In this document: in pieces, positions 1 to 64,000 of the stretch
Numbering within the stretch: position 1 is the stretch's first letter
Layout: each line of letters starts with the position of its first letter
NCBI GenBank assembly: GCA_003569705.1
Contig: BGOU01000001.1
Coordinates: 62,001-126,000 of the forward strand
DNA length: 64,000 nt
Origin: Nitrosarchaeum sp.
Lineage (GTDB): Archaea > Thermoproteota > Nitrososphaeria > Nitrososphaerales > Nitrosopumilaceae
Direction: 5' to 3'
The notes under the pieces: generated by a model
Seen by the model: only the letters and a program-made list of their open reading frames with translations
What the model was told of the DNA's origin: nothing
Database searches by the model: none
Translations under genes and position numbers: made by a program

Positions 1-30
1 GTATATTTTACCTAACAGTATTTGCCACAT

Positions 31-902
31 TCACTTTTTTGCAATTATCAAATCTACTTTATAGTTTAAAGTTGAGCGTGGATTTAGTTTTAGATTCCAG
101 GTCAGATAAGAGGGCTTTTTTGTCTTTATAGATATAGTAAAGCCCAACTCTTCCAAACTTGTTCTCAATGTTAATTCATCAAGTGGGTTTTTGACTGAAT
201 TTTTGCCTCTATCAAAATCATAAGGATCAGATATTACAAAGTGACCTTGGGAATTTGTTGAGAAATATATTTTAGTAAATCTTTGGGCTCTACTAATTCT
301 AAAACATTTAATGCTAAAATCAGATCAAATTTTGTTTTACCAAAAATGTCAGACATCAAATCAGCTACAAAATAATCCAAATTGTCTTTTTGTGTTTTTT
401 TTGCAACACTAATTGCACTAAATGATCTATCAATTCCAAATACGGTTTGATTGGAATTTGCAAGAAAACTAGTCATAATTCCAATGGAGCACCCATATTC
501 CAAAACAAGTTTTGATTTTGGCATAATATCTAACTCATTTTTAATTATAGAATAAAATTTAGATTTTTGACTATTTTGGTAGATTCTACTCCATCTTTCT
601 TCAAGTGTTGTTCTATCATCAGTATTTCGTTTAGAAATAGACAGTGAATGTTTAAGAAATTTTTTCATTTTATCATGAGATACGAAATTAAATAATTTTC
701 CTCCCAGCATCATACGTTCAGAAATATATTTTGAAAAATCATCCCAGATGATTGGAATTTTTTTAATTATTGGAAAACATAAGGTGCACTTTTTGCATTC
801 CAAAATTCCTTCATCGATCTCTGTTTCTTTTTTAAATACATCAAGTTCTAATTTAGAGCCACATCTAACACATCTTAGGAAATTTAGACTGAATTCATGC
901 AT
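31..902 (-). pseudogene. SAM-dependent methyltransferase with N-terminal zinc domain, frameshifted
   Basis: The N-terminus carries a Trm112-like zinc knuckle (CxxC near residue 11, CxxC near 36), followed by a class I methyltransferase domain with motif I VLEYGCSIG and VFGIDRS. The original frame stops at 234 after about 222 residues. A second frame continues without stops as GHFVISDPYDFDRG and runs to a TGA at 31-33, adding about 70 residues that complete the methyltransferase fold. One extra C in the CCC run (plus-strand GGG at 249-251) restores a single protein of about 290 residues. I see the frame break directly; whether it is real or a sequence error is unknown. The substrate cannot be told. 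Confidence 0.7.
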
Positions 903-951
903 TTTTGTATATCAAACTAATCAATTTGGAACTAATAATTTCTTTTAGATC

Positions 952-2196
952 TTGGAGAGGAATAATGTTAAATGTAGTATTTTGACGATTTTATGCGAAT
1001 TGGGAGAATTTGAAGAATTTGCAGAGGCATTGTTTGGACAATTATCTGTAGAAATCAGTGAGGAAAAAGAGATTGCCAAACTAGCAGACAGGGCAAAAGA
1101 CGATCTTTCATTTAAAGTGGAATTTGAAGAATTAGAAAAAATAGCTCAAAAAATATTTCCAACACTAAAGAAAAAAGTTGAGGAATTTTTAGGAGTCAAA
1201 ATCGCAGATGATTTGAAGATAGAGTTTCCTGATCTGATAAAATTGAAAAAATTAAAAGGCGAAAAAGTATTTTCAGATGAAAAATCAAAAGAGTATGTAA
1301 GAGAATTATTTAATGCAGTTGCAAATGAAGATCAAAAGAAAATTGCAGAATTAATGAAAAAAGATACTGCAAAATACCTGGTATATTCGACATACGCCAT
1401 CCAGTATATCTCAAAAATTTCAACTACATATGGAGATTATTTAGATTCTGTAATTTACCTAAACAAGTTTGTACTTTCTAGATACCCTCAAATCATTTTG
1501 CACAAACAAGGGGAACCATACGAATCAAGATTTGCAAATGTCAATTCAGGGTATTTGGGAGCAGTGAAGATGACTGTATTGGAAGAACAAATCCATTCAG
1601 CCCAAGAAAAATTACAGCAATTAAACAAAAATGCAGCAACGCAGGTCAATTTGATTAACGAAGAACTAGCAACAATCATCCTACAATTAGATAGTAAAAC
1701 AGTAAATTATCTTTCAGAATATTTACAACTGCAAGCTGTTCCAGATGATTTTCCATTTGCAAAAAAAGCAAATTTGTTTTTCTTTTTAAATCCAGATCAT
1801 TTCTTAATTGAACAGATTGGTCCGGATGTGATGACTTTCACACATGTGGAAATTGATCCTAAAATTTCAGATGCAATTCCCCAACTATTAGATATTTACA
1901 AAAAATGGCTAAACCCAATTCAACAACATCATGTAGCTTTTACAATAATGGAGGGAATGGCAGGCTTTGCCATAGAAAACATACTAAAAGATGACGAAGA
2001 TTTTCAAAATTATCTTGCCACCTTTATGGGCACAGATTTCTCATCATATCAGGTTCGAAAAAATATGGGAAGAGACTTTACAAAAAACATCTATGAAAAA
2101 TTAGGAAAAAATGCATTCAGACAGTTAATGGAAAATCCACCTAATACAAGAGAAATAAAAGAGCCACAATTATACTTGAATAGGATAAAACAATAA
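952..2196 (+). CDS. Conserved hypothetical protein, 414 aa
   Basis: A long, clearly coding frame opening with TTG at 952; the exact start is uncertain and could lie a few codons further in. The protein is mainly helical and charged, rich in Lys and Glu, with no signal peptide and no membrane segment. A stretch near residues 200-235 looks like coiled coil (EEQIHSAQEKLQQL). Near the C-terminus are a hydrophobic helix (FTIMEGMAGFAIENIL) and an HH pair. I do not recognise the family. It ends 3 bases before the SirB1-like gene on the same strand, so the two are probably co-transcribed. Confidence 0.75.
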   Translation: MERNNVKCSILTILCELGEFEEFAEALFGQLSVEISEEKEIAKLADRAKDDLSFKVEFEELEKIAQKIFPTLKKKVEEFLGVKIADDLKIEFPDLIKLKKLKGEKVFSDEKSKEYVRELFNAVANEDQKKIAELMKKDTAKYLVYSTYAIQYISKISTTYGDYLDSVIYLNKFVLSRYPQIILHKQGEPYESRFANVNSGYLGAVKMTVLEEQIHSAQEKLQQLNKNAATQVNLINEELATIILQLDSKTVNYLSEYLQLQAVPDDFPFAKKANLFFFLNPDHFLIEQIGPDVMTFTHVEIDPKISDAIPQLLDIYKKWLNPIQQHHVAFTIMEGMAGFAIENILKDDEDFQNYLATFMGTDFSSYQVRKNMGRDFTKNIYEKLGKNAFRQLMENPPNTREIKEPQLYLNRIKQ

Positions 2197-2199
2197 CAA

Positions 2200-3018
2200 T
2201 TGCAAGAAAAATTTGATCCCCTAGTTGCAGAATGGCTTTCATTTGTAAAAAACCCAAACTTCAACCTAGTTGAGAAATGTCTCAAATTTGCTCAAATTCT
2301 AGAATATCCTGATCTAGATATTGAAAAATATATTCAGAAAATTGCCATTATTGGAAAATCATTAAAAGAGTCAATCAGTGATGTAAAAAATCCCACATAT
2401 CTGATTTCAATTTTAAATGAACATCTTTTTGAAAATTTAGGTTTCAGTGGAGATAGTGATGATTACTATGATCCAAAAAATAATTTTTTAAATGAAGTGA
2501 TTGATAAAAAATCAGGACTGCCAATAACAATTTCCATACTATATGTTGAAATTGCAAAATTCATAGGGTTGGATCTTAAGATAATTGGATTCCCAAGTCA
2601 CATACTGGTAAAATATAATGAAGAAATGATTTTAGATCCATTCAATGATGGGAGGTTGTTAGATGTGGATGATCTTCAAGAAATTTTGGATGAAAATTTT
2701 GGAGGAGAGTTAGAATTTAAACCGGAATTTCTTGATGATATAGGACATGAGCAAATTCTTGTTAGATTATCTAGGAATTTGAAAAATTCGTATGTTCAAT
2801 CTTTTGTTTATGATAAGGCATTAAGATGTACAAATATGGTTTTATCCATAGAACCTGATTCACCAGAGGACATAAGGGATAAAGGAATACTAGAAGAGAG
2901 ATTATTGAATTCAGATATCGCGTTGGAATATTTGAATAAATATTTAGAGATCAACCCAAATGCAGAAGATGTTGATTTTATTTTAGAATTAATAAGAAGT
3001 ATAAAGATAAAAAATTAA
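2200..3018 (+). CDS. SirB1-family transglutaminase-like/TPR protein
   Basis: The 272-aa protein matches the SirB1 pattern: a transglutaminase-like core with KKSGLPITISILYVEIAK, then IIGFPSHILVKY and the ILDPFNDGRLL strand, followed by a C-terminal tetratricopeptide-like helical segment (about residues 190-265, with a TPR-like LEYLNKYLEINPNAED). Members of this family usually lack an established enzymatic role. In bacteria the gene sits near prmC and prfA, but not here. The start is TTG at 2200, three bases after the stop of the upstream gene. The function in archaea is unknown; the family call is firm. Confidence 0.8.
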   Translation: MQEKFDPLVAEWLSFVKNPNFNLVEKCLKFAQILEYPDLDIEKYIQKIAIIGKSLKESISDVKNPTYLISILNEHLFENLGFSGDSDDYYDPKNNFLNEVIDKKSGLPITISILYVEIAKFIGLDLKIIGFPSHILVKYNEEMILDPFNDGRLLDVDDLQEILDENFGGELEFKPEFLDDIGHEQILVRLSRNLKNSYVQSFVYDKALRCTNMVLSIEPDSPEDIRDKGILEERLLNSDIALEYLNKYLEINPNAEDVDFILELIRSIKIKN

Positions 3019-3185
3019 TCAATAATAGAATCTATATCTTGTCCTTTCTTGATCATCGATATCTCATGTCGGGCAATTTTGTTTCTTAGTGCTCTTTTAA
3101 GAATATCAACTTCGCTTCTAAGTAATGCAATTTCATCTTCAAGTTTTGCTACTCTTTCATAGATTGTTTCAGCTTCTGAACTCAT
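3015..3185 (-). CDS. Small coiled-coil protein, 56 aa
   Basis: An ATG-started 56-codon frame, convergent with the SirB1-like gene and overlapping its stop by 4 bases. The sequence begins MSSEAETIYERVAKLEDE and has heptads (KLEDEIALLRSEVDILKRAL), so it is a short parallel coiled coil with a basic tail. I recognise no named family. The dense packing, coding-like codon use and good start support a real small gene, probably conserved in relatives. Confidence 0.6.
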   Translation of the reverse strand: MSSEAETIYERVAKLEDEIALLRSEVDILKRALRNKIARHEISMIKKGQDIDSIID

Positions 3186-3259
3186 GATTATCTATCATAA
3201 AAAAATTGTCTTAAAAAGTTATGGGTAATTATTTTGATGTGCTAGTTAGTTTTTTGGAA

Positions 3260-3421
3260 CTATAATTCAAATTCCTGGCGACATTTCTCGCATTTTCCTC
3301 TCTCTTGACCAGGTGGACCAAGAAGGAAAACCTTACCAATTGTCTTACATAATGGACACATTCCAGTTGCTGCGTTTTTTGGACCAGTTCGTATAATTTT
3401 CTGAGTCTTTCTACGTCCCAT
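3260..3421 (-). CDS. Small zinc-ribbon protein, 53 aa
   Basis: The frame starts MGRRKTQKI and contains two Cys pairs, CPLC near residue 22 and CEKC near residue 44, separated by a Gly-rich loop (LLGPPGQERG). This is the pattern of a one-domain zinc ribbon, and the basic N-terminus suggests nucleic-acid contact. It is too short to assign to a pathway. It lies just upstream of the 56-aa coil gene on the same strand, 74 bases away. Confidence 0.65.
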   Translation of the reverse strand: MGRRKTQKIIRTGPKNAATGMCPLCKTIGKVFLLGPPGQERGKCEKCRQEFEL

Positions 3422-3624
3422 TGTATTTACAACGAAAAACGGTCTATTAAGTTTAATTTTTCAGTAGTGTGTGGAGATATAGTTTGTGGCTTGAATTTTG
3501 CACCAAAATGAATTACCTTCCAAGAAAAGACCCTTTAGAGACTCTAATTAGCCAGATAAGATAGATCTAAAATCATTATAAAAAGAGACAAGAATAATTC
3601 CAGTATTACTTTAGAACCAACATT

Positions 3625-4083
3625 CTAACATTTTGAGCAGTTTATTGATCGATTAAATTGTGAGAGTGTTTTGGCATAAGAGTCCATCATAACATGTGCA
3701 AGATTTTCAAAAGATTGTATTGCAGAGATTCGCAACTTAACTTGTTCATCAAGGAATTTTGTAGTGATTTCAATATTTTCAATATATCTATTCTTTATTG
3801 AATCAGAATTATTCTTGATTTGTTTCAATATTGCTTGATCTATGTTTAATTTGTCAAAAAACTCTTTTTCATTAATATAACAAGTACCAAAAAGATTATC
3901 AAACAAATGAAGATATGCAGTATATAGATTTGAATAATTTTGAACCAGTGATGGAATCTGATATTCAAATTTCTTGATTATTTCTGATGTACTTCCTTTC
4001 ATTATATCGCATACAGAAACATGATTCTCAGAGTTATTTTGAACAGACATCTCAGTATTGCTCATAACATACAAGAAAACCAC
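3625..4083 (-). CDS. Phasin-like helical hypothetical protein
   Basis: A 152-aa all-helical protein without a membrane segment. An internal Met at residue 7 (MSNTEMSVQ, at 4065) is a likelier start than the first ATG. The helical middle and C-terminal half (LDEQVKLRISAIQSFENLAHVMMDSYAKTL) resembles the amphipathic helices of phasins and of PhaE-type subunits of polyhydroxyalkanoate systems, but no diagnostic motif is visible, so this is only a structural impression. It ends in a Cys pair (CSKC). The gene stands alone with its own upstream region. Confidence 0.6.
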   Translation of the reverse strand: MVFLYVMSNTEMSVQNNSENHVSVCDIMKGSTSEIIKKFEYQIPSLVQNYSNLYTAYLHLFDNLFGTCYINEKEFFDKLNIDQAILKQIKNNSDSIKNRYIENIEITTKFLDEQVKLRISAIQSFENLAHVMMDSYAKTLSQFNRSINCSKC

Positions 4084-4216
4084 TAGAATTTAACTGAATT
4101 CCCCAAATTCCCTAAATGAACATAACACTAATCAAATGTGAGATCTACAATACATAATTTGGAGATACCATAAAAACTAGATTATGTTACACGTATAATT
4201 CCTAAATCTAGGAATC

Positions 4217-5521
4217 TTATTTCATCATCATCTCATCTTCAGATGGGATGTGATTTGATGCCCATCCAATTTCTACTAGTTTGGCTACACTTGATGATTT
4301 GACACAAGATGGAGACCAGTTAATGGATTTGAAAACAAGTTCATATCCAGATTTGCATTGAATTTTATGAACATCCACACCCATTTTCATCTGCTTTCTT
4401 GGCGAGTCCATGTGTCCCATCATGTTATTTTTCATCATGTTGTCTTTCATCATGTTATCATCCATCATGAATTTTTTATCTACTTCAATAAATGGACAGT
4501 TTACAACTACGCCTGCAACGTTAGTTGTAAGAGCACCTTTGGAACCAGCAGAGGTAATCTGATCTGTCATGGTGAGAAAGTCTGCTGAAGTTGGATCAGT
4601 CCAAGTTGTCGCCTGAATTCTCCACATAGGACTGTAAAATTCATCACCCACATTTGTAGAACCAATACTTGCCTGAAATCCCATTGGACCAGTACCATTA
4701 ATTCCATTTGTAAAGACGTAAAGATCAGAAGATGCCCCTGAAAGTAAAGTAGCACCTGTTCTTTCAACAAACGTTACACCTAACATATCTGCTACATCCT
4801 GTTTTGAAGCATCAGTTGCGATATAGTATATTGTAGAACCATCTGGTCCAAATCCTCGATGTGCGACAAATGTAACCTGCATCTTTTTGATATCAATTCC
4901 CAATACTTGTCCTCCGCCATATGCAGTATCATCAGTTAGTGTCTTGTCATCACGTATTTGCAGACTGCCACCATTCCATTGTACAAAAGGACAATTTACT
5001 ACAATACCAGATGACGTTACTGTAAGTTCATCATTTGTTTGAGCTGTGAGAATTTCTGTTTGTGATTTTAATTCTCTTGGTGTAATTCCATCATTCCATT
5101 TTACAATGTTGACAGCCCATAGAGGACTGTAGTTAAGATCACCCGGTTGAGAATCAGCGACGTTTGATTGGAATCCAAGAGGGCCCGCACCTTTGATTCC
5201 ATTTTCAAATGCATAAATTTGTGCTAATGCGTCAGATGGAGTTTTTTGTAGTGTTGGAGTATATGCAACTCTAAAGCCCGTAAGTTTTGTTAAATGGTCT
5301 GCAAGATCTTTATCAGATGCTTCAGTTGAAATGTAAAATACCTCAGAGCCTTTAACGTATCCTTGGGTTAATGGTATTATTACAGGTAAGTTGGTATTAG
5401 TTAGTTTATTATTCATCATCTTGGAATCCATCATCTCCATTGCGTTAGCATGAAGATTTGGTGCAATAATCAATGCAGATAATGTAAAAACAAAGAACAG
5501 TGATTTGTGATAGTTTTTCAT
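4217..5521 (-). CDS. Secreted two-domain protein with Met/Asn-rich linker
   Basis: Residues 1-27 form a signal peptide (LFFVFTLSALIIAPNLHANA). Two homologous domains of about 140 aa follow. Each has GSxxxYIxTxASxxDxAD, an internal GxxGxGPxGFQ block, a YSPxW block and a terminal VVNCPF. Then comes a Met/Asn/Lys-rich linker (repeats of DNMMK, NNMMG), and finally a CKSGYELVFKSINWSPSC module with two Cys. The Met-rich segments, here and just after the signal peptide, could bind Cu(I), which would suit a copper-dependent ammonia oxidiser; that role is inference. It neighbours the CDF transporter and a cupredoxin. Confidence 0.8.
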   Translation of the reverse strand: MKNYHKSLFFVFTLSALIIAPNLHANAMEMMDSKMMNNKLTNTNLPVIIPLTQGYVKGSEVFYISTEASDKDLADHLTKLTGFRVAYTPTLQKTPSDALAQIYAFENGIKGAGPLGFQSNVADSQPGDLNYSPLWAVNIVKWNDGITPRELKSQTEILTAQTNDELTVTSSGIVVNCPFVQWNGGSLQIRDDKTLTDDTAYGGGQVLGIDIKKMQVTFVAHRGFGPDGSTIYYIATDASKQDVADMLGVTFVERTGATLLSGASSDLYVFTNGINGTGPMGFQASIGSTNVGDEFYSPMWRIQATTWTDPTSADFLTMTDQITSAGSKGALTTNVAGVVVNCPFIEVDKKFMMDDNMMKDNMMKNNMMGHMDSPRKQMKMGVDVHKIQCKSGYELVFKSINWSPSCVKSSSVAKLVEIGWASNHIPSEDEMMMK

Positions 5522-5682
5522 CTACAACTGAATTTAGGCCATATCATTTAATGTTTTTCCCAAATCGGCGAAAGGATATTTTACATCAAATTCAGGATGA
5601 TTTCTTTAATTTCTGGCTCATAGAAACAAAGGTATGCAATTAGATTAGGCACATACACCAAAAGGTAATCTCAGTATTGTTA

Positions 5683-7167
5683 TCATGCGGGTTCTGTGTG
5701 AATTATTACTCTAGATGCTCCCACATGTTTTATGATTAAATTTTGAACACTAGTAGCAATTTTATGTGCATCATCTACTGTCAGATTTTTTTCAGACGTT
5801 AAAATTTTTATTGTAAGTGTAATGTGTAGTTCATCGTTTACAGATATCATTCCAATATCTTTGCACTCTTTTACGGTCTCTACTGACAAGGCTAAATTTC
5901 GTATTGTGTTTAAAAGAGATTTGTCAATAGGTTTTTCTGTTCCGACTGGAATATTTTCATCAACTTCGGTTTCAATATGCGTTGTTATGTTCTTAATTTC
6001 AGGTATTTTGTCTTTAACTTGGTTTTCAAATTTGTCAATAATATCATGTGCTTTTTTAAACTCTAAATTATTATCCATCTGTACATCCAAATAGAGATGT
6101 AGATCTTTGTTTGGAATATTGTTTTGAAGTGAACTAGCTGACAGATATGTTGAATGAACATTTCTCAAGCCATCAATTTCAGCAGCAACGAGTCTAACTC
6201 TATCCATTATTGTTTCATTTTTACCCTCAATTGCATCTACATGTACTAGAACATCACAAGAAGGAATGGTTTTTCTTATTTTTTCTTCAACAGATGTAGC
6301 AACATCATGTGCTTTGGAATTAGTGTATGTTCGTGGAACCTCAATATGTAAATCTACAAAAGTTTCTGGCCCTACCTGTCTTACACGAATATCATGTGTT
6401 CGTATAACCCCTTCAAGATCAGAGATTGAATTTGTTATCTGTGAGTAGATTCCTTTTGGTGCCTTGTCCAAAAGAACATCTAGTGTTCTTCTGCCAAGAC
6501 CAAGTGATGTGTAAATTATCATACATGCGATGACAAGTGCAGCATACGCATCAGCATTAGGGATGTTTAGTAGAAATACAGCTAACAATCCCACTATGAC
6601 AATTGCAGATGTAATCATGTCTGCTTTAAAATGAAGAGCATCTGCTTCCAAGGCTTGGCTTTTGGATTTTTTTGCAACACGGTACAACGCTTTTGATCTT
6701 CCAAAATCTACTACAATTGATACAACCATTATCCCTATTGAAAAAATCGTTACAGTTGGTTGGATTGGCTCAAAAAATATTCGATGTATTCCTTCGTAAA
6801 ACACCCATCCTGCAACAATAAATAGTAAAATTATTTCAGTTAGACTTGCCAGACTCTCATGTTTGGCATAACCATATGTGTATCTCAAATCATGTGGTCG
6901 CATTGCAATTCGTATTGCATAAAATGTCATGACTGCTGCAACAATATCTAATCCAGAATGAAATGCTTCAGATAAGATTCCAAGACTATTGGTAGAAAAT
7001 CCAACGGTTAATTTTAGAATTGTAAGTGCCGCAGATGCAATTATTGATATGATTGCTACTTTGATTTTCTCATCATGTAATTTTTGATTTGATTCGGGAT
7101 TTTGTTTTTTCTGATCCATGTTTGGAACAAAACTTTGAATTTGTCTTATATGCTTTTGTGATTCCAC
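5683..7167 (-). CDS. Cation diffusion facilitator metal transporter
   Basis: A 494-aa CDF protein. The cytoplasmic N-terminus is followed by about six membrane helices carrying the two metal-site motifs of the family, HSGLD (about residues 70-74) and HFKAD (about 180). The cytoplasmic C-terminal part is unusually long, with three consecutive ferredoxin-like dimerisation modules (ZT-dimer type; motifs RVRQVGPETFVDLHIEVP, LHLYLDVQMD and LHITLTIKIL). Usual CDFs are about 300 aa with one such module. It would export Zn, Fe, Mn or a similar divalent ion by proton antiport; the ion cannot be told. Confidence 0.93.
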   Translation of the reverse strand: MESQKHIRQIQSFVPNMDQKKQNPESNQKLHDEKIKVAIISIIASAALTILKLTVGFSTNSLGILSEAFHSGLDIVAAVMTFYAIRIAMRPHDLRYTYGYAKHESLASLTEIILLFIVAGWVFYEGIHRIFFEPIQPTVTIFSIGIMVVSIVVDFGRSKALYRVAKKSKSQALEADALHFKADMITSAIVIVGLLAVFLLNIPNADAYAALVIACMIIYTSLGLGRRTLDVLLDKAPKGIYSQITNSISDLEGVIRTHDIRVRQVGPETFVDLHIEVPRTYTNSKAHDVATSVEEKIRKTIPSCDVLVHVDAIEGKNETIMDRVRLVAAEIDGLRNVHSTYLSASSLQNNIPNKDLHLYLDVQMDNNLEFKKAHDIIDKFENQVKDKIPEIKNITTHIETEVDENIPVGTEKPIDKSLLNTIRNLALSVETVKECKDIGMISVNDELHITLTIKILTSEKNLTVDDAHKIATSVQNLIIKHVGASRVIIHTEPA

Positions 7168-7245
7168 AAGCTAAGTTTTTTTGCCTGAGCTAATTTGATA
7201 AAAAATTCAATTCTTTAACAAAAATGGGTGATTTGAAAAATTAGT

Positions 7246-7797
7246 TTATGGCTCTACGTTGATGATTCCCTTCATTGTATCTGGATGATATTCACAATGA
7301 TACTCATAGACACCGGTTTGTGTCGGAGTGACAGAAAATTTTCCTGAGGAATCAGGTTGAACATCGCCACTTGCTGCAATCTCTTCTCCATCTAATGTTA
7401 TTACAAATTCGTGTAGTGCATCAGTTAGGTTTGTGATTTGAATTACATTATCTACATTTGCTGCAAGTGTTATTGCAGGATTGATTTCATTTGAACCTGA
7501 CCATCCATACACTTCGTCTATTTCTTTTGCTGAAATCTCAATTTGACCAGATGTATTTGGTGTAGTAATCTCAGTTTGTTCGGTATTTTCATTTTCTTCT
7601 GATTCTGGCTTGTTTTGAAGACTGTTTACAATTTCATTTGCTACTTGACTTGCACTTTCTTTTTCATTTTGTTCAGTTCCAGACTCTATTTCAGATCTTT
7701 CCGTTTCTGAAAGTCTAAAGTGTACAGTTAACGCTGCAGCAATAAGTACAACAGATACAATACCGAAAATGATTGCTATTTTGGAAGAGCGGTTCAA
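7246..7797 (-). CDS. Membrane-anchored cupredoxin (plastocyanin-like)
   Basis: An N-terminal membrane anchor (residues 7-27) is followed by a Glu/Asn/Thr-rich linker of about 65 aa and a blue-copper domain. The type 1 copper ligands are visible: His in DALHEFVI, then Cys, His and Met in YHCEYHPDTMKG. It faces the outside of the cell. In thaumarchaea such proteins stand in for cytochrome c in electron transfer from ammonia oxidation; that role is drawn from the family and organism. A second cupredoxin lies at 59272-59694. Confidence 0.9.
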   Translation of the reverse strand: MNRSSKIAIIFGIVSVVLIAAALTVHFRLSETERSEIESGTEQNEKESASQVANEIVNSLQNKPESEENENTEQTEITTPNTSGQIEISAKEIDEVYGWSGSNEINPAITLAANVDNVIQITNLTDALHEFVITLDGEEIAASGDVQPDSSGKFSVTPTQTGVYEYHCEYHPDTMKGIINVEP

Positions 7798-7900
7798 GGG
7801 ATATTCACATACCGTAAAATCATGTTATTAAAGAAAACGACGAATCCCATATGATGGACTCAGTGTGTAAGATACAAGATAACATCATATAATTTAATGG

Positions 7901-7984
7901 CGCGGGGAGAGGGATTTGAACCCACGAGTCATTGCTGACATGGGATTAGCAATCCCACGCCCTACCAAGCTAGGCGATCCCCGC
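7901..7984 (-). tRNA. tRNA-Ser(GCU)
   Basis: The minus strand folds into a cloverleaf with acceptor GCGGGGA/TCCCCGC, D arm, anticodon stem TGGGA/TCCCA, loop TTGCTAA (anticodon GCT) and the long serine variable arm GTCA-GCAA-TGAC. CCA is encoded at 7898-7900. The T stem has one T-T mismatch. The gene and about 55 bases of upstream flank recur at 17043-17167 and 17984-18020. Confidence 0.93.
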
Positions 7985-8016
7985 ACAGACTGTCTTGAAT
8001 TAATCCGCAAATAAAT

Positions 8017-8045
8017 TCATTCGTCGCCAAACTGATTATAATACA
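8017..8045 (-). pseudogene. Remnant of the metallophosphoesterase 3' end
   Basis: Read on the minus strand this short stretch encodes YNQFGDE and stop, nearly the last residues (YHQFGDE) of the intact metallophosphoesterase at 17997-18743. The core tcgtcgccaaactgat is identical at 8021-8036 and 18001-18016. It shows that the tRNA-Ser plus the tail of its upstream neighbour was duplicated. No coding role remains. Confidence 0.75.
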
Positions 8046-8057
8046 AGTCCAACTATG

Positions 8058-8327
8058 TTATTTTTTCAATTTTTTTCCTAGTTTGATGAGATTATCATAA
8101 AGTCCATATTTCGCAAATACTCTTCTCAGCAAAAAACTTCTAGTTACATTAACTAAAGCATAAACACCAGTAATTGTCATATTTGCAACTAGTGGATCTT
8201 CTTTAATCCAACCCGTTGATAATGGTAAAATTATTATTCCTACCACAAACATCATAGGAAATCCACCTGCTAAGTTGGTAAGGGCTTCAAGTAGACTCTT
8301 TTTGTAAGAATCAATCTCTTCGGGCAT
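8058..8327 (-). CDS. Small two-helix membrane protein, DUF7220-like
   Basis: The 89-aa protein has two hydrophobic helices (about residues 17-38 and 47-65) and the ending pattern VTRSFLLRRVFAKYG. This resembles small membrane proteins (DUF7220 type) common in phages and integrated elements; the family call is from memory of that pattern. Its ATG overlaps the stop of the upstream 59-aa gene by one base (TAATG), so the two form an operon. They are transcribed divergently from the CARF regulator. Position and type suggest mobile-element cargo. Confidence 0.7.
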   Translation of the reverse strand: MPEEIDSYKKSLLEALTNLAGGFPMMFVVGIIILPLSTGWIKEDPLVANMTITGVYALVNVTRSFLLRRVFAKYGLYDNLIKLGKKLKK

Positions 8328-8506
8328 TATTTAACATCCTCAAAAATATTCTTATTTATCTGGAGAATGATAGACTCAGATCGTAACAAGTCCATCATTT
8401 GCTCGTCATTATCTTCAAACTCTGGAATTATTCTTGGAAAAAATGTAGTGAGTGTAAGGCTTTCAGCCCTCTCATAACTTTCGTGCAATAGTGTAATTGG
8501 TTTCAT
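8327..8506 (-). CDS. Small acidic protein, 59 aa
   Basis: An ATG-started frame beginning MKPITLLHESYERAES, acidic (PEFEDNDEQMMDLL), with no membrane helix and no known motif. It is the first gene of a two-gene operon with the DUF7220-like membrane protein. The palindromic TATA box at 8531-8538 lies about 25 bases upstream, as expected for a leaderless archaeal transcript. The function is unknown. Confidence 0.65.
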   Translation of the reverse strand: MKPITLLHESYERAESLTLTTFFPRIIPEFEDNDEQMMDLLRSESIILQINKNIFEDVK

Positions 8507-8530
8507 GAATTAGATAGACTGCCAATATTA

Positions 8531-8570
8531 TTATATAACATGTCAATAGTATCCGTACTAAAGATACTAT
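8531..8570. promoter_or_regulatory. Bidirectional promoter and operator of the CARF regulator
   Basis: TTATATAA at 8531-8538 is its own reverse complement and is spaced to serve both the leftward operon (ATG at 8506) and the rightward gene (ATG at 8572). A perfect 8-bp inverted repeat, ATAGTATC (8546-8553) and GATACTAT (8563-8570), separated by 9 bases, ends one base before the ATG. Its position over the transcription start suits an autorepressor site. The structure is seen; the regulation is inferred. Confidence 0.6.
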
Positions 8571-8571
8571 T

Positions 8572-9321
8572 ATGGACAGAATTTCAAAATTACGGATACA
8601 TATTGCACCTGTAGGATATGAAATTGACAGAGTGGTACATCCTGCAAAGCAGGAAAAGGCGGATAGAGTTTGGCTGTTACTTCATGAAAACCAAAGTGAG
8701 GATAAGTCAAGCCCATTCATTACAAAAATTACAAATCAGCTAGAAAAATTAGGAATTGAAGTAAAACAAGAATATCATGACAGACGAGATTTATTTAAAA
8801 TTATTCGAGCAATAAAAAATATCCTAGAGCAAGAAAAAGGAAATGACATCTATGTAAATTTAGCATCAGGTAGTAAAATTCAGGCAATAGGTACTATGAT
8901 GGCATGCATGATGTTCAATGATGATGAAAATATTCATCCGTTTTATGTAGAGGCAAAAAACTATCGTGGAGTTGATGCAAAACAACCATTATCAACTGGA
9001 ATAAAAAAGATTCAAGATGTTCCACCATATTCAATAAAAATTCCTGATGAAAGATTAATTCAAGCATTAAAGATTATTAAGGAAAATAATGGCAAATTAA
9101 CTAAAAAAGAGATGGCACAAATTTCAGAAGAAAATAAAATAATTACAGTTAATGCAGAAGAGAAAAATCATTCCATGGCAAGATTTACAAGTCTTGATAA
9201 AAATATCATTCAACCATTAGAAGAACATTGGAAGTTCATTAAAGTTGATAAGATAGGGCGGAATAGATGGATAACGCTTACTCAAGAAGGTAAAAATGCA
9301 ATAGGTTTTTTAATAAAATGA
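8572..9321 (+). CDS. CARF-domain winged-helix transcription regulator (HFX_2341/Csa3-like)
   Basis: Residues 1-145 have the alpha/beta pattern of the HFX_2341-type CARF domain (DUF6293): RIHIAPVGYEIDRVVHP, a central KADRVWLLLHEN strand, and the nucleotide-loop motif IYVNLASGSKIQAIGTMMA. Residues 160-249 form a winged helix with the RWITLTQEGKNAIGFL ending. CARF domains bind cyclic oligoadenylates made during type III CRISPR responses, but no CRISPR array or cas gene is in this window. It is divergent from a small-membrane-protein operon and probably autoregulated through the palindrome at its start. Confidence is high for the fold and lower for the ligand. Confidence 0.82.
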   Translation: MDRISKLRIHIAPVGYEIDRVVHPAKQEKADRVWLLLHENQSEDKSSPFITKITNQLEKLGIEVKQEYHDRRDLFKIIRAIKNILEQEKGNDIYVNLASGSKIQAIGTMMACMMFNDDENIHPFYVEAKNYRGVDAKQPLSTGIKKIQDVPPYSIKIPDERLIQALKIIKENNGKLTKKEMAQISEENKIITVNAEEKNHSMARFTSLDKNIIQPLEEHWKFIKVDKIGRNRWITLTQEGKNAIGFLIK

Positions 9322-9536
9322 TTTCCATATGGGAGAAGTAAAAAAGGAATGTTAGATAAAACAAGTGGAAAAACAGTTTAATCTAAAATTTTGATTATTT
9401 CCAAGAAACAAACTCACGTTATGATTTAGTTAGTATCACAATTCTCTACATAAGTGGGGAATCATTTTTACTCTTTGTCGATAAAATCATTTTTTCTAAA
9501 TTTAAAGGAAAATTAGTGACATTTCTCGAGGTCTGT

Positions 9537-9570
9537 CTATATTCCCGATTTAATGGCGCGGGGAATATAG
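9537..9570. other. tRNA-Ser 3'-end fragment in the loop of a perfect inverted repeat (att-like)
   Basis: The 19 bases cgatttaatggcgcgggga at 9546-9564 are identical to the 3' end and CCA region of the tRNA-Ser copy at 17043-17061, and 17 of them match the copy at 7892-7908. They are framed by a perfect 10-bp inverted repeat, ctatattccc (9537-9546) and gggaatatag (9561-9570). This is the form of a tRNA-type attachment site left by an integrated element. The rest of 9322-9690 holds no gene I can support. Confidence 0.5.
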
Positions 9571-9780
9571 TTAGGTAGGTAGATTTTGCACTAATTCCTT
9601 TTAAAACTATAGGGAATGAAAAAATACATTCATGGAATTAATCGATTCTCCTAAAATGTCGATTCGTATTCTAAAAATTATTATTTTACGGGTTCTGTGT
9701 AATGTTCGAGACCCAAATATCAAAAACAGGAAAAATTTTTCAAAATTATCTAGTCTTGAGGATAATAGGGGGTGTATTGT

Positions 9781-9918
9781 TTGAATGAATTAGTTAACAC
9801 AATTATTTTGCTTACTGGTGTGGGTTTAGGATTCCTAATGTTAGGGTTATCATCATATTATTTTGGTAAATCTGAAATGAGGAAGTCATTAAGCACGACG
9901 AGTAGTACGAAAAACTAA
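9781..9918 (+). CDS. IS passenger: 45-aa single-helix membrane protein
   Basis: A TTG start preceded by a G-rich ribosome-binding-like stretch (agggggtg). One hydrophobic helix covers residues 6-27 (IILLTGVGLGFLMLGLSSYYF), followed by a polar Ser/Thr/Lys tail. It overlaps convergently by 30 bases with the next gene. It lies wholly inside the IS ends. The function is unknown. Confidence 0.5.
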   Translation: MNELVNTIILLTGVGLGFLMLGLSSYYFGKSEMRKSLSTTSSTKN

Positions 9919-10092
9919 GTAACCGATAAAGCCACTGATAACTATCAAGAACATTCCAATTCCAATGTTCGGATAGTTTATTGGTTCTGTTGGGATTACA
10001 AAGTAAACTCCAATTACACCTATTATTAACATCCCGAATATTCCCAAACCGTATTTTATTGCATTTTCACTTATTGATATTTTCCACTTCAT
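9889..10092 (-). CDS. IS passenger: 67-aa two-helix membrane protein
   Basis: ATG start. Two hydrophobic helices (about residues 13-32 and 43-61) are joined by a short Pro/Asn loop (IPTEPINYPNIG), and the protein ends in RTTRRA. It is probably co-transcribed from the AbrB-like gene 45 bases upstream. No family is recognised. It could be accessory cargo or an IS-specific helper. Confidence 0.6.
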   Translation of the reverse strand: MKWKISISENAIKYGLGIFGMLIIGVIGVYFVIPTEPINYPNIGIGMFLIVISGFIGYLVFRTTRRA

Positions 10093-10137
10093 AATCGATC
10101 GATCGGTTGATACTATATAGGATTGGTGATTACAACA

Positions 10138-10323
10138 TTATTTTTCAGGTGAAATTTCTATTTTCTTTCCTTTTATTGTAAACTTGATCGCATCAGGTTC
10201 TTTAAGAAATTCAACAATAGGTTTTGGTATGTAGATTTGCTCTCCACGTGTTTCATGATGACCTACCTTTACAATAAACTCGGTTGCATCTTTTTTCCAT
10301 TTTGGCATGAGTTGGTTTGTCAT
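10138..10323 (-). CDS. IS passenger: AbrB-like swapped-hairpin DNA-binding protein
   Basis: The 61-aa protein contains VGHHETRGEQIYIPKPIVEFL followed by AIKFTIKGKKIEI, the alternating pattern of the AbrB/SpoVT beta-hairpin dimerisation fold. It is divergent from the transposase across a 66-base gap that holds a perfect 12-bp inverted repeat. The simplest reading is a repressor that controls its own and transposase transcription. It could alternatively be the antitoxin half of a pair with one of the small membrane proteins; both are inference. Confidence 0.7.
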   Translation of the reverse strand: MTNQLMPKWKKDATEFIVKVGHHETRGEQIYIPKPIVEFLKEPDAIKFTIKGKKIEISPEK

Positions 10324-10340
10324 TATTGATATTTATAGTT

Positions 10341-10378
10341 TCCACGTGAATAAAGTAATGTTAATATATTCACGTGGA
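10341..10378. promoter_or_regulatory. Operator-like palindrome between AbrB-like gene and transposase
   Basis: The perfect 12-bp arms tccacgtgaata (10341-10352) and tattcacgtgga (10367-10378) are separated by 14 bases. Each arm contains the self-complementary CACGTG. The right arm ends 11 bases before the transposase ATG (10390), and the left arm begins 17 bases after the AbrB-like start (10323). This position can block both promoters. Confidence 0.65.
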
Positions 10379-10389
10379 TAATACTATAC

Positions 10390-11505
10390 ATGAACCAAAG
10401 AAAACAAAAAGCAAAACAAATGATGGAATCATCAGGATATGCTTCACAGTTTGAGTCAGATAAATTCAGAGTCAGATCACAAACCAATCCAGAAAAATTC
10501 TACATCATAACAAGAACTGGCAATGGTCTAGTTTGTGAATGCCTAGACCACATCACAAGAAAGGCAGATTGCAAACACATCAAGATAGTATTGGAATTAA
10601 TCATGAAAAACAAGTGCTATCATAATAATACATTTAGAATAATGGAAAGAGCAAGTCTTGAACTCTGCAAGTTCTGTGATTCAGGTAGAATAACCAAAAA
10701 AGGTACAAGAAAGAACAAGAACGGTAATGTTCAGATTTTCAAGTGTTTAGACTGTAAAAAGAAATTTTCTGCTAATTTTGGTTTTGAGAAAAAACAGTTT
10801 GATTACACTACCATTACAGGTGCTTTGCAGATGTATTATTCTGGAATGAGTGTAAGAGATATTTCAAATCATTATGAGATGTTAGGTATTGAGGTATCAT
10901 TCAAGACTGTCTATAATTGGGTAGCAGATTATTCTAAACTTGTTAGTAAGTATCTAAATGAGATTGTTCCTAGAACTGGAAACTGGATTAGAGCAGATGA
11001 AGTTTGGATAAAGGTTGCAGGAGAACAAAAGTATCTATTTGCATCAATGGATGATGATACAAGATATTGGTTGGCATCAGATATGGCAGATACTAAATTT
11101 CAGCATAATGCAGATAATTTACTAGAACTTACAAAAAAGGCAATAGGCAAAAATCCAACTTATTTCATAACAGATGGATTACCAGCATATCAAAAAGCAT
11201 CAAAGAAAGTATTTGGTAAAAAGACCATTCACACTAGACATATTCACATTCAAAAAGATATGAACAACAACAAAATGGAACGCCTGAATGGTGAGATTAG
11301 AGATAGAGAGAAAGTATTCAGAGGATTAAAGAAAATGGATACTCCTATTCTTGATGGAATGAAAGTCTATTACAACTTCACAAAAAAACATGGTGCTTTG
11401 AAAGGAAAGACTCCATCAGAGTCAGCCTTGATAAAAGTAGATGGTAAGAACAGGTGGAAAACCATGATTCAGAACGCTAGTTTGTACAAGCAAAATTCCA
11501 TCTAA
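10390..11505 (+). CDS. DDE transposase with SWIM zinc finger, IS6/IS240-like
   Basis: The 371-aa protein has, in order: a SWIM zinc finger (VCECLDHITRKADCKHIK, about residues 46-66), a second zinc ribbon (CKFC and CLDC, about 94-120), a helix-turn-helix (about 135-175, SVRDISNHYEMLGIEVSFKTVYNW) and a DDE catalytic domain. The acidic residues are seen in IRADEVWI, FITDGLPAY and the NNKMERLNGEIRDREK motif, where the last E completes the triad. Most IS6 transposases are about 230 aa; the extra length here is the SWIM region. All motifs look intact, so it may be active. Confidence 0.93.
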   Translation: MNQRKQKAKQMMESSGYASQFESDKFRVRSQTNPEKFYIITRTGNGLVCECLDHITRKADCKHIKIVLELIMKNKCYHNNTFRIMERASLELCKFCDSGRITKKGTRKNKNGNVQIFKCLDCKKKFSANFGFEKKQFDYTTITGALQMYYSGMSVRDISNHYEMLGIEVSFKTVYNWVADYSKLVSKYLNEIVPRTGNWIRADEVWIKVAGEQKYLFASMDDDTRYWLASDMADTKFQHNADNLLELTKKAIGKNPTYFITDGLPAYQKASKKVFGKKTIHTRHIHIQKDMNNNKMERLNGEIRDREKVFRGLKKMDTPILDGMKVYYNFTKKHGALKGKTPSESALIKVDGKNRWKTMIQNASLYKQNSI

Positions 11506-11588
11506 TTTTTTTGTCTATTTCAGGTCTCGAAGATTACACAGAACCATTTTACGATATCTTAAATTGTGTCCATTAATTCTACAAAGCA

Positions 11589-12956
11589 GTGAATAGCAAG
11601 TTATCCATTCAGAACATATTTTTATTAATTCTTATTGGTCCGTCTATCGCATTTTCAATTATCGGATTAAACATTTTTACTCAATTACAAGATGAGGAGT
11701 CCCAAGACAAATTAGTGGAGAACACTAGAATAGTCATTGAAACCATAAATAATGTTCAGATAGATCTTTTAAACGCAGAGACTGGAGTCCGTGGTTTTAT
11801 CATAATTGGTAAACAATCTTTTTTGGAACCATATAACAATGGAATTAATTTAATTAATTCTAACATGGATAAATTACAAAAATTAACTTCTGACAATCAA
11901 GTACAACAGCAAAATATCTCCAAATTAAAAATACTTGTATTCGAACGCCTTGATATATTAAAAAAACTCATTCAAGAAAAGGAGTCCGATAATGTTGATT
12001 TTGCTCTTATCTTTGATGGTAAGCAGAAAATGGATGAAATTAGAGCACTACTTGCCGACATGTCTAATGAAGAAAATAATCTACTGTACAACAGATCATC
12101 TGCTTTGGATAATTCAACACAAACCATCAACAATCTCATTGCTGTGGGCTTTACAGTAATTATTATAATCAGTATATTGTCAATTTCTTTTTTGTATGTC
12201 TACATAAGAAAACGTACTAAAGTGGAATTTGAACTGAAAGTACAATCTGAATATCTGAAAAAAACAGATATTCAAAAATCTGAATTCGCAACTATGATAA
12301 CTCATGAGCTAAAAACTCCGCTAGTTCCAATTACCGTTTACTGTAAAATGCTAAAATCATCCATGATGGGAAATCTAAACAAAGAACAGATTGATGCAAT
12401 CAATGTCATTGAAAAAAATGCAAAGAGCCTTGATCATCTGATTAATGATATCCTGGATGCAAGAAAATTAGATTTAAAGAAATTAAAATTCAGTCCAGAG
12501 AATGTAAACATTGAAGAATTTTTTGACGAGATTTATTCTGCACATAATCCTGTGATAAATCAAAAAGGACACAAACTTGTAATTGATATTTCAGATAAAC
12601 ACATTACAATAAAAACTGACAAAATAAGATTGCGACAGGTCTTTGATAATTTAATTAGCAACGCGTTAAAGGTCATGCCAGAAAAAAATGGCATGATTGA
12701 GATAAATATGAAAAAAGAAAATGACAATATTATTTTTCATGTAAAAGATAATGGATTTGGAATTCCGTTGGATAAACAAGATGAAATCTTTAAAAAATTC
12801 TACCAAGTCGATACATCCGCAAGAAGAAAGATTACTGGAACTGGCCTTGGGCTTGCCATATCAAAGGGAATAACAGAGCAGATGGGAGGCAAAATATGGT
12901 TTGAAAGCGATGGAATCACTGGAACCACGTTTTTTATACAGTTACCCTCAGTGTAA
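11589..12956 (+). CDS. CHASE3-domain sensor histidine kinase
   Basis: GTG start. Order: membrane helix (about 10-31), extracytoplasmic CHASE3 domain (about 40-175, LNAETGVRGFIIIGK motif), second membrane helix (about 182-205), HisKA with phosphoacceptor H239 in MITHELKTPL, then HATPase with N box DNLISNALK (353-361), G1 DNGFGIP (387-393) and G2 GTGLGLA (417-423). All catalytic motifs are present. A response regulator and a HisKA-protease fusion follow on the same strand, so it is the likely phosphate donor of a three-gene relay. The stimulus is unknown. Confidence 0.93.
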   Translation: MNSKLSIQNIFLLILIGPSIAFSIIGLNIFTQLQDEESQDKLVENTRIVIETINNVQIDLLNAETGVRGFIIIGKQSFLEPYNNGINLINSNMDKLQKLTSDNQVQQQNISKLKILVFERLDILKKLIQEKESDNVDFALIFDGKQKMDEIRALLADMSNEENNLLYNRSSALDNSTQTINNLIAVGFTVIIIISILSISFLYVYIRKRTKVEFELKVQSEYLKKTDIQKSEFATMITHELKTPLVPITVYCKMLKSSMMGNLNKEQIDAINVIEKNAKSLDHLINDILDARKLDLKKLKFSPENVNIEEFFDEIYSAHNPVINQKGHKLVIDISDKHITIKTDKIRLRQVFDNLISNALKVMPEKNGMIEINMKKENDNIIFHVKDNGFGIPLDKQDEIFKKFYQVDTSARRKITGTGLGLAISKGITEQMGGKIWFESDGITGTTFFIQLPSV

Positions 12957-13008
12957 TTTCTAAAAATCATCACATTTATTTTATACCAATAAATACCTAC
13001 AAAAAAGT

Positions 13009-13371
13009 ATGAAAATCTTACTGATAGATGACAACGAAGACATATCCACTGCGTTTTCAAAATATTTCATTTATAGAGGCCATGAGTGTTCTGTATCAAA
13101 TGATGGGCAAAATGGTCTATCCATGATTGAAAATAACTCGTATGATGCAATTATTATGGATCTTACAATGCCCGACTTTTCAGGGCCAGACATTGTAGAG
13201 TCTCTTTACAATCGTAATCTGATGAATAACAAATTAATTGTTGCATTAACTGCATCATCAATTTCTGATGATGAAAAGAATGATCTTAAGAAGAGAGGCA
13301 TCCACTCCATACTAAAAAAACCAATTGATCCTGATGAATTACTAGACTATCTGAGCAAAATCAAAAGGTAA
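13009..13371 (+). CDS. Single-domain response regulator (CheY-like)
   Basis: A 120-aa receiver domain with acidic pocket D7/D8, phosphorylation site D51 in IIMDLTMP, switch T81 and Lys in LKKPIDP (103-104). There is no output domain, so it must act by protein contact or relay phosphate. It sits 52 bases after the kinase and 4 bases before the HisKA-protease gene, which places it between a full kinase and a protein with a spare phosphoacceptor domain. Confidence 0.93.
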   Translation: MKILLIDDNEDISTAFSKYFIYRGHECSVSNDGQNGLSMIENNSYDAIIMDLTMPDFSGPDIVESLYNRNLMNNKLIVALTASSISDDEKNDLKKRGIHSILKKPIDPDELLDYLSKIKR

Positions 13372-13375
13372 CTGC

Positions 13376-14779
13376 ATGGATGATCAGTATATAATTAGTG
13401 AACTTGAACAGTTGAGATTAATTAGTGAACTTGAACAGTTGAGATTAATTCAAAAAAAGACGATCGAATTACTATCTACAGATAAATCTGATTTATCATC
13501 CATGATTAACACGCTGGGTTCGGTAGATAATGCGACAAAAAAAATATCTGAATTACTTGCTAAAAAAAATAGCATTCCAAAAGATACACTAGAGAAACTA
13601 CACCATGAGCTTCGCACTCCGATGACTCCAATACTTGGATATACTGAAATGCTACTTGCACACAAGTTTGGTCCATTAAATGATAAACAGATGGAAAAAG
13701 TGCAAATAATACATGAAAATACAAAACGCTTACTTGATACGATTAATTCTTTAGATGATATTTTATCACCTGTACAGAATCAGGATGATAAAAAAGATGA
13801 TAAAAAATTTGAGATAAACGAGCTAAAGCAAGAAAAAAAGTTAATAAAAAAACTCAATGATTCTTGGGTGGAGCAATTAAATAATTCACAAAAAGAAAAA
13901 GATGAATTTTTAAAAGCAGTAAAGAATTCAGCACATGAAAAACTAGAGCAAGACCAAGAAAAGATGATTTTAGGCAAATCAATCAAAATAGAACAAGAAA
14001 AAAATCTCCGCTTGTCCAAAAAACACATTATTACCATAGTAGGTGCTACAATAGTAATAGCGGTAATCACCATAGGATACTCCTTACTGGTAGTTGATCT
14101 TGTCGGTCAACAGTATCAAGTGAAAAATCTAGGCTCGATAAAATCAAACTATATTGTACAGAATCTCAAAGGAGATACCATCGACACGTGGCTTTCATGG
14201 AGGCTAGTAGACGGTTATGTCATTAATGTTAATTTAATTGATGGTCAGAAATATCCAGACAAAGCAGACATTGTAAAAACAGTTATTCTTTCAGAGGAAT
14301 CAATAGAGATAGACAACTCACTACTGCACAAGGGCCCCAAAGGTACGACATCTACGTACTATGTTGGTTGGACAGGCGCACTAGAGCACACAAACCCTAC
14401 CTCACTTTACATCCCTCACAAATTCAACATAATAGAGTCATCAAAAGGCGAGGGCGACATTACAATAAAACTAACTCCTCAAAGTAACGGCGATGGTTAT
14501 TCAGGGTATACAAAATCAATTGCAGATGATTCTAATAATCAGATATTAAAATCGGAAATTACCATATATGATATTGACAAGTTATCAAAAGCGCAATTTG
14601 AAACCATACTGAGACACGAGTTTGGCCACGCACTAGGTCTTGCTCACTCTACTGCTCCTGAGGATCTGATGCATCCTACAATAGAGACAGACTATCCATA
14701 CATCTCTAGTTGTGATGTTGATGCCATGGTATCACTATATGATGGCGGCAAGAAAAGCAAAGTGACGTGTAAGATTTAA
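13376..14779 (+). CDS. HisKA domain fused through a membrane helix to a matrixin-like zinc protease
   Basis: Residues 6-24 hold a 9-aa tandem duplication (ISELEQLRL twice). A HisKA dimerisation domain follows, with H77 in LHHELRTPMTPILGY, but no HATPase domain. Then come a charged coil (about 145-215), a single membrane helix (about 217-240) and an extracytoplasmic domain. That domain carries the metzincin motif HEFGHALGLAHS (H414, E415, H418, G421, H424) and a likely Met-turn in EDLMHP. It is therefore a transmembrane protein with a cytoplasmic phosphoacceptor and an outside protease. The gene follows the response regulator by 4 bases. The architecture is seen; phosphorelay control of proteolysis is inferred. 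Confidence 0.85.
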   Translation: MDDQYIISELEQLRLISELEQLRLIQKKTIELLSTDKSDLSSMINTLGSVDNATKKISELLAKKNSIPKDTLEKLHHELRTPMTPILGYTEMLLAHKFGPLNDKQMEKVQIIHENTKRLLDTINSLDDILSPVQNQDDKKDDKKFEINELKQEKKLIKKLNDSWVEQLNNSQKEKDEFLKAVKNSAHEKLEQDQEKMILGKSIKIEQEKNLRLSKKHIITIVGATIVIAVITIGYSLLVVDLVGQQYQVKNLGSIKSNYIVQNLKGDTIDTWLSWRLVDGYVINVNLIDGQKYPDKADIVKTVILSEESIEIDNSLLHKGPKGTTSTYYVGWTGALEHTNPTSLYIPHKFNIIESSKGEGDITIKLTPQSNGDGYSGYTKSIADDSNNQILKSEITIYDIDKLSKAQFETILRHEFGHALGLAHSTAPEDLMHPTIETDYPYISSCDVDAMVSLYDGGKKSKVTCKI

Positions 14780-14781
14780 CC

Positions 14782-14896
14782 AATTTCTAGTCTAATTATT
14801 GCAAACAATACTAAACTAACAAATTATCGTCAAATTTCTTTGATAAAAACAATGACATGCATTTAGTATTCAAACATTAAATGCAGACTAGAAATT
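14782..14896. repeat. Nested imperfect palindrome, MITE-like or structured RNA
   Basis: The outer arms aatttctagtct (14782-14793) and agactagaaatt (14885-14896) are perfect complements. Inner arms aatactaaa (14807-14815) and tttagtatt (14862-14870) are also perfect complements, with 13 and 14 bases between outer and inner arms. The right half also holds a small hairpin, GCATTTA and TAAATGC. It lies just after the HisKA-protease stop and could be a terminator structure or a remnant of a small inverted-repeat element. Confidence 0.5.
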
Positions 14897-14981
14897 ATTT
14901 GTATTATAATGATCCAAAACGGACGTTTCTTTAGACAAAAACTTCCGACCTTCTTAATATCATAAATGATGTAATAGAACC

Positions 14982-15128
14982 ATGGGAAAACGAGTTACAA
15001 TAATAATTGATGATGACATTATGGTGAAGGTAAGAAAACTACAATCAGAGATGATAAAAAAGTCAGAAAGAACAGTAAGATTCTCAAGAACTATTAATGA
15101 AGTACTAAGAACATCTATGAAAAAATAG
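14982..15128 (+). CDS. Small ribbon-helix-helix-like protein, 48 aa
   Basis: ATG start, MGKRVTIIIDDDIMVKVRK, then a helix and RFSRTINEVLRTSMKK. A beta strand followed by two helices, with basic residues on the strand, is the pattern of RHH (CopG/Arc) DNA-binding proteins. Such solitary short RHH proteins are common on archaeal mobile elements. No toxin partner lies directly beside it on the same strand. Confidence 0.65.
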   Translation: MGKRVTIIIDDDIMVKVRKLQSEMIKKSERTVRFSRTINEVLRTSMKK

Positions 15129-15188
15129 GTTTTATTCTTCTGCAATTAAAAAGAAATTTCATATGGATTTAAAATATTAATTATATTC

Positions 15189-15692
15189 CTATACCAGTTT
15201 TCTATACATCCAAACTTTGTTTTTTCTAGGTAATTTCTCTGCTTTGATAAATCCAGATTTCTCATAAAATGGAATTTTGTTCAATGTTGTTTCAAGGATG
15301 ATGTATCTACAAGCTATTCTTTGACCAATAAACGATGATAATCCGGTACAAAAATTACAAACCTTCTTGCCGATTCCTTTCTTTCTATATTTTTTATCTA
15401 CACCCATTCTTCCTATTAGTACCGCAGGATATCTTTTAGTGGTAGTATCTGAAACTTGTTCTCCTGTACTCAAAAAGTCAATCTCAATTGAATTCATTGA
15501 TGTTGTAAAGTATGCTATTGGAGTATCTTTTTCTCTAATAATCCAAACTCTGCTCAGATTATTTTTGTGATATGTCTCTCTTTCATTTTTAAAAAAAGAA
15601 TCTATTTCCATTGGATCAGAATTGTCCTCTTCTCGAAAATCTAAATTCTGAAATTTTTCTCCTAGTTGAAGTGGTTTGAATCGAAGATCCAC
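15189..15692 (-). CDS. GNAT-family N-acetyltransferase, possible toxin
   Basis: The 167-aa GNAT fold has the acetyl-CoA loop MGVDKKYRKKGIGKKVC (about residues 96-112) preceded by the PAVLIGR strand, and the C-terminal NKIPFYEKSGF. The arrangement (IGRMGVDKKYRKKGIG, FYEKSGF) resembles TacT-type toxins, which acetylate aminoacyl-tRNA, though many GNATs share it. It is the second gene of an operon with a 45-aa acidic protein that has its own operator, which favours a toxin-antitoxin role. The enzymatic family is firm; the toxin role is inferred. Confidence 0.8.
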   Translation of the reverse strand: MDLRFKPLQLGEKFQNLDFREEDNSDPMEIDSFFKNERETYHKNNLSRVWIIREKDTPIAYFTTSMNSIEIDFLSTGEQVSDTTTKRYPAVLIGRMGVDKKYRKKGIGKKVCNFCTGLSSFIGQRIACRYIILETTLNKIPFYEKSGFIKAEKLPRKNKVWMYRKLV

Positions 15693-15722
15693 TTTATCTA
15701 AAATAATACTTTACTAAATAAA

Positions 15723-15860
15723 CTAACAATCACAATGATTTTCATAATATTCTAGTGCTTCTTGGATCGATTTTTTTTCTTTTACGGATAATGATTTAGA
15801 GTCATAACTGAGAAATGCTTTTGCATCGTTGCCTTTTAATTTTAAAATCTCTTCTGTCAT
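15723..15860 (-). CDS. Small acidic protein upstream of the GNAT, possible antitoxin
   Basis: ATG-started, 45 aa: MTEEILKLKGNDAKAFLSYD, then a helix (SVKEKKSIQEALEYYENHC) ending in CDC. It ends 30 bases before the GNAT gene. Short length, first place in a two-gene operon and a palindrome just upstream fit a neutralising partner. It lacks an obvious DNA-binding fold, so either it or the complex would need to bind the operator. Confidence 0.65.
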   Translation of the reverse strand: MTEEILKLKGNDAKAFLSYDSKSLSVKEKKSIQEALEYYENHCDC

Positions 15861-15868
15861 ATCAGTCG

Positions 15869-15889
15869 CTATTTCCCTAAGGGAAATAG
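15869..15889. promoter_or_regulatory. Operator palindrome of the GNAT operon
   Basis: The perfect 9-bp arms ctatttccc (15869-15877) and gggaaatag (15881-15889) are separated by taa, nine bases upstream of the 45-aa start. A TATA-like TTTTTAAAA (minus strand, about 15899-15908) lies further out, so the palindrome covers the likely transcription start. This is the arrangement of an autorepressed toxin-antitoxin operon. Confidence 0.65.
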
Positions 15890-16044
15890 TATGCTTTGGT
15901 TTTAAAAAGGTTGTTTACAATCTGTACACAATAAAGGAAAATATCTTAAGGCCTATAGTCATACCGAATTATATAATTTTCTAAAACGACTTATTAGAAA
16001 ATCATGTAAATTGCTTACATTCACAACATGTACATCCATCCCCA

Positions 16045-16206
16045 GTGTATATAGACGGAACTCTTTCATGGAATATTTCAATAGATATTGATCTTGAAAC
16101 AGAAAAAGAAGCACTAGAATATGCCAAATTATTAGTTAAAACTACGCCATTACCAGTTGTATCGCAAACAAAATTAGATGATTGGTGGAAGAAATTCAGA
16201 GATTAA
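16045..16206 (+). CDS. Small hypothetical protein, 53 aa, possibly truncated
   Basis: The only start in this open frame is GTG at 16045. It reads VYIDGTLSWNISIDIDLETEKEALEYAKLL and ends WWKKFRD. Coding-like residues (NCLHSQHVHPSP) continue upstream to a stop near 15990 without a usable start, so the gene may be a decayed fragment of a longer one. A TATA-like ttatataat lies near 15970. No family is recognised. Confidence 0.4.
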   Translation: MYIDGTLSWNISIDIDLETEKEALEYAKLLVKTTPLPVVSQTKLDDWWKKFRD

Positions 16207-16376
16207 TAAAAAACTATCAGAAATATTACAAATTGTGATAGATCATATCATTTAAAAATATCATAAACAATCATTCCAAACATAAATCCTATAGATTTAT
16301 GATAATATTTTAGAATATCGTACTTTATTGATTCTATTTACTATCTATTTTTTATTAATTATACAAATTATACAGT

Positions 16377-16541
16377 ATGCCTGATGAAAGTTGTCGAAAA
16401 TGTGGCAATTTATTATATGATCATCTAAAATGTCCTAGTTGTCGTATGATATTTCAGGAAATTTGCATGAAATGTTGGCAAAAGACACTTCCAAAGTATC
16501 ACACATGTGAATTAGTAAATGAAAATAGGATTCTATTTTAG
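16377..16541 (+). CDS. Small zinc-finger protein, 54 aa
   Basis: ATG start, MPDESCRKCGNLLYDHLKC. Cys pairs CRKC, CPSC and CMKC plus a final HTC make at least two treble-clef or ribbon-like zinc sites. The gene looks leaderless, with an AT-rich TATA-like stretch just upstream. No family is recognised; such proteins are common among archaeal virus and island genes. Confidence 0.6.
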   Translation: MPDESCRKCGNLLYDHLKCPSCRMIFQEICMKCWQKTLPKYHTCELVNENRILF

Positions 16542-17042
16542 TTATATTTTTTTTATTATATTATTTAAAAATAGAATACCATATTTTTTGATATATATCT
16601 ATAATTTAGATAGATAGATTTTAGATATGTATTATAATTTTATTGAGATAAATAAAAAATCATATTTTTTGTGATCATAACACATCTAAATTGCTAATTT
16701 TAGACTATTTTTCACTTAATTAAGGTAAATTAACCTAAAAGTAGCTGTAAAATCAAGTAAATGGTAATTTAATACACTTTATTTTGAATAATAAATTTAG
16801 AAATAAATCTAAAACATATCTATCTATGAATAAAATATAATATTTTTAATTATATAATATCCATATATCATTTATAGAATCTATTTTATTATATTTTAAA
16901 AAAATAGATATATTATATTTTTAAAATATATTTTTTTTAGATATATTTTCTTGAATATATCATACATATCATTGAAAGATAGATATCCTATGCCTAATTT
17001 TAGATGGAAATAGTGCAAAATCTCATGCCCCAACTATCTACA
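16542..17042. other. Very AT-rich gene-free stretch
   Basis: About 500 bases almost without G or C, with repeated tatttttttaga, atagatagatt and atatctatctat motifs in both orientations. I find no open frame with a credible start and no RNA gene. It may be decayed element DNA or a flexible, histone-poor boundary next to the tRNA-Ser copy. Confidence 0.6.
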
Positions 17043-17053
17043 CGATTTAATGG

Positions 17054-17137
17054 CGCGGGGAGAAGGATTTGAACCCACGAGTCATTGCTGACATAGGATT
17101 AGTAATCCCACGCCCTACCAAGCTAGGCGATCCCCGC
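17054..17137 (-). tRNA. tRNA-Ser-like copy with anticodon ACU, probable pseudogene
   Basis: Of 87 bases including CCA, 84 match the tRNA-Ser(GCU) at 7898-7984. The three differences are all transitions towards A/T. One changes the anticodon GCT to ACT, one weakens the anticodon stem to a G-U pair, and one adds a mismatch to the T stem. Archaea do not normally use A34 serine anticodons, so this is most likely a decaying copy. It marks the right edge of the accessory region. Confidence 0.8.
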
Positions 17138-17342
17138 ACAGATTACCTTGAATTAATCTGTAAATAAGTCAATATTTTTATGATATTATTTACTATTTTA
17201 CGAGTCTAACTATCTATTCATAGTAGATTACAAATAAACTAAAATCAAATCAGCAGAGATACAAGGAATGGTCAGTTTTCAATCTAGAAAAACAAAAAGA
17301 AATTAGAATTTAAAAAAATAAAAAGAAAAAAAGATTTTGGTT

Positions 17343-17798
17343 TTATTGTGTCACCGAGATGTGATTGCAGATTATATCTACTAATTTACCATCCACAGCA
17401 TGACTACCTACTTGCACACTTCCCGATGGACAAGAAGCTTGACTACTTCCAATATCATCTAGATGTACCATAGCAGGTGTTCCATCAAATAAAATATGCC
17501 ATGTTCCAGAAGGACCTGGTGGACCTTGTAGACCATTAGTACCATTAATTCCTCTTGGACCTGGTGGACCTTGGGAACCGGATTTTAATTTGAGAGCATC
17601 AATTTGTGTTTGTAATCCTGCTATTGCATCCCATAATGCTTGGAATGGATGTTTGTATTTTTTTTCATCTTTATCTTTCTTGTCTTTACCTTTCTTATCT
17701 TTGTCATCATCAGCAAAAACATTTCCAGATGCAAGAGGACTTGCAAATAGAATAGTTGCTATTGCTAAAAACAAAAACAGATTTGTTTTACTTGTCAT
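17343..17798 (-). CDS. Secreted collagen-like protein
   Basis: The ATG at 17798 (MTSKTNLFLFLAIATILFASP) gives a clean signal peptide; an upstream in-frame ATG at 17834 would only add 12 unlikely residues. After cleavage near VFADD comes a Lys/Asp-rich segment (DDKDKKGKDKKDKD), a short helix, then Gly-X-Y collagen repeats (GPPGPRGINGTNGLQGPPG, about residues 75-98). A small C-terminal domain holds two Cys. It sits in a segment of about 830 bp flanked by an 11-bp direct repeat, between the tRNA-Ser copy and its original neighbour. It is probably surface-exposed. Confidence 0.75.
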   Translation of the reverse strand: MTSKTNLFLFLAIATILFASPLASGNVFADDDKDKKGKDKKDKDEKKYKHPFQALWDAIAGLQTQIDALKLKSGSQGPPGPRGINGTNGLQGPPGPSGTWHILFDGTPAMVHLDDIGSSQASCPSGSVQVGSHAVDGKLVDIICNHISVTQ

Positions 17799-17996
17799 TG
17801 AAAAAATGAAAATATCATAACAGTTAAGGCTCACGGAGCTAAGCTCAGATAGAATATTGATAGAAAAATAAATTATTCAATATAATATGATGATAAACCA
17901 GAGCAACTACAAATGAATGAATAGCAATAGTTTTATAAAAAAAATAATTGAGCATGATATTATTTAGAAAAGTAAGATGTTTTTCTGTAAATAAAT

Positions 17997-18743
17997 TTAT
18001 TCGTCGCCAAACTGATGATAATCAGTCACAATATCATCTAGTTTCATTCTTTTTCCACCTATGATTTTTAAATCAACATTAACAGATTTATTTGAAATAG
18101 TAATAATGTTGTATGTGTTTTCAAATAATCCTCTAACTCTTTCTGATGTCGCAGTTCCTGCATTTACTACCATAAGTTTCCCAAAATTCCATTCCCATGG
18201 TCGATGTTTATGACCACACAAAACAAGATCTACCCCAGTATCCAATATTGTTCTTAAAACATCTCCCGCATCAACTACCGTTAATTGATCAGAGCCAGTA
18301 TCTGGAATTGCTATAAGGTGATGATGCATTGCCAAGATCTTTATTTTGTCTTTGTATTTTTTCATGGTTCTCTCCAACCACAGGTTTTGACGGTATCCTA
18401 CCTCGCCTTCATTTCTATCAGGGCGTGCAGTTCCAAGTGTCACCAAAATTACATCGTCATTTAATTCATTTATTGCTTCAAATGGGAAAAATTTTTTGAA
18501 TAGTAAATAGCCAGTGTTTCGATAATCATGATTCCCACTGATGGCAATAATTTTTTTTGTATTAAATTTCGTCAAGAGGGTCTTACATTTTTCATATTCT
18601 TGTATTAGCCCCTCATTTGTCAAATCACCAGTAATAACTATAACATCAGGATGAAGTTGATTCACCTCATCTACAAGTTGATCAAATTTATCTTGAAGAA
18701 ATTGAGAGCCAACATGAAGATCAGAAATTTGTACAATTATCAT
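17997..18743 (-). CDS. Calcineurin-like metallophosphoesterase
   Basis: The 248-aa protein carries the full metal-binding series: DLH in QISDLHVG (7-14), GDLTN (about 39-43), GNHDY (about 69-73), HHH in AMHHHL and GHKHRPWEW. This is the class III cyclic-nucleotide phosphodiesterase (CpdA/Icc) branch of the calcineurin-like superfamily; the real substrate is unknown. Its last residues (YHQFGDE) are duplicated as a remnant beside the other tRNA-Ser at 8017-8045. Confidence 0.92.
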   Translation of the reverse strand: MIIVQISDLHVGSQFLQDKFDQLVDEVNQLHPDVIVITGDLTNEGLIQEYEKCKTLLTKFNTKKIIAISGNHDYRNTGYLLFKKFFPFEAINELNDDVILVTLGTARPDRNEGEVGYRQNLWLERTMKKYKDKIKILAMHHHLIAIPDTGSDQLTVVDAGDVLRTILDTGVDLVLCGHKHRPWEWNFGKLMVVNAGTATSERVRGLFENTYNIITISNKSVNVDLKIIGGKRMKLDDIVTDYHQFGDE

Positions 18744-18870
18744 ATCCTATCAAAACAAAATAAAATTATGTTAATAAATTACTCCCATACAAAATATAGT
18801 GATTTATAAAAAAAATCAGTTTAATTGGCAAGGGTAGAATTAAATACGCTCAATCAATAATCTCGCTGAA

Positions 18871-19899
18871 ATGGGTAAAAAAGCAGCCGTGATTAATGGT
18901 GATGGAACTGGTCCTGAATTAGTAGATGCCATGATTCATGTCTTAAAAGCTTGCAATAGCCAAATAGAGCTTATTCGCTGTGAAGCAGGCTCAGAGCAAT
19001 GGGAGAAAAATGGTGGAGCCACATACATTCCTGAATCTACATCAAAAATCATGGATGAAAGTAATGCTTGCTACAAAGGTCCCACTACAACTATACCATC
19101 ACCTGATGCTCCAAGAAGTGTAGCTGTTTCTACAAGACAAAAATATCAGCTATACGCAAATGTCAGACCCATTAAGACATACGATAGACTTTCACCAAAT
19201 AAAAAACTTGATTTTGTATGTTTTAGGGAAGCAACTGAAGGATTGTATGCAGGAATTGAGTTTGACACATCTGAAGATTCTGCCATAGCAATTAGAAAAA
19301 CAACAAGAAAGGGTTGTAAAAGAATAGCAGATTCCTCATTTGAATGGGCAAAAAAATATGGATTAAAAAAAGTAATAGCAATTACAAAAAGAAATATTCT
19401 AAAAAGAACTGATGGAATTTTTTGGACTGAAATAGAAAGAGCCGCACAAAAATATCCAGGAATTGAGATTGAAGAGTACTATATTGATAATATGACACAA
19501 CAATTAGTAAAAAATCCCGAGAGATTCAACAATTCTGTTTTGGTAAGCACAAATCTGTTTATGGATATCATATCAGAATGTGCCTCGGGCAACATTGGTT
19601 CAATTGGAAATGTTTATTCTGCAAATCTTGGAGAAAATTATGCAATGTTTGAACCTGCACATGGTAGTGCTCCAAAATACAAAGGAATGAATAAAGTAAA
19701 TCCTACTGCCGCAATTTTATCTGGAGCATGGATGGTAGAATATCTTGGTGAGCCTGAAATTAAAGATGTGATTTTCAAAGCCACCGAGGAAATAATTAAT
19801 GATGGAAAATTTGTGACATACGATATTGGTGGTAATGCTAAAACAAGTGAAATGTCAGATGCAATTGCAAAACGTGCCGCTGAATTGTTAAAAAAATAA
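18871..19899 (+). CDS. NAD-dependent isocitrate/isopropylmalate dehydrogenase family enzyme
   Basis: The 342-aa beta-decarboxylating dehydrogenase has INGDGTGPEL at the N-terminus, substrate-loop Arg residues in YANVRPIKTY and FREATEGLYAG, catalytic Lys/Asp in EYYIDNMTQQLVKNPE, and the coenzyme loop AMFEPAHGSAPKYKG. The EGLYAGIEF version and NMTQQLV fit an NAD-dependent isocitrate dehydrogenase better than LeuB, but homoisocitrate or isopropylmalate cannot be excluded. It would act in the incomplete TCA cycle. The ATG is close behind the promoter, so probably leaderless. Confidence 0.85.
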   Translation: MGKKAAVINGDGTGPELVDAMIHVLKACNSQIELIRCEAGSEQWEKNGGATYIPESTSKIMDESNACYKGPTTTIPSPDAPRSVAVSTRQKYQLYANVRPIKTYDRLSPNKKLDFVCFREATEGLYAGIEFDTSEDSAIAIRKTTRKGCKRIADSSFEWAKKYGLKKVIAITKRNILKRTDGIFWTEIERAAQKYPGIEIEEYYIDNMTQQLVKNPERFNNSVLVSTNLFMDIISECASGNIGSIGNVYSANLGENYAMFEPAHGSAPKYKGMNKVNPTAAILSGAWMVEYLGEPEIKDVIFKATEEIINDGKFVTYDIGGNAKTSEMSDAIAKRAAELLKK

Positions 19900-20439
19900 T
19901 CATTTTTTAGCTTCAACAATTATTAATTCTTCAAAGAACATCTTCTTTTTTGCAAGAATTCGAGGACTGAGACCTAATTTTTGTGCGTAATCCATTAGTT
20001 TTTGATAGTCAGAAAGAGACGAAGTTACAAAAAGGAACTTGCCCCCTATTTTGATATTTTTATAAATCGAATCAAATATTTTTTTAGGGACTTCAAATCC
20101 ATCTTTTCCTCCATCAGTGGTAGCATCCAAAATTTCATCTGTTGCAAGATATGGGAGATTGCATATAACTAGATCAAATTCCAATGTTAGCGCATCAGAA
20201 CCATTGCAACAAACTAAATTTTTTGTACGATATGTTTGATTGTTTAATACGACAAAATTAATGTCAGTTCCAACAACAAAGGTAAAATTTTCAGATAATA
20301 GTTTTGTCAGATATCCAGAACCGCTTCCAACATCTAGCGCAGAAAGTCCTTTCTCTTTTTCAATATAATCAGCAAGGAAGAATGTATCTTCGGATGGAGA
20401 ATATTCCTCATCTCTTAAGAATTTGTTTTGCAAGATCAA
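19900..20439 (-). CDS. HemK/PrmC-like release-factor glutamine methyltransferase
   Basis: A 179-aa class I methyltransferase with EYSPSEDTFFLADYI at the N-terminus, motif I ALDVGSGSGYLT and the catalytic NLPYLAT motif (the NPPY variant). In archaea and eukaryotes the short HemK2/Mtq2 form methylates the GGQ glutamine of release factor aRF1. It overlaps ksgA by 32 bases at the end of the L21e-rpoF-DUF655-ksgA series, an arrangement conserved in many archaea. Confidence 0.88.
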   Translation of the reverse strand: MILQNKFLRDEEYSPSEDTFFLADYIEKEKGLSALDVGSGSGYLTKLLSENFTFVVGTDINFVVLNNQTYRTKNLVCCNGSDALTLEFDLVICNLPYLATDEILDATTDGGKDGFEVPKKIFDSIYKNIKIGGKFLFVTSSLSDYQKLMDYAQKLGLSPRILAKKKMFFEELIIVEAKK

Positions 20440-21115
20440 TTATTTCATCACCTGAAAGGTCATCTAGTCGTTTCACTATTACTGTTTCTTTTCCAAACTG
20501 CTTAAAGATATTTTGGATTGTTTTTCGTCTATATGAGAACATTTTGTTTACTACATGAATGAGATCTTTTTCAACGGATTGTTTTTTAGTAATTTTAAGA
20601 ACCACAGACTCAACATTTGGAGGTGGAGAAAAATTTTTCTGTCCCACATCTAAGAATTTTTCAATCTCAAAAGCATAATTTGCAATAATACTAATAGATC
20701 TTCTACATTTTGCAGATTTTGTAAGTAGTTTTTCTGCAAACTCTTTTTGCACCATAATTACACCATGAGAGAAAGGAGTGATTGCTAGCCACTCTATTGC
20801 TTCTTTGCTTTTTGAATAAGGGAGATTAGATACAAAAATAGAAAAAACATCTTGTCTTTTGAAGCCGTCACCAAACTCTATGGACAGATTATTAATATTG
20901 GAAAAATGAGATTTTGCTTTCTCATACAACTCCTTGTCTGTATCTATCGAAATCACTTTTTTTGCATTTTCACATAATAATGGAGTTAAAATGCCCAATC
21001 CAGTACCTAACTCAAACACCACGTCATTTTTACTAATGGTGGCCTCAGAAACGATTGATTTTGCTATTGTATTTGAGGTTAGAAAGTGTTGGCCTAGTCT
21101 TTTTCGTTTAATCAT
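20408..21115 (-). CDS. ksgA: 16S rRNA dimethyladenosine transferase
   Basis: The start KRKRLGQHFLTSNTIAKSIV is the KsgA/Dim1 signature, followed by motif I FELGTGLGILT and the catalytic NLPYSKSK motif, then a C-terminal helical part (FSPPPNVESVVL, FSYRRKTIQNIFKQF). It dimethylates the two adjacent adenosines in helix 45 of 16S rRNA. At 235 aa it is somewhat shorter than the usual 260-280. It overlaps DUF655 by 4 bases (ATGA), and its 3' end overlaps prmC. Confidence 0.93.
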   Translation of the reverse strand: MIKRKRLGQHFLTSNTIAKSIVSEATISKNDVVFELGTGLGILTPLLCENAKKVISIDTDKELYEKAKSHFSNINNLSIEFGDGFKRQDVFSIFVSNLPYSKSKEAIEWLAITPFSHGVIMVQKEFAEKLLTKSAKCRRSISIIANYAFEIEKFLDVGQKNFSPPPNVESVVLKITKKQSVEKDLIHVVNKMFSYRRKTIQNIFKQFGKETVIVKRLDDLSGDEIIDLAKQILKR

Positions 21116-21678
21116 TTTTTGACAAAAATATTCATTCTACTTTCACCCGTAATCTCATCCATGATTCTCGCTGAAATATGCTTGATTGGATCTTTGAATC
21201 CTACTCTTTCCTGCAAATCAGCATAACTTTGAAATTTTTTCTTTTCTCTTTCTTCTATCATGATTTTCATGTATGTTTTTCCGATTCCAGGAATCAATTC
21301 AAGCGCGTGAATTCTTGGGGTTAACGGTCTTGCATTGTTAATATATTCTACAAATCTTGCCTCATTGAAAGTTACAATATTTTCAACAACTCCAGATAAT
21401 TCACTTTGAGCAGATGAAGAAATTTGTTCATACTCTAACTTTCCTAAAACAGAAAGGATTTTTGTTCTTCCTTCTTTTCCAATGTAAATTCTTTCTCCAA
21501 CATCAAATGCAGAATTTGGAATTCCAAGAACTTCTAATAATGTTAATCTATCTTCTCCAATGGCAGTAATAATAATTCCATCACGTCCACGTACAGTAGA
21601 AGATTTTCCACGAGGATTAAAATCTAAAACATATGCATGTTCCTCATACTTTCTAGGTGGGGATTGAGCCCTGTACAA
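21112..21678 (-). CDS. DUF655 RNA-binding protein
   Basis: A 188-aa protein with an S1/OB-like N-terminal half (YVLDFNPRGKS, ERIYIGKEGRTK) and a helix-hairpin-helix C-terminal half (HALELIPGIGKTYMKIMIEERE). This matches the archaeal DUF655 family, which is almost always encoded between rpoF and ksgA, as here. It probably binds RNA or DNA; the precise role is not established. A 4-base overlap with ksgA indicates one transcript. Confidence 0.9.
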   Translation of the reverse strand: MYRAQSPPRKYEEHAYVLDFNPRGKSSTVRGRDGIIITAIGEDRLTLLEVLGIPNSAFDVGERIYIGKEGRTKILSVLGKLEYEQISSSAQSELSGVVENIVTFNEARFVEYINNARPLTPRIHALELIPGIGKTYMKIMIEEREKKKFQSYADLQERVGFKDPIKHISARIMDEITGESRMNIFVKK

Positions 21679-21698
21679 AATAAATCTCTCCGGGAAAG

Positions 21699-22025
21699 TT
21701 AAGAATGCTCCTTGATGATCTTGAGCATTTTTGCTAGAGTCTCAGCAAGAATAAGTTTCTTCCAACCAAAGGTAAATGAACGTAGTTCAGCTAAGCTGGT
21801 TGGTCTAATATTTACAATTTCAACAGATTCTTCTTCTGTTAATTCACAATCTTTCATTAGTTGTTTTTTCATATCTTTGGCATCTTTAGAATCAATTTTT
21901 GAGAATTTTGAAACATAGTCATATGTCCAACGCTGAATTTGATCCATTTCTTCGACATCAACTTTACCTAAAATCTCCTTAACTTCTGAAAGAGAAATGC
22001 TTTGTTTCTTTTTTATCTCTTCCAT
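21699..22025 (-). CDS. rpoF: RNA polymerase subunit F (Rpb4)
   Basis: A 108-aa helical protein with KKKQSISLSEVKEIL at the N-terminus and an HRDC-like end (IVNIRPTSLAELRSFTFG) typical of archaeal RpoF. With RpoE it forms the stalk of RNA polymerase, contacting nascent RNA and initiation factors. It follows L21e by 3 bases and precedes DUF655, the conserved archaeal order. Confidence 0.92.
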   Translation of the reverse strand: MEEIKKKQSISLSEVKEILGKVDVEEMDQIQRWTYDYVSKFSKIDSKDAKDMKKQLMKDCELTEEESVEIVNIRPTSLAELRSFTFGWKKLILAETLAKMLKIIKEHS

Positions 22026-22027
22026 GA

Positions 22028-22327
22028 TTATACACCGAACGGTTTGATATGATCTAATCGAGTGATTAAGGTTTTTGTTTTATTTCCTAATTTTACATCA
22101 AGAGTAATAGCACGTCTACCAACATTTGTGATTCTACCTACTTTTCCATGATAACGTCTGTGAGGTAATCCTTTGTGCTGTCTAGGATCAATAATGACAA
22201 GTGCTTGTTCACCTTCATGATACACTTGAAGTAGGAAAGATACGCCTCTAGGAGCGGTTTTAGTCATTACAGCTCTTGCTTTGTGCTTAAATCCATGTGA
22301 ACGACCGTGTGATTTCTTAGTTGCCAT
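22028..22327 (-). CDS. rpl21e: 50S ribosomal protein L21e
   Basis: A basic protein of 99 aa beginning KKSHGRSHGFKHKARAVMTK, with the SH3-like core ALVIIDPRQHKGLPHRRYHG and VGRRAITLDVKLGNK, diagnostic of eukaryotic/archaeal L21e. It is the first gene of the L21e-rpoF-DUF655-ksgA-prmC operon. Confidence 0.95.
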   Translation of the reverse strand: MATKKSHGRSHGFKHKARAVMTKTAPRGVSFLLQVYHEGEQALVIIDPRQHKGLPHRRYHGKVGRITNVGRRAITLDVKLGNKTKTLITRLDHIKPFGV

Positions 22328-22383
22328 ATCTGAGTAGATTTCCTAATGACCCTATTTTAACACTTACGACTTGAGATATGCCA

Positions 22384-23439
22384 TTAACTGAGAATATCTG
22401 TTCTAAGTTGCCCACATGCAGCTGATATTTCCGATCCTTTTTCCACACGGATTGTGCAGTTCACACCAGCATTGAGTAGTATTCTTTCAAATTCAAGAAC
22501 ATTTCGTTTAGATGGACGTTGAAAATTACCCGCCGTTGGATTTATTGGAATTAGATTAACATGAGAACCATTACCCTCTAAAAGCAAAGCAAGTTCTTTT
22601 GCAATTTCTGGAGAGTCATTAACACCCTCAATTAGAGCATACTCAAATGTGACACGTCTTCCTGTCTTCTTGAAATAACGTTTTCCAGCTGCAATCAAAT
22701 CCTTCACTGAATTAGGTCCTGCGGTTGGGACTAATTTTTGTCGCAGTTTATCATTTGGAGCATGTAATGATATTGCAAGTCCGATTTGTAGATCTTCATC
22801 AGCAAGACGATCAATGCCAGAGATTATACCGATTGTCGAAATAGTGATGTTTCGTTGTCCAATGCCAAAACCTCTGCTGTGTGTCAGTAAACGTACAGCA
22901 CGTATTGTTTCATCATAATTTGCCAGAGGTTCTCCCATACCCATAAAAACCAAGTTAGTTACATGTTGACCACGTTTTTCAAGAAGATGTGCAAAATGAA
23001 TTACCTGTGCAACAATTTCTTCAGCTTTTATGTTACGTTCAAATCCCATTTGTCCTGTTGCACAAAATGTACAGCCCATTGCACAACCAACTTGAGTTGA
23101 AACACAGATAGTAGATCTTGGATGACCATTAATCTTTGATGACGGGTATTGTATCAAAACTGTTTCAACTGGAGTTCCATCAACAAGATTGAGAAGTAAC
23201 TTTGTTGTATCTCCATCCTCACTTACAATACGATGAACTTCAATTGCAGAGCCAATTGCATATCCCTCTGCAATGAGTTTATCTCGCATTGCGGTAGGCA
23301 GCTGTCGTAATTCAGAGATATCCTTTGGAAATTTATAGTAAAGGGGATAAAGAATTTGATCAGCACGGTAACGTGGTTGACCCATATCAATGAGCAATTT
23401 TTCCATTTCCTCTGGGAGTAAGCGATAAAGATCTTTCAT
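22384..23439 (-). CDS. rlmN: RlmN-family radical SAM 23S rRNA/tRNA adenine C2-methyltransferase
   Basis: The 351-aa protein has an N-terminal HhH-like domain (YRADQILYPLYYKFPKDIS) and a radical SAM core with CAMGCTFC at 119-126. A C-terminal catalytic Cys at about 342 (SAACGQLR) is the methyl-carrying residue of this family; a second Cys near 112 precedes the cluster motif. It makes 2-methyladenosine in bacterial 23S rRNA (A2503) and some tRNAs. The family is essentially bacterial, so an archaeal copy suggests old horizontal transfer. The target in this organism is not known. Confidence 0.93.
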   Translation of the reverse strand: MKDLYRLLPEEMEKLLIDMGQPRYRADQILYPLYYKFPKDISELRQLPTAMRDKLIAEGYAIGSAIEVHRIVSEDGDTTKLLLNLVDGTPVETVLIQYPSSKINGHPRSTICVSTQVGCAMGCTFCATGQMGFERNIKAEEIVAQVIHFAHLLEKRGQHVTNLVFMGMGEPLANYDETIRAVRLLTHSRGFGIGQRNITISTIGIISGIDRLADEDLQIGLAISLHAPNDKLRQKLVPTAGPNSVKDLIAAGKRYFKKTGRRVTFEYALIEGVNDSPEIAKELALLLEGNGSHVNLIPINPTAGNFQRPSKRNVLEFERILLNAGVNCTIRVEKGSEISAACGQLRTDILS

Positions 23440-23622
23440 AGTATGATCACTTTATTTTTAGAATATACATATTCAGTCATTACTATAATAGCATGATATT
23501 ATAATTTAATCAGTTCTCAACAAGTGCAGTATGATTTTGATCAATACTTACAAAGCATGGTTGGAAAATAAAACAAGAAATTAGGATGTAGATTTAGGGT
23601 AAAAAATAAAGAAAAAGAAGAT

Positions 23623-24738
23623 TTACTCTTCTATGGACTCTAAATCATCAGAATCAGTATCATCTGTGACTTGAACCATCTCTAGTTCAGCAGATTCAAC
23701 CGTAATTTCTGGTTCAGATTCTTTTTCCTTTTTAGTCACTTTTTTGGCTGTCTTTTTAGTGGGTTTTTTTTCTGCATCTTCCAGATCCATTACTCCTGCT
23801 TCACCCAGAGCAAAGATTACCTCTTCTTCGGGATGATGAGGACTGTCCACCATTCGTGCGATTCGTTTCTTACCTGATTTCTTAAAGTAGATTCTATACG
23901 TAGAAGTGTGTGCAACTACGTTTCCGCCTATTGGACGAGTTGGATCACCAAAGAAAACATCAGGGGATGCCATAACTTGATTTGTTGCAATTGCAGCACA
24001 GTTGTAAGTTTCTGCAATTCTAGACAACATGTGAACAAAGTGATTTAGTTTTTGTTGTCTATTTGATAATGTTCCTCTACCTAGATATTCAGCACGGAAC
24101 AATCCAACTGCAGAATCTACAACAATTAATCGAATGTTATTTTCTTGAATCACAGGACCTGCTTCCTCAAGAATCAATGTTTGGTGTGCACTGTTGTATG
24201 CACGTGCTACAATTATTCTATCAAGAACTTTTTCCGGATCCATTTCGTGTGCTTGTGCGATAGATACAATTCTTTCAGGTCTGAAAGTATTTTCTGTATC
24301 AATATACAAAACACCTCCATCCAATCCACCTTCTGTTTTTGGTTTTTGAACCATTACAGCTAGTGTATGTGCAAATTGGGTTTTACCTGAACCAAATTCA
24401 CCATAAACTTCTGTGAGAGCTTGTGTTTCAACACCACCATCAAATAGCGTGTCAAGACAATTAGTACCAGTTGTAATTTTACCAATATCTTGTCTGCGCT
24501 TGTAGACTTCAGTTGCTGTAACAAAATCTCTGGAAAGTAATCCAGTTTCAACTAGATGTTGTCTTGCTTTATTGACAATTTTTTCTGCGGTATCTTTTTC
24601 CATTCCAGTTATTTCTGCAATTTCCACAGGACCTCTTACGATAAGATCCATAACATTGTGTACTCCTGCATCGGATAATTTTCTAGTAGTTACAGGACCT
24701 ACGCCCTCCAAACTATCTAATCTCAAATCTTCTACCAT
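23623..24738 (-). CDS. radA: DNA repair recombinase RadA
   Basis: Order: HhH domain (LEGVGPVTTRKLSDAG), polymerisation linker (DFVTATEVYKRRQ), RecA core with Walker A GEFGSGKT (113-120) and Walker B LIVVDS, then the L2 region (FGDPTRPIGGNVVAH). It catalyses strand exchange in homologous recombination. After the normal RadA end (EEEVIFALGEAGVMD) there is an extra low-complexity tail of about 50 residues, first Lys-rich (KKPTKKTAKKVTKKEKE), then acidic, that most RadA lack. Confidence 0.95.
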   Translation of the reverse strand: MVEDLRLDSLEGVGPVTTRKLSDAGVHNVMDLIVRGPVEIAEITGMEKDTAEKIVNKARQHLVETGLLSRDFVTATEVYKRRQDIGKITTGTNCLDTLFDGGVETQALTEVYGEFGSGKTQFAHTLAVMVQKPKTEGGLDGGVLYIDTENTFRPERIVSIAQAHEMDPEKVLDRIIVARAYNSAHQTLILEEAGPVIQENNIRLIVVDSAVGLFRAEYLGRGTLSNRQQKLNHFVHMLSRIAETYNCAAIATNQVMASPDVFFGDPTRPIGGNVVAHTSTYRIYFKKSGKKRIARMVDSPHHPEEEVIFALGEAGVMDLEDAEKKPTKKTAKKVTKKEKESEPEITVESAELEMVQVTDDTDSDDLESIEE

Positions 24739-24822
24739 ACCGTATGGTACGGTACTAGTACTTTATAACAGTATTGTTTTGAAAAATGATCGCAAAAAGA
24801 CAACTTGTTGTAATGTTTTGAG

Positions 24823-25005
24823 CTAACGTCTCTTTCTTCTTTGACCAGGTTTATTTTGTCCTGGAAATCTTCCCAAGGCAAATCGTTTTTTGAAATTACT
24901 CTTATTTCTAAGGCTAGAATTTGTACCAACTATTTTTCTTCCTTCAACTTTTGGAGTCTGTCCTCTTACTTTACCTGCTTTTGTAAGTGAACCGTGAGTT
25001 GCCAT
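24823..25005 (-). CDS. rps30e: 30S ribosomal protein S30e
   Basis: A 60-aa basic protein: THGSLTKAGKVRGQTPKVEG, then FKKRFALGRFPGQNKPGQRR. The HGSLxxAGKVRxQTPKV start is diagnostic of S30e, found in eukaryotes and a subset of archaea. In eukaryotes it is made as a ubiquitin-like fusion; here it is free. It is transcribed alone between radA and the radical SAM gene. Confidence 0.93.
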   Translation of the reverse strand: MATHGSLTKAGKVRGQTPKVEGRKIVGTNSSLRNKSNFKKRFALGRFPGQNKPGQRRKRR

Positions 25006-25046
25006 AATTCAATCAAACAAAATAGTAAATTTATGTATTTGTATGA

Positions 25047-26771
25047 TTACCAGTATTTTATCTTTATAGTTTCAATAACTTTTTCGTGTTCTTTGCTCTT
25101 ACGACGGGCATATCTTTCCATTGCACCTAAAGGAATACCACCTAAAGATCTTGCAATTGTGTTAAAGAAATATCTCTGCGGTCCTTTTGCACCGGTTTTG
25201 GTCATGAATTTTTGAATTCCATATTTGAAATTGTGTTGCCAAGTTTTGTAGAGTACACCTAGTTGTGCAGGAGTCATTTCATTTCCAATGTTAAAGAAAT
25301 CAGATTTTTCCAATAATCCAATTGGAACAAATGTAAGTGCTGTAGCAGTAAACATTGAATCTGGTTGCTCATGTTCTAATTCAGTGATTAGACGAATTGT
25401 ATCCCAAGAATCTTCTGGTTGTTCATCATTATCTAGACCCATAATCAAAGTAAATGCTGGAATCCAATAATCCTGATTCAAAGTTTTGACACCTTCTTTT
25501 ACTACCCAATGCCATTCACTTGGAGAGTACGGAGCAAGTTTTCTATCAGCATATTTTCCAATTAATCGCAAACTGCCGGTTTCAAGACCAGCTTGAATTC
25601 CAATCATATTATTAGGACCAGATTTCATAATTTTTGAAAGATTTGGAATAAGTTTCTCATCAGCTATTGCTCCTGCCAAAGTACCATGTGTTGGATTTGT
25701 GTGTTCTACTCCAGTAGACATGATAGCAGTGAATAGTTCTTCCAGAGCTTCTCGATTTGGTTCCATTCCTTTAGCAGTTCTAGGATCCATGCCATAGACA
25801 AAAATATCATCGCTGTGTATCCACGCAGATTTTGAGCCTCCTTTTTTGATGTTAACTTCAATTTCGCGTTTGACTTTTTCTGGAGAATAATATCTCAATG
25901 ATCTTAATGTAACGTCACAAAATTTACAACCTCTTCCACAACCACGCATCACTTCAACCATTCCATGCATACTTGGTTCTACAATATCTGGGATTTCTTC
26001 TAGATCTGGTCTATCCCAAAAATTTACAAATCTTCCATGAATTTTTTTTCCGTTTCTTTCAAATTCTTTTATATTTACTTTAAAGTCACTACGTTTTCTG
26101 AATGGATCCATATTTTCAAAATCACCGTTAATTAAATAATTAAAGAATCTACCAGCATGTCCATCAATTTCAGGTGCAATACCTCCAAGCTCTCCTTCTA
26201 AGATAGCATAGATGCCAAACTCTTCGATTTTTTCTGGATCATAATTGTATTGCCAAGTTCCAGAAGCGCCAGAAATAACTTTGGCATTACTACCTGTTTT
26301 GAGTTTTGCAGCTTTTATTCTGTGGTGCAGTTCTGTATTGTAAAATTCATCATACGAAGTCTGTTTTCGACCATAAGTGAAAGTCATGGTAACTGGTCCC
26401 ATTCCCAATGGGTCCATTTCATATGTACCAATTACTTGAGTGTCAGGACCAATAAATTTTTCAATATGATCAGGATGTGCAACAACTACATCTTCACGTC
26501 TAAAACCATCTCGGAGTAAACCTGCTTCTACTTTACGTAGTCCATACGGAGCATAATTTGCCACACCATTAGTATGAGGAATATAATTGCAAATAAAATC
26601 AAATAGAATCTTTGGAGTTACTTGATTTCCCAGAATTTTATACAAAAAGCTGTTTTTATTACGGTTAGGATCAACGGCGGGCGCACATCCAAAAAATGTA
26701 GCTAATGACAAACCCCGATATGCAGACATCAAAGTACGATCAGCCGTTAAAACAATTTTTGGGTTACCCAA
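25047..26771 (-). CDS. Large radical SAM protein (B12-binding-type family)
   Basis: The 574-aa protein has an N-terminal alpha/beta region (about 1-230, with FFGCAPAVDP and DGFRREDVVVAHPDH) resembling the cobalamin-binding type domain of radical SAM enzymes. A radical SAM core follows with CGRGCKFCDV (about 277-286), then NMIGIQAGLETGS and a methyltransferase-like C-terminal region. The family is widespread in archaea without a settled reaction; methylthiolation or tRNA/lipid modification are options. It stands alone with its own promoter region. Confidence 0.85.
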   Translation of the reverse strand: MGNPKIVLTADRTLMSAYRGLSLATFFGCAPAVDPNRNKNSFLYKILGNQVTPKILFDFICNYIPHTNGVANYAPYGLRKVEAGLLRDGFRREDVVVAHPDHIEKFIGPDTQVIGTYEMDPLGMGPVTMTFTYGRKQTSYDEFYNTELHHRIKAAKLKTGSNAKVISGASGTWQYNYDPEKIEEFGIYAILEGELGGIAPEIDGHAGRFFNYLINGDFENMDPFRKRSDFKVNIKEFERNGKKIHGRFVNFWDRPDLEEIPDIVEPSMHGMVEVMRGCGRGCKFCDVTLRSLRYYSPEKVKREIEVNIKKGGSKSAWIHSDDIFVYGMDPRTAKGMEPNREALEELFTAIMSTGVEHTNPTHGTLAGAIADEKLIPNLSKIMKSGPNNMIGIQAGLETGSLRLIGKYADRKLAPYSPSEWHWVVKEGVKTLNQDYWIPAFTLIMGLDNDEQPEDSWDTIRLITELEHEQPDSMFTATALTFVPIGLLEKSDFFNIGNEMTPAQLGVLYKTWQHNFKYGIQKFMTKTGAKGPQRYFFNTIARSLGGIPLGAMERYARRKSKEHEKVIETIKIKYW

Positions 26772-26823
26772 TACTCTTCAACGCAATGATTTCCTGATTT
26801 ATTTTAAACCTTGCTGGACAAAC

Positions 26824-27636
26824 CTAATAATTTTCTAGAATTCCAGCCTTATTTCTATGAGAGTGGCCAAATTCCTTATTGGATAACAAATAATCACCGT
26901 TAAAGACAGTACCATCTCTGCAAACCAAATCTTCGCCGACACAACAGCTCCCACATATTCCAACACCGCATTTCATCATGCGTTCAAGACTAGCTTGAAC
27001 AAACAATCCTTTAGAATGTGCTAGTTGGACAGTTTTGTACATCATTATTTCTGGACCACATGTATACACTCCATCAAAATGATTTTCATTAACTAGTTTT
27101 TCAACCATACTTGTAACAAATCCTTTTTCACCATAAGTTCCATCATCAGTGGTAACAATTACACGATGATTATTATTTTTCAATAGATTATTTGCCAAAT
27201 CTTCAAAGAAAACTTCATTTTTTGATTTTGCACCAATTAAAACAGTAACATCGTCACCAGGCTTGACAAAAGTTAACAATCTCATCATTGGGACAAGACC
27301 AGTTCCACCACCAACAAGCAAAAGTTTTCCTTGTTTTAAATCAAAAGAGTTTCCATAAGGTCCTCTTACACCAATTTGTTGACCCACTTGAACATTGAAC
27401 AATCCGGTTGATGCAGAACCATGTCTTCTTACTGTAAAAGCAGCTTTGCCAGATTCTTGAGAAATCATTACACTCATTGGTAATTCATTAATTCCAGGAA
27501 TCCAAACCATTGCAAATTGGCCTGGAAGAACAGTAGACAAAACATCATCAGTAAAAATTAAAGTTCTAACAGTGGGAGTTTCATCAATTACTTTTTCAAC
27601 TATACAAATTTTTGTATGATTATGATTTCTTTGCAA
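26824..27636 (-). CDS. pyrK: Dihydroorotate dehydrogenase electron-transfer subunit
   Basis: A 270-aa ferredoxin-reductase-like protein: FAD domain (VLPGQFAMVWIPG, RRHGSASTGLF), NAD-binding part (LLLVGGGTGLVPMMRL) and the C-terminal [2Fe-2S] cluster motif CGVGICGSCCVGEDLVC. It passes electrons from PyrD to NAD or another acceptor in pyrimidine synthesis. It overlaps pyrD by 17 bases downstream of it in the same operon. Confidence 0.93.
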   Translation of the reverse strand: MQRNHNHTKICIVEKVIDETPTVRTLIFTDDVLSTVLPGQFAMVWIPGINELPMSVMISQESGKAAFTVRRHGSASTGLFNVQVGQQIGVRGPYGNSFDLKQGKLLLVGGGTGLVPMMRLLTFVKPGDDVTVLIGAKSKNEVFFEDLANNLLKNNNHRVIVTTDDGTYGEKGFVTSMVEKLVNENHFDGVYTCGPEIMMYKTVQLAHSKGLFVQASLERMMKCGVGICGSCCVGEDLVCRDGTVFNGDYLLSNKEFGHSHRNKAGILENY

Positions 27637-28531
27637 GACCTATCATCTCATTTATGTTTGAATATCCTTTTCTTTTCATGTATTGAAGTATTCCGTGATT
27701 AATATCATTAAAAACATGTATCCAATTATCACCAATTGCACTTCCTAATTGAATTGCAGAAGATCCCGCCAAAATAAATTCAACTGCATCTTCCCATGTA
27801 GATATTCCACCACACCCAATTATAGGAATATTGTATTTTGAAGAAATTTCATAAACACATCGTAATGCAATATGTTTAATCGGAGTACCAGATAATCCGC
27901 CGAATTTATTACTCAGGATTGGTCTTTGAGTTTCAACATCAATTGCCATCGCTCTAATTGTATTGATTGCAGTAATTGCGTCAATTCCAGATTCAATTGC
28001 AGCATTTACAGTGTTAAGATAATGAGTTGTTCCCAATCCCACTTTAGCTATAACTGGTACATCGGTAGAATTTTTTACGGTACTAACAATTTTCTTGACT
28101 AGTTCAGGATCATCTCCTACTTCTAGTCCTACTTTAGCAACATGTGGGCATGATAAATTCAGCTCATATGCAGTAACTTTACAGTTTTTAAATTGCTTAA
28201 CCATCATTTCAAAATCGTCAGGAATAGAGCCTACTAAGCTAATAATTATTGGAACATCATTGTTAGATTCTATCATTTTTGCAAAATTTGGAGCGCCGGG
28301 ATTTGACAATCCAACTGCATTAATCCATCCACCGCCATTTACACTAAAAATAGTAGGGTTTGGATATCCATCCCATGGTTCTGTACTGAGAGATTTACTA
28401 ACAACCGCGCCTGCTCCTGAACGATAAAGTCGATTAAAGACATCTAATGAAATACCCAATATTCCAGAGGCCAGCATTACAGGTCTTTCTAGTTGAATTT
28501 TTCCTATAGACGTAACCAGGCTGGGTTCCAC
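27620..28531 (-). CDS. pyrD: Dihydroorotate dehydrogenase B, catalytic subunit
   Basis: A 303-aa TIM-barrel FMN enzyme with PVMLASGILG, the NLSCPHV motif (substrate Asn, active-site Cys of class 1B), VIAKVGLG (FMN Lys) and CGGISTWEDAVEFILAGSSAIQLGSA. It oxidises dihydroorotate to orotate. It is paired with pyrK; pyrF lies separately at 50969-51715. Confidence 0.95.
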   Translation of the reverse strand: MEPSLVTSIGKIQLERPVMLASGILGISLDVFNRLYRSGAGAVVSKSLSTEPWDGYPNPTIFSVNGGGWINAVGLSNPGAPNFAKMIESNNDVPIIISLVGSIPDDFEMMVKQFKNCKVTAYELNLSCPHVAKVGLEVGDDPELVKKIVSTVKNSTDVPVIAKVGLGTTHYLNTVNAAIESGIDAITAINTIRAMAIDVETQRPILSNKFGGLSGTPIKHIALRCVYEISSKYNIPIIGCGGISTWEDAVEFILAGSSAIQLGSAIGDNWIHVFNDINHGILQYMKRKGYSNINEMIGLAKKS

Positions 28532-28619
28532 TTTGAATCATATACGTAGTTTCGAATATAATAGTTGATTCACAAGGTTTCTAGTACCTTTTTAAAAGGA
28601 GACCTAGAATTAGCTATTC

Positions 28620-30386
28620 ATGTATTCTGTAATCTTAACAGAATTTGGAATCGTAGTTTTCAAAGACGAAAAGCTGGAAAAGGCATTTCCTTTCAAAGAT
28701 TCTGTCAGAGATTATCTTTCTGTAAAGAAAAAAGAATCAAAATTAAATGAATTGGTAGATTATCTGAGTCCACTTCAAAGAGGAGTCACAGTTAGTGATG
28801 AATCATTGATGACATTATTGAAAAAAAGTTCCATAGATGCACAAATGATGGAAGAAGTAGAATTAGAAAAGATCCAAGCAACAAAACCTCAAATAATTGT
28901 TGATTCAGGATTTGCAGAAAGTATGCCTAATGCATTATCAAAGTTAAGAGAATTTGCAATGGGGTTATCATCATCAAAAGTAACAGAAGTTTCAGAGAGT
29001 CCAGATCTTCATATTATTCAGGCAATAAATTCATTGGATGAAATTGATAAAATCGCCAATGGGCTTAGCTCAAGATTACGAGAATGGTACGGATTGCATT
29101 TTCCAGAATTAGACAACATAATAGATAGCATTAATGGTTATGCACAAATTGTTTTGGCTGGAAAACGAGAATCATTAACAAAAAAAGTGTATGAAGAAGC
29201 AGGATTTCCTGATTCAAAAGCAGAAATGATTTCTTTGCTTGCATCAAAAAGTAGAGGAGGAGATATTTCAGATGTCAATTTATCAATTGTACAATCCATT
29301 GCAAAACAAATTTTAGATTTTCATGATTTACGAAAAAAATTAGAAGATCATGTTGAAACAGAAATGGAAACTATTGCACCAAATATTTCAGCTATTCTTG
29401 GAGCTGCAGTAGGTGCAAGAATATTAGGAAGAGCTGGAAGTCTAAGAAAATTAGCATCGATGCCTGCAAGCACCGTGCAAGTAATAGGTGCAGAAAAAGC
29501 ACTCTTTAGATCATTGAAGACAGGAGCTCAACCACCAAAACACGGATTATTGTTCCAGCATGCAATGGTTCACGCTGCTCCTAGATGGCAGAGAGGAAAA
29601 ATTGCAAGGGCAATTGCTGCAAAGGCAGTCATAGCTGCAAGAGTCGATGTGTATGGAGAAGGAATCAACAATACTTTACTAGAAAAACTTAACGTCAGAG
29701 TAAACGAAATTGGTAAAAAATACGAAAACCCCACTGAAAGAGAAACCAGAAAACCAGAATTATTCAAACGTGAAGGTGGAGATTTCAGAAGAAGAGAAGG
29801 CACTGACTCTAGAAGAGAAAGTAGTGGATCTAGAAGAAGGGAAGGTGGAGATTTCAGAAGAAGAGAAGGCACTGACTCTAGAAGAGAAAGTAGTGAACCA
29901 AGAAGAGAGGGGGGAGATTTCAGAAGAAGAGAAGGCACTGACTCTAGAAGAGAAGGTGGAGATTTCAGAAGAAGAGAAGGCACTGACTCTAGAAGAGAAG
30001 GTGGAGATTTCAGAAGAAGAGAAGGCACTGACTCTAGAAGAGAAGGTGGAGATTTCAGAAGAAGAGAAGGCACTGACTCTAGAAGAGAAGGTGGAGATTT
30101 CAGAAGAAGAGAAGGCACTGACTCTAGAAGAGAAGGTGGAGATTTCAGAAGAAGAGAAGGCACTGACTCTAGAAGAGAAGGTGGAGATTTCAGAAGAAGA
30201 GAAGGCACTGACTCTAGAAGAGAAAGTAGTGAACCAAGAAGAGAGGGGGGAGATTTCAGAAGAAGAGAAGGCACTGACTCTAGAAGAGAAAGTAGTGGAT
30301 CTAAAAGAGAGAATAAAAACTATAGAGAAAGAGCAGATTCCAAAGTAAATAAAAACAAAAAGAGAACAAAGTTTGAAAGAAGATAA
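28620..30386 (+). CDS. Nop5 (Nop56/58) C/D-box RNP protein with long Arg-rich repeat tail
   Basis: Residues 1-385 are a full archaeal Nop5: N-terminal fibrillarin-binding domain, coiled coil (about 130-250) and Nop domain with the GAAVGARILGRAGSL and HAAPRWQRGKIARAIAAKA signatures. It scaffolds C/D sRNA-guided 2'-O-methylation. The remaining 200 residues are a low-complexity tail with ten copies of GGDFRRREGTDSRR, seven of them in strict 15-residue tandem. Typical archaeal Nop5 ends near residue 400. It overlaps the fibrillarin gene by 14 bases. Confidence 0.95.
   Translation: MYSVILTEFGIVVFKDEKLEKAFPFKDSVRDYLSVKKKESKLNELVDYLSPLQRGVTVSDESLMTLLKKSSIDAQMMEEVELEKIQATKPQIIVDSGFAESMPNALSKLREFAMGLSSSKVTEVSESPDLHIIQAINSLDEIDKIANGLSSRLREWYGLHFPELDNIIDSINGYAQIVLAGKRESLTKKVYEEAGFPDSKAEMISLLASKSRGGDISDVNLSIVQSIAKQILDFHDLRKKLEDHVETEMETIAPNISAILGAAVGARILGRAGSLRKLASMPASTVQVIGAEKALFRSLKTGAQPPKHGLLFQHAMVHAAPRWQRGKIARAIAAKAVIAARVDVYGEGINNTLLEKLNVRVNEIGKKYENPTERETRKPELFKREGGDFRRREGTDSRRESSGSRRREGGDFRRREGTDSRRESSEPRREGGDFRRREGTDSRREGGDFRRREGTDSRREGGDFRRREGTDSRREGGDFRRREGTDSRREGGDFRRREGTDSRREGGDFRRREGTDSRREGGDFRRREGTDSRRESSEPRREGGDFRRREGTDSRRESSGSKRENKNYRERADSKVNKNKKRTKFERR
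29770..30300 (+). repeat. 45-bp tandem repeat array inside Nop5
   Basis: Ten copies of a unit centred on agaagagaaggcactgac. Copies 3-9 are nearly identical and spaced exactly 45 bp; the first two and the last are separated by related spacers (ESSGSRR, ESSEPRR). The near-identity of DNA as well as protein points to recent unequal recombination or slippage. Confidence 0.95.
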
Positions 30387-31047
30387 TTATGGATTTTTTT
30401 GGATAAACTCAGAGGGCGAAAAAAAACTAGCCACTGAAAATTTTGTTGTTGGAAATCAAGTATACAAAGAAAAATTAATTACAAAAAAAGGAGTAGAATA
30501 CAGATTATGGGATCCATTTAGGAGTAAATTAGCTGCATCAATAATGAATGGACTAGAAATATTTCCATTTAAAAATAAATCAACGGTGTTGTATCTAGGC
30601 GTATCAACAGGTACAACGGTTAGTCATATTTCAGATATTGTTGGACCATCAGGAATAATTTTTGGTGTAGAGCATGCAAGTAGAGTAGCCAGAGATTTTC
30701 TAGATAGAGTTGCATCGCATAGATCAAACATAATTCCAATTTTACAAGATGCAAGGAAACCAAAAGAGTATTTTTCAGTATTTGGTAAAGTGGATGTAGT
30801 GTATGTAGACATAGCACAGCCTGATCAAACAAATATTGCAATAGAAAATTGTAAAATGTATCTCAAAAAAGAGGGTTATTTCTTTCTAGTAATAAAAACA
30901 AGAAGTATCGATGTTACAAAAGCTCCAAAAAGAATTGTAGAAGAAGAAATAGAAAAGATGAAAGTCAATTTTGAAATTCTACAAGTAATAGATCTTCATC
31001 CATATGATAAAGATCATGCAATGGTAATTGCAAAGTTTCTAAATTAA
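30373..31047 (+). CDS. flpA: Fibrillarin-like rRNA/tRNA 2'-O-methyltransferase
   Basis: The 224-aa protein begins at TTG 30373 inside the end of nop5. It has the fibrillarin-specific EYRLWDPFRSKLAASIMNGL block, SAM motif VLYLGVSTGTTVSHISDI, GVEHASRVARDFL, the catalytic VDVVYVDIAQPDQ and the FLVIKTRSID strand. It is the methyltransferase of the C/D-box sRNP, guided by sRNAs and held by Nop5 and L7Ae. The overlap with nop5 is the usual archaeal pairing. Confidence 0.95.
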   Translation: MKEDNYGFFWINSEGEKKLATENFVVGNQVYKEKLITKKGVEYRLWDPFRSKLAASIMNGLEIFPFKNKSTVLYLGVSTGTTVSHISDIVGPSGIIFGVEHASRVARDFLDRVASHRSNIIPILQDARKPKEYFSVFGKVDVVYVDIAQPDQTNIAIENCKMYLKKEGYFFLVIKTRSIDVTKAPKRIVEEEIEKMKVNFEILQVIDLHPYDKDHAMVIAKFLN

Positions 31048-31686
31048 TTTTTTATTCAGTATTTTTTGGGTGGGTTTCCAACTTTTACGCACAAAAACGG
31101 GAAGAGTGTGGTTAGCCGCATAATATGATTTAACAAAATCAATGGTTTTAGAATCAGATGGATATCCACTTCCCAAATCATGGTTTTTTCTGAGTTTGTC
31201 TATTGCTCTATCTCTAGTAACTTTGGCTATTATAGATGCAGCAGAAACTACAACAAATCTGCTATCTGCGTGATGATATGAACGAATTTTTTTGTTATTG
31301 GATAATTTTGCAATTTCCTTGCCAAATCTTTGCGGATTAACATCGCATGAATCAACATAAGATGTATCAGGATTTAATTTCAAGATAACTTTTGCCATGT
31401 ATTTAGCCTCTAGGTGATTGAGACCATGTTTCTTAACACTGGCATCAATAGATTTTGGAGAAATTTTTGCAACGTAATAATCGTCCACTAACGCAATTAT
31501 TTTTTTATAAAGTTCCTCTCGTGTTTTTGGAGTTAATTGTTTTGAATCTTTTACACCCATCAATGACAGTTTATGAATATTAGTTTTGTTCAAAGATATT
31601 CCAGCAATTACGAGAGGTCCCAACATAGAACCACGTCCAGCATCATCCACTCCACAAATTTGCATTGATTCTGTCTTAAAACACAT
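31039..31686 (-). CDS. rnhB: Ribonuclease HII
   Basis: A 215-aa RNase H fold. The first motif reads CGVDDAGRGSMLGPLVIAG, where most RNase HII have D-E-A-G-R; the Glu is replaced by Asp. Other acidic sites are visible in YVDSCDV, and the HHADSRFVVVSAASIIAKVTRD block, with its DSRF catalytic Asp, is intact. It removes RNA from RNA/DNA hybrids and misincorporated ribonucleotides. Convergent with flpA, overlapping by 9 bases. Confidence 0.93.
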   Translation of the reverse strand: MCFKTESMQICGVDDAGRGSMLGPLVIAGISLNKTNIHKLSLMGVKDSKQLTPKTREELYKKIIALVDDYYVAKISPKSIDASVKKHGLNHLEAKYMAKVILKLNPDTSYVDSCDVNPQRFGKEIAKLSNNKKIRSYHHADSRFVVVSAASIIAKVTRDRAIDKLRKNHDLGSGYPSDSKTIDFVKSYYAANHTLPVFVRKSWKPTQKILNKKLI

Positions 31687-31726
31687 GTATTAAACCATTA
31701 TAGGTTAAGTAGATACAGAATAATAA

Positions 31727-32893
31727 TTGCAAATTCCAGATGAAACATTTGAGGAAATTATAGAAGGACAAACAAAAGTATTGGTTCCAAAAAAATCAAT
31801 CACAGATAAAGTTCCACCAAAAGAGCCAGCATTTTTTAATCCAAAAGCAAAATTGACTAGAGATTATTCAATAATTGCATATGGGACTTTTCTAAAAAAT
31901 TTTGTAGGACCAAAAATATTTTTGGAGGGATTGTCAGGTGTCGGCATCAGAGGATTAAGAGTTGCAAATGAATTACAAGTAGACAAGGTAGTAATCAATG
32001 ATCTAAATCCAACGGCATTAAAATTAGCAGAATATTCAGCACAATTAAACAATTTAAAAAATATAGAATATTCTGAAATGGAGGTATGCAGATTTCTTAG
32101 TAAATATTCCAAGAAAGGAGAAAGAGGCTCAATTGTAGACATAGATCCGTTTGGCTCGCCATCACCATTTTTTGATTGTGGTATAAGGGCAACTATGCAT
32201 GGTGGAATTCTCTCTACAACGGCCACAGATCTTCAAGTGTTAAATGGACTTTATCAAAATGCATGTAAGAGAAAGTACGGTGGAATTCCAATAAGAGTGG
32301 AATACGGTAATGAGATGGCAATTCGATTAATTTTAGGATGCCTCAGGATGGTTGCAGGAAGAATAGGTGTCGAGATTGTTCCATTATTTGCAGAAAGCAA
32401 TATGCATTATTACAGAACATATGTCCGAGTTCTTATTCGACAGGATCAAAAAGAAAATATCGGATACATTTTACACTGTAAAAACTGCGGTCACAGAAAA
32501 ATAGCACTTGAGCAAAATAATGAATGTGAATTGTGTAAATCAAAAATAAGTGTTGGTGGACCACTTTGGATTGATAAAATTTTTGACAAAGAATTTGTAG
32601 AAAGTATGATTTTAAAAACACCAGAGTTATCAGTAGACAAAGTTTGTGAAAAAACATTACAAAAATGTCGTGCAGAGTCTGAAATGCCTGGGATTTACTT
32701 TACACTAGATGAAATTGCATCAAAAATGAAATCATCTCCACCAAAACTAGAAGACGCAATAAAAAATTTACAAAAAAATGGTTATTTATCTAGCCCTACA
32801 TCATTTTGTCCTACGGGATTTAGAACAAATGCCAACATAAATGAAATAATCAAAGTATTCTCAGATCATCCAATAAATCCCAAACAGACATAG
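31727..32893 (+). CDS. trm1: tRNA (guanine26-N2)-dimethyltransferase Trm1
   Basis: The 388-aa protein starts at TTG 31727 with QIPDETFEEIIEGQTKVLVP. It has FFNPKAKLTRDYSI, SAM motif FLEGLSGVGIRGLR and the catalytic DIDPFGSPSPFFD. Four Cys of a C-terminal zinc site lie in HCKNCGHRK and CELCK, with a final winged-helix-like part. It dimethylates G26 of tRNAs. Its 3' end overlaps the rlmE-like gene convergently by 28 bases. Confidence 0.94.
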   Translation: MQIPDETFEEIIEGQTKVLVPKKSITDKVPPKEPAFFNPKAKLTRDYSIIAYGTFLKNFVGPKIFLEGLSGVGIRGLRVANELQVDKVVINDLNPTALKLAEYSAQLNNLKNIEYSEMEVCRFLSKYSKKGERGSIVDIDPFGSPSPFFDCGIRATMHGGILSTTATDLQVLNGLYQNACKRKYGGIPIRVEYGNEMAIRLILGCLRMVAGRIGVEIVPLFAESNMHYYRTYVRVLIRQDQKENIGYILHCKNCGHRKIALEQNNECELCKSKISVGGPLWIDKIFDKEFVESMILKTPELSVDKVCEKTLQKCRAESEMPGIYFTLDEIASKMKSSPPKLEDAIKNLQKNGYLSSPTSFCPTGFRTNANINEIIKVFSDHPINPKQT

Positions 32894-33459
32894 TATAATT
32901 CACTGCTTTGTTTTCTACTTGCTTCTGGTTTTGTAAGATTTATTCTTGAAAATTTTTTCTTAATATAGTCTTTAAATTCCATGGAATACTCCCCATCAAA
33001 AACTTTAAAAATTGCATTTCCTTTATGCATCAAAACTTTATCCATTATTTTTGTGCATTCATAATTCAACGAAACTTGTATTGCATGATCAACAGACCAG
33101 TTTCCAGTGACTTGTGGTGAAAGATCACAAATTACAGCATTAACTTTTCTTTCAAAATAAGATAAAATTTCATCAATTACAAACTCGTTTTCAATATTGT
33201 CTCTAATAATATGAGCTCCAGGTATTTCCTCTACATATGATGTGTCAACGCCCATAACTTTGCCTTTGTTGCCAACCAATTTGACTGCCATTTGAGTCCA
33301 GCCTCCAGGTGCACATCCTAAATCAAGAACATAAAATCCAGGTCCAATAATACGATAAGATTGATTTAATTGTTTGAGTTTGTATGCAGCCCTACTTCGA
33401 AATCCTTGTTCATGAGCTAATTTTCTATATTGATCTTTTCGTGCATCTGCGAGTTTCAT
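32866..33459 (-). CDS. rlmE: FtsJ/RlmE-type rRNA ribose 2'-O-methyltransferase
   Basis: The 197-aa protein has the KDQYRKLAHEQGFRSRAAYKL start diagnostic of RlmE/FtsJ, SAM motif VLDLGCAPGGWTQ, catalytic Asp in CDLSPQVTG, the Lys in IFKVFDGE and KPEASRKQSSELYYV at the end: a full K-D-K-E tetrad. It methylates a uridine ribose in the large rRNA A loop. Its ATG overlaps the upstream RPC34-like gene by 4 bases. Confidence 0.93.
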   Translation of the reverse strand: MKLADARKDQYRKLAHEQGFRSRAAYKLKQLNQSYRIIGPGFYVLDLGCAPGGWTQMAVKLVGNKGKVMGVDTSYVEEIPGAHIIRDNIENEFVIDEILSYFERKVNAVICDLSPQVTGNWSVDHAIQVSLNYECTKIMDKVLMHKGNAIFKVFDGEYSMEFKDYIKKKFSRINLTKPEASRKQSSELYYVCLGFIG

Positions 33460-34220
33460 TGGACTTTCGCAGGTTTTTTTATGTCAGCAAGTACCCAGTC
33501 TTCAATAAATTGACAATTACGAGGACTAATTTCTCCTTCAAGTGAACATTTTTGTTCCACAGGACAAACAAGGCAAGGTGCATTCTCAATTGACAGGGTG
33601 CTAATAGGCGTCTTCTTTAGAATTAATTTATACGTCCAACGACCTTTATCTAGAATTTTTTCTCTGTAAATAGTTCCCATTCGTTCTAATTTTAATGCAA
33701 GTCGAGAACCATCTCTACTTGTAAGTTTAAGTTTTTTCCATAATTCACTTTGAAACATTCCATCAGATTCATGTTCAGCTAAAACATCACAAATTTTATT
33801 TGTGAGTCTTTCCATGTCAACTTTTTCAATTTGGAAATTTTCAATCTCTTGATCGGTTAATTGCTCTTCTAATTCTTCTTCTAATGTTTTTTCAGCTTCT
33901 TTTTTAATTTCTTCTAGTTCTTTCTTAGTTAGTTTCTTTTCTTTAGGCAATATTTCTTTTTTTGCTGGTTTCTTTTCTTTAGAAGGTACTTCTTTTTTTG
34001 CTGGTTTCTTTTCTTTAGAAGGTACTTCTTTTTTTGCTGGTTTCTTTTCTTTAGAAGGTACTTCTTTTTTTGCTGGTTTCTTTTCTTTAGAAGGTACTTC
34101 TTTTTTTGCTGGTTTCTTTTCTTTAGAAGGTACTTCTTTTTTTGCTGGTTTCTTTTCTTTAGAAGGTACTTCTTTTTTTGCAGTCTCTCCAGATAGATTG
34201 TCTTTTTTCTTTGCCATCAA
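33456..34220 (-). CDS. RPC34/RPC39-like winged-helix Fe-S transcription factor with Lys-rich repeats
   Basis: The N-terminus (residues 15-86) has six copies of KKEVPSKEKKPA plus a degenerate seventh. A charged helix follows, then a winged helix (about 145-205: FQSELWKKLKLTSRDGSRLALKLERMG). The last part, CLVCPVEQKCSLEGEISPRNC with a terminal IEDWV, matches the Cys pattern of the C-terminal [4Fe-4S] site of RNA polymerase III subunit RPC39/C34 (CPV, GGEISPxNC). Archaeal homologues of RPC34 are known in this phylum. The family call rests on that motif; the repeat tail is unusual. Confidence 0.8.
   Translation of the reverse strand: MMAKKKDNLSGETAKKEVPSKEKKPAKKEVPSKEKKPAKKEVPSKEKKPAKKEVPSKEKKPAKKEVPSKEKKPAKKEVPSKEKKPAKKEILPKEKKLTKKELEEIKKEAEKTLEEELEEQLTDQEIENFQIEKVDMERLTNKICDVLAEHESDGMFQSELWKKLKLTSRDGSRLALKLERMGTIYREKILDKGRWTYKLILKKTPISTLSIENAPCLVCPVEQKCSLEGEISPRNCQFIEDWVLADIKKPAKVQ
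33963..34178 (-). repeat. 36-bp tandem repeat array in the RPC34-like gene
   Basis: Six nearly identical copies of a 36-bp unit (plus strand containing tttctttagaaggtacttc) encode KKEVPSKEKKPA. A degenerate seventh copy (KKEILPKEKKLT) lies just after. Copy number is likely to vary between strains. Confidence 0.93.
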
Positions 34221-34267
34221 ATCACCTTAATTTTTAATATAACTCCTAATCATACAAGATTTCATTC

Positions 34268-34729
34268 CTATTTAATAGTAAATTTTTCATTTGCGGTTAT
34301 ACTACTCTTTTGATTTTGATCGTTCATTTTCACGACTAGCATGTATTGTCCAGGAGTGTCTATTGTTTCAGAAAATTCATCGTCTACAGGCAAAAGAGTG
34401 TTATTTTCAGCAAAACATTGTTTAAAAAATCCACTTTGTGTAATTACAGTGTTTTTTTCAGAGTAAATTGTAACATAAAGATCGCCGCAATCAAAAAAAG
34501 TGTCATCAATCTTGACTTGTATTTCAATGGGAGTAGAAACAAGATATTGTTTTTCCAGTCCAATGATCTTAATTGATTTATCATGAGACATGGTGTTTGT
34601 TGAACCAATACGCCACATGTTTAGTTCTCTATCAGAGGATTGAAGAACATCTGCCATAACTGCAGACCCAAAAGCAATTGAAAGCACAATAGGCAAAATA
34701 AATACAACGTATACTAACCTAGTTGCCAT
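34268..34729 (-). CDS. Secreted hypothetical protein, 153 aa
   Basis: A signal peptide (VYVVFILPIVLSIAFGSAVMA) is followed by a beta-rich domain (PIEIQVKIDDTFFDCGDLYVTIYS ... GQYMLVVKMND) with two Cys that could form a disulphide. The shape suggests an Ig-like or transthyretin-like fold. No family name can be given. It is divergent from the OLD-like gene. Confidence 0.72.
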   Translation of the reverse strand: MATRLVYVVFILPIVLSIAFGSAVMADVLQSSDRELNMWRIGSTNTMSHDKSIKIIGLEKQYLVSTPIEIQVKIDDTFFDCGDLYVTIYSEKNTVITQSGFFKQCFAENNTLLPVDDEFSETIDTPGQYMLVVKMNDQNQKSSITANEKFTIK

Positions 34730-34833
34730 TTCGTTTTTTCACCTGTAATTCCCTTATATCTATTTAGCAAAATTCCAACACTTGTGATGAATTTGACGAA
34801 TGAGTTAAATCGGAGCCGACTAAATATTGCTAG

Positions 34834-36926
34834 ATGCGACTTAGAAAATTTAGAGTTAGAGCATATCGTTGCATTCATGATTCCGGTGAAATCACAGTTG
34901 GAGATTTAGCAGCGTTTGTTGGAAGAAATGAAAGTGGAAAAACAACAATTCTACAGGCACTAACTTTATTGAATAGAGATGAAAAAGTTTCAGAATTAGA
35001 TCTGTGTGATGAACTATCAGAAGAACTCAAAGGAGAAATCAGATTAGCAGAGGGAGAATTTGAATTAAATTCAAATGAAATTAGATTACTCAAACAATCA
35101 TTTCCAGGTTTACCTGAAATGAAGAAAATAAAATTATTTAGAACTAATAAAAAACAAAAAGTACAATATGAATTTGAAGACATTCAAATCAGTGAAGAGA
35201 CAGATAGAGGACTAAATTCTTGGGAGAATTTTTCAAAACAAATATTGAATTTTTTGGACACCATACCAAATCATCTTAGAATTCAAATTGATACAAAATT
35301 ATTTGACGGTCCTCCTCCAAAAAATCAGGAAATGTTTGATAGTGGCATGGCTGAATTTAGTAATCAATTTCACGTGATAGCTGTACAAGAACCTAAAGTT
35401 ATCGAAGAGTGGGAAAAAATCTATGAAAGTCCTGAAAACCAGTTTTCTAAACTTCTTAGTGGTGAAAGTGAAAAATCAGCTTTAGAGAATTTTATCGCAT
35501 CAGAATTACATCCTCGTTTTGTGTATTTTTCAGATTACAAGAAAATTTATGGAAATATCAATCTAAATGAATATCTTCGAGAGGAAAAAGGAGAACGCGT
35601 AGGTTCGATAGAATTTGTCGAAGAATTTGACAAGGCTGAAACGGTAAGAAATCTTTTCTATTTAGCAGAATTAGACATTAAAGCATTAGATGAAGTCAAA
35701 GGTACTCCATCAAAATGCATCAAAATTCTCAATACTGCAAGTAATAGATTGACTAAGAAATTAAATCCAGCGTGGAAAGGAGATCCAATCCATGTTGAAT
35801 TGAGATATAATCCAGGAAACATCATGAGTGTCGTAATTTCAGATATTCATCGTGATGGAACAGTAACCAATACGGGTTTGCTAAATAGAAGAGCTGAAGG
35901 TTTCAAATGGACATTTTCTTTTATTGTAAACTTTGCAGCAGAAACACAAAGAGCAGAGTTGAAAGAAGCATATTACTTCTTGATGAACCTGCAAGAAATC
36001 TTCACCCCACACAGCAAAGAGGAATTTCAGATCTACTGAAGAGTTTAGCAGGTTCAAATCAGGTTTTGTATGCTACTCACTCACCATTCATGATTTTTGA
36101 TTATACCCCTGGAAATCTACTAGTAGTAGAACTAGATAAAAGAAAACATCTCAGTAAAATTTTTTATGATTACTGGAATGCTGATGATAAAACACTAACT
36201 CCAATACTATACGGCTTATCAAGAGGATTAGTTGAATCGATTGTGGACAGAGAAATTGGAACTAACTCTAGACCAGTGATTATCGTAGAGACAATGTCAG
36301 ATGCAATGTATCTAAATGCTTTTGATAAATTTTTACAGGATCCAAATATTTCAATGAATCCACTAAATGTCGTAGCTGCATACAATAAAAATTCAGTGTT
36401 ACCTCTAGCAATTTTTTACAGAAATCACGGATATAGGACATTTATTTTATTGGATAATTCAGAAGAATCCAAACAAATTTCAGCTCAATTAGTATCAAAT
36501 GAATTCTCACCAATTCAAACAATATTTTTTGAGAGAGAGGGAAAGAATCTAGAATCAATTGAGGATTATGTTGTTCTAGAAGATTACATCCATGCAGTTA
36601 ATCAAACATATGAGATTAGATTGAGAAAAGAGGGTTATTCAAACCTCACATCTCGAGATGTCACTTTAAAGGAAAAGAAAGGAGTTTTAGACAATTTGAA
36701 AAAAATTTGGGAAGATCACAGAGATGATGATTGGGGTCAATTCGATAATGAAGAAATCACTCGATATATTTGCGAAAAAATCACCTTAGAAGAGACAGAT
36801 TTCTTGTCAGATAAAACCAAAGACCAATTTAGATCATTATATAGATTAATTGCTGAAAGAATACGACAATATCAAAATGTTGTTACAAAGTCAGATTTAG
36901 CCAAATTTCAAAGGGCCAGAATTTAA
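34834..36926 (+). pseudogene. OLD-family ATPase/TOPRIM nuclease, frameshifted
   Basis: The first frame (34834-36039) gives an ABC-type ATPase head with Walker A GRNESGKTT (30-38). The second (usable from about 35960 to 36926) carries Walker B LLLDEPARNLHP, the H-loop LYATHSPFM, and a TOPRIM-like region with IIVETMSDAMYL. Neither half alone could hydrolyse ATP. One extra A near 35962 (GAAGC read as GAAAGC) joins them into a protein of about 698 aa of the overcoming-lysogenisation-defect type, many of which act in phage defence. The break is seen; its cause is not. Confidence 0.85.
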
Positions 36927-37007
36927 GATTAAAGAAGTTTGCTTATGAAAAGTACCCTAATAACAAATACAAAAGCAGTAAAATATCCTTCAAGGTTTAA
37001 TTGAGAG

Positions 37008-39178
37008 ATGAAGCAGATGCAACACATGAGTAAGGCCTCTACTAGAGGAGTTTTCCTTTCCTTAATCTTATTATGTTTAACAGTGGCAATAATTGTTCCA
37101 ATCAATGCATATGCAACAGAAACAATTAATGCAAAAAGTTTTTCATTTGAAGAAACTACCATTATTGAATTTACAAATAGTGGAAAAGAGGATGTAAATT
37201 CATTTAGAATTTGGTTAGGTAATGATATCAATTTTAAATCGTTTAAAACAGAAAGCGGTTGGATTGGTCAGAAAACACCTCAAGGAGTTATAATTTTTAC
37301 ATCTTCAGAATCTGTCAAACCAGGTGAATCTATAAAAATTGGAGTTAAGACAGATAAAATAAATCCAGGAATAAATTGGAAGGCACTTGATAAAAATGAA
37401 AAACAAATAGAAATTGGAAAAACTATTCCAAAAGAATTACCAAAGCCCATAAATAATGAAAAAATAACAGGAGAAAATTCAGGTAATGGAATTTTATCTG
37501 ATTCAGTATTTAGAATAATTCCAGACAAACCAAGTGTAGGATCAACCATTAGAGTTACTGGTGATAATTTTGGAGCATTACAACAATTTGATTTTTACAT
37601 AAACACAGACAAAATTGGAACTTTTGAGACAGATGGGGAAGGTCATTTTATCAGTACTGTAATAATTCCAAAAGATCAAAATGCTGATAGGGTTGATTTT
37701 TCGGTTAAAGACAAAGCAGGAAATGAAAAGAAAATAAGTCTAAGAATAATGGAAACAGAAACCAGAAAACCAGCAACTGAAAATATAAAACTTACAATCA
37801 AAGGAATTCCAGAAGTATTGCATAGGGGAGACTTTATAGAAGTTTCAGGTACAGCTCAACCCAATGGCGGTATTACTGCATCAGTCAAAGATATAGATGA
37901 AACAATTATCAACACAAGAACCGCAAAGTAGATTCTAAAGGAGATTGGAAAATAGAACCAATCATAGTGCCTGTAGATGCACCATTTGGAAGATACACTG
38001 CTGTGATTTCTGATGGCAGAGAAGAGATTTCAACGTCTTGGGTAGTAGAATCAGGTAAAGTAATTATCATAACACCTACAGCTTTGCAATTTAATCCTGG
38101 AGAGATAATGAAATTTAACGGTACCGCACCACCAAACAAAGCACTAGAAATAATTTTAAAGGATCCACTGGGAGATGAAAAATTTTCAGATATTATTCAA
38201 GTAGATGAATCAGGAATTGTTGAATTTGCATATCCGACAAAAGAAAACGTAGACAAAGAGGGTACATGGACCTTGATTGCTGTACAAGATGAAAATAAAG
38301 AGTTTATTTTTACAGGATTAGGAGAACCTCCTTCAATACCAATAAACATAGAATTTGATAAATTAAATTATAAATCTACAGAAACCGCAATCATTTCATT
38401 AACGGGAAAACCATTAGACAAACTAAACATGTTAATTATTGATCCATCAGATAAAGCAAAACAGTTTTCAGATGATAGCAATCTAGTTTCCATCACATTA
38501 CAACAAGATGGAAGAAAAACATATAGTTTAGATCTAAATGGATATGCGTCTGGAACATACACTGCTGTTATCAGTAAAGGTTCTTCCAAAAGTTCTCAAA
38601 TATTTACAGTTGGATTACAAACAGGTTCTGGTGAAATTAAAATAAGCAGTACAAAATCAGAATATCGCCCTGGAGAGCCAATTTTAGTTTTAGGAAAAGC
38701 AAACCAAAATGTACTGCTTACACTCACATTGATTGACCCTGATGGAAACTTGTGGAAAACAAAGGAAATATTTTCAGATAAAGTGGGAAATATTAAAGGG
38801 GGTGAGTTGAGAATGCCTTCTAAAGCAAAGCCAGGCACATGGACAATTAATGCAAAAAGTGGTTCAAATTTTAATGAGATTAAGATCGAAGTGATAACAT
38901 CAATAGAAGAAGGACTCGTGGTTACGGTGAATCAAGGTATAGAAATTCCAGGATTTGGAAAAAGTATCAATATCAAAGTAGTAAATGCAGTTCAAACAGT
39001 ACAAATTGAAATCATATCATCAAACGGCAATGTAATAGAGACGTTGTCATTTCCTCCTACTAGTAAAGGAGAAATCAAACAACCGTGGTTTATTCCACAA
39101 GGTACAGCATCAGGAACATACACCGTCAAAGTAAAAGATGGTCAAAATACATCTCAAACAACTTTTGATATAAAATAA
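37008..39178 (+). pseudogene. Large secreted multi-Ig-like surface protein, frameshifted
   Basis: The first frame (37008-37931) has a signal peptide (FLSLILLCLTVAIIVPINAYA) and repeated beta-sandwich domains. The second (37967-39178, coding back to 37922) continues the same repeat type (LTGKPLDKL, YTAVISKGSSKSSQIF, YRPGEPILVLGKANQN) and ends FDIK. Adding one A to the run at 37925-37927 joins them through TAKVDSKGDWKIEP into about 724 aa. Macroglobulin/Ig-like repeats and export suggest a cell-surface or adhesion protein of the kind found around thaumarchaeal S-layers. The molecular role is unknown. Confidence 0.8.
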
Positions 39179-39217
39179 CTTCAAACAATTTTATTCCACC
39201 TATTTTAAATTCAAGAT

Positions 39218-39730
39218 ATGAATCTTAAAGAAAAAATAACAGAATTTCCAAATTTCCCTAAAAAAGGAATTCTATTTCGAGATTTCAGCCCCATATTGAA
39301 AGATCCATCCGCATTGTCATTTATTGCAGATGAATTTACGAAATATTTTCATCCAAAAGATGTGGATTTATTTGCAGGCATAGAATCTAGAGGATTCTTA
39401 CTTGCTTGTGTACTAGCTACTAGATACAATAAAGGAATGATCATGATCAGAAAGGCAGGAAAACTACCAGGTAAGACTACCAAACTATCATACAAAATTG
39501 AATACGGTCAAGATACAATTGAAATTCAAAAAGACATAATCAGTAAGGGACAAAAAATCCTAATTTGTGACGATTTACTTGCAACAGGAGGAACTGCAAA
39601 AGCATCTGCAAAATTAATAGAAAAAGTAGGTGGGAAAGTTACAGGATTTGCATTCATAATAGAATTAACTGAACTAAATGGAATGAAGGGAATCAATCAA
39701 TACAACTGTAAATCATTGGTGAAATACTAG
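39218..39730 (+). CDS. apt: Adenine phosphoribosyltransferase
   Basis: The 170-aa protein has [15 protein letters not shown] at the N-terminus, the family hallmark [20 protein letters not shown], and the PRPP-binding motif [16 protein letters not shown]. It converts adenine and PRPP to AMP. Its stop overlaps by one base the GTG of the phosphorylase that releases adenine from methylthioadenosine, so the two act in sequence. Confidence 0.95.
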
Positions 39731-40521
39731 TGGAAAAAGACGTAGAAATTGGAATTTTTGGCGGAACTGGCATTTATGATTCAGGAATACTTGAAAATGC
39801 TCAAGAAGTTACAATAGATACGCCGTTTGGAAAACCATCAGATACAATTACTGTTGGAATTTTTAAAGGAAGAAAAATTGCATTTTTACCAAGACATGGA
39901 AAAAAGCATGCAATTCCACCACATTTGATAAATTACAAAGCCAATATTTGGGCATTCAAAGAATTAGGCATTACGAGAATAATTGCACCTTCTGCAGTTG
40001 GAAGTTTGAAAGAAGCAATAGAACCGGGACATTTTGCATTGCCAACACAGTTCTTAGATTTCACCAAATCAAGAAATGGTTCATTTTCAGAAAATGGAAG
40101 AGTTATTCATATTTCGGTAGCAGACCCATTTTGTCCTGAATTACAATCATCAATTCTAAAAGTTGCAAAGGAACAAAATATCCATATCCATAAAGATTGC
40201 ACATATGTTTGCATTGAAGGTCCAAGATTTTCTACCAAAGCTGAATCAAAATTTTATAGAACCACAGGAGCAGACATTATTGGAATGACTCTAGTTCCAG
40301 AGTGTCAACTTGCAAGAGAAGCTCAAATGTGTTATGCTTCAATTTCAACAGTGACGGATTACGATGTATGGGCAGAAAAACCAGTTACGGCCAAAGAAGT
40401 TTTGGAGACATTATCAAAAAATGTAGAAAGAACAAAGAAGATTCTTACAGATTTAATTAGTCAAATTCCAAAAACAAGAAGTTGTTTGTGTGCAAAGGCT
40501 TTAGAAGAAGCTGAATTCTAA
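39730..40521 (+). CDS. mtnP: S-methyl-5'-thioadenosine phosphorylase
   Basis: The 263-aa PNP/MTAP-family protein begins at GTG with [15 protein letters not shown]. It has [21 protein letters not shown], phosphate and purine sites in IAPSAVGSL, the [16 protein letters not shown] block, [14 protein letters not shown] and the purine-site Asp in VTDYDVWAE. It splits methylthioadenosine to adenine and methylthioribose-1-phosphate. Coupled to apt by a one-base overlap. Cys-rich end (SCLCAKA) as in thermophilic homologues with disulphides. Confidence 0.93.
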
Positions 40522-40802
40522 TCGTCAACAAAAGATTCTCTTTTCAATCCTTCAGGTAAAGTAAGATCACCTTGAAGAAGATTAATTTGCAATGAAGTTA
40601 TTACTTCATCAACATTGTAGCCTAGTTTTTCTAGCTCTTTTTCTGTAATTTTGGAAATTTTTGCACCTATATTTTGACCACCTATTCGTCCAAATGCAAT
40701 TGCATTGAATCTAAAAGAGTGAGTATCAATGGTAAAAGTACCAGTAATTTTTGCGGCCATCTGACTTCCATGAACATTATTAATGTGAACTTTAAGATTC
40801 AT
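40518..40802 (-). CDS. Conserved hypothetical protein, 94 aa
   Basis: A small mixed alpha/beta protein: [18 protein letters not shown], then [20 protein letters not shown] and a C-terminal acidic helix. The frame overlaps mtnP by 4 bases convergently. No motif is recognised. It forms an apparent series with the two upstream genes on the same strand. Confidence 0.65.
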
Positions 40803-40807
40803 TTAAG

Positions 40808-41251
40808 TCAGATTTCTACAGCCTTGTTAACATTATCGTCTATCAAAAAGCTCCAGTGTTTATCATCTTCAACTTTGAAATTTTTTACTTTAAGAGGGAC
40901 AATTTGTTCATCTAAACATTCATGTTTAATTTCAGAATTTTCTTTCAATCTAACTAATTTCCATCGGTATTTTCCTTGTTGTACTTTACATACAATGACA
41001 CCCCATTTTGCATCTGAATCAATTTTTGGCATTCCTACCAAATCTGCCAACTCCTCTATTCCAAGCTGTTTTTCCTCACAAAATCGCTTTTTACATGCAC
41101 CGCATCGCCAGACATCAACTGAACCTATAGTTCTCTCATCTATGTTGATGTTAACTACACCAAAATACACGGGTTGATGTTTACAAGATTCTGTATCAAT
41201 ACTCAATGCTGTTAACCAAACATTAGGATTATTTAGTTCTTGCATCATCAT
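40808..41251 (-). CDS. Conserved hypothetical protein with a CxxC pair
   Basis: The 147-aa protein has a CGACKKRFCEEKQ motif near residue 50 and further Cys and His residues (ESCKHQP, KHECLDEQ) that could together bind zinc. A beta-rich middle (WGVIVCKVQQGKYRWKLVRL) follows. The family is not recognised. Its start lies inside the end of the TrmB-like gene (23-base overlap), so the genes are co-transcribed. Confidence 0.68.
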   Translation of the reverse strand: MMMQELNNPNVWLTALSIDTESCKHQPVYFGVVNINIDERTIGSVDVWRCGACKKRFCEEKQLGIEELADLVGMPKIDSDAKWGVIVCKVQQGKYRWKLVRLKENSEIKHECLDEQIVPLKVKNFKVEDDKHWSFLIDDNVNKAVEI

Positions 41252-41585
41252 ATGATTTTTCTAGGATTACTCCTATATTGTCTACAATTTTATTTCGTTT
41301 AAATTCAATATTTTCTCGTGCACATAATTTTCTATACATGTTTACAGCGGTAAATCGAGGATGCATTGCCTCAAATTCAGTTTCAGAAATATCTATGAAA
41401 GCGCCCAACGTCATAAGTGCCTTGGCAGTATTCAAAGCATCATCAGTGGAAATCTTTAGTTTTTCTCCAATTGTAGAAGGGGACATTTTTCCATAGCATG
41501 TGACTAAAAGAAAGACTTTAGCTTGTAATGGATCTAATTTTATTTCCGAAATTAGATCTTTTTCAACTCTGGATATTTCCATCAT
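41229..41585 (-). CDS. TrmB-like winged-helix regulator
   Basis: A 118-aa winged helix of the TrmB/Sugar-TrmB type: LDPLQAKVFLLVTCYGKMSPSTIGEKLKIS, then ALMTLGAFIDISETEFEAMHPRFTAVNMYR. There is no sugar-binding domain. It heads a three-gene run (41585 to 40518) and may regulate it. The target is unknown. Confidence 0.78.
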   Translation of the reverse strand: MMEISRVEKDLISEIKLDPLQAKVFLLVTCYGKMSPSTIGEKLKISTDDALNTAKALMTLGAFIDISETEFEAMHPRFTAVNMYRKLCARENIEFKRNKIVDNIGVILEKSYDDARTK

Positions 41586-41656
41586 TTTTAAAATGAAACC
41601 TAGTCAAATAAAGGATTATTATGAATCTCTTTTCACCAATAATTTCTTTGATATTT

Positions 41657-41845
41657 TCAATGAAAACCCCATTGCAATAAAGTGAATAACCCCCCTATGA
41701 TTGCAGCCTGTATCAAATTATCAAGAATCATCCAAAATACCATAAAAGACACGATAGAGGGAACAGTGACAATTACGGCAATAATTGAGCCTTTCAAAAC
41801 AATATCCTTCATCGTTAGTTTACCAGTTTTATTGTCACTAGTCAT
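41657..41845 (-). CDS. Small two-helix membrane protein, 62 aa
   Basis: A polar N-terminus (MTSDNKTGKLTMKDIV) is followed by two hydrophobic helices (about residues 18-40 and 44-60). It starts only 3 bases from the divergent Hsp20-like gene, so promoters must overlap coding sequence. No family is recognised. Confidence 0.6.
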   Translation of the reverse strand: MTSDNKTGKLTMKDIVLKGSIIAVIVTVPSIVSFMVFWMILDNLIQAAIIGGLFTLLQWGFH

Positions 41846-41848
41846 TAA

Positions 41849-42373
41849 ATGAATTTCAAAAAAATGGTAATAAAAACCAAAGATACTTTATATTTGGTCA
41901 AAGTCAAATTCAACTACTTGGCAAGTTACAAGGGAACATATTCAAATGAACAGTCATTAAATTTTGTAATTCCAATTATGGTAATTTTATTTCTTGGAAT
42001 TATTTACATAATGACTCAAAGAGCAGGTTCAGGATTTGTTAGCTTTATTCTAATTGGAGCTGCTGCAATTACAATGTTTTATTGGGTTCATGTTCTAAAG
42101 AAAATGACTAAAGATAAAAAACCAGCATACAATGTAAGAGAGCAAGAGACAAAAAATTGGGTGTATGATCTTATCAAAGGAGAGGGAGATTTTGTCTTTG
42201 TAGCTGAAGTTCCAGGACCAGAAGATAAAATAGCAGTCAGATTGGTTGACGGTATTTTGTATGTTCGTGGCTCTGCAGGTTTTTCAAAAGAAGTTCCAAT
42301 AGAAGGTTCAAACGAAATGCAAATTTTTGATTTTAAATATAGAAACGGTGTACTTACACTAAGAATAAAATAA
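41849..42373 (+). CDS. Membrane-anchored Hsp20/alpha-crystallin-like protein
   Basis: Two membrane helices (about residues 32-52 and 58-77) are followed by a domain with FVFVAEVPGPEDKIAVRLVDGILYV and the ending YRNGVLTLRIK. The last is the GVLTLxI signature strand of Hsp20-like beta sandwiches. The ordinary small heat shock protein is soluble; here the chaperone domain is tethered to the membrane on the cytoplasmic side. The client is unknown. Confidence 0.75.
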   Translation: MNFKKMVIKTKDTLYLVKVKFNYLASYKGTYSNEQSLNFVIPIMVILFLGIIYIMTQRAGSGFVSFILIGAAAITMFYWVHVLKKMTKDKKPAYNVREQETKNWVYDLIKGEGDFVFVAEVPGPEDKIAVRLVDGILYVRGSAGFSKEVPIEGSNEMQIFDFKYRNGVLTLRIK

Positions 42374-43480
42374 CTACATACTTTTTGCAAGTTCTAATTT
42401 TTGTGGAAGATATTTATCAGTAATGTTTGTCAAACCATATTTTGAAAATGCTTCTAACTCAGCTTTTCTTTTGATTTTAAGAAATACATCTAATTCTTTT
42501 TTCCAAATACCTTCTTGATATCGAGGATCACTTTGTAGATCGTGACATCGTTTAATGTCAGATTCAGTCATCGGAATTGTTGGGAGTTTAAATTTTTCAA
42601 TATCAGTAGCCCACACACCTACCCATTTTGCATCAGGAACTGTCAAGTCTCTTAGATGTGCAGCATTTGCAGAACCAGATTTTATTACCATTGCAATATG
42701 TTCTCCATACACATCACCGTCGGTGAGAACAATTACAGGCAACCCCATTTCATCATGTAGTCTTTTTAAAAGAGTTCTAGTGGAACGTGGAGCTTGACCT
42801 CCAGTATTAATGATGATAGATTTGAATTTCTTATCAACTTGTTCTTCTACAAATCTTGTAAATAGACCACCTTTCTCAATAGCAATTACAATTTCAGCAC
42901 TCGTATCAACTAGTTCTGCAGTAGTCAAACTAGGACCTATTGCATATCCATCAGGGTGATTAGAAAGATTCATTGTTTTACCTTCATACCCAGGTATTGT
43001 ATACTCTATATTCAAATCTCCAAAAATTGAACTTCTCTCTTCTGGAAATATATGAAAATCTTCACGTGGTTTTGATAATACAGCTTCCAAATCGACGATT
43101 ATATTATCAGACTCTGATTGGTCTTCAAATTCAATTTCGAATGCTTGAGATGAATAATAGACATCTCTTAATGTAGATGATTTTTTTTCGTGTGTTAATC
43201 TGTTGGCAAAAAATGCCAACCACATTAATTGTGTAAATGATCTTAATTGAGAAGAATTTCTTGAACTTCGAAGTGCAGCAGAATTTCCCAAAATATATTG
43301 TCGGAGTTTTTTATCATATACAATGTTACTAACAGATCTGCTAGGAATTGAAAGTTTTGGGAATTGTCCGTTATCCAAATCGCCATAGACTTTGGCACCA
43401 TGATCTTTTAGTGCATCTATGATATTTTGCTGTTTTTCATTTGCTTTTTGTTTACGATCTTTAGATTTATTTGTCGTCAA
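42374..43480 (-). CDS. top6A: DNA topoisomerase VI subunit A
   Basis: The 368-aa Spo11-like protein has a winged helix with the catalytic Tyr in STLRDVYYSSQ (about residues 102-111) and a TOPRIM domain (VIVLTDGDVYGEHI). With Top6B it makes ATP-dependent double-strand passage in DNA. It overlaps top6B by 14 bases. Confidence 0.95.
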   Translation of the reverse strand: MTTNKSKDRKQKANEKQQNIIDALKDHGAKVYGDLDNGQFPKLSIPSRSVSNIVYDKKLRQYILGNSAALRSSRNSSQLRSFTQLMWLAFFANRLTHEKKSSTLRDVYYSSQAFEIEFEDQSESDNIIVDLEAVLSKPREDFHIFPEERSSIFGDLNIEYTIPGYEGKTMNLSNHPDGYAIGPSLTTAELVDTSAEIVIAIEKGGLFTRFVEEQVDKKFKSIIINTGGQAPRSTRTLLKRLHDEMGLPVIVLTDGDVYGEHIAMVIKSGSANAAHLRDLTVPDAKWVGVWATDIEKFKLPTIPMTESDIKRCHDLQSDPRYQEGIWKKELDVFLKIKRKAELEAFSKYGLTNITDKYLPQKLELAKSM

Positions 43481-45305
43481 CTATTATCTCCTCTTCTAAC
43501 AATTTCTTATAATTTGGTTCTTTAGTCTTTCCAGCAAGTTCTGTAGAAAACTGTGCAATTAATGGAAGATACTTTGCATATAGATTTGCTCTCTTTTTTG
43601 CCATATCAGCTTGACCTCGCTTAGACATGTATGCTGCAAGTTTTCTAGATAAAAATTGGAGTCCTAATCTTAATTCACGTTCTATTTCTTGTCTATCTGC
43701 CACATTTTCTTTTCCAACTGTTTTGTAAGGTATTCGAGTAGAACAGATATGAGACACTATAACAAATGGTGGTTCACCTTTAACTTTGTACCTACCCCAA
43801 TCAGTATCATTTACTACTTTTAGAACTACATCACTTCCCTCATCATAAAGCAATGGAATTCTATTGGCATATCGATAAACATGTGGGCCTCCTGGACGTA
43901 TTTCGCCACCATATGCAATACCCATTTCTACAATAAATGGAAATCCAGAATAAGCTGAAGCTGGACGTTGAATTACCGCACAAAAATCAGGTTTAAAGAA
44001 TTTCTTCATTCCTTTTTCAAGTGGTTCTTCACCTAGTGGTGCCAGACAACTTGGATCTGGTGAAAGAAAATCTTCAAATTTTTGTAATGAATCACTTAGT
44101 CTTACTAATTCTTCATTAGTCATAGTTCCCATTCGTTTGTCTGGTTTGAAACCCGCAAATTCTGCAAATTTAACCGCGGTTGATGGTCCTATTCTTTGGA
44201 ATCCTTTTGTCAAAAATGTGGTTAGTGTTTCTCCTTGGACAGTACCAGTCAATTGTTTATAGTATGAACTTTCTGGATCCATATCTACTGATTTAGATTG
44301 AGAATCACCAAAATCCCAATAGTACAATTTTTTATTCGGTACATCAATATCATCAATTCTAATTTTATTTAATTTATCAAAATCCATTTTAAGAAAAGAC
44401 ATCAAAGAAATTACAACTCTTACAGGTCTAGAAAGAGTTTTCCAACGCTTTTTTGCTTTATCCATGATTCCAGTGAAGGATAAATTATTTTTTGCCAGTC
44501 CTAAATCTTTTCTAACTTTTTCAACCATTGCATCATCAATGGTGGGAATTTCAAATTGTGATTCAACCATCATTCGTCTAATTGTTTCAACATCAATACC
44601 ATGTGCATGAGGTCTAATTATTGTAGGTGGAGGTGGCATTTCATTTACAATTTTAGAGTAATGGAATTTTTCGCCCTTAGGATCATCAAAAGTTATTGTT
44701 GCATATGGAGTAATCAAAGATGTTTCATAAACATAATCTTTAATTTTGGAACCTGCTTTCGCATAATCACCTTCAAGACAAATACTAACGGAGAGACCTC
44801 GTTTTGTTACTTCTTTAGTAGTATGTTTTAGAATCACAGGCTTATTTTTTTGAATATCCAATAACAATTCAAATTCATCTTGAATTTTCCCATCAGTTGA
44901 ACTTTTGACTAAAACAGGTTTGTTTGTTGTAATTTGACCATATAGAATTGCCATAGTTGCCCCAAGTCCAAACATACCTCGTGCCTGTTTTAATCCAAAC
45001 TTTGAACCATAAAGTACAGTTCCAAATGCCAATGGAACGTGTTTTGTCTCTATTCCAGGTCCATTATCTTTGACTGTTAGAATGTATGGCTTTGGATCCG
45101 GTTTTTCTGGATCAATTGCCTTTATCGACAGATGAACATCAGGAAAAATTCCTTTCTGATCACATGCATCCAAGGAATTTTCTACAAATTCTCTTACTGC
45201 TGTATATAATGATCTAGTGGGATTGCTAAAACCAGCTAAATCCCTATTTCTATAAAAAAACTCACTTGGTGAGATTTGATTAAATTTTTCTTTAATCGAA
45301 GACAT
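43467..45305 (-). CDS. top6B: DNA topoisomerase VI subunit B
   Basis: A 612-aa GHKL ATPase with N box FVENSLDACD, G1 VKDNGPGIE, G2-type GMFGLGATMA, an H2TH domain and transducer domain (FIVEMGIAYGGEI). It clamps on the transported DNA segment and drives Top6A cleavage. The C-terminus ends in a Lys/Glu-rich extension. It overlaps the KH-protein gene by 14 bases in a compact operon with Rio1. Confidence 0.95.
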   Translation of the reverse strand: MSSIKEKFNQISPSEFFYRNRDLAGFSNPTRSLYTAVREFVENSLDACDQKGIFPDVHLSIKAIDPEKPDPKPYILTVKDNGPGIETKHVPLAFGTVLYGSKFGLKQARGMFGLGATMAILYGQITTNKPVLVKSSTDGKIQDEFELLLDIQKNKPVILKHTTKEVTKRGLSVSICLEGDYAKAGSKIKDYVYETSLITPYATITFDDPKGEKFHYSKIVNEMPPPPTIIRPHAHGIDVETIRRMMVESQFEIPTIDDAMVEKVRKDLGLAKNNLSFTGIMDKAKKRWKTLSRPVRVVISLMSFLKMDFDKLNKIRIDDIDVPNKKLYYWDFGDSQSKSVDMDPESSYYKQLTGTVQGETLTTFLTKGFQRIGPSTAVKFAEFAGFKPDKRMGTMTNEELVRLSDSLQKFEDFLSPDPSCLAPLGEEPLEKGMKKFFKPDFCAVIQRPASAYSGFPFIVEMGIAYGGEIRPGGPHVYRYANRIPLLYDEGSDVVLKVVNDTDWGRYKVKGEPPFVIVSHICSTRIPYKTVGKENVADRQEIERELRLGLQFLSRKLAAYMSKRGQADMAKKRANLYAKYLPLIAQFSTELAGKTKEPNYKKLLEEEIIVDDK

Positions 45306-45864
45306 TTTGATTTTCCCATAATTGCATTTTTTCTTGTTTATTTTTTCTGTTTGCTGCTTCTAGTTTGTTGTAAACTGCACCATGTATGCTACCATTTGAT
45401 ATTGATGATATTGCATCTACAACCAATCTCAGTTTACTGGTATCACCGATTATTGAAACAGTCTTCCCATAAACAGAGATATGAGTTCCAGTTAAATTTT
45501 CCATATTTTTTCTTGCCTTACCGCCTTCTCCTATAATTCTCCCTTTTATCCTTTCAATATTTGCATTTGATTTTCCTGCAAACTCTCTCAAATCTATCAC
45601 ATGTAATGCATTTTCACCCTCTAGTAAAGTCATTGCATTTTCAGGAGAAAATCCTCTACCTATCGCAGTAACAATTTCTATAGCTTTGAAGGGTTGAATG
45701 TCCTCAACATTGCCATGTGATTTGATAAAAACTTCACCAGTTTCACCATCTATATCTAAAGTAATATGACAAAGTTGTTCAATCTTGGATTTTACGTTTC
45801 CAGATTTACCAATTAGTACAGCTATTCGTTCATTTGGAATTCGAAGTATTTTTTCAAAGCTCAT
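45292..45864 (-). CDS. KH-domain RNA-binding protein (Pno1/Dim2-like)
   Basis: The 190-aa protein has two KH domains: RIPNERIAVLIGKSGNVKSKIE near the N-terminus and IERIKGRIIGEGGKARKNMEN in the second half, each with its GxxG loop. Archaeal and eukaryotic Pno1/Dim2 proteins bind 16S/18S rRNA near the 3' end during small-subunit maturation. Its pairing with Rio1, a ribosome-maturation kinase, supports this. It overlaps rio1 by 4 bases. Confidence 0.92.
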   Translation of the reverse strand: MSFEKILRIPNERIAVLIGKSGNVKSKIEQLCHITLDIDGETGEVFIKSHGNVEDIQPFKAIEIVTAIGRGFSPENAMTLLEGENALHVIDLREFAGKSNANIERIKGRIIGEGGKARKNMENLTGTHISVYGKTVSIIGDTSKLRLVVDAISSISNGSIHGAVYNKLEAANRKNKQEKMQLWENQNVFD

Positions 45865-46670
45865 CTTATAATATCCTCAAATACTTTAGTTGGATCTTCA
45901 ACAGAAATTCCCCTTTTAGAAAAGAATCGAGTGATATTATTAACGTCTCTTTTAAGAAATTCTTGAGCATTCGGGTGTCTGAGATCAACTGCAGAGCCAA
46001 GATCAAAAAGAACCAATCCTTCTGGAGTTTTAAAAATATTATATTCAGAATAATCACCATGAACCAGTTTAGCTTTTTGATAGAGGCGTGTAATTATTGA
46101 GATTGCTTGAACATAATCATTTTCATCAACTTCGGATTCAAGTAAAATCTTTGCAGGTGAACCATTTTCACCAATAAAGTCCAAGACAAGCACATTATTT
46201 GTCAGATAAAGAGGTCTTGGTACTGGAATTCCACACTTGTAGCACTGAGATAAATTTCTATGCTCCTTTTTTGCCCATAAATAAATAAGATTTTTTGTTC
46301 CCTTTTTCAATTTCGTAAATCGTGGATCTCCCAATATGTACTGTTCACGTTTTTTAAAATTTGAAGTACTTATCAAGTAAATTTTTAATGCGACATCATT
46401 ATTTTTTTCATCAACAGCCCAGAAAAGAACAGATTCTTTCCCGGCACTTACAGGGCCATTAACATATGCAATAATATGATCTGTAATCATTTTGTAAAGT
46501 GTCATCACAGTAGGTTTGTCTAAAACTTCGTTGATCACCTTGCCTTTTTTGAATCCATCTTCCAAACCTCCTCTTTTAGATTTAGAAATTAATTTATTGT
46601 CAACTTTTGATTCTAATTTTCTACTTAAATCATCATACAATAAATCATCGGACATTATATCATCTGACAT
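45861..46670 (-). CDS. rio1: RIO1-type serine protein kinase
   Basis: The 269-aa protein has the RIO fold: GPVSAGKESVLFWA (flexible P loop), ALKIYLISTSNFKKREQYI (ATP Lys and RIO1 flexible loop), catalytic loop LVHGDYSEYNIF and metal-binding LFDLGSAVDL. It acts in the last steps of small ribosomal subunit assembly. It is the first gene of the rio1-pno1-top6B-top6A operon, a conserved archaeal order. Its start has in-frame ATGs close together; the first is used here. Confidence 0.93.
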   Translation of the reverse strand: MSDDIMSDDLLYDDLSRKLESKVDNKLISKSKRGGLEDGFKKGKVINEVLDKPTVMTLYKMITDHIIAYVNGPVSAGKESVLFWAVDEKNNDVALKIYLISTSNFKKREQYILGDPRFTKLKKGTKNLIYLWAKKEHRNLSQCYKCGIPVPRPLYLTNNVLVLDFIGENGSPAKILLESEVDENDYVQAISIITRLYQKAKLVHGDYSEYNIFKTPEGLVLFDLGSAVDLRHPNAQEFLKRDVNNITRFFSKRGISVEDPTKVFEDIIR

Positions 46671-46784
46671 TAAATATTATTGCAGATACTAGATAAAAGA
46701 GATTTCCTTTATCATGTTTGTATTTAGAAGAAATAATTTCATGCAATCAATATCATTATTTTTTTTATTTGGAGTTTAAATGAA

Positions 46785-47081
46785 TTATAGTTTAAAAACA
46801 ATCAAAAAAGGCACCCCAGAAATTTCTTTGACTCCATTTTTAGAGCCAATCCCAAGTTCTAATGAAAGAGATATGGTATTTTTTCCAACCATGTTAATTA
46901 TCGATGAATTTTCAAGTAATTTTTTAGCTTGATCTTTTTCAATTATTTGATCACCATAGTGACTCTTACTTATCGTCATATTCAATTCATTTTGAGATAT
47001 ATTTTTTCCAAGAAGATCTGCATCACAGATATTCAGCATTAAATTTTTTTGATATTCAGTAACTTTAACTGAGAATTGCAT
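46785..47081 (-). CDS. DUF424 protein
   Basis: A 98-aa protein with VKVTEYQKNLMLNICDADLLGKNI and the end GVKEISGVPFLIVFKL. This fits the archaeal DUF424 family, typically encoded with aIF2 beta, whose stop it touches here (start at 47081). The family structure is known but the role is not; the neighbourhood suggests translation. Confidence 0.85.
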   Translation of the reverse strand: MQFSVKVTEYQKNLMLNICDADLLGKNISQNELNMTISKSHYGDQIIEKDQAKKLLENSSIINMVGKNTISLSLELGIGSKNGVKEISGVPFLIVFKL

Positions 47082-47500
47082 TATGCATATTTACCTTTTA
47101 GAGTGGATTTTGCACCGCAAGCCTCACAAATCAAAAAAGAAATTCGGTTTTCTTTTAGAATTTTTGTATCAGGACTTTTACAAGTATGACACTCCAAATA
47201 GTCTTTAACATAAATTTGGAAAAGGCGTGTAAAGTCATCAGGTGCCCTTCTTCCAACAAACATTGCCTTATCACCTAAGCGCTCAGCAGGAACTGCGAAT
47301 TCTTTAGAGAGATATTGTAGAACTTTATCAGGATCTCGACGAAGAACTTTTGGAAATTCTGAGAAATTACGCAGGAAAGTTTTTTGTCCTTCCCACATCA
47401 CATCAACCACTGGAAGTTCAAATCTAGTAGTAGATGTTTTAGTATCGCCTAATTTATCCTGAATTCTCTTAAGTAGGTGTTCATAGTCGGATTTAGTCAC
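47081..47500 (-). CDS. eif2b: Translation initiation factor aIF2 subunit beta
   Basis: A 139-aa protein with an N-terminal helix (DYEHLLKRIQDKLG), the alpha/beta core RNFSEFPKVLRRDPDKVLQYLSKE and a C-terminal zinc ribbon (CHTCKSPDTK, CEACGAKS). It is part of the trimeric factor that brings Met-tRNA to the small subunit. Adjacent to DUF424 with a one-base overlap. Confidence 0.95.
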   Translation of the reverse strand: MTKSDYEHLLKRIQDKLGDTKTSTTRFELPVVDVMWEGQKTFLRNFSEFPKVLRRDPDKVLQYLSKEFAVPAERLGDKAMFVGRRAPDDFTRLFQIYVKDYLECHTCKSPDTKILKENRISFLICEACGAKSTLKGKYA

Positions 47501-47568
47501 TGAAAAATTGTGTATACTGTACCCTATATTGGTTTTTGAAAAAGAGAAATCGTGTGGATTTTGTTGGT

Positions 47569-47712
47569 CTACATCTTTCCTATTCGGAAGACATTAGTTC
47601 CACATTTAGGACATGTGCCTTTTACAGCAGGACGTCCATTTTTTAATGTAGTTTCTTTGGGATCTTTGACTTCCCTTTTAGCTCTGCATTTTACACAATA
47701 TGCTTCTACCAT
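47569..47712 (-). CDS. DUF5679-like small zinc-ribbon protein, 47 aa
   Basis: ATG start: MVEAYCVKCRAKREVKDP, then GRPAVKGTCPKCGTNVFRI. The CVKC and CPKC pairs with the KNGRPAVKGxCPxCGTxxFRI pattern match small DUF5679 proteins widespread in archaea and bacteria. Function unknown; possibly ribosome-associated. It precedes aIF2 beta on the same strand. Confidence 0.85.
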   Translation of the reverse strand: MVEAYCVKCRAKREVKDPKETTLKNGRPAVKGTCPKCGTNVFRIGKM

Positions 47713-47959
47713 TCTAGAAAATGTCGTACTCGGTGGTATTTAGGAAGAGCCTGTAAAAATTATTTAACTATAGACTAGATGTGTGTAAATTTTTAATCTG
47801 TTAAAACAGGAGTATTATAAAAAATTCAATAAATATGGTGATTTTTTTAATATTTATGATAAGAATTGTATTTGTATAGATTTTTTTTAATATTTATTCA
47901 ATAAGAGACCATATTTTGAAGGTTTACCAGTTATAAACACCCTATTCTAAGATAACAAA

Positions 47960-48448
47960 ATGGCATCTAAAAAGGGAATTATAGTTACAGTGATTATTTT
48001 AGTGACAATTACAGCTGCTAGTTTTCTCTTTTGGATCATACCTCAAGAGAATCCATCAACTTTGGTGGTTTCAGATTATGCAAATTATCTTGATGGAGTA
48101 AAGAAAATCCATGAAGTTTTACAAGAATCTATTGAAACGGAATTTCAGAATCTCTTAGATGGAAAAACTTCTCCTGATGAGTATATTGCAATAACAGAAG
48201 TGACTACATCACAGGTTACTGTTCAAATTAGTGAATTTGTAACGTCTAAACCACCAGAAGAATGGCAAGATAGTTACATTAGTTATATGGAGGCTCTAAA
48301 AAAATTCAATTCATATATAGTAGAAACCAAAGTTGCAGCAAATATGCTAAAAGAAGGTCAAATAGATACTGAAGTTATACAAAAAATAGAATCATTAAGG
48401 TTAGAATCACAAGAATTAATCAATAAATCAAATGAATTAAGACCATAG
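47960..48448 (+). CDS. Membrane-anchored extracytoplasmic hypothetical protein
   Basis: The 162-aa protein has one N-terminal membrane helix (GIIVTVIILVTITAASFLFWI) and then an all-helical outer domain (VKKIHEVLQESIETEFQNLL ... IQKIESLRLESQELINKSNEL). The 247-base gap upstream (47713-47959) is AT-rich, holds no gene, and presumably carries two divergent promoters. Family not recognised. Confidence 0.7.
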   Translation: MASKKGIIVTVIILVTITAASFLFWIIPQENPSTLVVSDYANYLDGVKKIHEVLQESIETEFQNLLDGKTSPDEYIAITEVTTSQVTVQISEFVTSKPPEEWQDSYISYMEALKKFNSYIVETKVAANMLKEGQIDTEVIQKIESLRLESQELINKSNELRP

Positions 48449-48524
48449 TTAGGCTCAAAACCGAATTATAATATTTTTAAAAGTTGGAAATCGTTAAAAA
48501 GCAATTCAACAGTTAGAAAAAAGA

Positions 48525-49673
48525 ATGTCCCAGAGATCCGAAAAGGTAGAAAAAGATGTCAACGCATCGACATCTAACAAATTACTAGTAATTTGTGTTG
48601 ACAGAGATAATGACATAGGTGAAAAAGCAGGTATCATTACACCAGTCATTGGAAGAAATTCATGTATTGATGCAGCACAGAGATTAGCATTAGAAGATCC
48701 AGAAGATGCAGATTCTAATTCAATGTTTGCTGCAATTAAAACATATGAAGATTTGATAAGTAAAGGCTATCAAGTGGAAGTAGTAATTGTAGCTGGAATT
48801 AAAGAACGTGGAGTACAAGCAGATGAAAAAATTCTGATTGAAATAAAAAAAATTCTAGAGGTATTTTCTGCAAATGGAGCAGTAATTGTATCAGACGGTG
48901 AAGATGATGAAAGTGTAATTCCAGTTATTCAAAATGTGTTACCGGTTGTTTCTGTACAAAGAGTAGTCATGAAAGTAAGTAGAAGTGTAGAGTATTCCTA
49001 TGCAGTTTTTGGAAAATATTTAAAAATGTTAGCGTATGATTCAAAATATTCTAAATTTTTTTTGGGAGTTCCAGGAATACTTTTATTGATTGGTGGGGTT
49101 GCAACATTTTTTGGATACACAGCAGAGATATTTGCGGTGCTAGTAAGCATTTTAGGTGCTGCATTTTTAATTAGAGCTTTTGATATAGATAGAGCATGGG
49201 CTAATTTGACAAAACCGACACCTATGGGTTTTATCAGAATATTTACAATGGTTGCAGGTATTTTGTTGATTTTGTCATCAGTTCCAGCTGGAGTTAGCTC
49301 AGTTGATCAAAAATTGGTAGAAAAAGATTCAGAACTGATCACAATATTTACAGACAAAATAATAATTGGACAATTTGTTGCAGGTGTATTACCAATTTTA
49401 TGGATGGGTTTGGGTGCAATTTTTGCAGGAATATTGCTTAGTAATTGGATAGGAGGAGTCCCAAGACAAATTAGTGATATTTTAAGAATCATAGTTCTCG
49501 GTGCATTGTATCCGATAACATCGCAGTTTATTGTTATTATGATAAATGAGGATGTTGATTCAATTACACTGGTGCCGCCTTTGATAGCAGGTCTTGCAGT
49601 TACATTGATCTCAGCCACTATTCTCTTTAAAAAATATAGAAAACAGAAACGTCAAGAGATGATTTCAGACTAA
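48525..49673 (+). CDS. DUF373 membrane protein
   Basis: The cytoplasmic N-terminal half begins LLVICVDRDNDIGEKAGIITPVIGR and includes VIVAGIKERGVQADEKI, the hallmark of archaeal DUF373. Five or six membrane helices follow (from about residue 182). The family is conserved across archaea with unknown function; the N-terminal part looks like a nucleotide-binding alpha/beta domain. The ATG at 48525 gives a short Ser/Asp-rich leader before the core. Confidence 0.88.
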   Translation: MSQRSEKVEKDVNASTSNKLLVICVDRDNDIGEKAGIITPVIGRNSCIDAAQRLALEDPEDADSNSMFAAIKTYEDLISKGYQVEVVIVAGIKERGVQADEKILIEIKKILEVFSANGAVIVSDGEDDESVIPVIQNVLPVVSVQRVVMKVSRSVEYSYAVFGKYLKMLAYDSKYSKFFLGVPGILLLIGGVATFFGYTAEIFAVLVSILGAAFLIRAFDIDRAWANLTKPTPMGFIRIFTMVAGILLILSSVPAGVSSVDQKLVEKDSELITIFTDKIIIGQFVAGVLPILWMGLGAIFAGILLSNWIGGVPRQISDILRIIVLGALYPITSQFIVIMINEDVDSITLVPPLIAGLAVTLISATILFKKYRKQKRQEMISD

Positions 49674-49760
49674 AATAAGCAATAATTTCTTTGCAGTAAC
49701 TTTATTCCTGAAAAACACTGATATCATCTAGTGTACATCAATCATCAATGGTGAGTAGAT

Positions 49761-50552
49761 ATTAACAAAATAAAAGACACAGTATTACAATTATCTGGAT
49801 TATATAGAATTTATTCAAAAAAACTTGAAAATGAGATACGTGGGGGAGATATTCCAAATCATCTTGCTTTAATTTTAGATGGAAATAGAAGATGGGCAAA
49901 AAGACATCTCGCTATTCCAAAAACAGGTCACTGGAAGGGTGCGGATGCAGTAGAAAATCTTCTTGATTGGTGTGAAGAATTTGACATTAAAATAATTACT
50001 TTGTATGCACTTTCAGCAGAAAATCTAGATAGAGATGATGAGGAATTAGAACATCTTTATGAACTAATTCGCATTAGATTAGAAAAACTGTACAATGATC
50101 CTAGAATTCATAAAAATAAAATGAGAGTCACAGGAATTGGCAGAATCGAGTTATTACCGGATTCAATTAAAGATGTTTTAAAACGATTAGATGACGCAAC
50201 AAAAAATTATGACAATCACTTTCTCAATATAGCATTAGCATATGGAGGACAAAATGAGTTAGTAGATGCAGTGAAAAAAATAGCTGTAAAGATCAAAGAA
50301 GGATCCCTTAATGTGAATGATATCAATAAAAAAGAAATTGAATCCAATTTATACACATCATATTTACCACAGTCATCACCAGACATGATTTTAAGAACAT
50401 CTGGTGAAAAAAGATTAAGTGGATTTCTCATGTGGCAAAGTGCGTATAGTGAATTGATCTTTATGGATATATTTTGGCCAGAATTTAGGAAAATTGATTT
50501 AATGAGGGCTATCAGAACATTCCAAGAAAGGAAAAGAAGACTAGGTAAATAA
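49761..50552 (+). CDS. uppS: cis-prenyltransferase (UppS family), start codon unclear
   Basis: The family core needs the upstream residues LALILDGNRRWAKRHL (catalytic Asp) and the end RTSGEKRLSGFLMWQSAYSELIF, all in one open frame of about 263 codons. In that frame there is no ATG, GTG or TTG between the stop at 49752-49754 and the TTG at 50001. That TTG lies inside the conserved core and would remove the catalytic Asp. The frame is given here from ATT 49761; a base error near 49750-49760, or a non-standard start, must explain it. The enzyme makes long-chain cis-polyprenyl phosphate for glycosylation. Confidence 0.85.
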   Translation: MNKIKDTVLQLSGLYRIYSKKLENEIRGGDIPNHLALILDGNRRWAKRHLAIPKTGHWKGADAVENLLDWCEEFDIKIITLYALSAENLDRDDEELEHLYELIRIRLEKLYNDPRIHKNKMRVTGIGRIELLPDSIKDVLKRLDDATKNYDNHFLNIALAYGGQNELVDAVKKIAVKIKEGSLNVNDINKKEIESNLYTSYLPQSSPDMILRTSGEKRLSGFLMWQSAYSELIFMDIFWPEFRKIDLMRAIRTFQERKRRLGK

Positions 50553-50569
50553 TTAGGAACGATATAGAA

Positions 50570-50989
50570 ATGATTGAAGAAACATCTGCAGGTATAGTGT
50601 TGTTTAGAAAAGAGAATTCAAAAATTTTATTTTTATTACTACATTATCCATCAGGGCATTGGGATTTTGTTAAAGGTAAAATGGAAGAAGATGAAACAAC
50701 TCATCAAACAGCTATAAGAGAAACACGAGAAGAGACAGGAATTACAGATATTGTATTTTTAGATGATTTTGAGGAATGGATAGAATATAATTTTCAATTT
50801 CAGAAAGAATTGGTTCATAAAAAAGTTGTTTTTTTCTTAGCAGAGACAAAAACAAAAGAAGTTTTAATTTCACATGAACATATTGATTATACTTGGATGG
50901 ATTATCAAACAGCTATGGAAAAAACAACATTTGATAATGCAAAATCAATTTTAACTAAATCAAAAGCATTACTTACCAAAACTTTGTAG
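50570..50989 (+). CDS. NUDIX hydrolase (Ap4A hydrolase-like)
   Basis: A 139-aa NUDIX fold with start ETSAGIVLFRKENSKILFLLLHY and the full NUDIX box GKMEEDETTHQTAIRETREETGI. The ETSAGxVLF start and short size resemble diadenosine tetraphosphate hydrolases. It follows the prenyltransferase by 17 bases and overlaps pyrF convergently by 21 bases. Confidence 0.9.
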   Translation: MIEETSAGIVLFRKENSKILFLLLHYPSGHWDFVKGKMEEDETTHQTAIRETREETGITDIVFLDDFEEWIEYNFQFQKELVHKKVVFFLAETKTKEVLISHEHIDYTWMDYQTAMEKTTFDNAKSILTKSKALLTKTL

Positions 50990-51715
50990 TTGTAATTCTT
51001 TTGAAACGGTTGTAGGATTTTTATCATTAAGGATTGTTCTACCTACAATTAGATAGTCAGTACCAGCAGAGATGACCTCCTTAGCACTTCCTCCTTGTGT
51101 ACCGATACCAGGTGAAAATATATCTAATTTTGTACCTGCTTTTTTGTTACAATATTTAATAATTTCCGGAAATGTTGCACCAACTACAATTCCATCAACT
51201 TTAGAAGCAATAGCCCAATCTAAGAACAGTTGATAGAGTTGCTGTTTTTTACCCATCCTAATTTCCATATCATATGATAATTTGGCCTCAGGTGCGCTCA
51301 TATGACATAATGTGATAACTCCTTTGTTTTCCTTATGAGAATCTTTCACTAATTGTTTTAAACTATCCAGTCCCATAATCGGATTAACAATTACTGCGTC
51401 AAAACCTAAATTCCAAAGACGTTCAGTAGTAACTTTATTCGTATTTCCAATATCATTTAATTTAATGTCAGCAATTGTTTGTAATCCATAATTATGAGCA
51501 GTTTTATTGATTTTAGAAATTTCTTTTAAACCCAGAGGCAATAGTAAATGAAAATTTAGTTTGATTCCACATAGATATGGATGTAGTTTTTTGATGTTCT
51601 GTATGGTTTTCGTCTCTAAATTATTCACAGATGAATCATAATCATTAGCAAGAATAATTTTGCCGTTCTTTTTTGAGATCTGAGAAAGTCTAGTTTTGAA
51701 GGTGGCCATAATCAA
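50969..51715 (-). CDS. pyrF: Orotidine 5'-phosphate decarboxylase
   Basis: A 248-aa TIM barrel with ILANDYDSS at strand 1, the catalytic IADIKLNDIGNTNK (Asp-Lys-Asp) and GIGTQGGSAKEVISAGTDYLIVGRTI at the phosphate site. This long form (with RLWNLGFDAVIVNPIMGLDSL) is the type 2-like variety. Last step of UMP synthesis. Overlaps the upstream hypothetical gene by 26 bases. Confidence 0.92.
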   Translation of the reverse strand: MIMATFKTRLSQISKKNGKIILANDYDSSVNNLETKTIQNIKKLHPYLCGIKLNFHLLLPLGLKEISKINKTAHNYGLQTIADIKLNDIGNTNKVTTERLWNLGFDAVIVNPIMGLDSLKQLVKDSHKENKGVITLCHMSAPEAKLSYDMEIRMGKKQQLYQLFLDWAIASKVDGIVVGATFPEIIKYCNKKAGTKLDIFSPGIGTQGGSAKEVISAGTDYLIVGRTILNDKNPTTVSKELQLQSFGK

Positions 51716-52352
51716 CTAATGGATGTGTTTCTTTTAGTTTTATAATTTTGATGTATGAATAACCATGTTCGGATGGATTTTCTACAAAAGATGGTTCAGC
51801 ATCATTATTAGTTGTAAATTTTAAGAATGGTTTTTCAGGATCAGAGTCAAGAACTACATGACAAAAATAAGAGGTTCCTTCTTCATTAAAATTCATAAAA
51901 ACTCCAACAAGCCATTTGTCAGTATGTGGGAATAAAAACAACGGAAATGGTATTTCTTCAAAACCCCAAGTAAGTTTTGCAAGACTAGACAGATCTTCAA
52001 GTTCGATAGGCAGGTATCTGTCAGCAGTTCCATTTCCAGGTTTCAATGAATCTGGAAGAGATTTTATTCTCACAATAGGAGAGTACAGTTTACTTGCGTC
52101 AGATGTAGAATTTACAATCTCAGATTCTTCTTTTCCACCTTTTAATCCATAACAAATGTAATGACCGTTGTGTTCAAACGGTGTATAATACACAATTGGT
52201 TTTTCTTTCAATATATCCATTTGAACTGATAAAACTTTCTGACCATTATGCTCATGAAGAAATGATACACGTGGTGCTCGTTCAAGTGCACATACTAGTC
52301 GAGAAAACTCCAGCGTGGAAGAAACTTCAATGTAACGAGGTAATTTATCCAC
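51690..52352 (-). CDS. Conserved hypothetical protein, 220 aa
   Basis: A soluble protein without clear motifs: MDKLPRYIEVSSTLEFSRLV, aromatic and Pro-rich middle (IPFPLFLFPHTDKWLVGVF) and a Glu/Ser-rich end. It overlaps pyrF, so co-transcription with pyrimidine synthesis is likely, but the role is unknown. Confidence 0.68.
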   Translation of the reverse strand: MDKLPRYIEVSSTLEFSRLVCALERAPRVSFLHEHNGQKVLSVQMDILKEKPIVYYTPFEHNGHYICYGLKGGKEESEIVNSTSDASKLYSPIVRIKSLPDSLKPGNGTADRYLPIELEDLSSLAKLTWGFEEIPFPLFLFPHTDKWLVGVFMNFNEEGTSYFCHVVLDSDPEKPFLKFTTNNDAEPSFVENPSEHGYSYIKIIKLKETHPLVDYGHLQN

Positions 52353-52401
52353 AGTTAATTTTTGTACAATACTAAATTAAACTTACCCAAAATTTTTCAG
52401 G

Positions 52402-53403
52402 CTATTTTCTTCTATCAATAATTTCATTGATGTCAGGTCCTGTTCCAATTATTGTTACAGGCGTGTTTAATTTTTCTTCAATATTATTTATGAATGATTG
52501 TGCATCTTCAGAAAGTTCTTCAAAAGATGTTTTGCCTGCACAATCTGGAAATATCACATCTAATTTTGTTATAGAAATTTGAGTTGCACTGTTGAGCATG
52601 ATTGCACGCCTAGCTAAATCAAAATCAAAATCAGCTGCACGCCTCTGTCTACCAGTTACAGTTCCAAATTCAGACCAACCTTTGCTTTCAGCTTCTGCAA
52701 GCGTGAGTTCTTTTGCTAATGGTCCAGTACCAACGCGTGTAACATATGATTTGAAAACAACAATTACTTCATCGACTTTTTTTGGTCCGAGCCCAACATC
52801 AGCACAGATTCCAGAAGCAGTAACATCTTTTGAAGTTACAAAAGGATACGTGCCATGCCATAAAGATAAAAACGTGCCTTGAGTTCCTTCAACTAGTACG
52901 TTTTGATTTAGAGAAAGTGCAGTGTTTATTTCAGCAGGTACATCTACAATCAATGAAGATAAAGAATCAATGTCTTTTGCCAATTTTAAAACTCTCATGG
53001 CCCTATCTGCATTTGCAGGACCAGTACCAGAACCAGTACTACCGATTTTTTCTTTTAATTCACCCTTAGAGTCGCGAATGAGATGACTTTCTTCAATAAT
53101 TCCACAATGTTTGTCAATAAATGAACGTCCAGATGCATCAAAATCTTGTATTTCTTTTAATAAAACAATTGGATTGATTACAACCCCAGGCCCAATCATT
53201 ACTTTTGCATTTTTATTCAAAAATCCGCTTGGTAGCATTCTAACTTTGTATACCTTATCACCATCTCTAATTGTGTGACCTGCATTTGGACCAGCGCCAC
53301 CACGAACAATAATTTTTGGGTTATCTTTCATTGCCAAATACGAGATAATTTTTCCCTTGCCTTCATCTCCAAAAAATCCACCAACAACAACAGTTGAAGT
53401 CAT
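52402..53403 (-). CDS. purA: Adenylosuccinate synthetase
   Basis: A 333-aa protein with GGFFGDEGKGKIISYLA (GTP loop), GGAGPNAGHTI, the IMP-binding GSTGSGTGPANADR and VEGTQGTFLSLWHGTYPFVTS. It joins IMP and aspartate on the way to AMP. It is the short archaeal form, about 100 residues less than bacterial PurA. Confidence 0.95.
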   Translation of the reverse strand: MTSTVVVGGFFGDEGKGKIISYLAMKDNPKIIVRGGAGPNAGHTIRDGDKVYKVRMLPSGFLNKNAKVMIGPGVVINPIVLLKEIQDFDASGRSFIDKHCGIIEESHLIRDSKGELKEKIGSTGSGTGPANADRAMRVLKLAKDIDSLSSLIVDVPAEINTALSLNQNVLVEGTQGTFLSLWHGTYPFVTSKDVTASGICADVGLGPKKVDEVIVVFKSYVTRVGTGPLAKELTLAEAESKGWSEFGTVTGRQRRAADFDFDLARRAIMLNSATQISITKLDVIFPDCAGKTSFEELSEDAQSFINNIEEKLNTPVTIIGTGPDINEIIDRRK

Positions 53404-53483
53404 ATTCTCGAACTTGAATTACGTTTATTTAAGCTGAAGTGTTGTCAGATGATTTAATATTCAATTAGAAATAGAATTGATCG

Positions 53484-53945
53484 TTGGCAGGACCAAATTA
53501 TGCAGGAAACATCATAGTAATCTTAGCAAATCTTCCAGATTTTCTTAGAATACCTGTTTTAAAAAAAAGGATGATTGAATTTTTCTCAATGACAGAAGTA
53601 GAGAAAAAGGAAATCATCAATAATGCTCTGGAAGCTGGACCTACAATTCCTTTTCTAAATTTTGCAAAACTTTTCAAGACATGGTTAGAAATTTTAACTA
53701 CACTTCCAGAAGAACAGAGAAATGAGTTATTTTCAGGTTACATCAATGAGATTTCTGAATCTCCACAAAAATTAATTGTATTTAATTTAGATGGCATATT
53801 AGAAATTTTCTTAACATTAGATGAAGAAAAAAAAGACATTCTTTCTCAAACAATTAAGAAAATAATTAATGATCTTGATGTAGAGCGAAAAAGAAAATTA
53901 ATGATAGTTATACCAGATAACGCAAAAAAATACTTGAAGTTTTAG
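53484..53945 (+). CDS. Conserved hypothetical helical protein, 153 aa
   Basis: Start TTG at 53484. Mostly helical with a repeat-like pattern (LRIPVLKKRMIEFFSMTEVEKKEII ... LETLxxLPEEQRNELF ... ILEIFLTLDEEKKDILS), which resembles HEAT or armadillo-type helical hairpins. No family name can be supported. Confidence 0.65.
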   Translation: MAGPNYAGNIIVILANLPDFLRIPVLKKRMIEFFSMTEVEKKEIINNALEAGPTIPFLNFAKLFKTWLEILTTLPEEQRNELFSGYINEISESPQKLIVFNLDGILEIFLTLDEEKKDILSQTIKKIINDLDVERKRKLMIVIPDNAKKYLKF

Positions 53946-54223
53946 GCGTCTGGACGTTTATCCGGTTTTCTATTATCTTCATTAGTATAGTCTACGATTT
54001 CCCCTTCAGGAGAAAGTACACCGGCAAAGATTTTTTCGTGTTTTTTCAATAGTTTTCTATGATCCACCATAGACATGTCAAGTCTCATTTCATTCATCAC
54101 CATTACTCGATATTCTTTCCATTCAGCCCAACACTTGTTACAAACAGGGTATTTCTCAGCAACCACATCAAGTTCATCATTATCAGGGATAATGTTTTTA
54201 CATTTTGTACAAGTTCGATTCAT
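53942..54223 (-). CDS. Small zinc/Fe-S-protector-like protein (YggX-type C-terminus)
   Basis: The internal ATG at 54223 is preferred over an upstream ATG at 54346, because the longer form adds 41 uncharacteristic residues into a divergent promoter. The 93-aa product has two Cys pairs (CTKCKN, CNKCWAEW), then EYRVMVMNEMRLDMSMVDHRKLLKKHE, a pattern reminiscent of YggX-like iron-protection proteins. Similarity is modest, so the name is tentative. Confidence 0.68.
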   Translation of the reverse strand: MNRTCTKCKNIIPDNDELDVVAEKYPVCNKCWAEWKEYRVMVMNEMRLDMSMVDHRKLLKKHEKIFAGVLSPEGEIVDYTNEDNRKPDKRPDA

Positions 54224-54300
54224 ACATTGTAACAAAAAAGAACTCCTTTTATCTTTTATTGAATGTAAAGTAATAATAGATAACAAACGCAAAATCAAGT

Positions 54301-54510
54301 GTGAAGATAAAATGTCCAAAATGTAAGAAAATTGCAGAATTATCAACGGATTTTTCTTTTGTAAAATGTGAAAACTGTGATTTAGATATGAGTTATGGCG
54401 AATATGTTAAATTTATTGCACATAATGAAACAACATATTCAGATATTCTGGGAGATTATACGGGTAGCACTGAAGGTCAGTCTGCCGGGTCATTAGATGA
54501 ATGGGATTAA
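54301..54510 (+). CDS. Small zinc-ribbon protein, 69 aa
   Basis: GTG start. CPKCKKIAEL and CENCDLDMSYGEYVKF make a four-Cys zinc ribbon, followed by an acidic, Gly/Ser-rich tail. It lies divergently beside the YggX-like gene. Typical of small archaeal accessory proteins; function unknown. Confidence 0.7.
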   Translation: MKIKCPKCKKIAELSTDFSFVKCENCDLDMSYGEYVKFIAHNETTYSDILGDYTGSTEGQSAGSLDEWD

Positions 54511-54570
54511 CAACATAGTAAAATCATTCAGCAGATTAAAATAATTAGATTGGTGAATTGTTAAACATCA

Positions 54571-55212
54571 TTGGAATTTTTATTAGAAAATATACTAAAT
54601 TTGGTTGGATTTTTGGTAGGACTTGCAATAGGAATAATGTCAATAATTGGATTTAGAAATACAGGCAGCCCCACACTATTTAGATTAACAATTGCATTTT
54701 TTTCAATCAGTATAGGATTTTTTGTAATATGGGCAGGATACATGGTAGAGGATTTTGTAATAAAATCAGGCAACATAGAAAGATGGATTCAAACTTTAGG
54801 AATTGTCATTCAAACAGTAGGATACTTTTTCATAGCATTTTCACATAGTATAAAATCATTCTTTCCAAAATCAAAATATTTTAGAACTGTTGGAATTTTT
54901 CCGTTATTCTTAGTGTCTTCTGTACAAATAGAACACATCTTTAGATCTGTTTCATTTATTTTACTAGCTTATGGAGCAATTGAGACAATATTATCATATT
55001 TTGAAAATAAAAACAAAGGAGCTATATCAGTAGCAGTTGGATTAGCATTGTTAGCTCTTGGAGAATTTTTAGGATGGTATTCATTTGTGTTTCCAGAATC
55101 TATATTATATTCAGTTTCTATGATTATCAAAATTGGAGGATTAATTGCATTGTTTATCCCAGTAAGCAAAATTCCTCTAACTAAGATAAAATTTGATGAT
55201 AGTTTAGAGTAA
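54571..55212 (+). CDS. Polytopic membrane protein, 213 aa
   Basis: TTG start. About seven hydrophobic helices fill the sequence (for example LNLVGFLVGLAIGIMSIIGF and VAVGLALLALGEFLGWYSF). There are no charged catalytic motifs and no known transporter signature. Such seven-helix proteins are frequent and unassigned in this phylum. Confidence 0.72.
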   Translation: MEFLLENILNLVGFLVGLAIGIMSIIGFRNTGSPTLFRLTIAFFSISIGFFVIWAGYMVEDFVIKSGNIERWIQTLGIVIQTVGYFFIAFSHSIKSFFPKSKYFRTVGIFPLFLVSSVQIEHIFRSVSFILLAYGAIETILSYFENKNKGAISVAVGLALLALGEFLGWYSFVFPESILYSVSMIIKIGGLIALFIPVSKIPLTKIKFDDSLE

Positions 55213-55337
55213 TTAGTTGCTAGGCTCGAATTAATTACAAAATCAAAATTAGTCAAATTCTTTTATCTTTTTAGTATATTGCAAAATATCAACTCACTCT
55301 CATAGAAATTACAAAATTAACGTATGCAGGGACATAC

Positions 55338-55625
55338 ATGGTTGAATATAGAACACATATGAAAATTATTGGAGATATATTATCCACTACACGTGATGAG
55401 CTCCGAGATGAAGACGGTGCCACAGTAACTTATCTTATTAGAAAGGCTAACATTTCGCATTCTAGAATTTCTAGAATTTTGAAGACTCTAGTGTCTCAAG
55501 GATTGCTAGAACAGGTAGATGTGCAGGGTTCAAACAAATACAGAATTAGTCAGTCAGGACGAGAATTTCTTCAAGCATATTATACATTTACAACTTTTGC
55601 AGATAATTTTGGCCTAACGATCTAG
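55338..55625 (+). CDS. Winged-helix transcription regulator, 95 aa
   Basis: One winged helix: MVEYRTHMKIIGDILSTT, then ANISHSRISRILKTLVSQGLLEQV and SGREFLQAYYTF. It is a close paralogue of the protein at 62525-62806 (shared MVxYRTxMxI, KANxSHSRxS, SGLI/GLLE). The family is strongly expanded in ammonia-oxidising archaea and its members are mostly unassigned. Confidence 0.88.
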   Translation: MVEYRTHMKIIGDILSTTRDELRDEDGATVTYLIRKANISHSRISRILKTLVSQGLLEQVDVQGSNKYRISQSGREFLQAYYTFTTFADNFGLTI

Positions 55626-55711
55626 TCTTCTATTTCTTCAAATTCATCTAAATCATCATCAAAATCATCTTGAAAATCTGTATCTTCATACTCAGATGAT
55701 GGATTAGACAT
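55622..55711 (-). CDS. Tiny acidic protein, 29 aa
   Basis: ATG-started frame MSNPSSEYEDTDFQDDFDDD ending EEIED, overlapping the stop of the convergent regulator gene by 4 bases. The strongly acidic composition could come from chance in a GA-rich stretch, but the frame is clean and the gap has no other use. Treat as tentative. Confidence 0.4.
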   Translation of the reverse strand: MSNPSSEYEDTDFQDDFDDDLDEFEEIED

Positions 55712-55793
55712 GCTACGATTAGAAATTTTTGTTCGTTAAAAAACTTATTCAAATGTAAATGAATAATTAAAGAAAAAAACAGGAAAAAAGTAA

Positions 55794-56393
55794 TTGAAAG
55801 TTAAGTGTAATAAAGAAGGTATTGTAAAAGCAAGTAAAATAATCAAAAGTGGAGGTATTGTTATTTTTCCAACAGATACAGTATATGGAATCGGTTGTAA
55901 TCCATACAATAAAGAAGCGGTTCAAAAAATTTACAAAATTAAATCAAGAGAAATTTCAAAATCACTTCCAATTTTAGCTTTTTCAAAAGATGTAGCAGCA
56001 AAAATTGTAGAATTTGATAAAGATTCAGAAAAAGTTGCACAAAAAATTTGGCCTGGACCTTTAACTTTGATTTTAAAATTAACAGATGAAAAACTTAAAG
56101 CATCACTAAATGTGAATGATAAAATTGCAATTAGAGTTCCAAAACATAAATGTACGTTAGGACTTTTAGAAAAATGCAATTTTGTGATTGGAACGAGTGC
56201 AAATATTTCTGGAACTGGTTCATTTAAGAACCCACAAGAGTGTTATCAAAATATCAGCGGTTTTGATCTTTTCTTAGATGGTGGAACAATAACAAGTGAA
56301 GGTGAATCAACAATAATTGAATTTGAAGAAGGGAAATTGAAAATTCACAGAGAAGGAGTTTTAACACGAAAGGAGATCTTGAAAATACTTTGA
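55794..56393 (+). CDS. sua5: Threonylcarbamoyl-AMP synthase (Sua5/YrdC)
   Basis: The 199-aa YrdC domain starts at TTG 55794 and has IIKSGGIVIFPTDTVYGIGC, IYKIKSREISKSLPILAF, the IWPGPLTLILK motif and the GTSANISGTGSF loop. It makes threonylcarbamoyl-AMP, the donor for t6A37 in tRNA. It is the short form without the C-terminal Sua5 domain. A THUMP protein follows with a 4-base overlap, and a Cgi121 fusion for the next t6A step is 0.5 kb away. Confidence 0.93.
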   Translation: MKVKCNKEGIVKASKIIKSGGIVIFPTDTVYGIGCNPYNKEAVQKIYKIKSREISKSLPILAFSKDVAAKIVEFDKDSEKVAQKIWPGPLTLILKLTDEKLKASLNVNDKIAIRVPKHKCTLGLLEKCNFVIGTSANISGTGSFKNPQECYQNISGFDLFLDGGTITSEGESTIIEFEEGKLKIHREGVLTRKEILKIL

Positions 56394-56910
56394 ATCTAAT
56401 AATTACGTGCGCCAGACATTTAGAAACGGAAACTAGGCAAGAATTAATGGGTATTTTAGAAAAAATAGGAGATTCAGAACCTACAATAACTATCACAAAT
56501 ATGTCAGGAATTTTAACTGCTGAAACAAAATTGGAGTCAATAGAAGTTGTAAAAAAGATCAAAGAGATGCTACTAGACGAGCCATGGTGTATAAGGTATT
56601 GTCTAAGAATAATCCCTATTCAAAAAATTACAGAAACTAAGATTGAAAGTATTGAGGAAGAAATTACGGATTTAATCAAATTGATTTCTAATGGAGAATC
56701 ATATAGAATATCAATTGAGAAAAGAAATTCTAACATTTCAAGTCAAGAATTAATTTCTAGAGTAGCAAAAAAATTGAAAATAAAGTATCATTGGAATTTC
56801 CTGACAAAATTATATTAATTGAAGTATTAGGAAATAAAACAGGAATTGCAATCGTTAAAAAAGAAGATATTTTGAGCGTAGAAAAAACAAAGAGAAGTAT
56901 ATCAGAGTAA
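56390..56910 (+). pseudogene. THUMP-domain protein (Tan1-like), frameshifted
   Basis: The original frame reads LIITCARHLETETRQELMGIL, GILTAETKL and IRYCLRIIPIQKITET, a THUMP RNA-binding domain as in Tan1, the adaptor for tRNA ac4C acetylation. It breaks after RVAKKL at 56765. The next frame continues IENKVSLEFPDKIILIEVLG to IAIVKKEDILSV and a TAA at 56908-56910. An eighth A in the A7 run at 56766-56772 joins them into about 174 aa. Overlaps sua5 by 4 bases, so both act on tRNA. Confidence 0.8.
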
Positions 56911-57675
56911 AATTGCAGCTTTTTCTATCAATATATCTTCAAGAGGATTTTTTGATAAAACTGTAGTAAGTTGTGTATCAGTTATTTTAAAATATTTTTT
57001 TAGAAATAAAGTATTATCTTTCGAAAATATTTTAACAGACATAAAATTCAATTCTTTGTAAAGTGCATCCAATATTTTTTTATTGCCAAGAGCAATCAAT
57101 ACAAAATTTTGTTTTGGTTTGATTCCAGCAGAATTAATCGCAGAAGAAATTTGTGAAGAAATAGCAAAGCGCATTAAAATATCCATTTCAAATTTATTTG
57201 AAAGCAAGATATCATTTTTATCAGAAGAAACAGATAATGAAATGATTTTTTTCAAATGATAATTGTTTAGGATGAAATTACTAGATATTGCCTGAAGTTT
57301 AATTCCAGGAAATTGTTTTCGGAGTGTATCAAGATAAGTGACGTCAATTTGTTTTTGACCTTGAATTTCAATAACCTGAATTAATTTGGTGGAGACATTA
57401 AAAATTAGTCTTTTAGATGAACCTCCATGAATAACAGGAATTATACTTACTACATCGTCATTTTTTATGTTAGTCATCTTTCCTTCCATAGCAGAAGAAT
57501 CTACACCATTAATTGCTATGAGTATATTTTCAACATCTAATTTAGGAGTATTAACAGGTTTTAGTTCTAAGAGCAAATCAAGGAGTTCTTGAATAGAGAT
57601 ATCAAATTTATCAATTTTTAATGTATCAGTAAAAAATGACTTTTTTGCCCCTCCTACAAGTTTAATCATTATCAT
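56902..57675 (-). CDS. MoaD/ThiS-like domain fused to KEOPS subunit Cgi121
   Basis: Residues 1-86 form a ubiquitin-like beta-grasp domain with the MoaD/ThiS ending VSIIPVIHGGSS; the double Gly (84-85) is normally the C-terminus. Residues about 95-250 match Cgi121: ISSNFILNNYHLKKII, then MDILMRFAISSQISSAINSAGIKPKQNFVLIALG. Cgi121 binds Bud32 and the tRNA end in the KEOPS complex that makes t6A. The fusion is unusual. Sua5 lies 0.5 kb upstream on the other strand. The function of the beta-grasp part is unknown. Confidence 0.82.
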   Translation of the reverse strand: MIMIKLVGGAKKSFFTDTLKIDKFDISIQELLDLLLELKPVNTPKLDVENILIAINGVDSSAMEGKMTNIKNDDVVSIIPVIHGGSSKRLIFNVSTKLIQVIEIQGQKQIDVTYLDTLRKQFPGIKLQAISSNFILNNYHLKKIISLSVSSDKNDILLSNKFEMDILMRFAISSQISSAINSAGIKPKQNFVLIALGNKKILDALYKELNFMSVKIFSKDNTLFLKKYFKITDTQLTTVLSKNPLEDILIEKAAILL

Positions 57676-57726
57676 TTATTGATCATCAACAATGTTAAAA
57701 ATTAATTTTTTGTTTTATTATACAAT

Positions 57727-58049
57727 TTATTCTTCTGCATCTTCATTTGTTTCTGATTCAGATATTATTTCAATATCTTGCTCTTGGATGACATCTTCAT
57801 CCTCAGAGATTTTTTCTTTCAAGGTATAATTTTCGAGTTTAGAAGATTCTATTTGAGATTGTTTTGTATTTTCTTCGCGGATTTCTTTTTAATAAATTTA
57901 GTAATATAGCCTGCAATTTCATTTTTTAGTCCTTTTGAACGAATTATAGCTATTTGATCTAAGACTTTTTTATTATCAGCAAAATCGACTCCAAATTTTG
58001 GCTTGTGTTCGTCTAATACTTCATAAGAAAGACGCTTAATTCTATCCAC
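57727..58049 (-). CDS. rps17e: 30S ribosomal protein S17e, acidic tail probably frameshifted
   Basis: MDRIKRLSYEVLDEHKPKFGVDFADNKKVL and IRSKGLKNEIAGYITKFIKK are the S17e core. As read, the frame ends after 66 aa at 57849. The adjoining frame runs on without stops (EIREENTKQSQIESSKLENY ... ISESETNEDAEE) to a TAA at 57727-57729. One more A in the run matching plus-strand T5 (57886-57890) joins them into about 107 aa. The 66-aa form would already hold the whole fold, so the gene is functional either way. Confidence 0.82.
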
Positions 58050-58080
58050 TCTTCGTGTAATGAACTAGGGTTTTTTATAC

Positions 58081-58836
58081 CTATATTCGAAGGAATGATT
58101 TTGAATTTTCCTCTAATAATGAAGCCATTTCATCATATGATTTACCAAGTATTTTTGATGCACAAAATACAACACTTGGAATAAAACTAATTTGTCCAGA
58201 TTTCATTTCAAAGCACTTTGAAAACTTTACAGGGCCATCGGTTTCAACAAGAATTTTTGTTTCAGATGTTTTAGATAATAACATCTGTTTGTCATTTGCA
58301 TAAATCATAACAGGGCCATATGAAACAAAAAAATCCATATCCATTGCTTTTTGAAGTTGTTTTTTACTTCCATCAAACCAATGAAGTAATGCATGCTTAG
58401 TGTCATAAGAAGTCATTATAGAAAATATTTCATCAAGACTTTTACGGGAATGAATTGAAACAGGTTTTTGGAATTTTTCTGCAAGAGAAAGAAGAGTTTC
58501 AAAAAAATGGAGTTGTCTTTTGTTATCTTCAATAGATTTTACATATGTGGGATCTAGTCCGATTTCTCCAATACCAGAAATATGTTGTTGATTTTCACTA
58601 ATTAGATTTATCATCAATTCTAAATCATCATTTGTGCGTTCTGGATGAATTCCAATAAAAGGTAGAATTAGTTTGCTTTTTTTTCCAATCTCCAAAGTTT
58701 TTTTTGAGGTTACAATGTCCATTGAAACACAACAAGCTTTGATTTTCATATTTTCCATGCCCTTAATTATATAATCCAAATCAGATTGATAATCTGGATC
58801 AGATAAATGAATATGAGAATCATATAACCAAGTCAT
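58081..58836 (-). CDS. TatD-family metal-dependent hydrolase
   Basis: Starting at ATG 58836 the protein reads MTWLYDSHIHLSDPDYQSDL, with the metal HxH at the N-terminus. Then come FIGIHPERT, GIGEIGLDPTYVKS, PVSIHSRKS, HALLHWFDGSKK and VETDGP: all TatD sites (two metals). A further ATG at 58896 would add 20 residues and leave only 33 bases for the divergent histone promoter, so the shorter start is preferred. Archaeal TatD enzymes are DNases or unknown hydrolases. Confidence 0.88.
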   Translation of the reverse strand: MTWLYDSHIHLSDPDYQSDLDYIIKGMENMKIKACCVSMDIVTSKKTLEIGKKSKLILPFIGIHPERTNDDLELMINLISENQQHISGIGEIGLDPTYVKSIEDNKRQLHFFETLLSLAEKFQKPVSIHSRKSLDEIFSIMTSYDTKHALLHWFDGSKKQLQKAMDMDFFVSYGPVMIYANDKQMLLSKTSETKILVETDGPVKFSKCFEMKSGQISFIPSVVFCASKILGKSYDEMASLLEENSKSFLRI

Positions 58837-58929
58837 TGCTTCAAATTTCAAAATAGTCTGTATAAATCGATTCCTTAGTAAGATTTTTTCACTCACAATC
58901 TTTTATCGGAAAAAAGAAAAGAGTAATCA

Positions 58930-59145
58930 GTGAAATCATCAGAACTTGGTATTTCAGCAATGTATAGAATTTTAAAAAAAGCAGGTGCTGAGAGAGTCAG
59001 TGACGAATCAGCAGAAGAACTGAGAGGCATAATTGAAGAATTGGCTAACAATATTGCAAAAAGTGCAGTGGATATGGCCTCTCATGCAGGAAGAAAAACG
59101 ATAAAAGCAGAAGATATCAAACTTGCTGCAAAACCATTTATTTAA
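58930..59145 (+). CDS. Archaeal histone
   Basis: A 71-aa histone fold starting at [24 protein letters not shown], central helix [32 protein letters not shown] and [11 protein letters not shown]. The [12 protein letters not shown] end is the classic DNA-contacting signature. It dimerises and wraps DNA. The tRNA-Cys gene follows 45 bases downstream. Confidence 0.95.
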
Positions 59146-59190
59146 TTTTAATCTAAAGAGTTTAATTATTCATTTCATATTTTTCAAAAC

Positions 59191-59262
59191 GGTGCGGTGG
59201 CAGAACGGTTATGCGTGAGCCTGCAAAGCTTATACAAAGGGGTTCGACTCCCTTCCTCACCT
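59191..59262 (+). tRNA. tRNA-Cys(GCA)
   Basis: Cloverleaf with acceptor GGTGCGG/CCTCACC (one C-U mismatch at the fifth pair), anticodon stem TGAGC/GCTTA around loop CTGCAAA (anticodon GCA) and T arm AGGGG-TTCGACT-CCCTT. CCA is not encoded directly after the discriminator. Confidence 0.88.
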
Positions 59263-59271
59263 TCCAGTATT

Positions 59272-59694
59272 TTAAATCAATTCAACAATTACTTGTCCCT
59301 TCATCCAAGGATGTAATGTACAAAAATAATCATAGGTTCCAATATTTTCAAAAATAAATGTAAATGATCCTTCAGGATCTAAATACCCACTATCAAAAAG
59401 TCCACTTGGTTTATCATAATAACCAGAAGTTACACTATGAAATGCAACATCTTCATTTACCCAAGTGACTGAATCATGTTGTTTTATTATAATTTTGGAT
59501 GGAGTGTAACAAGAATCAGTTTTTTCACATCCTGGACGTGAAACTTTTGTAGACATAACAACATCTCCTTTGATGATCATTTTTGGTTCATCAACATGAG
59601 TAAAATTAGCATTTTGATACAAGATTACAATTCCTAATGTTATTCCTACGATTATTACGATGAATGAGCTTGTTACTATTTTTTTTCTCTCCAA
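59272..59694 (-). CDS. Membrane-anchored cupredoxin
   Basis: The N-terminal helix (SSFIVIIVGITLGIVILYQ) anchors a 100-aa blue-copper domain. Ligands visible: His in VAFHSVTSGYYD, then Cys, His and Met in YFCTLHPWMKG. A Cys pair (CEKTDSCY) adds a likely disulphide. Similar to amicyanin/plastocyanin-type carriers. Electron transfer in ammonia oxidation is the probable role. Related in type to the protein at 7246-7797. Confidence 0.9.
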   Translation of the reverse strand: MERKKIVTSSFIVIIVGITLGIVILYQNANFTHVDEPKMIIKGDVVMSTKVSRPGCEKTDSCYTPSKIIIKQHDSVTWVNEDVAFHSVTSGYYDKPSGLFDSGYLDPEGSFTFIFENIGTYDYFCTLHPWMKGQVIVELI

Positions 59695-59769
59695 ATTACA
59701 TCACATATAGAACTGAGTTATTATGTAATTACCAAATTCTCTAAATATATAACACATTAGGAAAGCCAC

Positions 59770-61521
59770 TTGGCACAAAACGGTAATGGGTTATTAGAGT
59801 ACATTCCAGGTTCGCATACTCTATTAACTCAAAAAAATTCTAGTATGCCTTTAGAAGGATTTTCAGAAAATGTCAGAGGAAGCATACAAGAGTATGCTGA
59901 AAATTCAAAGAGTGAGGTAGAAAAAGGAAATAATTTTCTTCAGTGGGTCCTTACACGAGTTTTTGAGGCTACAGAAGATGATGCAGCAGATGCAATTGTA
60001 GATGGCGCAAATGATCTTGGTATTGATGCATATCTTCCAGTAGATTTTTCAGATAATACTATTCGTCTATTTCAATCAAAATATGGAACATCTCATTCAT
60101 TTGAAGCGATTGCCAAATTCAAAGAAGATGCAAAACGTTTACTTGGAAAAGATGTATCAAAAATGAGGCCTGAATTAGCACAGCTTGTTACAAAAATCAA
60201 GGAAAAAAATCTAAAAATAAAATGCTGTTATGTAACAGATCAAAAAGTAGAGTATCAAGACGAATTAATTGAAATCATAGATATTGAAAAAATTATACAA
60301 AAATTATGGGAGAGAATAAAAAAACCAGCTGCTGGAAAAAGATCATCAATAAAATTAGAAAGAATGCTTAGACATAACAATACAATTCTTGGGATTTTGA
60401 AATTAAGAGAGTTGACAGAATTTGTCAACAAAAATAAAGACTATGTTTTTGAATCAAATATCAGACAATGGATGCAATTTAAAACAACGGTAAACAAAGG
60501 ATTACGCGAAACCCTTCAGAGTAATCCAGGAAAATTTTTCTATTATAATAACGGAATTACAATTGTAGTTAGTGATTTTGAAGAGTTGGGAGATAACATG
60601 ATTGAACTCCATGCACCACAAATTGTAAATGGTGCACAAACATCCAATTCAATTCTTGATCATTCAAAACGAACTAAAAATATGGATGGTTCTATGACAG
60701 TCACCATAATAAAAGCAGATGACGAACAAGAACAAAATAACATTACAAAATACAGGAATTCACAAAATTCAGTTAGAGGAAAAGATCTTGTTTCATTAAT
60801 GGATTTTCATAAATCTATTAAATCACAATTAAAAAATTGTGGATATTTTTATGAGATTCAAGCAGGATCGTTTGACACAAAATCAAAATCAAAACAATCA
60901 GAATATGAAGGAGATTCCATATACAATGAGTATCTTCCAGATAATCATAAAAAAGTAATTGTAGCAAAAGATGCAATTCAGGCTCTTGTAGCTGGAATTG
61001 AACAAAGACCTACAGAGGCATATAGTTCTCCAGCTCAATTTCTTCCAAGAGGAAGTAAATATGATGACATATTCAATGATAATCTGAAAGATGATTACAG
61101 AATTTTACTTTATCCATATCTTGTCAAAGAGTATGCAAAAAAAACATTAAAGTATGGAAAGCAAGGTGGACATAAAACAAAAAGATATGCAACTTTGTTT
61201 TATGTTGGAGTTTACTTTAGAATTTTACATAAAAAAATCCTAGAAACTAGAGGGGATTTTAAAAGTGATGTAAGAAAAATGGAACCCATATTTCGTAGTT
61301 TTAAACTAAATTCTAGAATTTTAAAAATTGCAGATGTTGTCGTGACTAAATTTTTAGAAGATACTGTGGTAGATGATGAAATAGAATTAGCAAATACAAA
61401 ACATAATTTCTTCTCACAACATGTTTGGAATGATGCAATGCTCAGAGTTGTAGATAAAAAAATAAGACAGGAAGAAGAAGAAATCCTAGCCTTGAAAAAA
61501 CTTGCAAACAACTTGTTTTAG
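59770..61521 (+). CDS. AIPR-family anti-phage protein with nuclease-like N-terminal domain
   Basis: The 583-aa protein starts at TTG. The N-terminal region (about 35-150) has a PD-(D/E)XK-like pattern (DLGIDAYLPV ... RLFQSKYG: Asp, then Gln-x-Lys), as in Mrr-type nucleases. The AIPR core holds FFYYNNGITIVVSDFEEL, APQIVNGAQTSNSI and KYRNSQNSVRGKDLVSLM. AIPR proteins (abortive infection phage resistance) are associated with defence systems. No partner gene is beside it, so it may act alone. A hairpin follows its stop. Confidence 0.88.
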   Translation: MAQNGNGLLEYIPGSHTLLTQKNSSMPLEGFSENVRGSIQEYAENSKSEVEKGNNFLQWVLTRVFEATEDDAADAIVDGANDLGIDAYLPVDFSDNTIRLFQSKYGTSHSFEAIAKFKEDAKRLLGKDVSKMRPELAQLVTKIKEKNLKIKCCYVTDQKVEYQDELIEIIDIEKIIQKLWERIKKPAAGKRSSIKLERMLRHNNTILGILKLRELTEFVNKNKDYVFESNIRQWMQFKTTVNKGLRETLQSNPGKFFYYNNGITIVVSDFEELGDNMIELHAPQIVNGAQTSNSILDHSKRTKNMDGSMTVTIIKADDEQEQNNITKYRNSQNSVRGKDLVSLMDFHKSIKSQLKNCGYFYEIQAGSFDTKSKSKQSEYEGDSIYNEYLPDNHKKVIVAKDAIQALVAGIEQRPTEAYSSPAQFLPRGSKYDDIFNDNLKDDYRILLYPYLVKEYAKKTLKYGKQGGHKTKRYATLFYVGVYFRILHKKILETRGDFKSDVRKMEPIFRSFKLNSRILKIADVVVTKFLEDTVVDDEIELANTKHNFFSQHVWNDAMLRVVDKKIRQEEEEILALKKLANNLF

Positions 61522-61530
61522 ATTTTAAAA

Positions 61531-61589
61531 TAGGTAGAAGTCTAACCAAGTAAAAATTTGCAGGAGGTTTACATTGGTCAGACTACCTA
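61531..61589 (+). terminator. Imperfect hairpin downstream of the AIPR gene
   Basis: taggtag (61531-61537) with a following TCTaACCAA pairs with TTGGTcAGA and ctaccta, giving about 15 pairs with a small bulge and a loop of roughly 22 bases. It begins 10 bases after the AIPR stop. It may be a terminator, an RNA stabiliser, or a small RNA; the region contains no other gene. Confidence 0.4.
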
Positions 61590-61687
61590 CCTAGAATTCA
61601 TATAAACCAGTATTATTTAACATGATTTTTCAAATATATTCCTAAATCCAGAATCTTTTTTATATAGATTAAAGGAGCAGAATTACT

Positions 61688-61852
61688 TTGGGATCTAAAG
61701 AGAAATGTACAATTTGTAGTGATAAAATATCATTGCACTTCAATCCTATGGAAGAATGGGGAATTAAAGGTCCACTCTGTGGAAAATGTTATTCAAAAAA
61801 GATCGATAAGCATTACGTGGGAGATCACGTTAGAGTAAATAAAGAAGAATAG
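61688..61852 (+). CDS. Small zinc-binding protein, 54 aa
   Basis: TTG start: GSKEKCTICSDKISLHFNPM, then GPLCGKCYSKKIDKHYVGDH. Two Cys pairs (CTIC, CGKC) plus His make a single zinc site. The gene is convergent with the next gene (2-base gap). Function unknown; such proteins recur in this phylum. Confidence 0.65.
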   Translation: MGSKEKCTICSDKISLHFNPMEEWGIKGPLCGKCYSKKIDKHYVGDHVRVNKEE

Positions 61853-61854
61853 AA

Positions 61855-62439
61855 TTAGCCAGATTTTGAATATTTGTTAACATAAATACAATTCCATGCA
61901 AGTGGATCTTCTTTTACATTTTTTTCTTCAAGAAATGCAATATCAGTGATTGTTTTTTTTCTTTTTAGTAAAGTCACTTGAAAACTAGAAAATTTTTTGC
62001 AATTACATTCATTGTATAAACATACATCATCATCACCTTCATCGTGATCCTCCGCAGCATGTCCACAATCACATAATGCATCATTTTTTACATCTTTACG
62101 CGATTTTTTAGTGTAAATACCTAATCGTAGATATGCTTCGCCATCGTGTCCTTTCTTGAATCGCTCATAATTTTCTGATTTTTGTAAAACCTTAAAAAAA
62201 GAGAAGTTGGATTCCGGGCGCTGAGAATCAGAACCAATTATGAACCAGTATTGATCGTCGATCTCAACAAATCTAATCTTTATTGACGAATCTAGCCACC
62301 AATGTATTGTATCATGCCAAATAGTTGAAGCCTCTTTTCTATCAGTAAATAGAGGTACAACATTCATTCTAAGATCATAATAGCGATATGCAACGCCCAT
62401 AAAATTATCAAACCATGGATTGGGAGATTGAGATGGCAA
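61855..62439 (-). CDS. Conserved hypothetical protein with Cys/His zinc motif
   Basis: The 194-aa protein has an N-terminal globular part rich in Trp/Tyr (AYRYYDLRMNVVPLFTDR, IRFVEIDDQYWFIIGSD) and a Cys/His insert, CDCGHAAEDHDE followed by CLYNECNCKKF. The insert has a CxCGHxxxxH layout with further Cys and should bind zinc. Family not recognised. Confidence 0.68.
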   Translation of the reverse strand: MPSQSPNPWFDNFMGVAYRYYDLRMNVVPLFTDRKEASTIWHDTIHWWLDSSIKIRFVEIDDQYWFIIGSDSQRPESNFSFFKVLQKSENYERFKKGHDGEAYLRLGIYTKKSRKDVKNDALCDCGHAAEDHDEGDDDVCLYNECNCKKFSSFQVTLLKRKKTITDIAFLEEKNVKEDPLAWNCIYVNKYSKSG

Positions 62440-62524
62440 TATAACAAAAATCAGGACAGAGTGTATTTATCTGATCTGAATTGGTGGTTATACCCTTATA
62501 TTTCAGTTTTATACTTACTACCGT

Positions 62525-62806
62525 ATGGTTTCCTATAGAACAAGCATGCAGATTGTTGCAGATCTTTTGACTGTTACTGAACAGTCAGGTCAACAGGGTA
62601 TCAAAACAACATCACTACTTACAAAGGCAAATTTATCACATTCCAGATTATCAAAATTTTTGGAAAATTTAACAGGTTCTGGATTAATCAATAAAATAGA
62701 ATTTGATAATAAAAATACATTTGTAATAACTGAAAAAGGAAGACAGTATTTGGAATCTTACGCAAAATTTGCAAGTATTGCAGAATCTTTTGGATTAGAA
62801 CTATAA
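62525..62806 (+). CDS. Winged-helix transcription regulator, paralogue of 55338-55625
   Basis: A 93-aa single winged helix: MVSYRTSMQIVADLLTVTEQ, TKANLSHSRLSKFLENLTGSGLI and KGRQYLESYAKFASIAES. It shares length, start and HTH with the other regulator in this window. The start ATG lies close behind a TATA-like stretch (ttatacttac). Targets unknown. Confidence 0.88.
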   Translation: MVSYRTSMQIVADLLTVTEQSGQQGIKTTSLLTKANLSHSRLSKFLENLTGSGLINKIEFDNKNTFVITEKGRQYLESYAKFASIAESFGLEL

Positions 62807-62809
62807 AAT

Positions 62810-63022
62810 TTATTTTTTAGATCTTCTTTTTATGTTATCTTTTTGTTTTTGCTTTCTTTCCTTATATGAGCTATAAATGATAATTACGCATATACCTGCG
62901 ATCGCGGCATAAAATAATGGAATTAGTGGGTGTGCTCGAACTTCTCCCGTAGCAGGTGTTATGAATGCTATAGGTATTGTAACAATGAGAAAAATCATAA
63001 CTACTAGGAGATATTTATCCAC
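62810..63022 (-). CDS. Small two-helix membrane protein, 70 aa
   Basis: Two hydrophobic helices (MVIFLIVTIPIAFITPATG and LIPLFYAAIAGICVIIIYSSY) and a basic tail (KERKQKQKDNIKRRSKK). It has the same layout as the divergent protein at 63081-63263. The 58-base space between the two starts holds their shared promoter region. Confidence 0.65.
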   Translation of the reverse strand: MDKYLLVVMIFLIVTIPIAFITPATGEVRAHPLIPLFYAAIAGICVIIIYSSYKERKQKQKDNIKRRSKK

Positions 63023-63080
63023 ATCTGATAGGATTTACAAAACCATATATCTTTTTGATTTAAGCGATAATAGAAAAATC

Positions 63081-63263
63081 ATGAGTAAGATTTTGGAATT
63101 AATAGGATTAATTTTGATTGGAGTAATGATATTATCTTTTGTTGGGGCACTGGGTCCAAACAACATAGGATTGTCACCTTTGTTTTGGGGATGTGCGGGA
63201 GGAGCACTATTGATAATTATCTATAGAAAGAGAAAAAGAAAAAAACAGGAAAAAGAAAGTTAG
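63081..63263 (+). CDS. Small two-helix membrane protein, 60 aa
   Basis: ATG at 63081 gives MSKILELIGLILIGVMILSF, a PNNIGLSPLFWGCAGGALL second helix and a basic tail (YRKRKRKKQEKES). Longer in-frame extensions upstream are polar and run over the divergent promoter, so this start is preferred. Function unknown. Confidence 0.65.
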   Translation: MSKILELIGLILIGVMILSFVGALGPNNIGLSPLFWGCAGGALLIIIYRKRKRKKQEKES

Positions 63264-63350
63264 TTTGATTTCATATTATGTTATGAAATGATCAAATATG
63301 GATCAATCGACAGATCTATAAAGGAGAATTCAAGGTAATCATAGGGGAGC

Positions 63351-63428
63351 ATGGTAAACGAAATGAAACAATGGTGGGAAGGTTTAGGAAAAGAATTAGA
63401 AACAGATATTGAAACTTTTGACGATTAA
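63351..63428 (+). CDS. Tiny hypothetical protein, 25 aa
   Basis: ATG preceded by a Shine-Dalgarno-like agggga. Reads MVNEMKQWWEGLGKELETDI and ends ETFDD. Amphipathic and acidic. Possibly real, but too short to support on sequence alone. Confidence 0.35.
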   Translation: MVNEMKQWWEGLGKELETDIETFDD

Positions 63429-63471
63429 AAATATTTAAAAAAATTCATACAATAAAAATTATTACAAAATA

Positions 63472-63545
63472 AGCCTCGGGTGGGCTCTGACCCCACGACC
63501 TAACGCTTACGAGGCGTTCGCTCTACCAGGCTGAGCTACCAAGGC
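63472..63545 (-). tRNA. tRNA-Thr(CGU)
   Basis: Minus strand cloverleaf: acceptor GCCTTGG/CCGAGGC (one G-U pair), D arm, anticodon stem AACGC/GCGTT with loop CTCGTAA (anticodon CGT), T stem GTGGG/CCCAC. The T loop reads GTCAGAG in place of the usual TTCRAAY. No intron. CCA is not encoded. Confidence 0.9.
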
Positions 63546-63598
63546 ACTTTTCGGTTATGCCATCAGAGTTAATAAAAAGCCTTTCCGAGTTGGATCAA

Positions 63599-64000
63599 AT
63601 GAAGAAAACAATTTCTGGAATTAGAGGTGTATTTGGGGATGATTTTAATCTAAAAGACACATTACAGTTTTGTAATAATTTTTCATCTTTAGTTGAAACT
63701 AAAAAGTGTGTAATAGGTAAGGATACAAGACCGTCAGGAACAATGATCAAAGAAACCGCATCTGCGGCATTAATGAAAAATGGAATAAATATATACAATT
63801 TAGAAACGGTGCCAACTCCAGTAGTTTTTCGTGAATCAAGAAAATATGGTGCAGGATTAGTAATCACTTCATCACATAATCCATTAGAATGGAATGGAAT
63901 AAAATTCATCATAAATGGAAGAGGGATTAATGAAAAAGAATTACCAAATATTATTGAAAATCAAGAAATTTTAAAATCAAAAATTGGAATTGAAGAACAA
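63599..64000 (+). CDS. Phosphohexomutase (phosphoglucosamine/phosphomannomutase), 5' part
   Basis: The frame opens at ATG 63599 with KKTISGIRGVFGDDFNLKDT and runs off the window after 134 codons. It has the alpha-D-phosphohexomutase N-terminal domain: CVIGKDTRPSG and the phosphoserine loop VITSSHNPLEWNGIKF. The C-terminal specificity loops lie outside, so GlmM and ManB/GlmU-linked roles cannot be separated. Confidence 0.92.
   Translation, partial: MKKTISGIRGVFGDDFNLKDTLQFCNNFSSLVETKKCVIGKDTRPSGTMIKETASAALMKNGINIYNLETVPTPVVFRESRKYGAGLVITSSHNPLEWNGIKFIINGRGINEKELPNIIENQEILKSKIGIEEQ

Follow-up and report, generated by a model that had tools for sequence, protein, structure and literature searches.

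Three adjacent genes in the window (the whole 64,000-nucleotide stretch analysed here, from a 1.46 Mb archaeal genome of the family Nitrosopumilaceae) encode a sensor histidine kinase, a stand-alone receiver and a protein that carries a HisKA domain, a transmembrane (TM) helix and a matrixin protease predicted to lie outside the cell. These genes very probably form one functional unit, and the best explanation overall, which we modestly favour, is an inside-to-outside signalling unit of three genes. The unit is a form of receiver-protease coupling that recurs in ammonia-oxidising archaea and extends across the family, and the HisKA fusion is one widespread variant of it. The features of the locus are as follows.

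11589-12956, forward strand: sensor histidine kinase, 455 aa, GTG start; TM, CHASE3 (residues 41-170), TM, HisKA (residues 229-295, acceptor His239) and HATPase_c (residues 344-453), from Pfam
13009-13371, forward strand: stand-alone receiver (REC), 120 aa, from Pfam and alignment
13376-14779, forward strand: HisKA-coil-TM-matrixin fusion, 467 aa, from Pfam, homologues and AlphaFold2
13394-13420 and 13421-13447, forward strand: exact 27-base tandem duplication, a direct repeat in the N-terminal coil
13592-13759, forward strand: HisKA domain of the fusion, motif HELRTP, with the His77 codon at 13604-13606, from Pfam
13799-14095, forward strand: continuous helix, as predicted, which starts on the HisKA side and takes in the coil and the TM segment (AlphaFold2 helix 142-243)
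about 14036-14095, forward strand: TM helix, the one hydrophobic helix, residues ~221-240
14144-14773, forward strand: outside matrixin (M10) domain lacking a propeptide, from Pfam, invariant columns and Foldseek matches to MMPs

The three genes are co-directional, with gaps of 52 bases between kinase and receiver and 4 bases between receiver and fusion, in agreement with the preliminary description, which placed a CHASE3 kinase and a lone receiver within 60 bases ahead of the third gene. Pfam identified CHASE3 (1.6e-31), HisKA (1.2e-14) and HATPase_c (4.5e-28) in the kinase, and Response_reg (1.1e-18) in the receiver, which has no Pfam output domain of its own. In alignments, the kinase is complete, with the H box, the N box (NLISNA) and the G1 (DNGFGI) and G2 (GTGLGL) boxes intact, and the receiver keeps Asp7/Asp8, the acceptor Asp51, Thr81 and Lys104. 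With the catalytic His and boxes on one side and the Asp/Thr/Lys set on the other, the pair is a two-component system (HK + REC), and the catalytic residues of kinases and receivers are preserved in the cassettes checked, other loci included. An IS240-type DDE transposase gene (10390-11505, forward strand) ends 83 bases upstream of the kinase start, and thus the promoter region may be altered in the window genome. Near this insertion element, the protein encoded at 8572-9321 (forward strand) matches the HFX_2341 N-terminal, DUF6293 and Csa3/CARF families and is a possible candidate for a ligand-binding regulator.

In the fusion protein, Pfam located HisKA at residues 73-128 (4.1e-12; 46.4 bits against a cut-off of 26.9) and Matrixin at residues 349-455 (4.7e-11; 43.3 bits against a cut-off of 24), and gave no match to HATPase. 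His77 and Glu78 are invariant in the alignment of 16 fusions. The protease part carries the zinc motif HEFGHALGLAHS (codons 14615-14647), a Met-turn at Met432 and the Cys446/Cys465 pair; the HExxHxxGxxH pattern, the Met-turn and the profile score above cut-off identify it as a matrixin (M10). Its catalytic zinc site is invariant in 35/35 aligned homologues. A vertebrate-type MMP propeptide with a cysteine switch is absent, the only two Cys of the protein both being C-terminal. Since exactly two Cys occur in 105/105 matrixin parts, as the invariant pair 446/465, they are consistent with an outside disulphide. Lys and Arg are richer in the 20 residues before the TM helix than in the 20 after it in 89/89 single-TM homologues (means 5.6 vs 1.2), and this positive-inside bias predicts a topology with the N-terminus inside and the C-terminus outside. 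The AlphaFold2 model of the monomer (35 sequences, mean pLDDT 78.9, pTM 0.46) has a HisKA hairpin (residues 69-94 and 103-129), a single helix without a break (142-243), of which the TM segment is part, and then a matrixin fold, which Foldseek matches to MMP-9 (E 8.5e-06). The earlier reading of the third gene as a HisKA domain with its His but no ATPase, a coil, one membrane helix and an outside metzincin is borne out by these profile scores, charges and predicted structure. HisKA precedes the TM helix, the reverse of the order in membrane kinases, and any signal would therefore exit via helix 2. The HisKA domain is presumably dimeric, as in the HisKA family. The 9-aa tandem duplication reported for the HisKA part is also real and lies in the N-terminal coil: ISELEQLRL is present twice (residues 7-15 and 16-24) in the window genome only, and once in each of the aligned relatives.

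About 150 homologues of the protease part came from searches of 101 relatives and, after that, of 250 genomes of the family; from 100 retrieved neighbourhoods, 105 distinct TM-matrixins were classified, all from Nitrosopumilaceae. HisKA is fused in 17 of the 105, with 43-72% identity to the window protein among the fusions. The window architecture is found in 16 other loci of several genera and is thus far from chance. In 16 of the 17 fusions, a receiver lies on the same strand within 350 bases (15 upstream), and a kinase is nearby in 14, two of the other three being at contig edges. The fusion in L092 is without the usual upstream receiver and kinase; a REC-TackOD1 gene (L092:6100-7083) lies directly 3' of it and is the one downstream receiver among the 16. 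Two cultured relatives also carry cassettes: Candidatus Nitrosotenuis chungbukensis MY2 has the fused form, and Candidatus Nitrosotalea devanaterra has the order receiver, protease, CHASE3 kinase. Since HisKA without an ATPase resembles a truncated kinase, the fusion might be taken for a chance product in which the remains of a disrupted kinase gene became attached to a protease. We give this explanation almost no credence: several genera have kept the fusion, His77 and Glu78 do not vary among 16 fusions, its HisKA belongs to a separate lineage that also has free copies, and the recurrence and the invariant His77 rule the explanation out.

A same-strand receiver adjoins the TM-matrixin in 62 of the 105 homologues, so that the neighbourhood seen in the window is widely kept. 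The findings that would have told against the preliminary description thus did not turn up: HisKA passes its profile cut-off, and the homologues do not consistently lack both HisKA and the neighbours. Among non-fused TM-matrixins the count is 46 of 88. The genomes concerned hold only 11-33 receivers, for which the expected chance adjacency is 1-4% (an estimate for ~2,000 genes per genome); the binomial p is <1e-34 even at 10%, a merely indicative value, as the sampling took the top-scoring homologues of the window protein, and the rows are related. Many TM-matrixins have a receiver and a kinase yet no HisKA, some with only ~35 residues inside, and therefore either the coupling does not require HisKA or such loci operate in another way. 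HisKA fusion as an essential feature was rejected, since receiver coupling extends beyond the fusions.

The protease-adjacent receivers are of several types: those of ~120 aa and 139 aa lie upstream of the protease, and those of 156 aa, 131-140 aa and 216 aa lie downstream, the last with a weak NitrOD5 match. Their separation in the receiver tree suggests that the coupling arose more than once. The receivers of fused cassettes cluster together in that tree (18 rows, 15 flanking a fusion). Receivers of 216-222 aa lie directly 3' of the matrixin in L051, L114, L116, L121, L132 and L143, and the NitrOD5 match is below cut-off in the two scanned (L051 and L143); the matrixins beside them are possible targets of this orphan output domain. 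Mere co-regulation of neighbours that do not act on each other, with a constitutive protease and HisKA as a borrowed dimerisation handle, would suit the 31 of 105 homologues that lack receiver, kinase and HisKA, and an enzyme without a propeptide could be active as made. However, at least five receiver types adjoin the proteases in different positions, and fused, split and protease-free forms of one HisKA lineage accompany kinase and receiver, which leaves co-regulation alone quite improbable.

The sensors of the kinases vary between equivalent cassettes (CHASE3, dCache or PAS), while receiver and protease are constant. Other inputs among the homologues are dCache-TM-TM-matrixin (L123, L124), multi-TM (L135, L136) and coil-only forms. 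L123:4023-5804 and L124:3897-5675 combine a dCache sensor, more TM helices and an outside matrixin in a single protein and are possibly one-piece sensor-proteases, judging from their domains. L135:2262-4139 and L136:4089-5786 encode six- to eight-helix proteins that end in the same matrixin domain and adjoin a second TM-matrixin on the opposite strand. In L039 (5255-6639), the HisKA-matrixin gene is broken into two frames, and the protease has probably been lost there.

Since the flanking genes mostly differ between genomes, the kinase-receiver-protease trio is the conserved unit. When the ORFs that flank the fused loci were clustered, no conserved fourth gene, regulator or substrate emerged beside the cassette. 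Surface proteins of the fn3/cupredoxin type occur near some loci, directly downstream in L037 only, and are too little conserved to be such a gene. The one in L037 (3826-5985, reverse strand), a secreted fn3 and cupredoxin protein ~10 bases 3' of the matrixin gene, is a candidate substrate. In the window, 17343-17834 (reverse strand), 2.6 kb from this collagenase-type protease, encodes a small protein that looks secreted and has a few collagen-like Gly-X-Y repeats; the Pfam Collagen match is below cut-off. Considered as a substrate, it was set aside: among the loci scanned, the protein is found in the window alone. Outside Nitrosopumilaceae, a class-level profile search gave weak matches in one other family, all strong matches being confined to this one, and a contig scan recovered the same group, except for one record titled Proteobacteria that is probably misbinned.

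HisKA without ATPase also occurs as a stand-alone gene of 71-164 aa, in cassettes L032, L037, L096, L101, L094, L097, L118 and L040. A scan of nine genomes for HisKA found ten short HisKA-only frames, and seven of these belong to protease cassettes. Trios of kinase, receiver and HisKA with no protease in view are present at L242:1875-3837, where the contig ends just downstream, and at L244:5230-7769; by gene content, these may be free three-gene phosphorelays. In a tree of 28 ATPase-less HisKA domains (17 fused and 11 free, including that of L039 with the broken protease gene) and 76 kinase copies, one branch parts all 28 from all 76, with moderate support (SH-aLRT 83) from a short domain. A separate lineage with fused and free members is what one would expect of a domain dedicated to phosphotransfer and joined to its output in some cases only.

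The acidic residue beside the HisKA His serves catalysis in kinases. This H+1 residue is acidic in 24 of the 28 ATPase-less domains vs 76/76 kinases (Fisher p 0.004), and the acceptor His is kept in 26 of the 28. The His thus outlasts the kinase-type acidic residue, as expected for an acceptor. The two copies that have lost the His are the following.

L040:5606-6871: His-less HisKA, fused (DELRNP)
L118:3014-3508: His-less HisKA, free (DKLRNP)

Both have His-to-Asp and Thr-to-Asn changes, which are possibly independent. These losses would fit a receiver that merely docks on HisKA or the coil and controls the protease through receiver-phosphate binding, with no phosphate passing to His. The common receiver-protease pairs without HisKA (46 of the 88 non-fused) point the same way, since they imply that a receiver can be coupled to the protease with no acceptor His involved. 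However, the His is otherwise retained throughout the lineage, and the L040 cassette also holds a separate free HisKA with its His; we regard docking without transfer as rather unlikely.

In another alternative, the protease domain is a sensor and HisKA draws phosphate from the receiver, as a phosphatase or a sink, so that outside occupancy or cleavage would alter the HisKA dimer and the receiver phosphate in an outside-to-inside direction. HExxT, the motif of HisKA phosphatases, is mostly retained, and Thr, Ser or Asn occupies H+4, the phosphatase position, in 28/28 ATPase-less domains, which makes a phosphatase role conceivable. The window receiver has no output domain, and phosphatase activity was suggested for ATPase-less HisKA proteins by Galperin et al. 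2018 (PMC5847659). On the other hand, 4 of 28 domains show relaxation at the acidic position, whereas 26 keep the His, the zinc site is invariant in the 35 aligned homologues beyond the needs of binding, and flanking-ORF clustering of the fused loci shows no conserved regulator gene beside the cassette. We consider this reversed flow unlikely.

Transfer to the fusion is the reading we prefer, and the phosphate probably reaches His77, to judge from the conserved residues. Identity of the fused HisKA to the HisKA of its own kinase is 0.298, and to those of others 0.302; the ideas that the fused domain was copied from the HisKA of its partner kinase, or that it tracks that domain, were therefore rejected. 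Covariation and specificity matching gave a null result in a test of low power (16 cassettes, ~60 columns). An ATPase-less His domain with a conserved acceptor His is linked to REC, as in a phosphorelay. A second, downstream receiver is absent from the window cassette by ORFs and Pfam, and since the output is apparently the protease, we call the system phosphorelay-like and do not count it among the classical four-step relays. PF00512 HisKA was the sole histidine-domain family matched, with no match to the Spo0B profile. The relay proposed in the preliminary description thus survives the tests applied in its gene order, domain calls and proposed direction of flow, whereas the covariation signal is null and the HisKA fusion turns out to be one variant only.

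We infer the following route. The CHASE3 kinase would sense some signal, autophosphorylate and then phosphorylate the lone receiver, which would dock on the dimeric ATPase-less HisKA of the protease protein and most likely hand its phosphate from Asp51 to His77. The fused HisKA would work like a Spo0B-type phosphotransfer domain, and a change in its dimer would travel down the continuous helix, across the single TM segment, to the paired outside matrixins, so that surface proteolysis is switched or positioned. For the whole chain, from kinase through receiver and HisKA to control of the outside protease, we see an even chance. By this route, the gene contents suggest, the cell may govern protein cutting on its own surface by an internal phosphate signal. 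If true, archaea that are among the most abundant would possess a signalling route that is post-translational and directed outward, in which HisKA serves as an effector domain and drives a signal out across the membrane. Evenly poised, too, is our broader proposal of a phosphorelay class, in which the terminal acceptor is a reversed-polarity HisKA dimer driving an extracellular protease, together with a wider receiver-coupled family of membrane matrixins that would give many orphan stand-alone receivers of ammonia-oxidising archaea a function.

Stand-alone receivers make up ~75% of thaumarchaeal response regulators, most of them outside conserved neighbourhoods (Galperin et al. 2018, PMC5847659), and their functions could therefore not be inferred in that census. 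For part of them, the present loci supply a neighbourhood that is conserved and, possibly, an output in physical form, an outside-facing membrane protease. The words 'protease', 'peptidase' and 'matrixin' are absent from the main text of the census (PMC5847659), and we found no matrixin or protease output joined to archaeal two-component genes in the open-access literature, in line with the earlier statement that no described system with this gene order is known. Matrixin genes are mentioned in sponge thaumarchaea in the context of host protein degradation. Like the catalytic domains of matrixins and MMPs (MMP-9, MMP-7, karilysin), the outside domain has the HExxHxxGxxH zinc motif, the Met-turn and the fold; unlike MMPs, it has no propeptide or cysteine switch and is held by an N-terminal TM anchor with a cytoplasmic signalling domain.

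The census of Galperin et al. 2018 (PMC5847659) describes archaeal proteins, chiefly from Archaeoglobi and Methanomicrobia, that likewise have HisKA with the conserved His but no HATPase and were predicted to be acceptors or phosphatases. However, they have N-terminal PAS/GAF and C-terminal HisKA domains, whereas here HisKA is N-terminal and followed by the TM helix and the protease. In LapD-LapG (PMC3032545), a cytoplasmic signal likewise crosses the membrane outward to control a surface protease; there, the c-di-GMP-binding LapD retains a periplasmic protease that is a protein of its own, whereas here kinase, receiver and HisKA would act on a covalently joined metzincin. Pfam found no c-di-GMP-binding EAL/GGDEF domains in the three window proteins, and the likeness is one of logic alone. 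Spo0B passes its phosphate to Spo0A, whereas no second receiver is seen here, and the window HisKA, matched by PF00512, is linked by a TM helix to an enzyme outside the membrane within one protein. The combination of a lone receiver with an ATPase-less, dimeric HisKA-like phosphotransfer protein nevertheless resembles the Spo0F-Spo0B step of sporulation, and the Spo0B-TM of Paenibacillus (PMC12826061) is likewise membrane-bound.
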